Origin: a virus
Reading direction: 5' to 3' (one strand)
DNA: 24,229 bases
Virus record (IMG/VR): IMGVR_UViG_3300026202_000003
Span: 1-24,229 of that record
Below, in pieces: positions 1 to 24,229 of the stretch (within the stretch, counting starts at the first letter, position 1; each line of letters starts with the position of its first letter). Below the pieces are notes generated by a model that searched no databases, was not told the origin of the DNA, and was given only the letters and a program-made list of their open reading frames with translations. Made by a program: the position numbers and the translations under genes.

Positions 1-1
1 T

Positions 2-886
2 AATGACTCCGATGGCACAGGTATAGGTTCTTATGAATTCACCCATGCTCTTGTAAGTGGGGCAAATAGTAGGGTTGCTTTTATGTCAGCTAACCTTTCT
101 GGTGCTACTGCCGGCAATCGTGGTGGAAAGTTAGATTTTAGAACCAAAGCAAATGGATCTAGTACTATTAATTCTCATATGACGATTGATGATACTGGTA
201 AGATAACCACAAACGCTTCAGCTTTATCTACAGGTGATTTTGAAGTACTAGCTGAGACAACTGGAACGGCTTTTAAGGTTGATGTAAGTGCTAATACTTT
301 AGCTTTATTTAAAGACACTGCCGATGTTAGGGGATTGGGTGTAAATACACTGACAGTGAACGGTGAATCCAATACGCCTATTATTGAATTTAATACGGAT
401 CGGGCTGACACAGACGGTTCACTTATAGGTTTATTGACATTTACTTATGACCCTTACACAAACAAAAATTTAGGTGCGTACGGGGTGGCCTTAGATGGAT
501 CTACTGTGGGTAATAGAGGATCTAAATTCCAGGTATTTACAAAGAAAGATGCCTCCGCTTTAGCTTTGGTAAATTTTGAAATTAGAGAGTCAGGCAAAAT
601 AAACATGAACCCTAGTTTTTTATCCGGTGCTAATATTGAGGTAGGCGCTTCTGGTTCAGGTACTGCTGCTTTTTTTGATATAGTGGGCAAACAATGGATA
701 ATAGGATCAAAAGTAGTCAGGGCTGACACTGATTTGGCACTAGATCATTCTGGGGTTTTGACCCTAGCGGAAAGATCTACCACGCCAACAGCCATTGCTA
801 GTTATGGTAAGGTGTACGCCAAATCTGATGATAAACTGTACTTCCAAGACGGTGCAGGGGCAGAACACGAAATAGCATTTGTATAA
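2..886 (+). CDS. Tail fibre-like structural protein (5' partial)
   Basis: The frame is open from base 2, so the N-terminus lies upstream of the window; the first internal ATG at 83 is probably not the true start. The visible 294 residues are rich in Gly, Ser, Thr, Asn and Asp. They hold two related modules, each running from a D-G-x-x-I-G stretch through GNRG to a K-I ending (about bases 2-220 and 400-600). The C-terminus (TAIASYGKVYAKSDDKLYFQ, then DGAGAEHEIAF) has the character of phage fibre ends that display a compact beta domain. It heads a run of tail genes. Role in host adhesion is inferred from composition and context. Confidence 0.7.
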   Translation, partial: NDSDGTGIGSYEFTHALVSGANSRVAFMSANLSGATAGNRGGKLDFRTKANGSSTINSHMTIDDTGKITTNASALSTGDFEVLAETTGTAFKVDVSANTLALFKDTADVRGLGVNTLTVNGESNTPIIEFNTDRADTDGSLIGLLTFTYDPYTNKNLGAYGVALDGSTVGNRGSKFQVFTKKDASALALVNFEIRESGKINMNPSFLSGANIEVGASGSGTAAFFDIVGKQWIIGSKVVRADTDLALDHSGVLTLAERSTTPTAIASYGKVYAKSDDKLYFQDGAGAEHEIAFV

Positions 887-915
887 AATTTAAACAATAA
901 ACAGGAGTAATAAAA

Positions 916-1143
916 ATGTCATTAATCACAATAGATTTAGATTCACTTACAGCCGGTGATAAATTAAAAGTACAAACAGGTATGTTTGGTTTAGTAGAAA
1001 GCGAAACTATTACACAACCATCAGAAGTTGATAACGCTTCTTTAAAAGCATATTTAGATAACTTGGTTGATGCAAGAACATATAACGAAGAGAAAAAGGT
1101 ACATGACGGTGATTTTTCTTACATCAAACCAGTTTTAGGGTAA
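916..1143 (+). CDS. Small hypothetical protein in tail module (75 aa)
   Basis: I do not recognise this protein. It starts at an ATG behind a clear AGGAG site (903-907) and ends 3 bases before the next start, so it is expressed with its neighbours. The sequence is acidic and soluble, with no membrane segment or Cys. It sits between a fibre-like protein and a second structural candidate, so a minor tail or fibre-assembly role is possible but only inferred from position. Confidence 0.65.
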   Translation: MSLITIDLDSLTAGDKLKVQTGMFGLVESETITQPSEVDNASLKAYLDNLVDARTYNEEKKVHDGDFSYIKPVLG

Positions 1144-1146
1144 ATT

Positions 1147-1719
1147 ATGAGTGATACAATTAGAGTAAGTGGAAACGACCTGATTGTCCAAGCCACAGTA
1201 ATAGATGGATCAGAAAACCCAGTTACGGCAGGGCAAACGGTTGAATTCGTTATATTCGATTACACTACTGGTCAATATTGGGATGGGGCGGCTTTTGCTT
1301 CTGGATCTCCAGTACTAAACGATTCTGGCGGTCATTCTGGTGACGGAGTTTATGAATATGCTCTTGTTGGTGGTTGGGATGGATCTACAACTTCATATCG
1401 AGTTAGACCTAGATTCACTGGTGTATTTGTTAGAGATCCTGGTTATGGTGTCGTAGAAAGTTTAAGTAATGCGACTAATGTTGCCGGATTAACTATTGTT
1501 GGTGGTGTTATAGATGCAAACTTAGTCAAAGTAAATGGATTAACAACTGCTGATGGGGTTTCATTTAACAAAACTCTTCAAAAAGTTAATGGAATGGCTG
1601 ATGGTAGGCAAGCAAAAGACGTACCTTCAGATGGACACCTTACTACTTATGAAAGAGATAATGTCACTCCGCTTTCTATTGTAAAAATAACTGAAGCTGA
1701 GATTACAAGGGAGCTTTAA
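1147..1719 (+). CDS. Putative tail structural protein, beta-rich (190 aa)
   Basis: The N-terminal 110 residues look like an Ig-like or carbohydrate-binding beta sandwich (alternating hydrophobics; VIDGSENPVTAGQTVEF; WDG repeated). The second half contains GVIDANLVKVNGLTT followed by a related KVNG repeat, a pattern often seen in phage tail and fibre-associated proteins. The last base of its stop codon is the first base of the next start (TAATG), giving translational coupling to the propeller protein. The exact family is not identified, so the structural assignment rests on composition and position. Confidence 0.6.
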   Translation: MSDTIRVSGNDLIVQATVIDGSENPVTAGQTVEFVIFDYTTGQYWDGAAFASGSPVLNDSGGHSGDGVYEYALVGGWDGSTTSYRVRPRFTGVFVRDPGYGVVESLSNATNVAGLTIVGGVIDANLVKVNGLTTADGVSFNKTLQKVNGMADGRQAKDVPSDGHLTTYERDNVTPLSIVKITEAEITREL

Positions 1720-2942
1720 TGAGCTTGCCCCCAGATGGAATAGTAACAGCTGCAGGAAACCCTGGGCGGTTCAATTCTATAGCTATAGATTCACTGGGAA
1801 ACCCTCATATAGCTTACAGGAGGGAGGTTGGCAGCGCTCTTGAATATGCTTTTTGGGATGGGGCTGTTTGGGTTATTGAGGGCGTTAGTTTTGCGCCAGA
1901 TGTTGGGAATCATGCTTCTCTTGCACTAGATAGTTTTGATGTACCTCATATATCATTTTATGATAATACTGATGATGAATTATTATACGCAATTAGAACA
2001 GGCGTTAATACTTGGGTTCAAGAGATTGTGGATACAGACGGGTTTGTGGGGGAGTATTCCACAATAGTTATTGATGGTTCCAACATTCCACATATTGGAT
2101 ATGTTGGGGTCAACAGTATACTTTATACAAGTAAGGTTGGCGGGGCATGGCTCCCTAATAAAGAGGTGGTTGAAGTTTTGAATGGTAGGTATTCATCCCT
2201 TGCTTTAGATCAAAATGATGCTTATAGGCCGCATGCAAGTTATGTGGATGTAAGCACTGATGAATTGAAATATGCAAAAAGAACGGGCGTTAATACTTGG
2301 GCTTTGGAAACTGTTGATACTGGCGCTGATTTCATTAATTCACGTATAGATATTGATAGTAATGGGGTTCCCCATATTTTGTATTTTGACTCTGATAATA
2401 AAGATTTAAAATATGCTGATAGAATCGGCGGTTCATGGAACGTTCAAACTATTGATAGTAACGGGGCAAATTTTCCGTTTTTAGGCTTTTCTCTTGATCA
2501 GTTCGACTTTTCTCAAATCACGTATCAATCAGACTTACTTGAACTAAAGTACACAAATAATGATGGCGGAGCATTCCCCCCAAACATCCAGACTCTTGAT
2601 GATACTGCTGATGTTGGTAGGTTTAGCTCAGTTTTCATAGATGGTTTAACCGCTCACATAGCATATTATGATGACACTAATGATACTTTAAAGTATTTAT
2701 CAATGCCGATCACTGATAATACTCCAGTGGCTTCACCACCAATTTCAGGTCCGACAATAAAAGAAAACCTTAATATGATTAATATAGGGTTAAATAGATC
2801 CGCTTCCCTTCCTATATTTATGAGCTTAAATGCTACTTTTGGCAGAATGGCTTTTCAAGAATCTGCAAGTGATTCTATTTTAGACCATACAGATGCCGCG
2901 ATTAAACGCTTGGCTGAACAATTTCAATTTGATGTATTATGA
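1719..2942 (+). CDS. Predicted seven-bladed beta-propeller tail protein (407 aa)
   Basis: Residues 1-335 contain seven degenerate repeats of about 45 residues with the pattern S-x-x-x-D-x-x-x-x-P-H-I-x-Y-x-D, then L-x-Y-A-x-R-x-G-x-x-W. Examples are SSLALD, VPHISFYD and ELKYAKRTGVNTW. Seven such units suit a closed seven-bladed propeller. The last 70 residues (from about NTPVASPP) are different, helix-prone and presumably anchor the propeller to the tail. It overlaps the previous gene by 1 bp and the DUF2612-like gene by 4 bp. Propellers bind ligands, so receptor recognition is a reasonable inference, but no catalytic site is visible. Confidence 0.65.
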   Translation: MSLPPDGIVTAAGNPGRFNSIAIDSLGNPHIAYRREVGSALEYAFWDGAVWVIEGVSFAPDVGNHASLALDSFDVPHISFYDNTDDELLYAIRTGVNTWVQEIVDTDGFVGEYSTIVIDGSNIPHIGYVGVNSILYTSKVGGAWLPNKEVVEVLNGRYSSLALDQNDAYRPHASYVDVSTDELKYAKRTGVNTWALETVDTGADFINSRIDIDSNGVPHILYFDSDNKDLKYADRIGGSWNVQTIDSNGANFPFLGFSLDQFDFSQITYQSDLLELKYTNNDGGAFPPNIQTLDDTADVGRFSSVFIDGLTAHIAYYDDTNDTLKYLSMPITDNTPVASPPISGPTIKENLNMINIGLNRSASLPIFMSLNATFGRMAFQESASDSILDHTDAAIKRLAEQFQFDVL

Positions 2943-3475
2943 GTGTAAATTTAAAAAGCCTATTAACCTCGATAATTAAGCAAGTTCAATATCTTGAGTT
3001 TGTTTTTAATGATATTGAAAACGGGACAACTTTAAATGCTGCTATTGGCATTCAGCTTGATGGTATTGGTGATTTAGTTGGGTTACCTAGATTTACCGAC
3101 GATGATGATGCTTACAGGGCGGAAATAAGATTCCAGATTTCTTTGAATAACAGCTATGGAACACCTGAAGATATTATTGGTTTTTTGAAGCAACAAACAA
3201 ACGCAACTTCAATTCAATATCAAGAGAGTTACCCGGCTAAAGTTGTTATTAATATCGAAGCTTTAATATCGGATATTCCAGGTGATATTTTAGCCCAAAC
3301 AGAACGGATCGCACCGGCAGGCGTTCAAATTCAAATAACCCAATCAGAGCCCGGACAAATATTTTTCGGGTTTGATCCTGAAGGTGGGATTCAACCACTT
3401 GTATCTGGATTTTCAGAACCCAATTATGTGCTTGATGCCGGGCTGGGTGGTCAATTATCAGAAAAATTTTCGTAG
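2939..3475 (+). CDS. DUF2612-like baseplate/tail protein (178 aa)
   Basis: The protein shows the hallmarks of the DUF2612-like tail family: an N-terminal helix, then GIQLDGIGDLVGLPR (about residues 39-53), DDDAYRAEIRFQI (about 56-68), N-S-x-GTPEDI, and a C-terminal beta segment IAPAGVQIQI. Members are found in baseplate or tail-tip operons of phages and are thought to be baseplate components. The ATG overlaps the preceding stop by 4 bp. The presence of this family hints at a contractile or baseplate-bearing tail, but nothing else in the window decides the morphotype. Confidence 0.75.
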   Translation: MSVNLKSLLTSIIKQVQYLEFVFNDIENGTTLNAAIGIQLDGIGDLVGLPRFTDDDDAYRAEIRFQISLNNSYGTPEDIIGFLKQQTNATSIQYQESYPAKVVINIEALISDIPGDILAQTERIAPAGVQIQITQSEPGQIFFGFDPEGGIQPLVSGFSEPNYVLDAGLGGQLSEKFS

Positions 3476-3485
3476 GAGCATAAAA

Positions 3486-4547
3486 ATGGCTATTAAACCA
3501 ACAACTATTGTGGAATGGGCCACAGCAAACCCACAAGACCCCACAAGTTTACAGGACGCTATTATTGAGCCTACTGCCGGTAAAAAGGCAAGTGGATTTT
3601 TAAGGCTTGAGAAGCCCTCTAGACAGGATTTTAATTGGGTTTTGAATCTAATTGGTTTATGGATTGATTATTTTGAGCAAACAACGGATGATAATCTTGC
3701 TAATATAGCTACAAATACTGGTGATATATCTACTAATGCCGGTAATATTGTAGCTGCAACGGCAGCGGCAGGGGCCGCTCAAGATGATATTGATGACCAT
3801 ATTGCAGACACAGCCGGCGCACATAATGACACCGCTATTACGAACACTTCAGGAGTTGTGGGCGCAAATGTTTCTTTGGCTTTGGATCAGGTAGATACGG
3901 ATATTAATAATCATCTTTCTGATACTGTTGGAGCCCATGCAGATACAGCAATCAGCAATAGTTCAAGCGTAGTTGGCACTAATGTAAAACTAGCCCTTGA
4001 TCAACTTGATAGCGATGTTGGTGTAAACACTGGCCTTATTGGTGGTAACAATACTCAAATAGGTACTAACGCCGGTAACATTGCAACTAACCAGACAAAC
4101 ATTAGTGCTAATAATACTCTTATTACAAGCCATATTGCAGACACAGCCGGCGCACATAATGACACCGCAATTGCAAATACTTCAAGTGTAGCCGGTGCTA
4201 ATGTTCAACTGGCTTTGAATGCTTTGCTTGCTGCTATAAAAACGCCTTTAAGAGAGGATAAAGCGCCAGGGTCTATAAACTTTCCTTCCACAATCGCGGT
4301 CAATAGTTCTGGTGAAAGTGACACTTTCACTTTTACTGGTGCCGCTGTTTCAGATTCGGTTTTGGTGCAACTGCTAAATAGAAACTCCCTTGGGGTTAAT
4401 GATAATGCTAAATGGTGCGTGTTTGATGGTATAATCACTGCGCCTAATACTATGAAAATCTTAGTCGGAAACCCTAATGGGGTAAGTACCGTTCCACCCG
4501 CTGATCTTGAAGATGCAAATTTTAGGATCACAGTTTTTCCCGCTTAA
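3486..4547 (+). CDS. Repeat-rich tail fibre protein (353 aa)
   Basis: The start is ATG 3486 behind TAGGAG (3473-3478). A longer frame from 3372 exists but would overlap the upstream gene by about 100 bp. The N-terminal 80 residues (WATANPQDP, FLRLEKPSRQDFNWVLN, WIDYFEQ) resemble fibre attachment regions. The middle has T-N-x-G-N-I type coiled repeats and three copies of an H-x-x-D-T-x-GAH-x-DTAI-x-N-x-S-x-V-x-G-x-N-V-x-LAL unit. The C-terminal 90 residues form a beta-rich tip. It is the last gene before a terminator, so it closes the tail operon. It likely forms a trimeric fibre. Confidence 0.75.
   Translation: MAIKPTTIVEWATANPQDPTSLQDAIIEPTAGKKASGFLRLEKPSRQDFNWVLNLIGLWIDYFEQTTDDNLANIATNTGDISTNAGNIVAATAAAGAAQDDIDDHIADTAGAHNDTAITNTSGVVGANVSLALDQVDTDINNHLSDTVGAHADTAISNSSSVVGTNVKLALDQLDSDVGVNTGLIGGNNTQIGTNAGNIATNQTNISANNTLITSHIADTAGAHNDTAIANTSSVAGANVQLALNALLAAIKTPLREDKAPGSINFPSTIAVNSSGESDTFTFTGAAVSDSVLVQLLNRNSLGVNDNAKWCVFDGIITAPNTMKILVGNPNGVSTVPPADLEDANFRITVFPA
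3797..3835 (+). repeat. 39-bp exact direct repeat, copy 1
   Basis: Bases 3797-3835 are identical to 4130-4168 inside the fibre gene and encode HIADTAGAHNDTA. The intervening third unit (near 3911) is diverged, so the identity suggests recent duplication or gene conversion within the fibre repeats. Confidence 0.9.
4130..4168 (+). repeat. 39-bp exact direct repeat, copy 2
   Basis: Second identical copy of the 3797-3835 segment, in the same reading frame of the fibre gene, 333 bp downstream (111 codons). Confidence 0.9.
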
Positions 4548-4574
4548 ATAGCTTTTTATTCCCATGCTAGGAAT

Positions 4575-4600
4575 GCGGTCAGAAATGGCCGTGTTTTTTT
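4575..4600 (+). terminator. Intrinsic terminator of the tail operon
   Basis: CGGTCA (4576-4581) pairs with TGGCCG (4586-4591), including one G-U pair, around a GAAA tetraloop (4582-4585). The helix is followed at once by TG and a run of seven T (4594-4600). It lies 28 bases after the fibre stop codon and just before promoter P1, which fits the end of the late tail transcript. Confidence 0.85.
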
Positions 4601-4601
4601 T

Positions 4602-4656
4602 AATCTTTTTTTATTATTATGTGGTAATATAATTAAATTTATTGTATTATATAAAT
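4602..4656 (+). promoter_or_regulatory. Promoter P1 with shared 26-bp upstream block
   Basis: Bases 4602-4627 (AATC, seven T, ATTATTATGTGGTAA) are identical to blocks at 8741 and 14710. TGGTAA (4622-4627) is followed by exactly 17 bp and a -10 TATTAT (4645-4650), then 6 bases to ATG 4657. The expected transcription start is therefore at or next to that ATG. It drives the recombination/replication operon. The -35 matches the TTGACA consensus only 3/6, so the conserved upstream block may bind an activator. Confidence 0.75.
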
Positions 4657-4686
4657 ATGAATAAGGAATTAACAAAAGGGGCAAAA

Positions 4687-5007
4687 ATGACAAACGAAAA
4701 AGATGTATTATGGGATAATTTTAAAACTCCAGATTTAAGTTCTGATGAGCTTATGGATAACGGACTCAACCAAAAATGCTCTAATTGTAAATGTTGGGTT
4801 TCTAAAAGAATTCAAATAAGGGGCCTTTGTCCAGATTGTAGGAATAAAGACAAAGAGAGAAAATTCAGGGTTGGTGATATAAAAGAAATCATTTTAAAAT
4901 ATTGCGAGGGTGCCGATACACAAGAGCCTGGTTTCCATATAGATAATCTAGATGAAATGGCCGAGGATATTCATGAATTTTACACTGAAACCAAGGGAGT
5001 GGGATAA
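4687..5007 (+). CDS. Zinc-finger protein with shared helical domain (106 aa)
   Basis: First gene behind P1. ATG 4687 has a GGGG site 5 bases upstream. An in-frame ATG at 4657, at the predicted transcription start, would add ten residues. A CSNCKC plus CPDC pair (Cys residues about 30-50 after the start) forms a probable zinc ribbon. The C-terminal segment (IKEIILKYCEG, NLDEMAEDIHEFY) matches the N-terminus of the gene at 10667, so the two are paralogous modules. Function is unknown. Being the first gene suggests an early regulatory or takeover role. Confidence 0.7.
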   Translation: MTNEKDVLWDNFKTPDLSSDELMDNGLNQKCSNCKCWVSKRIQIRGLCPDCRNKDKERKFRVGDIKEIILKYCEGADTQEPGFHIDNLDEMAEDIHEFYTETKGVG

Positions 5008-5009
5008 AA

Positions 5010-5180
5010 ATGACTTACTTAATGAATAAAAATACCGGATCAATAGATACCCTCGAAAATTGGGGGGATAATTACCTAGCTGATGCCAATTCCACTTGGG
5101 AACAGTGGAGTAGAGAACTAATAGAAGTTACCAAAGATGAAAAAGGTAATTGGATTGAATCGGGGGTTGAAAATGGATAA
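5010..5180 (+). CDS. Small hypothetical protein (56 aa)
   Basis: The start follows the previous stop by 2 bases, with GGGAGTGGG upstream acting as ribosome-binding site. The frame closes by overlapping the next start (ATGGATAA). The sequence is acidic and Trp-rich (NWGDNYLADANSTWEQW), ending in a K-D-E-K-G-N-W segment. No known domain was recognised. Packing between coupled genes on both sides is the main evidence that it is translated. Confidence 0.55.
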   Translation: MTYLMNKNTGSIDTLENWGDNYLADANSTWEQWSRELIEVTKDEKGNWIESGVENG

Positions 5181-5343
5181 CCATCAGCAAATGGAACTGA
5201 TTCTAAGTACCCTATTGTCCTGTGATAGAATCAAAGGGAACGGGGCAAAAGACCAAATCAAACGAGTACTAAAAGAATACCATGAACAGTATAGTATTGA
5301 TGGCAAAATGACACCAGATAATTTTAAAGGGGCACAGATATGA
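5173..5343 (+). CDS. Small hypothetical protein (56 aa)
   Basis: I take ATG 5173 (MDNHQQMEL) over the upstream in-frame ATG at 5137, because a GGGGG site lies 8 bases before it and the 8-bp overlap with the preceding stop is typical here. The protein is a short helical polypeptide with one Cys and a C-terminal K-M-T-P-D-N-F segment. Its stop overlaps the start of the Rad52-like gene by 4 bp, so it is likely coexpressed with recombination functions. Function not recognised. Confidence 0.6.
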   Translation: MDNHQQMELILSTLLSCDRIKGNGAKDQIKRVLKEYHEQYSIDGKMTPDNFKGAQI

Positions 5344-6239
5344 GTGAAGAAATAACCACAGCAAAGCAAAGGGAAGGGCTAAAGCAAAGGGAAGGGCTAG
5401 AAAAACTAAGAAAGCCTTTTCCAAAAAACCAAATTGGGAAGCTACCCAAACCCACCAAAAAGCAGACAGAAGAGGCCAAGGGGCCTAAATGGGACCGTAT
5501 CCATTGCCAGGTTTGTAATCAAAAACACCACAAAGATGTGATTCATTTGGATTATGTGGGCCACGCAGCTATAACTGATAGGCTATTAGATGTTGATCCT
5601 GGTTGGGATTGGAGGCCGTTATGTTTTGACAAGGAAACCGGTCTACCACTTTTTGATAAAAATGGCGGCTTATGGATTGAGTTAGAGGTTTTGGGTTTAA
5701 AAAGGCTTGGTTATGGGAACGCTGCAAGCGTGTCTTTTAAAGATGTTGGCAGCAGAGAAAAAGAAGTAATCGGTGATGCTCTTAGAAATGCCGGAATGCG
5801 TTTTGGTATGGCTCTTGATTTATGGCACAAGGGAGAATTACACGTTGATGAAGAACCTGAAAAAACAACAGAGAAAAAGAAAGAAACCACCAAAAACGTA
5901 GTTAAACCAGTAAGGGCTACGCTGAACGCTTCATTGGCAAAGATTAAAGACCCTAAAATTTTCGGGCAGATGGTTGAAAGGTTTGCCAAAAAATATGGCC
6001 CTGGTATTTGGGCTGAGAAAACAGCTCACAAAAACGAAACTTGGAAACATTTATTTGATACTCATGGGGGCAAATTCGATAAGAAAGAACCAAACCCACA
6101 AACCGTATTCGATAGCCTTTTAAAAGACAGAACCGTGGATGGCTTATCTGCTGTTTGTGACCATTATGACAACCACAAAGAATTAAAAAATGAAAAAAAT
6201 AAAAAAGAAATTTCAATTTTATCAACAGAGGTGAATTAA
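5340..6239 (+). CDS. Rad52-like single-strand DNA annealing protein (299 aa)
   Basis: Residues about 50-170 match the phage Rad52/22-type annealing protein pattern: a small Cys/His region (CQVCNQKHH), HLDYVGHAAITDRLLDVDPG, W-D-W-R-P-L, G-L-P-L-F-D-x-x-GGLWIELEV, LGYGN, then EVIGDALRNAGMRFGMALDL. Proteins of this class anneal complementary strands and drive phage recombination and end repair. The C-terminal 120 residues are lysine-rich and variable. An 18-bp tandem duplication near the start yields KQREGL twice. The gene overlaps the upstream gene by 4 bp and abuts a coiled-coil protein, a usual companion in phage recombination operons. Confidence 0.85.
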   Translation: MSEEITTAKQREGLKQREGLEKLRKPFPKNQIGKLPKPTKKQTEEAKGPKWDRIHCQVCNQKHHKDVIHLDYVGHAAITDRLLDVDPGWDWRPLCFDKETGLPLFDKNGGLWIELEVLGLKRLGYGNAASVSFKDVGSREKEVIGDALRNAGMRFGMALDLWHKGELHVDEEPEKTTEKKKETTKNVVKPVRATLNASLAKIKDPKIFGQMVERFAKKYGPGIWAEKTAHKNETWKHLFDTHGGKFDKKEPNPQTVFDSLLKDRTVDGLSAVCDHYDNHKELKNEKNKKEISILSTEVN

Positions 6240-6953
6240 ATGGATAATTATATCGAGAAATTCGATGTGGCTAAGACCTCCACAAATGAGATTACACACT
6301 TACTAGAGAACATGGTCATCACAGACCATGATACTAGAAATGATGCTTATGAGGCTTGCAAACAAGCTAATGCACTGAAAAATGAAGTGGATGAGAAACG
6401 CCTAGAGTTACTTAGACCAATAGCCGCCGAAAAGAAATCCATGAAAGCTGATCATAAAAAAGAACTTGAACCACTGGATGAACTAAAAAAACAAATTGAG
6501 GAATACGCAAACGACAATTTGATAGGCCCCTTAAACAAGGCTATTGCAATAAGAAAGCAAACCATTATCGCCTGGGATGATAAAATAAAACGAGAAGAGG
6601 CCGAAAGATTGGCTGAAATTGAGAGAAAAAGGGTAGAGGCTGAAAGAAAGCACATTGAGGATCTAAAAAAGACCGAAGAAAAAACAGGCATTGCAAAAGA
6701 GATTGCCCAAGAAAAAGCAGATCAAAAGGTGGAAGAATCTAAGGTTGATTTGGAACAAGAAAAAGAGGATCTATTATCCAAGAAATCAGGCAGGCAGAAA
6801 GAAGTAATTCGACACGAATTGGATAATATACACATGGTTCCTGAAGAATACCTAAAACCAAGAGAGGTGGATTGGGTTAAGGTAAAGGCCGCAGGGTTTA
6901 AGCAAATACCTGGGTTTAATGTTTTTAAAGAAAAAGAATTGATGTTTAAATAA
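6240..6953 (+). CDS. Coiled-coil recombination-associated phage protein (237 aa)
   Basis: The ATG directly follows the stop of the Rad52-like gene, with GAGGTG (6229-6234) as ribosome-binding site. Residues about 45-185 form a long, highly charged coiled coil (ELKKQIEEYAND, ERKRVEAERKHIEDLKKTE). The C-terminal 45 residues (MVPEEYLKP, then DWVKVKAAGFKQIPGFNVFKE) match a widespread phage module ending in IPG-x-x-x-F-x-E, usually found beside annealing proteins or exonucleases. Its biochemical role is not established. A structural or partner function in replication and recombination is inferred from context. Confidence 0.65.
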   Translation: MDNYIEKFDVAKTSTNEITHLLENMVITDHDTRNDAYEACKQANALKNEVDEKRLELLRPIAAEKKSMKADHKKELEPLDELKKQIEEYANDNLIGPLNKAIAIRKQTIIAWDDKIKREEAERLAEIERKRVEAERKHIEDLKKTEEKTGIAKEIAQEKADQKVEESKVDLEQEKEDLLSKKSGRQKEVIRHELDNIHMVPEEYLKPREVDWVKVKAAGFKQIPGFNVFKEKELMFK

Positions 6954-6960
6954 GCTAAAA

Positions 6961-7350
6961 ATGAATATAACTCTTAAAAATGGCAAAATAGAGGAATCCC
7001 TATCTGATTTAAAAGATGGGGATTACACTATTGAAAAGCTCAAGAAAAAGAGAACTAATCCTCAAAATTCGTGGATTCATGGGTTCTTATTCCCACCGGC
7101 AGCAAAGATTATGACTAGGCACCTGAAGATTCAAATTAGCCCAAAGATGGCTAAACACGTCCTAAAAGCTAGGTGTGCAGTTGATTATATACCGGCTTTA
7201 GGTGACTGGATACAGCTTGATACTAGCGATATGGACACTATAAGAATGATGAAATTTATAGAAGACTGTTTAAAATATCTGGCCACAAAATATGGTGAAT
7301 ATATTGAGGGGCCAGATGATATGAACTATCAAAAAATAGAAAATATATGA
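6961..7350 (+). CDS. NinB-like recombination protein (129 aa)
   Basis: The core KKRTNPQNSWIHGFLFPPAA (about residues 29-48) resembles the R-x-x-x-QN-x-x-x-H-G signature of NinB-like recombination proteins, which bind single-stranded DNA in lambdoid phages. The length suits that family (about 130-150 residues). Its neighbours, an annealing protein and a coiled-coil protein, support the call. There is little Shine-Dalgarno sequence before the ATG, so translation may be coupled to the upstream gene 7 bases away. The family assignment is moderate: I see only one motif. Confidence 0.55.
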   Translation: MNITLKNGKIEESLSDLKDGDYTIEKLKKKRTNPQNSWIHGFLFPPAAKIMTRHLKIQISPKMAKHVLKARCAVDYIPALGDWIQLDTSDMDTIRMMKFIEDCLKYLATKYGEYIEGPDDMNYQKIENI

Positions 7351-7358
7351 TTTTTTAC

Positions 7359-7386
7359 TTGGAGATGGTGTACAATTAATTATATT
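7359..7386 (+). promoter_or_regulatory. Possible promoter of the replication leader
   Basis: TTGGAG (7359-7364) and TATATT (7381-7386), separated by 16 bp, form a plausible sigma70-type promoter just after the NinB-like stop. Transcription from it would begin shortly before the structured leader at 7401. The alternative is read-through from P1. Confidence 0.4.
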
Positions 7387-7400
7387 AAAATAAGCAAAAG

Positions 7401-7499
7401 TAATCGACTTACTCAACTTGCAAAAATTTAGCTCTACCCGGTTCTGATGAATATCAGACGGTTTATTTTAGTCGATTAATCCGGCTTGCCGGGTAGGGC
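7401..7499 (+). ncRNA. Structured leader: predicted pseudoknot with competing hairpin
   Basis: The 160-base gap between genes holds nested and crossing complementarity. TAATCGACT (7401-7409) pairs perfectly with AGTCGATTA (7470-7478). GCTCTACCCGG (7431-7441) pairs over 11 bp, with one G-U, with CCGGGTAGGGC (7489-7499). Because the two helices cross, they form an H-type pseudoknot enclosing a third hairpin, TCTGAT-GAAT-ATCAGA (7443-7458). The 3' arm of the long helix can instead fold locally: ATCCGG, CTTG loop, CCGGGT (7479-7494). The ribosome-binding site TGAGG (7501-7505) follows directly. This is a cis-regulatory RNA candidate; a replication-related DNA element is the alternative. Confidence 0.6.
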
Positions 7500-7510
7500 A
7501 TGAGGTATAA

Positions 7511-7978
7511 ATGGCGAAAGAACTCCCGTATTTCAGATTTTACCCCCAAGAATGGCAAAACGGCGATATTACCCTGGAGTCATTAGAGCAGCAGGGTTTA
7601 TTTATGAATATTTGTGCTTATTACTGGATTTCAGATTGTAATGTAAGATTAAAGACTCTTGAAAAGAGATTTAAGGAAACTGAATCTTTATTTGAATCTG
7701 AAATTTTGCACAAAGATGGTGATTTTCTGATGATCAAATTCTTAGATAAACAATTTGAAGAATTACACGAATATAGAGAAAAAAAGCGTATTGCAGGCAG
7801 AAAAGGGGGTTTAAAGAGGGTAAGCAACACTAAAGAAGTGCTAAAGCATAACTCAACCATAAAAGAAAAGAAAAAAGAAAATGAAAAGAATAGTAGCATA
7901 ACTAAAGCGGAGCTTGATTTACCAACAAAAAAAGATATAGCTGAGTTTAAGGCTCACATGAAAAAGGTCTTATCATGA
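7511..7978 (+). CDS. Replication initiator/DnaT-like N-terminal domain protein (155 aa)
   Basis: The opening ELPYFRFYPQEWQNGDITLE, then EQQGLFMNICAYYWI, matches the winged-helix N-terminal domain shared by DUF1376/DUF4373-type phage replisome organiser proteins, which recruit helicase to the phage origin. A basic linker (about residues 93-130; KKRIAGRKGG, KEKKKENEK) and a short C-terminal helical tail follow. The protein is shorter than typical initiators (200-300 residues), so it may be a minimal form. The start has a TGAGG site immediately after the structured leader. Its 3' end overlaps the HNH gene by 4 bp. Confidence 0.65.
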   Translation: MAKELPYFRFYPQEWQNGDITLESLEQQGLFMNICAYYWISDCNVRLKTLEKRFKETESLFESEILHKDGDFLMIKFLDKQFEELHEYREKKRIAGRKGGLKRVSNTKEVLKHNSTIKEKKKENEKNSSITKAELDLPTKKDIAEFKAHMKKVLS

Positions 7979-8580
7979 GTAATTATTCAGATTTACTCAA
8001 GAATCCTAAATGGCAAAAGAAACGACTTAAAATAATGGAAAGAGATGGTTTTAAATGCCAATACTGCCATAATGGCGATAAAACCTTAAACGTACACCAC
8101 ATAGTTTATTTTCAAGGAAAAGATCCTTGGGAATATGAAAATCGCTTTTTAATCACCTTTTGTGAAGACTGTCATCAGAAAGAACATCAAATGGAAAATG
8201 AGATGGGGAAATTAAATATAAGCCAATATTTAAGAAACCTGGGTATGCCTAATCTTTTTTTAGGAAAATTCTTAAAAGCCATAAAATCAATTAGTGGTAA
8301 TGATAACTACCATGAAATTATACAAAGTATTATTACAGGCCCTAAACCTTTTGTAAATAAGAAAGAAACACTTAGAGTTCACAAAAAACGTAAAAAGTCC
8401 ACCAAAAAAGAAAACGACCTTAAAACCTTTAAGCTTTGCCGTAAATGCAATGGTCAGTTGGTTATTAGAAAACCTAGAGGAAAAATCAAATCAAAACAGA
8501 AATATTACTTTAAATCGTATTTTTATTGTACTGACTGCAAAGCAATGTACATGAGAGAAAGCGAAAAGGTGTTTATATAA
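7975..8580 (+). CDS. HNH endonuclease with C-terminal zinc ribbon (201 aa)
   Basis: The N-terminal half is an HNH nuclease: C-Q-Y-C-H, then LNVHHIVYF, then ENRFLITFCEDCHQKEH, giving the paired CxxC zinc ligands and the HH catalytic motif in the usual order. The region after about residue 130 is very basic. Residues 155-190 add a second CxxC pair (CRKC, CTDC), probably a zinc ribbon for DNA binding. It starts inside the stop of the replication gene, so it is coexpressed. It could be a packaging-type or free-standing homing nuclease; position in the replication operon favours recombination or mobility. Confidence 0.8.
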   Translation: MSNYSDLLKNPKWQKKRLKIMERDGFKCQYCHNGDKTLNVHHIVYFQGKDPWEYENRFLITFCEDCHQKEHQMENEMGKLNISQYLRNLGMPNLFLGKFLKAIKSISGNDNYHEIIQSIITGPKPFVNKKETLRVHKKRKKSTKKENDLKTFKLCRKCNGQLVIRKPRGKIKSKQKYYFKSYFYCTDCKAMYMRESEKVFI

Positions 8581-8742
8581 ATGGCACTACCAACTTATCA
8601 AGAATGTCAAGAAGCAAGAGCACAAGGTAAAATGACACCAATCCACTGGTTTATATTAGAGTATGAGCCAATGGGGATACACACAGAGAAGTTCAGGGAT
8701 GGGCTAACTAAGGTGATTCATTATGTGCGAAAAATAAAGTAA
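8581..8742 (+). CDS. Small hypothetical protein (53 aa)
   Basis: The ATG follows the HNH stop directly. The product (MALPTYQECQEARAQG, then MTPIHWFILEYEP and FRDGLTKVI) resembles short phage proteins of similar length that carry a T-P-x-x-x-F-I-x-E-x-EP core, but no function is known to me. Its stop codon overlaps the first bases of promoter P2, so it ends this transcription unit. Confidence 0.6.
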   Translation: MALPTYQECQEARAQGKMTPIHWFILEYEPMGIHTEKFRDGLTKVIHYVRKIK

Positions 8743-8795
8743 TCTTTTTTTATTATTATGTGGTAATATAATTTAATTTAATGTATAATATGAAT
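8741..8795 (+). promoter_or_regulatory. Promoter P2 with shared 26-bp upstream block
   Basis: The block 8741-8766 is identical to that of P1 and P3. TGGTAA (8761-8766), a 17-bp AT-only spacer up to its final G, TATAAT (8784-8789) and then 6 bases lead to ATG 8796. It initiates the accessory early operon. Confidence 0.8.
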
Positions 8796-8828
8796 ATGAA
8801 TGAAACACACAAAAAGGGGCAAAAATGA
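8796..8828 (+). CDS. Possible leaderless leader peptide (10 aa)
   Basis: The ATG at the predicted P2 transcription start opens a ten-codon frame (MNETHKKGQK) whose TGA overlaps the next ATG (ATGA, 8825-8828). It contains the GGGG ribosome-binding site of that gene. At P1 the equivalent ATG is instead in frame with the main gene. Translation is not proven; it may only couple initiation. Confidence 0.3.
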   Translation: MNETHKKGQK

Positions 8829-8956
8829 CTTACACAAAAGAAATGAAATTTAAAATCGGTGTTTATATGTATTACTCAGAAGCTGCAAAGGCCCAGGGGA
8901 ATATCGAAGCGTATGAATATTTTGAAAGAAAATTAAAAAAATTAGGCATAAAATAA
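8825..8956 (+). CDS. Small hypothetical protein (43 aa)
   Basis: ATG 8825 has the same GGGGCAAAA ribosome-binding region as the first gene behind P1. The product (MTYTKEMKFKIGVYMYYSEA, ending in YFERKLKKLGIK) is a short basic helical protein of unknown role. It is the first full gene of the P2 transcript and is followed directly by the next ATG. Confidence 0.55.
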   Translation: MTYTKEMKFKIGVYMYYSEAAKAQGNIEAYEYFERKLKKLGIK

Positions 8957-9142
8957 ATGAAAACTGCATTCATAATATCCTTTTCTCTAATTGGTTGGTT
9001 AGGTCTAGCGATATTCATTATCAGGGACCACCAACCACCAGAACCATGTGAATGTGCTATACCCTTGGAGTATTGTAAGCAGAAACTAAAAGAGATGGAC
9101 CAGTATTCAGCAAGATATTTTACTATAGGAGAATGTAAATGA
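8957..9142 (+). CDS. Small single-pass membrane protein (61 aa)
   Basis: Residues 4-24 (AFIISFSLIGWLGLAIFII) form one strong transmembrane helix. A Pro-rich, Cys-containing tail follows (PPEPCECAIPLEYC). The N-terminus is too short for a long cytoplasmic domain, so either topology is possible. The stop overlaps the next start by 4 bp. Its place before another short gene and a lipoprotein suggests an envelope-directed early group. No named family recognised; it lacks the coiled coil expected of an Rz-type spanin. Confidence 0.6.
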   Translation: MKTAFIISFSLIGWLGLAIFIIRDHQPPEPCECAIPLEYCKQKLKEMDQYSARYFTIGECK

Positions 9143-9330
9143 AATACTTACTAGATGCTGAGAGGAACCTTTCAGAACGTAGGGCCGAGACTAGAGAAAA
9201 GGACAAAATCACAAAAGCCCAAAACGACCTTATTTTTAGAGAAAAACGCCAAAGAGAAGCTTTATACAAATTACCAGAAGATAAAGAAAAAGGAAGGAAA
9301 CCACAAGCATATAGGAGAAAGGAAAAATGA
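9139..9330 (+). CDS. Small charged helical protein (63 aa)
   Basis: The ATG overlaps the preceding stop and has AGGAGA (9127-9132) upstream. The product is almost entirely charged and helical (LLDAERNLSERRAETREKDK, then KRQREALYK), probably a short coiled coil, with a basic tail. Its stop overlaps the start of the lipoprotein gene. An overlapping frame from 9155 is ignored because it has no ribosome-binding site. Function unknown. Confidence 0.55.
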   Translation: MKYLLDAERNLSERRAETREKDKITKAQNDLIFREKRQREALYKLPEDKEKGRKPQAYRRKEK

Positions 9331-9749
9331 AATTTTCAATTTATTCAGTAGTGTTTTTATTAATAATAAACTTTACCGCTTGCGTTGTAGGCGAAGATCC
9401 AATTGAAGCAAATAATTTAACCGCTGATGAGTCTTTTAGTGTTCCAGTATTGAATGTAATCGAAACCACTTATGAAGAGGTATGCCCAACAGATCGAAGT
9501 TGGGGCGTTATTGATGCTCTACCAAATACAGTGGTGACAGCTTTTAGTATTTATTTACACGCCTCGCCTGATTTTTCAGGGGTAGCAAATAGCCATGACT
9601 ATTATTCAACATTACTAAACCGTACAGTTAAGAAGCAGATCACTGGTAGCCTTTATGATACTGGAAACCATCAGTTTTTATATGATTGTCATGGATCTAA
9701 TATTGGGGGCCAACACGAACCAGGTTTTAAAATTGAAGTTATTTATTAA
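9327..9749 (+). CDS. Predicted phage-encoded lipoprotein (140 aa)
   Basis: The N-terminus has a short basic start, a hydrophobic stretch (YSVVFLLIINF) and a T-A-C lipobox with Cys at residue 19. This predicts export, lipidation and signal peptidase II cleavage, although Phe at -3 is unusual. The mature part (about 122 residues) has two further Cys that could form a disulfide (EEVCPTDRSWG and YDCHG). Envelope lipoproteins expressed early by phages sometimes block superinfection; that role is only inferred here. Start supported by GGAGAAAGGA upstream and a 4-bp overlap with the previous gene. Confidence 0.65.
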   Translation: MKFSIYSVVFLLIINFTACVVGEDPIEANNLTADESFSVPVLNVIETTYEEVCPTDRSWGVIDALPNTVVTAFSIYLHASPDFSGVANSHDYYSTLLNRTVKKQITGSLYDTGNHQFLYDCHGSNIGGQHEPGFKIEVIY

Positions 9750-9760
9750 GGAGTACAGAA

Positions 9761-9916
9761 ATGATAGATATGATGAAGAGGTTAGACGAATTAATTCTTG
9801 AATGTGAGAAAGAGGTTTTAATAGCAGATACTCTTATGGATAAAAGCTTTTGGCAAGGGAAAGAAACCGCTTACTTAGAACTATTTATTGAAGTAAAAAA
9901 AGGGATAAGATTATGA
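9761..9916 (+). CDS. Small hypothetical protein (51 aa)
   Basis: An AAGGAG site (9748-9753) precedes ATG 9761 by 7 bases. The protein is helical and acidic (MMKRLDELILECEKEVLIAD) with a F-W-x-G-K-E-T-A-Y-L-E-L-F segment. The stop overlaps the next start (ATGA). No function recognised. Confidence 0.6.
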   Translation: MIDMMKRLDELILECEKEVLIADTLMDKSFWQGKETAYLELFIEVKKGIRL

Positions 9917-10665
9917 ATAACAATACAGGCGAAAACAATACAGGCGAAAACAATAAAGGGGACAGGAACTCTGGGGACAGGAACTCTGGGTACAGTAACT
10001 CTGGGGACTGGAACTCTGGGAACAGGAACTCTGGGGACAGGAACTCTGGGTACAGGAACTCTGGGGACAGGAACTCTGGGTACAGTAACTCTGGGGACTG
10101 GAACTCTGGGAACAGGAACTCTGGGGACAGTAACTCTGGGCACTGGAACTCTGGGGACAGGAACTCTGGGGACAGGAACTCTGGGTACAGTAACTCTGGG
10201 GACTGGAACTCTGGGCACTGGAACTCTGGGGACTTCAATTCAACAACACCAGATACAATAAGATGCTTTAATAAAGATGTTGATAGGGAGACTTGGGAAC
10301 AGGCAGATAAACCACAGTTCATTTATGATGTAAACCCAAATATATGGGTAGATGAATCAGATATGACAGATGATGAGAAAAAAGAGTTCTCAGGGTTCCA
10401 TGATAGAGGTGGGTATTTAAAAACCATTGAATACAAAGAGGCATGGAAGATTGCATGGGATGAGGCGAGCGAAGAGGATAAAACTCTATTGTCTAAGTTA
10501 CCTAATTTTGATGCAGATGTGTTTGAAGAGATCACTGGAATAAATGTATTTGTGAATGGATTGGATTTCTCTGAATCAGGAAAGGAATCCAACGCAGAAG
10601 AATTTACTGTAGGTGAAATCGAAAAGCTTCTAGGAAAGAAAATAAAAATCATAAAGGAAAAATAA
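9913..10665 (+). CDS. GDxNSG pentapeptide-repeat protein with conserved C-terminal domain (250 aa)
   Basis: After an Asn-rich start (NTGEN twice), residues about 17-106 are 18 perfect-register pentapeptides of type [DYNH]-x-N-S-G, resembling the N-x-G-x-x repeats of Pentapeptide_2 proteins, which form extended beta helices or coils. The C-terminal 140 residues are a separate globular domain with WVDESDMTDDEKKEF, GGYLKTIEYKEA, W-D-E-A-S and LPNFDADVFEEITGI. I recognise that pattern from other phage proteins with the same repeats, but I know no function. It overlaps the upstream gene by 4 bp. Confidence 0.75.
   Translation: MNNNTGENNTGENNKGDRNSGDRNSGYSNSGDWNSGNRNSGDRNSGYRNSGDRNSGYSNSGDWNSGNRNSGDSNSGHWNSGDRNSGDRNSGYSNSGDWNSGHWNSGDFNSTTPDTIRCFNKDVDRETWEQADKPQFIYDVNPNIWVDESDMTDDEKKEFSGFHDRGGYLKTIEYKEAWKIAWDEASEEDKTLLSKLPNFDADVFEEITGINVFVNGLDFSESGKESNAEEFTVGEIEKLLGKKIKIIKEK
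9961..10230 (+). repeat. Tandem 15-bp repeat, 18 units
   Basis: Eighteen 15-base units of the form GACAGGAACTCTGGG, varying only at the first base and at the fourth to sixth bases. The block DR-YS-DW recurs at 9976, 10066 and 10171, indicating higher-order duplication of several units. It lies wholly within the coding frame. Confidence 0.95.
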
Positions 10666-10666
10666 C

Positions 10667-10948
10667 ATGGAAGAAATAAAAGAAATAATTATGAGTCACT
10701 GCAAAGGGATAGCTTACCCAGAATTTGAACTTGAAGATTTGAACGTGATGGTAAAAGAAATCAATGACCATTATACTAATGTAAAGAGCCAAGAGCTAAC
10801 CAAAGCAAAGGAAGAGATCGAGAGGTTGAAACAGTACACCACTCACGATGAGCTAACTTGCCAATTAATCACAGCTGGGTTTTTAAAGCATGTAGATAAT
10901 AGAGTGTGCACCTGTGGCCTTGACGAACTACTCAAAGAGGTGAAGTGA
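10667..10948 (+). CDS. Small protein sharing a domain with the P1 gene (93 aa)
   Basis: The first 36 residues (IKEIIMSHCKG, LEDLNVMVKEINDHY) align with the C-terminal part of the protein at 4687. A coiled segment (KAKEEIERLKQY) follows. The C-terminal GFLKHVDNRVCTCGLDELL is a C-x-C-G-L motif also present at the end of the 16680 product. It begins 1 base after the pentapeptide gene and its stop overlaps the methylase-like start (TGATG). It is probably a small modular phage regulator or adaptor; function unknown. Confidence 0.65.
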   Translation: MEEIKEIIMSHCKGIAYPEFELEDLNVMVKEINDHYTNVKSQELTKAKEEIERLKQYTTHDELTCQLITAGFLKHVDNRVCTCGLDELLKEVK

Positions 10949-11586
10949 TGGAATATAGAGGTATGAAGAGAATGAAAACTATATTGCATTTATGCGCTAA
11001 TCTTGGAAGTGATAGCAGGTTCTACCAATTAGATAATGATTACGATGTTATAATGATTGGGAAACATATAGGGGTTGAGAATTACGAGCCGCCAGAAAAT
11101 GTACATGGAATAATTGCGAATCCAGTATGTACAGAGTTTAGTAATGCTAAAAACTCAGGTATCCCGCGTGATTTTGAAAAAGGAATGTTTTTAGTACACC
11201 ACTGTAAAAGAATAATTAAAAAAGCAAAACCTAAATGGTGGGTAATAGAAAACCCGAGCACGGGAGCCTTGAGGAAATTTATAGGTAAACCGAATCACAC
11301 GTACCAACCTTGGCAATACGGTAGCCCTTGGACGAAAGGCACGGGGCTATGGGGCGAATTTATAATGCCCGAAAGAACTGTTAAAAATAGGTATGACGTA
11401 ATTAAAAACCCAAACCTATATATTAAGCCTAGAGGAACGCTGCCAGAGTTTACGGCCTTACATAAAAGTTCGATAGAATTTATAAAAGAGTTTGAATTCG
11501 CAAAAGACTTTGTGAATGTAGATGCTGATTTTAGAAGCTTGTGTAGTCAAGGATTTGCAAAAGAGTTTTACAAGGCTAATAAATAA
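10948..11586 (+). CDS. Divergent C5-cytosine methyltransferase-like protein (212 aa)
   Basis: The visible methylase features are an N-terminal Rossmann-like strand (TILHLCANLGSDS), PVCTEFSNAKN in the place of the catalytic motif IV (PCxxxS), and WWVIENPSTGALR in the place of the ENV motif VI. SAM-dependent cytosine-5 methylation is the family reaction. At 212 residues it is much shorter than the complete methylase at 14765. Motif I lacks the usual F-x-G-x-GG, and PP before Cys is PV. It may therefore be a small phage C5 methylase or a relative with altered activity. Start ATG 10948 has AGAGG 8 bases upstream; 10972 is the alternative. Confidence 0.6.
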   Translation: MEYRGMKRMKTILHLCANLGSDSRFYQLDNDYDVIMIGKHIGVENYEPPENVHGIIANPVCTEFSNAKNSGIPRDFEKGMFLVHHCKRIIKKAKPKWWVIENPSTGALRKFIGKPNHTYQPWQYGSPWTKGTGLWGEFIMPERTVKNRYDVIKNPNLYIKPRGTLPEFTALHKSSIEFIKEFEFAKDFVNVDADFRSLCSQGFAKEFYKANK

Positions 11587-11596
11587 CCCACTAACA

Positions 11597-11625
11597 AAGA
11601 CTAAGGAGAGATGAAGAGAATGGAA
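11597..11625 (+). repeat. 29-bp duplicated translation-start region, copy 1
   Basis: Identical to 12087-12115. The repeat spans TAAGGAGAG and the first codons (ATGAAGAGAATGGAA) of two different small genes, so the whole initiation region was duplicated while the coding parts differ. Confidence 0.9.
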
Positions 11626-11784
11626 GAAAGAACATGGAAAGAGAGAGCTGAATCCGCAGAGTTAAGGTTAAAAAGAGTTTTAAACAGAGCTGCTTGGCAT
11701 AGAAAATATTTAGTATCAGTGAATGATTATGAGAAAGCCTGTATTTGCTCAGATATAATTTATAGCCAAGACGATGAAGATTAA
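11620..11784 (+). CDS. Small hypothetical protein (54 aa)
   Basis: Two in-frame ATGs exist. ATG 11620 is 11 bases after AGGAG, whereas ATG 11611 is only 2 bases after it, so 11620 is preferred; 57 residues result from the earlier one. The product is a short charged helix (ERTWKERAESAELRLKRV) with a Cys pair in the tail (ACICSD). The upstream region is duplicated at 12087. Function unknown. Confidence 0.55.
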   Translation: MEERTWKERAESAELRLKRVLNRAAWHRKYLVSVNDYEKACICSDIIYSQDDED

Positions 11785-11803
11785 CCAAAGAGGAACTGTA
11801 GAG

Positions 11804-12088
11804 ATGTGTGAATCAATAGGCCCAACTAATTACCCAAAAGCCAGAAAAGATCATGATTGCATGGCTTCAGTATTCTTGAATGAGCAAAATTGGAGTCCAT
11901 CAGATTTGAGTATGGGAATCACAGAGGCAAAAGATTGGGTTAAAGCTAGGCAAAACAACTACAAGATCAAAAAAGGTGAGAAATACTTGAACCAAACAAT
12001 GACTCATGAAAGAAAACTTTACTCTTTCAAGGCTATTCCAAAAATACACAATATATGTCTTAAATATGATTTATATGACGAATGTTAA
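11804..12088 (+). CDS. Hypothetical phage protein with IGPTNYPKARKDH motif (94 aa)
   Basis: I choose ATG 11804 (MCESIGPTNYPKARKDHDC), which has AAAGAGGA upstream, over 11774, which would overlap the previous gene. The ends, K-A-R-K-D-H-x-C and F-K-A-I-P-K-I-H-N-I-C-L-K-Y-D-L-Y, resemble small phage proteins in which this frame surrounds a zinc site. Here a helical insert (WSPSDLSMGITEAKDWVKAR) occupies the middle and only isolated Cys remain, so metal binding is doubtful. Function unknown. Confidence 0.6.
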   Translation: MCESIGPTNYPKARKDHDCMASVFLNEQNWSPSDLSMGITEAKDWVKARQNNYKIKKGEKYLNQTMTHERKLYSFKAIPKIHNICLKYDLYDEC

Positions 12089-12115
12089 GACTAAGGAGAG
12101 ATGAAGAGAATGGAA
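12087..12115 (+). repeat. 29-bp duplicated translation-start region, copy 2
   Basis: Exact copy of 11597-11625, here placed in front of a short membrane peptide gene. Confidence 0.9.
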
Positions 12116-12202
12116 CAGATAATCATACACACAATAGAAACTAGTATAAGCGTTTTTATAGCCTATTGGATCGCTAAAGTACTAGTACCATTAGAAGATT
12201 AA
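12110..12202 (+). CDS. Very small membrane peptide (30 aa)
   Basis: This tiny frame uses the duplicated AGGAG start region and encodes one hydrophobic helix (TISVFIAYWIAKVLVPL-like) with a short acidic tail. A 33-residue version begins at ATG 12101. It is too short for any family call. Its reuse of a proven initiation region is the argument for translation. Confidence 0.4.
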   Translation: MEQIIIHTIETSISVFIAYWIAKVLVPLED

Positions 12203-12220
12203 CCAAACAACGGAGAACGA

Positions 12221-12346
12221 ATGATAGTTAGAAGAACAGTAAAGTTTCAAAGAAAGCAGATTGGCCCGGACAGACTTGATAAATCTATGCTGAAAATAGT
12301 TACTTGGTGGTTTCTATTCATCCCAGTGGTTGTAATCAATGAATAG
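12221..12346 (+). CDS. Small membrane protein (41 aa)
   Basis: CGGAG (12211-12215) precedes ATG 12221 by 5 bases. A basic N-terminal half (MIVRRTVKFQRKQ) is followed by one C-terminal transmembrane segment (KIVTWWFLFIPVVVI). By the positive-inside rule the N-terminus would be cytoplasmic. It may act with the neighbouring 30-residue membrane peptide, but no function is recognised. Confidence 0.45.
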   Translation: MIVRRTVKFQRKQIGPDRLDKSMLKIVTWWFLFIPVVVINE

Positions 12347-12355
12347 GGCTGTGTG

Positions 12356-12535
12356 ATGGATATAGACGCACTAAGACAAGCACACGAAAAGCTGAAGCGA
12401 AAGAGCCAGAGGCAACGTGACCGCATAAAGGAACTAGAATCTTGGATGGATCGTGAATTGAATAGCGGTAAAACGTCTGATTTATATTATGGGATTCACA
12501 GAAAAGAAGGGCAAGAACTTTTAACCCAAGGATAG
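12356..12535 (+). CDS. Small coiled-coil protein (59 aa)
   Basis: ATG 12356 lies 7 bases after TAGGG, which includes the previous stop; a GTG directly before it is less likely. Residues 5-35 (ALRQAHEKLKRKSQRQRDRI, then KELESWMDREL) form a highly charged coiled coil. Function unknown. Confidence 0.55.
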   Translation: MDIDALRQAHEKLKRKSQRQRDRIKELESWMDRELNSGKTSDLYYGIHRKEGQELLTQG

Positions 12536-12539
12536 GTAA
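12523..12539 (+). repeat. 17-bp repeat around ribosome-binding site, copy 1
   Basis: AACCCAAGGATAGGTAA is present here and at 12682-12698, each time overlapping a stop codon and sitting just before the start of a small gene. Confidence 0.85.
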
Positions 12540-12542
12540 GTG

Positions 12543-12698
12543 ATGGCAAGTAACTACAAAGAAATGGGCTTATCAGACAGAAAACACGCTGATTGGCTAT
12601 ACAAACAAAGCTTTAAGTCACTTGATATTGATTGGGTTCTCAGATATTTAAGGTTGACCCTTTCACACATAAAACTTTCACAACCCAAGGATAGGTAA
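12543..12698 (+). CDS. Small hypothetical protein (51 aa)
   Basis: The start lies behind AAGGATAGG. The product is helical (DRKHADWLYKQSFKSLDIDW) and ends in Q-P-K-D-R, encoded by the second copy of the 17-bp repeat. This suggests that the repeat was carried in with a gene boundary. No domain recognised. Confidence 0.5.
   Translation: MASNYKEMGLSDRKHADWLYKQSFKSLDIDWVLRYLRLTLSHIKLSQPKDR
12682..12698 (+). repeat. 17-bp repeat around ribosome-binding site, copy 2
   Basis: Exact copy of 12523-12539, providing the ribosome-binding site of the gene at 12704 while coding the end of the gene at 12543. Confidence 0.85.
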
Positions 12699-12703
12699 CA
12701 AAG

Positions 12704-12880
12704 ATGAGCACACCACTAACAAAAATTCAATTGACAGACTTATGTATAGGGTTTGGTGAGATTGTTATTGAAGATTGGCTTGAGGCGCAATATACCTGTG
12801 ACAAAATACCAGATTGTGTTCTTACAAGAACAATGGCCAAATTAATGTACCTATACGAACTAATGGAGCAACAAAGATGA
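12704..12880 (+). CDS. Small acidic protein (58 aa)
   Basis: ATG 12704 follows the second 17-bp repeat. The product is acidic in its first half (DLCIGFGEIVIEDWLEAQ), with a T-R-T-M-A-K-L-M-Y-L-Y-E-L-M-E helix at the end. The stop overlaps the ATG of the zinc-finger/winged-helix gene (ATGA), so the two are coupled. Function unknown. Confidence 0.5.
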   Translation: MSTPLTKIQLTDLCIGFGEIVIEDWLEAQYTCDKIPDCVLTRTMAKLMYLYELMEQQR

Positions 12881-13338
12881 AAACACTAGAAGAAGCAAAA
12901 GAACACCTTAGAGAAAACTATAAGGACGGTACTAGATGCCCCTGCTGTGATCAATTTGTTAAGCAATATAAGAGGAAAATAAACTCTACAATGGCTTACG
13001 GGCTAATTCTGATGAATAAAAATCCTAGTTGGCTTCACTCAGAAACCTTTTTCCATTCTATAGAAAAAGTACCATCATCCATTCGGGGTGATTTACCTAA
13101 ATTACGGCATTGGGGCTTAATCGAAAAAGAAGAATCTGGAAAAGAGGATGGTAACCCAAACCAAGGGCTTTATAGAATCACACAGGCAGGAAAAGATTTT
13201 GTTGCAAAAAGAATCACGGTCTCAAAATACGCTTATTCTTACAATAATAAAATACAAGGGTTTAGTGAAGAATCGTGTACTATCGATCAGTGTTTGGGTA
13301 ATAATTTCAACTATTCAGAGCTAATGGCAACACATTAA
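12877..13338 (+). CDS. Zinc-finger plus winged-helix-like protein (153 aa)
   Basis: I use ATG 12877, which overlaps the upstream stop by 4 bp; a longer frame from 12814 would run inside that gene. Residues 21-24 are CPCC, followed by DQFVKQYKRKINSTMAYGLI. A likely winged helix follows, with LPKLRHWGLIEKEE as recognition and wing region and GLYRITQAGKDFV as the final strand pair. This arrangement recurs in unnamed phage proteins and suits DNA binding. The tail (Y-S-Y-N-N, GFSEES, CLGNNFNYSELM) is typical of that group. A transcription-regulatory role is inferred, not shown. Confidence 0.65.
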   Translation: MKTLEEAKEHLRENYKDGTRCPCCDQFVKQYKRKINSTMAYGLILMNKNPSWLHSETFFHSIEKVPSSIRGDLPKLRHWGLIEKEESGKEDGNPNQGLYRITQAGKDFVAKRITVSKYAYSYNNKIQGFSEESCTIDQCLGNNFNYSELMATH

Positions 13339-13375
13339 TTCACTATTTGAGGTCTTTAAAACTTAATTTATGGAT

Positions 13376-13606
13376 ATGATTATCACGTTATGGGGTGGAC
13401 CTGGAGATGGTAAGGAGATCGAAATCAATGATTTGGATACCGAAAACCCTGATTATTTATATTTCAGCATTATTTCGCCTAATTTTGAACCTAAAGAACC
13501 CAAAGGTGATTTGACGATCATCCCCCCAGATATGATTGACAAATACACTTATGTGAGAGGCCCTAAAATCGGTAAGAAATGGGTTTATGAGATTCAAAAT
13601 GAATAG
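13376..13606 (+). CDS. Small GGP-motif hypothetical protein (76 aa)
   Basis: The frame opens at ATG 13370 or 13376. I choose 13376 (MIITLWGGPGDGKEIEI) because phage proteins of this kind usually begin a few residues before the GGP-x-DG motif. A TAATTT -10-like box also lies exactly 6 bases upstream, as in the leaderless promoters. No Shine-Dalgarno site precedes either ATG. The rest is beta-rich and ends in KWVYEIQNE. Function unknown. Confidence 0.5.
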   Translation: MIITLWGGPGDGKEIEINDLDTENPDYLYFSIISPNFEPKEPKGDLTIIPPDMIDKYTYVRGPKIGKKWVYEIQNE

Positions 13607-13868
13607 TAAACTTTATAATTTATATATAGCAGCCAAAAGGCTTTACAATAGTTTAAAGCCCACAGAAATATGGGATATTAAAAACAATATTGAGGTACAA
13701 CCAGGGGTTTGGAGACTTGAATCATACGAAAAAAAGGTATTTTATGACTTCACTTCAGACCAGTATATTAAAAGCATTGGGCAGCACCGGGAGACGGGCA
13801 ATATCTTTGCTTCTACTGATCTAAGGTATCAAAATAACCCTTTATTTATAACGCTATATGAACCCTAA
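13599..13868 (+). CDS. Hypothetical protein (89 aa)
   Basis: ATG 13599 overlaps the preceding stop by 8 bp; an in-frame ATG at 13587 would add four residues. The N-terminal helix (KLYNLYIAAKRLYNSLK) is followed by a beta-rich region (GVWRLESYEKKVFYDFTS). No domain recognised. It precedes the adenine methylase by 18 bases, and a GAGAGAG site for that gene lies between them. Confidence 0.5.
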   Translation: MNSKLYNLYIAAKRLYNSLKPTEIWDIKNNIEVQPGVWRLESYEKKVFYDFTSDQYIKSIGQHRETGNIFASTDLRYQNNPLFITLYEP

Positions 13869-13886
13869 AAACACCACGAGAGAGAT

Positions 13887-14318
13887 ATGCCAGAAATAGA
13901 AAACACTGATCCAGAATTTTGGAAAGTATTAAATGCCCATTTCGGGTTTAAGTATGATTTAGCCTGCAGCGCTTCAAACTGTCTTTGCCCTAATGGGATA
14001 ACTAAAGTTGAAAACTCATTACACCAACCCTGGAATGAGCTACCAAATTGGAAATTCCTAAACCCACCACCAGAAAACATGGGTTTATGGGTAGATAAGT
14101 GTTATGAAGAATCAAAACTAGGGGCTAAAATCGTAATGCTAACACAAGCGGAGACCGGTTCTACTTGGTTTAAGAATTTTATCTGGGGAAAGGCTAGGAT
14201 TAGGTTTTTATCCGGCAATATGGAAAACCAACCCTCAAATAATTTGATGATTTCAATGTTTGAGCCTAGAATCTTTATGAACCCTGATGTTTGGGAATGG
14301 AGAAAAGGATGGGAGTAA
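13887..14318 (+). CDS. Phage N6-adenine DNA methyltransferase (Dam-like, 143 aa)
   Basis: The protein matches the short phage adenine methylase family (DNA_N6_MTase): YDLACSASN early on, the catalytic motif NPPP at residues 59-62 (in place of D/N-PPY/F), then W-V-D-K-C, GAKIVMLTQAETGSTWF and an R-x-R-F-L-S-G segment. It transfers a methyl group from SAM to adenine N6, probably protecting phage DNA from restriction. Proline in place of Tyr/Phe at the last motif position is unusual and could affect activity. The length is typical. It overlaps NinG at its 3' end. Confidence 0.8.
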   Translation: MPEIENTDPEFWKVLNAHFGFKYDLACSASNCLCPNGITKVENSLHQPWNELPNWKFLNPPPENMGLWVDKCYEESKLGAKIVMLTQAETGSTWFKNFIWGKARIRFLSGNMENQPSNNLMISMFEPRIFMNPDVWEWRKGWE

Positions 14319-14710
14319 ATCGCAGCTTATGCCAAAAGCTAGATAAGGTGTTTTCGCTTTATGTGAGGCTATCTAATACCGATGATTCAGGGGTGGGAAT
14401 TTGCGTAACCTGCAGCCGTATAAAAACCATTCGTGATTTAGACGCAGGCCATTTTATTAGCCGTAGATATTACCCCACTAGATGGGACTTAAAGAACGTA
14501 GGGGTACAATGCCGGTCTTGTAATAGGTTTGAGCAGGGGCGACAGTTTGAGTACTCTACTTATATCAATAAGAAATACGGGCAAGGTGAAGCGGATAAAT
14601 TGGAATTTAAGGCTAAATCAGGCAAGGCTCCTCATAATTTTGAAATAGAAGAAATGATCAAATATTACAAAGAACAGGTCAAGAAACTGAAACTGGAGAA
14701 ATGCCTCTAA
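14297..14710 (+). CDS. ninG: NinG-like recombination nuclease (137 aa)
   Basis: The core CVTCSRIKTIRDLDAGHFIS, then RRYYPTRWDL, NVGVQC, R-S-C and NRFEQG, is the diagnostic Cys/His cluster of lambda NinG (Rap), a structure-specific nuclease acting on recombination intermediates. The C-terminus is a charged helix (YYKEQVKKLKLEK). The length is somewhat shorter than lambda NinG (about 200 residues), with the N-terminal part reduced. Start is uncertain: TTG 14291, ATG 14297 and ATG 14309 are in frame and all overlap the methylase gene. It is the last gene before promoter P3. Confidence 0.8.
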   Translation: MEKRMGVNRSLCQKLDKVFSLYVRLSNTDDSGVGICVTCSRIKTIRDLDAGHFISRRYYPTRWDLKNVGVQCRSCNRFEQGRQFEYSTYINKKYGQGEADKLEFKAKSGKAPHNFEIEEMIKYYKEQVKKLKLEKCL

Positions 14711-14764
14711 ATCTTTTTTTATTATTATGTGGTAATTAAATATAACTATATGTATAATATGAAT
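14710..14764 (+). promoter_or_regulatory. Promoter P3 with shared 26-bp upstream block
   Basis: The block 14710-14735 is identical to those at 4602 and 8741. The spacer sequence differs but keeps 17 bp between TGGTAA (14730-14735) and TATAAT (14753-14758), followed by 6 bases and ATG 14765. No Shine-Dalgarno site lies between promoter and gene. Confidence 0.8.
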
Positions 14765-15826
14765 ATGAATTATAATTGGAAATTATCAGACGGATACCCA
14801 GAAAAGAATGGGTATAGAGTATTCAGCTGCTTTTCTTGTGGTGGTGGTTCTACAATGGGCTACAAATTAGCCGGGTTTGAGGTAATCGGGAATAATGAGA
14901 TTGATCCAAAAATGAACGAGTGCTATGTGAAAAACCATAACCCCAAATATTCATTCTTAGAGCCTATACAGGACTTTAAGAACAGGGGTGACTTACCAAA
15001 AGAATTGTTTGAACTTGATATTTTGGATGGTTCTCCGCCTTGTAGTAGCTTCTCAATGGCAGGGAATAGAGAAAAGGATTGGGGAAAAGAAAAGAAGTTT
15101 AGAGAAGGGCAATCTGAGCAGATTTTAGACACTCTATTTTTTGACTTTATTGATTTAGCTAAGAAATTACAACCAAAAGTGGTTATTGCTGAAAACGTAA
15201 AAGGGCTGCTCATGGGGGATGCTGTAAACTATGTGAGAAAAATTAACGAAGAATTTGAAAAAGCAGGGTATTATATACAACACCATTTGCTTGATGCTTC
15301 TAAAATGGGCGTTCCACAGAAAAGAGAAAGAGTGTTTTTTATAGCACTTAGAAAGGATTTAGCAGAACCTTTCTTATACCAGAAAACAATGTTTGATATG
15401 GAACCAGAGCTAAAATTAGAATTTAATGAACCCAAAATCCTATTTGGTGAGTTTAAAGATGAGAATGGGCGTATTATGTCTAAGTTCCAAACTGAAATTT
15501 GGGAAAACAGAGAAGAAGGTGATCCAGATTTTTCTTGCACTAATACTCGATTTAGAAATAAGCCAAATACTGGTTTTGGGCAAAATTATCTTTATACAAA
15601 TAAGGTTTGCGGAACTATTACGTCGCATGAAGATTGTTATGTTCTTTTTGATTCTCCTAGATATACAAGCAAAAACGAGGTTTGTAAAATTGGGAGCTAC
15701 CCTTTAGACTATGATTTTAGAGACAAAAAACCTCATTATATGATAGGGATGAGTGTACCCCCACTAATGACAGCAAAGATAGCAGAACAAATCAAAACCC
15801 AATGGTTAGATAAACTTGTACTATAA
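14765..15826 (+). CDS. C5-cytosine DNA methyltransferase (353 aa)
   Basis: All main C5-methylase motifs are present in order: motif I FSCFSCGGGSTMG (residues 20-32), motif IV GSPPCSSFS with catalytic Cys93, motif VI ENV (143-145), motif VIII QKRER (185-189), and motif X SVPPLMTAKIAEQI near the end. The recognition domain lies at about 200-310. It methylates cytosine in phage DNA using SAM. I choose ATG 14765 because it sits exactly at the predicted start of the P3 transcript; the upstream in-frame ATG 14729 is inside the promoter. The mRNA would be leaderless. Confidence 0.9.
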   Translation: MNYNWKLSDGYPEKNGYRVFSCFSCGGGSTMGYKLAGFEVIGNNEIDPKMNECYVKNHNPKYSFLEPIQDFKNRGDLPKELFELDILDGSPPCSSFSMAGNREKDWGKEKKFREGQSEQILDTLFFDFIDLAKKLQPKVVIAENVKGLLMGDAVNYVRKINEEFEKAGYYIQHHLLDASKMGVPQKRERVFFIALRKDLAEPFLYQKTMFDMEPELKLEFNEPKILFGEFKDENGRIMSKFQTEIWENREEGDPDFSCTNTRFRNKPNTGFGQNYLYTNKVCGTITSHEDCYVLFDSPRYTSKNEVCKIGSYPLDYDFRDKKPHYMIGMSVPPLMTAKIAEQIKTQWLDKLVL

Positions 15827-15847
15827 ATTAAATTAAATACCTATATT
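15819..15847 (+). promoter_or_regulatory. Candidate leaderless promoter P4
   Basis: TACTAT (15819-15824), 17 bp (AAATTAAATTAAATACC), TATATT (15842-15847), then 6 bases and ATG 15854: the same geometry as P1-P3 but without the 26-bp block. The -35 match is weak. Confidence 0.5.
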
Positions 15848-15853
15848 ATTACT

Positions 15854-16084
15854 ATGGAAAAACGAATTAAAGGCAAACGATTTAACACTGATAGCGCCAA
15901 TAAACTGGCCTCAGTCACTAGAGGGTCTGGTGCTTCTAGGTTCATAGAAAACCTTTATATCTCACCACGAGGGGACTATTTCTTACACGGTAAAGGCGGG
16001 CCTCTAACCCGTTGGAACGGTGAGGGAATAGTCTCCATTAGTATTGAAACAGCAAAACACTGGATGGAGAAATATGAGAAATAG
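15854..16084 (+). CDS. Hypothetical phage protein (76 aa)
   Basis: The sequence pattern K-G-K-R-F-N-T-D-x-A, then R-F-x-E-N-L-Y-I-S-P-R-G-D-Y-F-L-H-G-x-GGP, ending I-S-I-E-T-A-K-H-W-M-E-K, resembles a small beta domain common in phage accessory genes, with no known function. No ribosome-binding site precedes the ATG, which fits leaderless initiation from P4. Its end overlaps the next membrane protein start by 11 bp. Confidence 0.6.
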   Translation: MEKRIKGKRFNTDSANKLASVTRGSGASRFIENLYISPRGDYFLHGKGGPLTRWNGEGIVSISIETAKHWMEKYEK

Positions 16085-16214
16085 CATTACTAGAACTTTA
16101 CTAGGGGTGTTTTGTTACGCCTTGGTGATTTTACTTTCTTTAAAATGGTATGATTGGAAGCTTCTTTTGTTGATGTTTCTGTTTGCCCTTGCTAATAATT
16201 TGGAGAGAACATGA
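16074..16214 (+). CDS. Two-helix small membrane protein (46 aa)
   Basis: The frame starts inside the end of the previous gene and ends in an ATGA overlap with the next. Two hydrophobic stretches (TLLGVFCYALVILLSL and LLLLMFLFALA) flank a short polar turn (KWYDWK), predicting a hairpin with both ends on the same side. Size and topology would permit a small holin, but it is far from the lysin gene, so this is only a possibility. Confidence 0.5.
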   Translation: MRNSITRTLLGVFCYALVILLSLKWYDWKLLLLMFLFALANNLERT

Positions 16215-16414
16215 CAAATAAACCAGGCAGACCACCACTACACGAAAGCGGAACCGCTTTTGTAGGTACTTCACAGCCCAAATATTTAGCAGATAATATG
16301 CTTGAAATCGCCAGAATTGAATCATCTGATGAATCTAAGACCTGGCGATTGGCGGCAACACGATTTGTAGAAAACTGGAAGAAAGAGAACCCTGGTGTTT
16401 TGGAAGCCAGATAG
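16211..16414 (+). CDS. Small hypothetical protein with GRPPL start (67 aa)
   Basis: The ATG overlaps the previous stop, with GGAGAG (16202-16207) as ribosome-binding site. The N-terminus (MTNKPGRPPLHESG) contains a G-R-P-P element seen at the start of some terminase-associated and DNA-binding phage proteins. The remainder is helical (ADNMLEIARIESSDESKTWR). Its stop codon lies in the 5' arm of a long inverted repeat. Function unknown. Confidence 0.55.
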   Translation: MTNKPGRPPLHESGTAFVGTSQPKYLADNMLEIARIESSDESKTWRLAATRFVENWKKENPGVLEAR

Positions 16415-16475
16415 AGGGTGGTTTAACTATTGCTCAACAATCAAACTAATTCCTTGCTTGTTCCCTCTATCTGGC
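16406..16475 (+). repeat. 13-bp perfect inverted repeat spanning a gene end
   Basis: GCCAGATAGAGGG (16406-16418) and CCCTCTATCTGGC (16463-16475) are exact complements separated by 44 bases, which contain a small ATTG/CAAT hairpin. There is no T run on either strand after the stem, so a simple intrinsic terminator is unlikely. A processing site or mRNA-stability element is possible. It includes the stop codon of the preceding gene and lies 12 bases before the next AGGAG site. Confidence 0.8.
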
Positions 16476-16494
16476 CTAACCAAAAAGGAGTATT

Positions 16495-16683
16495 ATGCAG
16501 CCTAAATTAACAGCAAACGTATCTGATTTTAAGGCCGGAAGATCTGCCGTAAAACTCCACCTTTTGGCAAGGTTCAATAAACAAATATCTAATAGCTCTG
16601 AAAGATTATCTGATTACAGTTTCCGGTTCTATGTAAAAACAGGCGTTATGCACTTATCAGCTAAACTGAAGGGGAATGAATGA
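16495..16683 (+). CDS. Small basic hypothetical protein (62 aa)
   Basis: AAGGAG (16485-16490) precedes ATG 16495 by 4 bases. The product is basic and beta-rich at its end (YSFRFYVKTGVMHLSAKLK). Its stop overlaps the next start by 4 bp. No domain recognised. Confidence 0.55.
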   Translation: MQPKLTANVSDFKAGRSAVKLHLLARFNKQISNSSERLSDYSFRFYVKTGVMHLSAKLKGNE

Positions 16684-16895
16684 GTAAAGAAGTTGCCCCA
16701 GAAAGCCTAATCGATGAATTAAAGAGATTAAGACAGGAATACTTTTCAATGAAGGAAATGACTGGTAAAATGCAGGGAATTTTACCTTGGGTTAATCATA
16801 AATACCATTGCCCTTTATTTATAGATGAGAGTTCAAAGAAGGATTGCAACTGCGGATTGAGTGAGTATTTATCCACATCCCCCACAAGCAAATAA
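16680..16895 (+). CDS. Small Cys-containing protein (71 aa)
   Basis: An N-terminal helix (ESLIDELKRLRQEYFSMKEM) is followed by H-x-Y-H-C-P-L-F, then D-C-N-C-G-L-S-E-Y-L, likely a small zinc site. The C-x-C-G-L end resembles the end of the 10667 product. Overlap with the previous gene indicates coexpression. Function unknown. Confidence 0.55.
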   Translation: MSKEVAPESLIDELKRLRQEYFSMKEMTGKMQGILPWVNHKYHCPLFIDESSKKDCNCGLSEYLSTSPTSK

Positions 16896-16909
16896 CTTAC
16901 TTTTATTTA

Positions 16910-17233
16910 ATGGAAGAAAATGATGATTTAAACCGTAACCATTCACCACTGGCGAGAATAGAAAAAACACAAGGAACCCTTAACAAAGAAATTACAACCT
17001 TAGTTGCTTGGAGAATAGAGCATGAAACAAATGCTAAACGAGATAGAGAAGATTTAGAAGGGGTCAAAGTTCACCTGTACGGTAAAGATGGCAATGGTGG
17101 TATCTTTGGCAATGGCGGCTTAGATGATAAAGTCAAAGCTATGGAAACCACGAGTAAAAATTTATGGAAATATATACTAGGAACAGGGGTTTTGGTCGGA
17201 ATACTATCAAATTTGGACAAAATAATAAGATGA
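16910..17233 (+). CDS. Coiled-coil protein with C-terminal membrane segment (107 aa)
   Basis: Residues about 10-55 are helical and charged (LARIEKTQGTLNKEITTLVA, W-R-I-E-H-E). A Gly-rich loop follows (YGKDGNGGIFGNGGLDDK). Residues 86-107 form one transmembrane helix (LWKYILGTGVLVGILSNL). This plan resembles XhlA-like or small phage membrane anchors. No Shine-Dalgarno site is present; a TACTTT box lies 6 bases before the ATG. It overlaps the receiver-domain gene by 4 bp, so the two may act together, for instance as membrane anchor and partner, which is speculative. Confidence 0.55.
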   Translation: MEENDDLNRNHSPLARIEKTQGTLNKEITTLVAWRIEHETNAKRDREDLEGVKVHLYGKDGNGGIFGNGGLDDKVKAMETTSKNLWKYILGTGVLVGILSNLDKIIR

Positions 17234-17607
17234 AAATAGCTGTAATTGATGATGAAAAAGATGATAGGTTTTTTCTTAGTCGAATATTGCTAAAATATAA
17301 TGTTGAAGTACAGACTTACACCTCGAGCATTGATTTTGGGGCCCATGCCAATGCAGATGACTTTGATTTTGTTTGGATAGACTTTACTATAAATCACGGG
17401 GCAGGGGCTAAAAACATCCTTAGAGCCCTAACAGTTAAATCAAAAACAAGAGTTGTATTTATATCGCATGGCGACAAACACTTCACGAAAGAATTCAGAG
17501 AAAACCCTATTGTATGGGGTCTACTCCTAAAAGGGGATACTGATTCGATTCATGAACACATAAAAAATAGGCTATACGAAAGGGCACACCCTGAAATTTA
17601 TCAATAA
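17230..17607 (+). CDS. Stand-alone CheY-like receiver domain protein (125 aa)
   Basis: ATG 17230 overlaps the upstream stop; a frame from 17164 would lie inside that gene. All receiver-domain landmarks are present at normal spacing: acidic pair Asp7-Asp8 (KIAVIDDE), phospho-acceptor Asp51 (FVWIDFT), Ser79 in place of Thr/Ser (VVFIS), and Lys101 (GLLLKGD). No output domain follows, so it is a single-domain receiver of about normal length. Such proteins accept phosphate from host histidine kinases and act by protein contact. No kinase is encoded here. Interference with host signalling is inferred. Confidence 0.75.
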   Translation: MKIAVIDDEKDDRFFLSRILLKYNVEVQTYTSSIDFGAHANADDFDFVWIDFTINHGAGAKNILRALTVKSKTRVVFISHGDKHFTKEFRENPIVWGLLLKGDTDSIHEHIKNRLYERAHPEIYQ

Positions 17608-17663
17608 ATCGCTTTTATGATACCCAACAGATACTTATATTTAAACTTCACCACGGGTAAAAT

Positions 17664-18971
17664 ATGTTAAAATGGTCAAATGAAGACCGACTCATTTCTG
17701 AAATAAGGGAATGGTCGAAAAACCCTAGAATCATTGGGGGCAAGAAATTTGAGGATCTAATAACCTCAATGGATCGCTTCGGGTACGTTGACCAAATTGT
17801 TATAAATACTGACGGTGAGTTAATCGGTGGCCACGCTAGGTTACAGAAACTAAAACAAGATGGTGAAACATCCGTTTCTGTAAGAACCCCAGATAGAAAA
17901 CTAAATGAAGCCGAATTCAATGAACTTGCAATTAGACTGAATAAGAATATTGCAGGGGAATGGGATTTTGATGCCTTATTGAAGGATTTCGATTCTGGGG
18001 ATCTAACCGATTGGGGGTTTGATGAATTAGATTTTTCTGATATTTCCACAGATATTTCGCCAACCATCAATGAAGAAGAAATAAATGAAAAACTGACAGA
18101 AGTGTTTATAATACCTCCCTTTTCAATATTAGATACTAGGCAAGGTTACTGGTTAGAAAGAAAACAGATGTGGAAAAGTTTAATAAATGATAATGGAGAA
18201 AGCAGAGAATCAACATTGTATAAATCAAAAGGAGATCCGGTAAGCGAAAAAATAAGAAATACAGGTACAGTTTCTATTTTAGATCCTGTATTGGCTGAAA
18301 TATCATTAAAATGGTTCAATATTAATGGTGGAAAAGCATTTGATTGTTTTGCCGGTGATTCTGTCTTTGGTTTCGTTTCTTCTTATTTGGGCCACAATTT
18401 TACAGGAATCGAGCTAAGAAAAGAACAGGTCGATTTGAATCAAAAAAGGATTGATCAAACAAAGACAAAAAGCCGGTATATTTGTGATGATGGCCAAAAT
18501 GTAGGCAAACACATAAAACCCGAAACCCAAGATTTACTGTTTTCATGCCCCCCTTATTTTAATCTTGAGGTTTATTCTGATTTACCTGATGATGCAAGCA
18601 ACCAGGGTAGTTATGGAGATTTTATGTTAATAATTGAAAACGCCTTCTCTGATGCTATTAAATGCTTAAAAAACGATAGATTTGCCATTATTGTGTGTGG
18701 TGATATTAGAACGAAAAAGGGTGATTATCATAGGTTTCCAGATCACCTAAAGGATTTGTTCATAAAAAATGGTATGGTTTTGTATAATGAATTGATATTA
18801 GTTGAACCGATAAGCACTAGTAGGCTAAGAGCAAGGCCTAATATGAGAACCAGAAAAGTGGTGAAAACCCACCAAAATGTATTAGTGTTTTATAAGGGCG
18901 ATATGAAGAAAATAAAAGAAAATTTTCCTGAAATAGAGGTTGTAATTGAAAGCGAAAATATGGAACCATAG
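17664..18971 (+). CDS. ParB-domain DNA methyltransferase (435 aa)
   Basis: Residues 1-75 are a ParB-like domain (NPR at 20-22, GELIGGHARLQKL at 51-63). A linker contains FSILDTRQGYWLERKQMW. Residues about 220-425 are a SAM-dependent amino-methylase with motif I FDCFAGDSVFG (226-236), motif IV CPPY (295-298, instead of D/S/N-PPY) and the conserved ending HQNVLVFYKGD. Such fusions are common in phages and prophages and methylate adenine N6 or cytosine N4, probably for protection. No partition partner (ParA) is present. The gene is separated from its upstream neighbour by 56 bases, in which I see no firm promoter. Confidence 0.85.
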   Translation: MLKWSNEDRLISEIREWSKNPRIIGGKKFEDLITSMDRFGYVDQIVINTDGELIGGHARLQKLKQDGETSVSVRTPDRKLNEAEFNELAIRLNKNIAGEWDFDALLKDFDSGDLTDWGFDELDFSDISTDISPTINEEEINEKLTEVFIIPPFSILDTRQGYWLERKQMWKSLINDNGESRESTLYKSKGDPVSEKIRNTGTVSILDPVLAEISLKWFNINGGKAFDCFAGDSVFGFVSSYLGHNFTGIELRKEQVDLNQKRIDQTKTKSRYICDDGQNVGKHIKPETQDLLFSCPPYFNLEVYSDLPDDASNQGSYGDFMLIIENAFSDAIKCLKNDRFAIIVCGDIRTKKGDYHRFPDHLKDLFIKNGMVLYNELILVEPISTSRLRARPNMRTRKVVKTHQNVLVFYKGDMKKIKENFPEIEVVIESENMEP

Positions 18972-19209
18972 TGAGTGGGCAGTAATAAACCCAGATAGCA
19001 ACCTAAAAGAAACATACACCGGGCTATTAAAGGCCAGTGGATTTAAAATATTAGGCTTTATTGAACACCATTTTGACCCACAGGGGTACACAGCACTTTG
19101 GCTATTAGGTGAAAGCCACTTTGCGATCCACACCTTTCCAGAGGAAAACAAATATTATATAGAGCTTACAAGCTGTAATGAGGATTATCTAAACAATTTC
19201 AAAAAATAA
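18946..19209 (+). CDS. speD: Short S-adenosylmethionine decarboxylase-like proenzyme (87 aa)
   Basis: The start is a TTG with AGAGG (18935-18939) 6 bases upstream, inside the end of the methylase gene; no ATG is available in frame. The sequence HHFDPQGYTALWLLGESHFA, then IHTFPE and YIELTSCN, is the SpeD core. Glu56-Ser57 is the expected self-cleavage site producing the pyruvoyl group; His62 (+5) and Cys77 (+20) keep the spacing of bacterial SpeD. Classical enzymes run about 40 residues further, so this is a short form. The family decarboxylates SAM for spermidine synthesis, but relatives use ornithine or arginine, so the substrate is open. Confidence 0.8.
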   Translation: MKAKIWNHSEWAVINPDSNLKETYTGLLKASGFKILGFIEHHFDPQGYTALWLLGESHFAIHTFPEENKYYIELTSCNEDYLNNFKK

Positions 19210-19420
19210 GCAATTCAAGGGATTTATAACATTTTGCAACACAATCATCAATATTATATCCTAACTGCTCATAAAAACGAGGGTTATTAATGCAATCAGA
19301 ACCCCTTAATATATCATCACGGTATAAACCCAGGTTAGGCCATTTTTTAACAATTGCAAGAGCTTTGGTTTTTTGCCCACTTTCATACAATTCTTTAGCT
19401 TGTTGTTTTTTTGATACCAT
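19199..19420 (-). CDS. Minus-strand small phage protein (73 aa)
   Basis: This is the only convincing minus-strand gene. The product MVSKKQQAKELYESGQKTKA, then LAIVKKWPNLGLYRDDILRG and NNPRFYEQLG, resembles short phage proteins with the pattern K-A-L-x-I-x-x-x-x-P-x-LG-x-x-x-x-x-I-x-R-G-x-x-x-x-x-NP-x-F-Y-x-QLG. Function is unknown. I choose ATG 19420 because it lies exactly 6 bases after a TATAAT box. The in-frame upstream ATG 19456 would lie within the promoter. The 3' end overlaps the SpeD-like gene by 11 bp, convergent, with no terminator between. Confidence 0.75.
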   Translation of the reverse strand: MVSKKQQAKELYESGQKTKALAIVKKWPNLGLYRDDILRGSDCINNPRFYEQLGYNIDDCVAKCYKSLELLIF

Positions 19421-19426
19421 ACCCTT

Positions 19427-19455
19427 ATTATACCATAAATTTAATTTAACTACCA
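19427..19455 (-). promoter_or_regulatory. Minus-strand leaderless promoter
   Basis: On the minus strand, TGGTAG (19455-19450), a 17-bp AT-rich spacer and TATAAT (19432-19427) are followed by AAGGGT and ATG 19420. Both the GTGGTA element and the 17/6 spacing match P1-P3. Confidence 0.7.
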
Positions 19456-19472
19456 CTGATTCATTAAAATAA

Positions 19473-19997
19473 ATGGCTGTTAAAAAGAAAAAAGCAAAGA
19501 AAAAACCAGTGGGCCGTCCACCTTTCGAGGCTACTGAAAAACACCACGAATCAGCTTACAAAGGAGCTAAAAAAGGACTTAACGAACAAGAGATTTCCAA
19601 GGTAATGGGGATCGGATATTCCACTTTTAAGGAAAATAAGCAACTATTTCTGGCCGATATTAAAAAAGGACGTGAAGCTTCACAAGATGAAAGATTAAAA
19701 ACAGTCGAAAACTCATTACTAAAGAATTGCGAAGGATACTTTGTTGAAGAAACAGTAATGGAGCGTAGAGGCACTTTAGACCGAAACAACCAATTTACAG
19801 GTGATACCAATGCAGTACAAAGGAAAACTAAGAAATATATCAAACCATCTGATATGGCCATATTCTTCTTTCTCGTTAATCGATCTAATGGTAAATGGGA
19901 GTCTATCAATAGAAGGGATTGGTCAACCGAAAACGATTCTGGAGAAATATTAAATGCTATAAGGAAAATGAAACAAGATGCTCAAAGTAGAAAGTGA
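19473..19997 (+). CDS. terS: Terminase small subunit-like protein (174 aa)
   Basis: A Lys-rich start leads to K-P-V-G-R-P-P-F. A helix-turn-helix region follows (KGLNEQEISKVMGIGYSTFK, about residues 34-53), then a segment with GTLDRNNQFTGD. The characteristic IKPSDMAIFFFLVNRSNGKW (about 122-141) is typical of phage TerS-like proteins that precede TerL. It recognises phage DNA for packaging. The large subunit follows about 670 bp downstream, the gap being filled by a homing-endonuclease remnant and tiny genes. No Shine-Dalgarno site is visible. It is divergent from the minus-strand gene. Confidence 0.75.
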   Translation: MAVKKKKAKKKPVGRPPFEATEKHHESAYKGAKKGLNEQEISKVMGIGYSTFKENKQLFLADIKKGREASQDERLKTVENSLLKNCEGYFVEETVMERRGTLDRNNQFTGDTNAVQRKTKKYIKPSDMAIFFFLVNRSNGKWESINRRDWSTENDSGEILNAIRKMKQDAQSRK

Positions 19998-20244
19998 AAC
20001 CTGGAAAAAAATTCAAGGATTTGAAAGATATGAGGTTTCTACCCATGGAGAAATAAGATCGCTATGGTTCAAAAATGGCAAAACAGAATCAAAAAGGGAA
20101 ACACCAAAAAAATTAAGGTTAAGAGAATCACACAATGGGTATTTGAGAACTACCGTTTTTAATAATGGTAAGCCTAAATCTTTTAACGTTCATGTTGTCG
20201 TTTTAGAGGCTTTTGTTTCAAACAATGAAGAAAAACGCAATTAA
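19978..20244 (+). pseudogene. Truncated NUMOD4-type homing endonuclease
   Basis: The sequence ETWKKIQGFERYEVSTHGEI, then R-S-L, KKLRLRESHNGYLRTTV and FNVHVVVLEAFV, matches the NUMOD4 DNA-binding module and linker of free-standing HNH homing endonucleases. In those proteins the next segment is the V-N-H-I-D-G-N catalytic part. Here the frame ends at NNEEKRN and I see no HNH motif downstream in any frame, so the nuclease half is lost. It lies between the terminase genes, a common site for such mobile genes, and overlaps the end of terS by 20 bp. A retained DNA-binding role is possible. Confidence 0.65.
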
Positions 20245-20253
20245 GGGGGAATA

Positions 20254-20325
20254 ATGGAAGAATACAAACTAATACTAGTTTTCGTGTTTGTGGTAGCTTT
20301 TGTTATTGCGGTGGTTTTGAAATGA
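20254..20325 (+). CDS. 23-residue membrane peptide
   Basis: A strong AGGGGGA site (20244-20250) 3 bases before ATG 20254 and an ATGA overlap with the next gene support translation. The product is a short acidic head followed by one helix of pure Leu, Val, Ile, Phe and Ala (LILVFVFVVAFVIAVVL). Function unknown. Confidence 0.45.
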   Translation: MEEYKLILVFVFVVAFVIAVVLK

Positions 20326-20486
20326 AGTGCCCATTATGCAAACAAGACAAGATCAAGGATGAATTCAAGCCCTTTAACGGAGATGAGAACCTACTTCAAG
20401 TAACAGGTGATTTGGTCTGCGGTGGTTGTGGGGTGAAGTTTAGCTCTGAAGTGATGAGAAAGATTAATATTCCAATACCTTTTTAG
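20322..20486 (+). CDS. Small zinc-ribbon protein (54 aa)
   Basis: The CPLC pair near the start and the CGGCG pair (about residues 34-38) form a four-Cys zinc ribbon. The rest is short and polar. It is coupled by ATGA to the membrane peptide upstream. Small zinc ribbons in phages often bind nucleic acid or RNA polymerase, but no role can be assigned. Position between the terminase genes suggests late expression. Confidence 0.6.
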   Translation: MKCPLCKQDKIKDEFKPFNGDENLLQVTGDLVCGGCGVKFSSEVMRKINIPIPF

Positions 20487-20494
20487 GGGGTAGT

Positions 20495-20647
20495 GTGCCG
20501 AGGATACCTAGATTACAACCAAGATATGATTTTATACCAATGAAAGGTGTTGACGGTGAGGTTAGTAGAGTTGCCGTAAAAAAAGAAAAAACCAGTATTT
20601 ACCAATCACTAAAGAAACTATTCAACAAATATGTTTTATTGGAATAA
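20495..20647 (+). CDS. Small basic protein with GTG start (50 aa)
   Basis: The start is GTG 20495, preceded by AGGGGG (20485-20490); an internal ATG exists at MKGVDG. The product begins P-R-I-P-R-L-Q-P-R-Y-D and ends in a helix (TSIYQSLKKLFNKYVLLE). It ends 22 bases before the large terminase. No domain recognised. Confidence 0.5.
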   Translation: MPRIPRLQPRYDFIPMKGVDGEVSRVAVKKEKTSIYQSLKKLFNKYVLLE

Positions 20648-20669
20648 AATAGTCACACAACCCCTATAA

Positions 20670-21899
20670 ATGGAACTATCCCAAAAACAAGCCTACTATA
20701 TGGAGAACGCCAATGCCAGGTGCAATATTGCTCATGGTTCGGTTCGGTCTGGTAAGACTGTAGGGTTAAACCTCAAGTTTATTGAGGAAATCGGGGAAAC
20801 AGGAAAGGTCAAAGGCGCTCATCATATCATGATAGGGAGAACAGAAAGAACTTTGGCCGGTAATGTTCTGGACCCTATTCAAGATTATCTAGGTAAAAGA
20901 AACTTCAATTACTCAACTGGCACCCACATGGCTTATATGTTCGGGGTGCCTATACAACTTTATGGTGCTTCAGATATAAGGGCTGAAGGTAAAATTCGTG
21001 GCTTAACCGGCTGCAAGGCTTTAGGCGATGAAATGACCATATGGCCGAAAGGCTTCATGAATATGCTTATGACCAGGCTGTCAGTTGAGGACTCTAGGTT
21101 TCACGGAAGCACTAACCCAGATTCACCTTATCACGAAATTAAGACTAATTATATCGATAAAGCAGGGGTTAATGATTTAAAAGAATTTCATTTCGCTTTA
21201 GAGGATAATCCATTCCTACCTAAAAAATATGTACAAAACCTAAAGAAAGAGTTCTCAGGGCTGTTTTATAAGCGGTTTATTATGGGTGAATGGGTGCTTG
21301 CTGAAGGGTCTATATTCGATTTCTTTGAAGAAAAAGAGCCATACGTATTTAAAAAAGGGAAGTTACCAAAAGCCAAATGGTATACTGCCGGTATTGATTA
21401 TGGTACTAGCAATGCCTTCGTTTGTGTTTTGGTGGGACATAATCCAGACGCAACCCCTAGTTGTTGGGCTGAAAAAGAATACTATTACAGCGGTAGGGAC
21501 AGCAATAAGCAAAAGACAGATCTCGAGTACTGTGAAGATTTGAAGGAATTTTTTGGTGAAATAAGGCCCAGAAAGATAATTGTCGATCCATCTGCAACTA
21601 GTTTTAAAGTACAGGCATCAAGGTCTGGTTTAATGGGGATTACTGATGCCGATAATGATGTTTTAAATGGAATAGCCACCCATTCTAGGATGTTAAAAAA
21701 CGGTGATTTTTCTGTTTCAGATGAATGTGGGAATTCTATAAGGGAATATATGTCATACGTTTGGGATGAAAAAGCCCAGGATAAAGGCGAGGATAAACCC
21801 AAAAAACAAAATGATCATGCAATGGATGCGATCAGGTATGCTTTACACACCCAATTTGGACAAGATTACCTAGATTATAGTAAACTGGTTACTTGGTAA
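20670..21899 (+). CDS. terL: Terminase large subunit (409 aa)
   Basis: This is the packaging motor. Walker A is GSVRSGKT (residues 23-30). Walker B-type acidic residues are D120-E121 (KALGDEM). The C-terminal RNase H-like nuclease shows GIDYG with Asp243, VDPS with Asp306 and NDHAMDAIRYAL with Asp386. The overall plan and length suit the PBSX/Terminase_3-type family. It cuts concatemeric DNA and pumps it into the prohead through the portal. There is no clear Shine-Dalgarno site before the ATG. The next promoter lies directly downstream. Confidence 0.93.
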   Translation: MELSQKQAYYMENANARCNIAHGSVRSGKTVGLNLKFIEEIGETGKVKGAHHIMIGRTERTLAGNVLDPIQDYLGKRNFNYSTGTHMAYMFGVPIQLYGASDIRAEGKIRGLTGCKALGDEMTIWPKGFMNMLMTRLSVEDSRFHGSTNPDSPYHEIKTNYIDKAGVNDLKEFHFALEDNPFLPKKYVQNLKKEFSGLFYKRFIMGEWVLAEGSIFDFFEEKEPYVFKKGKLPKAKWYTAGIDYGTSNAFVCVLVGHNPDATPSCWAEKEYYYSGRDSNKQKTDLEYCEDLKEFFGEIRPRKIIVDPSATSFKVQASRSGLMGITDADNDVLNGIATHSRMLKNGDFSVSDECGNSIREYMSYVWDEKAQDKGEDKPKKQNDHAMDAIRYALHTQFGQDYLDYSKLVTW

Positions 21900-21906
21900 A
21901 TTAAAG

Positions 21907-21935
21907 TTAGGATATAACTTTAAATAAAGTATTTT
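21907..21935 (+). promoter_or_regulatory. Leaderless promoter P5 before the lysin
   Basis: TTAGGA (21907-21912), a 17-bp spacer (TATAACTTTAAATAAAG) and TATTTT (21930-21935) are followed by 6 bases and ATG 21942. Spacer and start region closely resemble P2 (ATATAAnTTTAA, GTAT, ATATG), although the -35 element is different. No Shine-Dalgarno site is present. Confidence 0.55.
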
Positions 21936-21941
21936 ATAGAT

Positions 21942-22418
21942 ATGGCTTATAAGTGCAAACACTTTAAGATTTACGAGCTAGTCGATCCCGTCACATATAA
22001 AAAATATGGTCAAATGTGTTGGAAGTTCTTTGACCCTCGTGTTTTAGAGGCTTTGGATATACTCAGGCTTATTTTTGGCTCAATTACAGTTAACGATTGG
22101 AAATGGGGCGGTAAATTCAAGTGGAGCGGTTTAAGGGTTTTTGGTTGTGGTTATGGCACTGAATACTCAGCCCACCAAAGAGGTTCCGCAATTGATGCTA
22201 AATCAAAGAAATATTCAGGTATTGCCATGAGGCGACTTTTGAAAAAGTATGATAGGAATCAATTAAACATTACACACGCAGAATGGAAGAAGCTTACAAA
22301 GCGATTTTTTGAATTGATAAACGAAATTGAACTAGGCACAAAAACCTGGCTGCATATAGCGGTAACAAATAGAACCGGACTTAGATGGATTCCGTTACCC
22401 AAGAAAGGTAAAAAATGA
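21942..22418 (+). CDS. M15-type peptidase, probable endolysin (158 aa)
   Basis: The protein fits the D-Ala-D-Ala carboxypeptidase-like M15 fold used by phage lysins. ELVDP lies near the start, and LDILRLIFGSITVNDW precedes the active site. SAHQRGSAIDA carries the zinc ligands His78 and Asp85 (H-x-x-G-x-A-x-D). WLHIAV carries the third ligand, His138. It would cleave peptidoglycan peptides to release progeny. There is no signal peptide, so it needs a holin or other export. Location between terminase and portal is unusual for a lysin. It overlaps the portal gene by 4 bp. Confidence 0.8.
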   Translation: MAYKCKHFKIYELVDPVTYKKYGQMCWKFFDPRVLEALDILRLIFGSITVNDWKWGGKFKWSGLRVFGCGYGTEYSAHQRGSAIDAKSKKYSGIAMRRLLKKYDRNQLNITHAEWKKLTKRFFELINEIELGTKTWLHIAVTNRTGLRWIPLPKKGKK

Positions 22419-23839
22419 ATAAAGCTGTAAAGAAAAGCGTAAAGAAAAGCGTAAAGAAAAGCGTAAAGAAAAAAATCACTACTAGAAAAGATGTAGCAGA
22501 AGGGAAAATGGAAATAATCCATGAAGATGGGTGGAGCAACCTCCTAACCAAAATGGGTACTTCCAAAGATAACCAAACCTCGGATGTTTTCGGGGTAACA
22601 GTAGACCGAACGTTTGGCGAATTAGAGGAATTATACCGGGGTGATGGTTTAGCAAAGAGAATTGTCGATTTACCTGCGGCGGAAATGACTCGCAATTGGT
22701 TTGATGTCACAGGTGATACTGAAGGTGATGTTGAAAAAGCATTAGTCGAATTAGATGCCAAATCTCTTGTAAACAAAGCTTTGAGATGGGGCGGGGTATA
22801 TGGTGGGGCACTAGTTGTAATGCTTATTGATGATGGTGGTGAGCTTAAAGATGAGCTTGATTTAAACAAAATCAACAAAGTCGAAGAATTAAGGGTATAC
22901 GATAGATTTAAAATTTGGGCAGACCCTACAGATATTCAGCAAGACCCACAAAAGCCCGGTTTCGGTAAACCTTTCAGGTATCAAGTAAACCCAATTGAAA
23001 ACACTTTTTCAGGCGCTCTTTTCACTGTTCATGTTTCCAGGGTATTATCGTTTGATGGGGTTGATATTTCTGAAGTTTCCAGAAAAATAAACAAAGGTTG
23101 GGGTGATTCTGTTTATCAGGCGATCCATAAACAGCTTTCAAATGTTGGTGGTGCTTATCATTCTACAAGGTCAATTTTAAATGATTTCATCCACCCAGTA
23201 CTTTCTATTGATAATCTTCAAGAGTTAATCGCAGGTGGGCAAGAGAATTTAGTTAAGGCTAGGCTCGAAATTATGGATTTATCAAGATCTATTCTTAATA
23301 CAACTTTGATCGACTCTAAAGAATCCTACGAGAAAAAAGCTTCCAGTGTTGGTGGTTTAGATGCTCTTATTGATCGGTTTACGGTTGCCTTATCAGCTGT
23401 TTCTGGTATCCCTCACACCCTTTTAATGGGCCAATCACCTGCAGGGTTGAACAGTACTGGCGAATCAGATATAAGATTCTGGTATGATAAGATTGCAGCA
23501 TTACAGCAAGAGAAGATGCTCAAACAAATGACTTATCTAGTCAAAATAATAATGCTATCTAAACAGGGCCCTACTAATGGAAAAGAGCTAGATGATTGGT
23601 CAATTCAATTCAACCCTTTATGGCTACCAACAGAAAAAGAGCAGGCTGAATTAAGAAAGATCCAATCTGAAACTGATGTTAATTACATTAATACTGGTGT
23701 TTTAATCCCTGCAGAAGTTGCTGTTTCAAGGTTCGGCGGTGATCAGTACAGCACCGAGACAATTTTAGAGCCAGGCGATAGAAAGGATTTAATCACTGAT
23801 CCTGAAGATTTTGAGGATAAAGAAACCAGGAAAAAATAA
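22415..23839 (+). CDS. Portal protein, DUF1073 family (474 aa)
   Basis: After a Lys-rich head, the protein reads DGWSNLLTKMGTSKD, then ELYRGDGLAKRIVDLPAAEM, T-R-N-W-F-D, and later GIPHTLLMGQSPAGLNSTGE and IRFWYDKIAALQQEK. These are the signature of DUF1073-type (HI1409-like) phage portals. Portals form the dodecameric DNA gateway at a capsid vertex and bind the terminase. The first 30 residues include KKSV repeated from a 12-bp tandem DNA repeat. An alternative start at ATG 22508, with AAGGG upstream, would remove this head. No Acb1 extension is visible. Confidence 0.9.
   Translation: MNKAVKKSVKKSVKKSVKKKITTRKDVAEGKMEIIHEDGWSNLLTKMGTSKDNQTSDVFGVTVDRTFGELEELYRGDGLAKRIVDLPAAEMTRNWFDVTGDTEGDVEKALVELDAKSLVNKALRWGGVYGGALVVMLIDDGGELKDELDLNKINKVEELRVYDRFKIWADPTDIQQDPQKPGFGKPFRYQVNPIENTFSGALFTVHVSRVLSFDGVDISEVSRKINKGWGDSVYQAIHKQLSNVGGAYHSTRSILNDFIHPVLSIDNLQELIAGGQENLVKARLEIMDLSRSILNTTLIDSKESYEKKASSVGGLDALIDRFTVALSAVSGIPHTLLMGQSPAGLNSTGESDIRFWYDKIAALQQEKMLKQMTYLVKIIMLSKQGPTNGKELDDWSIQFNPLWLPTEKEQAELRKIQSETDVNYINTGVLIPAEVAVSRFGGDQYSTETILEPGDRKDLITDPEDFEDKETRKK
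22427..22472 (+). repeat. 12-bp tandem repeat in portal N-terminus
   Basis: Three exact units of GTAAAGAAAAGC (22427-22462) and a fourth partial unit encode a repeated VKKS segment. It looks like replication slippage in a disordered, tolerant region. Confidence 0.9.
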
Positions 23840-24229
23840 TGGAATACAGAAAAGGCTATAAATATCAACTACACAAAGATGAGGTCATTGTATTAGGTGA
23901 GGCTTTCAGGACCGTTAAACCAATAAAATCCGATTTAATAGAATTATTCGATAATGTTTTAGTAGTTAAAGAGCATTATGCTTGGGATGGTGCCAGTGGC
24001 CCCACCAAAGATACGGATGATACAATGACAGCTTCTTTATGCCATGATGCCTTATACCAATTAATGAGGAAAAGGCTATTACCGCATTCTTTATGGAAAC
24101 AGGCAGATAAGGAATTAATGAAACTTTTGAAAAAGAATGGAATGCCACTTTTCAGGCGCACCTACTGGAATTTTTTCCTTTCCAAAGCCAGGGGTAAACA
24201 CGCCTCGCCAAAGAATGTAAAAAAAATAT
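23839..24229 (+). CDS. DUF1353-like phage protein (3' partial)
   Basis: The ATG shares its A with the portal stop (TAATG). The frame stays open to the window edge, so the C-terminus is missing; 130 residues are visible. The sequence YAWDGASGPTKDTDDTMTAS, then LCHDALYQLMRK and ADKELMKLLKKNGMP, matches DUF1353-like phage proteins (W-D-G-A-S-x-P and H-D-x-L-Y). Such proteins occur beside head, tail or lysis genes. Function is not established. Confidence 0.75.
   Translation, partial: MEYRKGYKYQLHKDEVIVLGEAFRTVKPIKSDLIELFDNVLVVKEHYAWDGASGPTKDTDDTMTASLCHDALYQLMRKRLLPHSLWKQADKELMKLLKKNGMPLFRRTYWNFFLSKARGKHASPKNVKKI

Follow-up and report, generated by a model that had tools for sequence, protein, structure and literature searches.

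A pair of crossing RNA helices lies just ahead of a replication-initiator-like gene in IMG/VR virus record IMGVR_UViG_3300026202_000003, and judging from sequence comparison this leader belongs to a wide class of elements in Bacteroidetes-type phages. All positions refer to the whole stretch of 24,229 nt analysed from that record, which is called the window below. The RNA structure itself we regard as close to certain, and we consider it probable, though well short of assured, that the element is a promoter-proximal attenuator of phage replication operons, built as a pseudoknot or kissing loop. The element looks like a so far undescribed switch that turns viral DNA replication on or off.

Two crossing helices in the leader

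The arms of the two helices follow one another in the order P1, P2, P1', P2' and so cross. The features of the leader and its surroundings are as follows.

7358-7361, plus strand: candidate -33 element CTTG, 19 nt upstream of the -7 candidate; an imperfect match
7381-7388, plus strand: candidate -7 element TATATTAA, with 4/6 letters of TAnnTTTG
7394-7421, plus strand: possible P0 hairpin (GCAA 7394-7397 / TTGC 7418-7421) whose loop would contain the 5' strand of P1
7401-7409, plus strand: P1 5' arm TAATCGACT, nine pairs with 7470-7478, three of which are compensated in leader L136
7431-7441, plus strand: P2 5' arm GCTCTACCCGG, forming 11 pairs with 7489-7499; in L136 two of these are compensated and two more are changed on one side
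7443-7458, plus strand: optional P3 hairpin within the P2 loop, seen in the sequence
7470-7478, plus strand: P1 3' arm (P1') AGTCGATTA, from pairing and comparison with L136
7479-7494, plus strand: local hairpin ATCCGG-CTTG-CCGGGT, put forward as a competitor in the first-pass annotation; in the sequence, not kept in L136
7489-7499, plus strand: P2 3' arm (P2') CCGGGTAGGGC, without a U-tract, ending 11 nt upstream of the start codon
7511-7978, plus strand: putatively regulated gene for a replication-initiator-like protein of 155 aa (phrog_29280; DUF1376-like), from profile matches

P1, read directly from the sequence, consists of nine Watson-Crick pairs; P2 has ten Watson-Crick pairs and one U-G, and an additional U-G is possible at 7442/7488. 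The P3 hairpin, TCTGAT-GAAT-ATCAGA, has 6 bp. The first-pass annotation, made from the letters of the window, had proposed both crossing helices and this small hairpin, and all of them are present. The crossing pair scores 50, against a mean of 8.7 and a maximum of 44.5 in 1000 dinucleotide shuffles (0/1000 as high), and it ranks first among 1608 segments taken from both strands of the contig. A smaller shuffle run on the window leader gave the same outcome (0/60 reach the observed value), and the nested MFE z-score of the leader is -2.96.

Compensated divergence

Two near-identical contigs carry an identical leader and so are uninformative on conservation. The closest diverged leader, L136, is the sole basis for the window's own covariation. 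When the two are aligned both helices are kept, with five doubly compensated pairs, three in P1 and two in P2, so that the compensatory changes by which the first-pass annotation proposed to check its structure were found in both helices. In this comparison 97.5% of cells are paired, against 23-51% with the partner slid; with two sequences the shuffle control is weak, and the result is equalled in 16 of 500 shuffles.

The leaders as a whole were compared element by element rather than through one multiple alignment, and the stronger statistics come from subfamily A. Here P1 is doubly changed in 5/7 pairs and remains 100% paired, P2 is doubly changed in 2/13 pairs, and all whole-structure measures but pair types exceed all 500 shuffles. 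P2 alone is not significant in L133, L168, L190, L213, L281 and L336. Because the divergence is compensated, pairing in RNA is favoured over inverted DNA repeats that serve as protein sites, an explanation that was rejected.

The same comparison bears on the local hairpin at 7479-7494, which the first-pass annotation had cast as the alternative partner in a switch. The hairpin exists in the sequence, with five Watson-Crick pairs and one U-G, but is not conserved in L136, the one homologous leader; since L136 lacks the competitor, the idea that the 11-bp helix alternates with the local CCGG-CTTG-CCGG hairpin is unsupported. L146, and apparently also L136, has a different hairpin at the position of P3 (read by eye).

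No known RNA family accounts for the leader, as the first-pass annotation had surmised. Rfam release 15 at the gathering threshold returned 0 families in the window and 0 at 20 related loci, and the leader alone at E<=10 gave only two sub-threshold chance matches. The match to RAGATH-30 (13 bits against a threshold of 59.5) was rejected as AT-rich chance. Two ribozymes were rejected on inspection together with Rfam: the hammerhead, whose CUGAUGA is present but falls within the P3 hairpin and comes without GAAA, and an HDV-like fold, whose element order is similar but for which P1 lacks the initial G and the junctions do not fit. As regards a ligand riboswitch, no core is common to all leaders; conserved motifs occur only within subfamilies, for example UUAGUAG/CGAA and UGAAGUAGAA/CUACGGAU. 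A DNA similarity search of the window leader against phages gave chance matches only. No description of the leader RNA was found in the literature searched, coverage of which was partial, and it is apparently undescribed so far. Taken as a whole, the earlier interpretation held for the crossing structure, its compensation and the absence of a known family, and fell short on the local-hairpin switch.

The downstream gene and the likely host

The gene at 7511-7978 matches phrog_29280 (1.4e-21), with weaker matches to primosomal and replication-initiation families, which agrees with its original assignment as replication-initiator-like. Its relatives in named phages adjoin a TOPRIM primase/helicase gene. 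In the structure predicted for the product (mean pLDDT 72), the elements are arranged in a winged-helix-like order, and there is a long helix as well. A PDB fold search with the predicted product gave no significant match; a viral structure library returned DUF1376 proteins, the best named one being the DUF1376 protein of phi19:1 (4.4e-07). Because the hosts of the relatives are Cellulophaga, Flavobacterium and Leeuwenhoekiella, the host of the window phage is likely a member of the Bacteroidetes.

Distribution among phages

Most relatives of the gene have no detectable leader of this kind directly upstream. Where the gap is about 115-170 nt, the order P1, P2, P1', P2' is often seen in unrelated sequence, and leaders of this common layout are mostly without sequence similarity to one another. 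An anchored search, which required a Bacteroidetes -7 box (TAnnTTTG), P1 within 16 nt and then a crossing P2, gave 24 matches with a score of at least 44 over 971 sites, against 1 in shuffles. In a census of 102 distinct initiator genes, a score of at least 40 was reached by 25 upstream regions on the coding strand, by 0 on the minus strand, by 0 downstream regions and by 2 shuffles; at a score of at least 44 the count was 20 upstream against 0/0/0 for minus strand, downstream and shuffled sequence.

Named phages with the leader are phi10:1, phi19:1, phi18:3, Nekkels_1 and morran9-1, and because the carriers include cultured Cellulophaga and Flavobacterium phages the proposals made below are directly testable. 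The presence in Cellulophaga phage phi18:3 extends the element to another phage family. In Nekkels_1, phi19:1, morran9-1 and phi10:1 the leader stands at the start of the operon, ahead of a small gene, where the initiator gene is without a leader of its own. It is also found upstream of a different initiator, the DnaD-like helicase loader (phrog_2514), in L373, L376 and phi18:3; among DnaD-like helicase-loader genes it occurs at 6/28 loci, against 0 on the minus strand. A second copy in one phage (L359:1012) precedes a ParB-like/methyltransferase gene, and the element is therefore not restricted to replication operons. At the two loci checked among relatives of the DnaD-like gene from Vibrio and gut viruses, no leader was found. 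Prophages added little because relatives of the initiator are rare in bacterial genomes (2/395); the DnaD-like query found 0/395.

The reuse of the leader before different initiators bears on the possibility that it is a protein-binding operator under autogenous control, like the leader pseudoknot of T4 gene 32 (PMC3014915). Both are pseudoknots at or near the 5' end of a leader upstream of a phage replication gene, and the predicted product of the window gene is winged-helix-like. The T4 leader is bound by its own product, whereas the phage class described here keeps its RNA when the downstream family changes: leaders of the same P1 type precede unrelated initiator families, and little sequence is conserved across leaders. 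Given this retention across initiators, the common ligand is unlikely to be the product encoded downstream, and we consider autogenous control improbable. A 2010 review could name T4 gene 32 as the sole viral pseudoknot for translational autoregulation (PMC3014915).

Promoter, P0 and U-tract

The Bacteroidetes promoter pattern TTTG/TAnnTTTG has the same spacing as the two window candidates (PMC6847099), and transcription in the window would start at about 7393. In most leaders a TAnnTTTG box starts 12-20 nt upstream of P1; given the published box-to-start spacing (T-12 to G-5; PMC6847099), P1 would lie right at the transcript's 5' terminus in most of them. The ACTTG of the window's -33 region is retained, as a promoter-like stretch, in the diverged relative L201, which also has an 87% identical NinB-like protein; after the NinB-like gene, L201 carries a different long nested inverted repeat, ahead of an unrelated gene. 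On the minus strand of the window, at 7395-7402, a perfect leftward -7 box (TACTTTTG) with TTTTTG upstream of it overlaps P1, and it may be a divergent promoter or a chance occurrence.

Leaders of subfamily B hold the P1 strand in a hairpin loop; the small hairpin, P0, has arms that vary yet pair in 7/7 leaders checked, and the crossing contact there would for this reason be loop-to-loop. P0 as a universal part of the element was rejected, since it is significant only in some leaders. The window has, besides the P0 listed above, a weak alternative (AGTAA/TTACT, 7399-7413, p about 0.23).

The sequence that follows P2' is rich in U, at 53-84% in positions 1-8 and 16-41% in positions 9-15 (32 tails). 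At least 5 of the 8 letters after P2' are T in 43/57 leaders, a set that was compiled by hand and is non-independent, with several members from one subfamily. This enrichment reads as the signature of an intrinsic terminator. The U-tract is absent in about a quarter of the compiled leaders, the window among them; L136, L146, L176, L190 and a few others lack it as well. Because P2 in the window, without a U-tract, ends near the start codon, the output of the element likely differs, acting on transcription in most leaders and on translation in the window. Translation in F. johnsoniae is reduced by base pairing close to the start, and Shine-Dalgarno sequences are absent (PMC6847099). The TGAGG that the first-pass annotation took for a ribosome-binding site is there in the sequence but is a weak cue at best, because mRNAs of Bacteroidetes, the likely host group, are generally without Shine-Dalgarno sequences (PMC6847099).

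What the annotation missed is that the leader appears to belong to a wide class of phage RNAs in which P2 is usually a terminator-like hairpin, and in part of which the pairing seems to be loop-to-loop. Because P2 is usually terminator-like in the class, transcription attenuation was probably the original mode. A knotted 5' end might alternatively be a passive stabiliser that protects the mRNA against decay without acting as a signal. In most leaders the inferred position of P1, right at the 5' terminus, would suit such a role, but the U-tracts after P2' and the placement beside the gene start go unexplained, and we hold this to be very improbable.

Attenuation by a leader peptide was rejected, as mini-ORFs are inconsistent across leaders; no reading frame is common to the leaders, and the frames in the window leader contain stops. 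ATG reading frames of 7-8 codons (MK...) directly follow P1 in L134, L136, L168 and L213, though not in all leaders.

A model for attenuation

In the attenuator that we favour, the first transcribed bases (P1, which in several relatives lies in the P0 loop) would pair with P1' in the loop of the P2 hairpin, and this hairpin would finish just ahead of the operon. In most relatives, P2 and the U-tract would act as an intrinsic terminator that sets the transcription reaching the replication genes. The window and its close relatives have lost the U-tract; here P2 stands 11 nt from the start codon, where it would limit ribosome loading, and control in the window copy would be translational because it has no U-tract. 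Since P1' emerges ahead of P2', P1 pairing can compete with the closing of P2 or knot it, and the contest between the two would be the step under regulation. In trans, leaders transcribed from other genome copies could take part and so provide copy-number feedback, although we think trans action between genome copies unlikely.

Fast-changing P1 and a possible identity tag

Variable columns in subfamily A make up 11/14 of P1, 4/26 of P2 and 19/72 of the remainder (Fisher p about 1e-4). The type of P1 does not follow the initiator: L370 and L371 have initiators identical over 89 aa and different P1 sequences, L371 and L372 share P1 with initiators that are 43% identical, and L373 and L376, ahead of the DnaD-like initiator, have the P1 of L370. 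P1 thus appears to have been reshuffled among different initiators, always with matched changes. With five types only, this variation might resemble a recognition code, or equally a helix whose sequence is free.

If P1 were a code, the leader could be a determinant of specificity in trans, in which a terminated leader RNA or an antisense RNA binds matching loops and shuts the replication operon. This reading would cover immunity or copy control, by analogy with phage P4 CI RNA and plasmid antisense RNAs; among plasmid RNAs, those of IncK1 and IncK2 differ by five nucleotides (PMC10724649). P1 columns that are far more variable than the rest, yet always matching, and a P1 type uncoupled from initiator identity speak for such a code. 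On the other side, P1 sequence may simply be free given pairing among the five types examined, a temperate lifestyle is not known for most of these phages, and antisense -7 boxes (CAAAnnTA, the one promoter type searched) are not enriched (4 against 2.2 expected in 37 leaders). We consider trans specificity possible but rather unlikely. The P1 pair as an RNA-coded identity tag, by which terminated leader RNA silences the replication operon of phages or genome copies with the same tag, is likewise a doubtful proposal. If this holds, the tag would provide copy control and exclude superinfecting phages with no need of a protein repressor, like plasmid incompatibility. With a matched pair that changes fast, it becomes possible to test whether phage identity is RNA-based.

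Relation to known systems

The best reading by analogy is that the attenuator works like the copy-control leaders of plasmids and is a member of no family tested; the comparison with plasmid rep leaders drawn in the first-pass annotation is plausible. Replication initiators would then be under plasmid-style RNA control in phages too, and in a group whose phage gene control is poorly known.

The pT181 repC attenuator (PMC4878617) is likewise an initiator leader with a 5' hairpin and an intrinsic terminator ahead of the gene, and sequence upstream interacts with the terminator region. In pT181, however, the anti-terminator has the 5' arm of the terminator as its pairing partner, and the outcome depends on an antisense RNA (PMC4878617), whereas P1 in the phage leaders pairs with the P2 loop (P1') rather than the P2 arms and no antisense promoter signal, sought as the -7 box CAAAnnTA, was found in these leaders. 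The terminator feature of pT181 is absent in the window, which has no U-tract after 7499, and present in the 43/57 compiled leaders noted above.

In the I-complex plasmids, with their rep leader and RNAI and the repZ pseudoknot of ColIb-P9, a loop close to the 5' terminus pairs with a site immediately upstream of the initiator gene, and few bases distinguish control in close relatives (PMC10724649 and works cited there). The phage leaders share both traits, and the pairing of a 5' loop near the initiator start shows covariation here as well, with P0 weak in the window. Unlike the plasmid leaders they come without an identified antisense RNA, most look transcriptional, and hosts and sequences are other ones; a conserved leader peptide, like the translated one that opens the switch in IncI-type plasmids, is absent, short ATG frames occurring in only some relatives.

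The CI RNA/seqA/seqC leader of phage P4 (PMC4825925) resembles the present class in controlling phage replication genes, in premature termination and in self-complementary stretches of the leader. P4 has a processed RNA and two targets (PMC4825925), whereas the phage leaders have one pair that crosses a terminator-like hairpin; no third complementary copy of the P4/c4 type was noticed beside the single P1/P1' pair.

Neighbouring genes in the window

The initiator-like protein of the window, at 155 aa, is shorter than its relatives (about 205-286 aa), and its C-terminal half looks to be missing. An HNH endonuclease gene begins at the stop codon of the initiator-like gene (window 7511-8580), and among the neighbouring genes read no primase follows the initiator-like gene. 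The single-strand annealing protein encoded at 5340-6239 has, unlike the initiator, only actinobacterial named-phage relatives, chiefly mycobacteriophages (46-49% identity). A C5 cytosine methylase gene at 14819-15364 has 75% DNA identity to its counterpart in Cellulophaga phage phi18:3, a phage that has the leader RNA too. At 9919-10233 lies a 15-bp tandem repeat of about 18 copies that encodes NSG-type pentapeptides. The near-identical contigs L002 and L003 part from the window inside this repeat, from 10041 and 10111, which suggests repeat-length variation or an assembly break.
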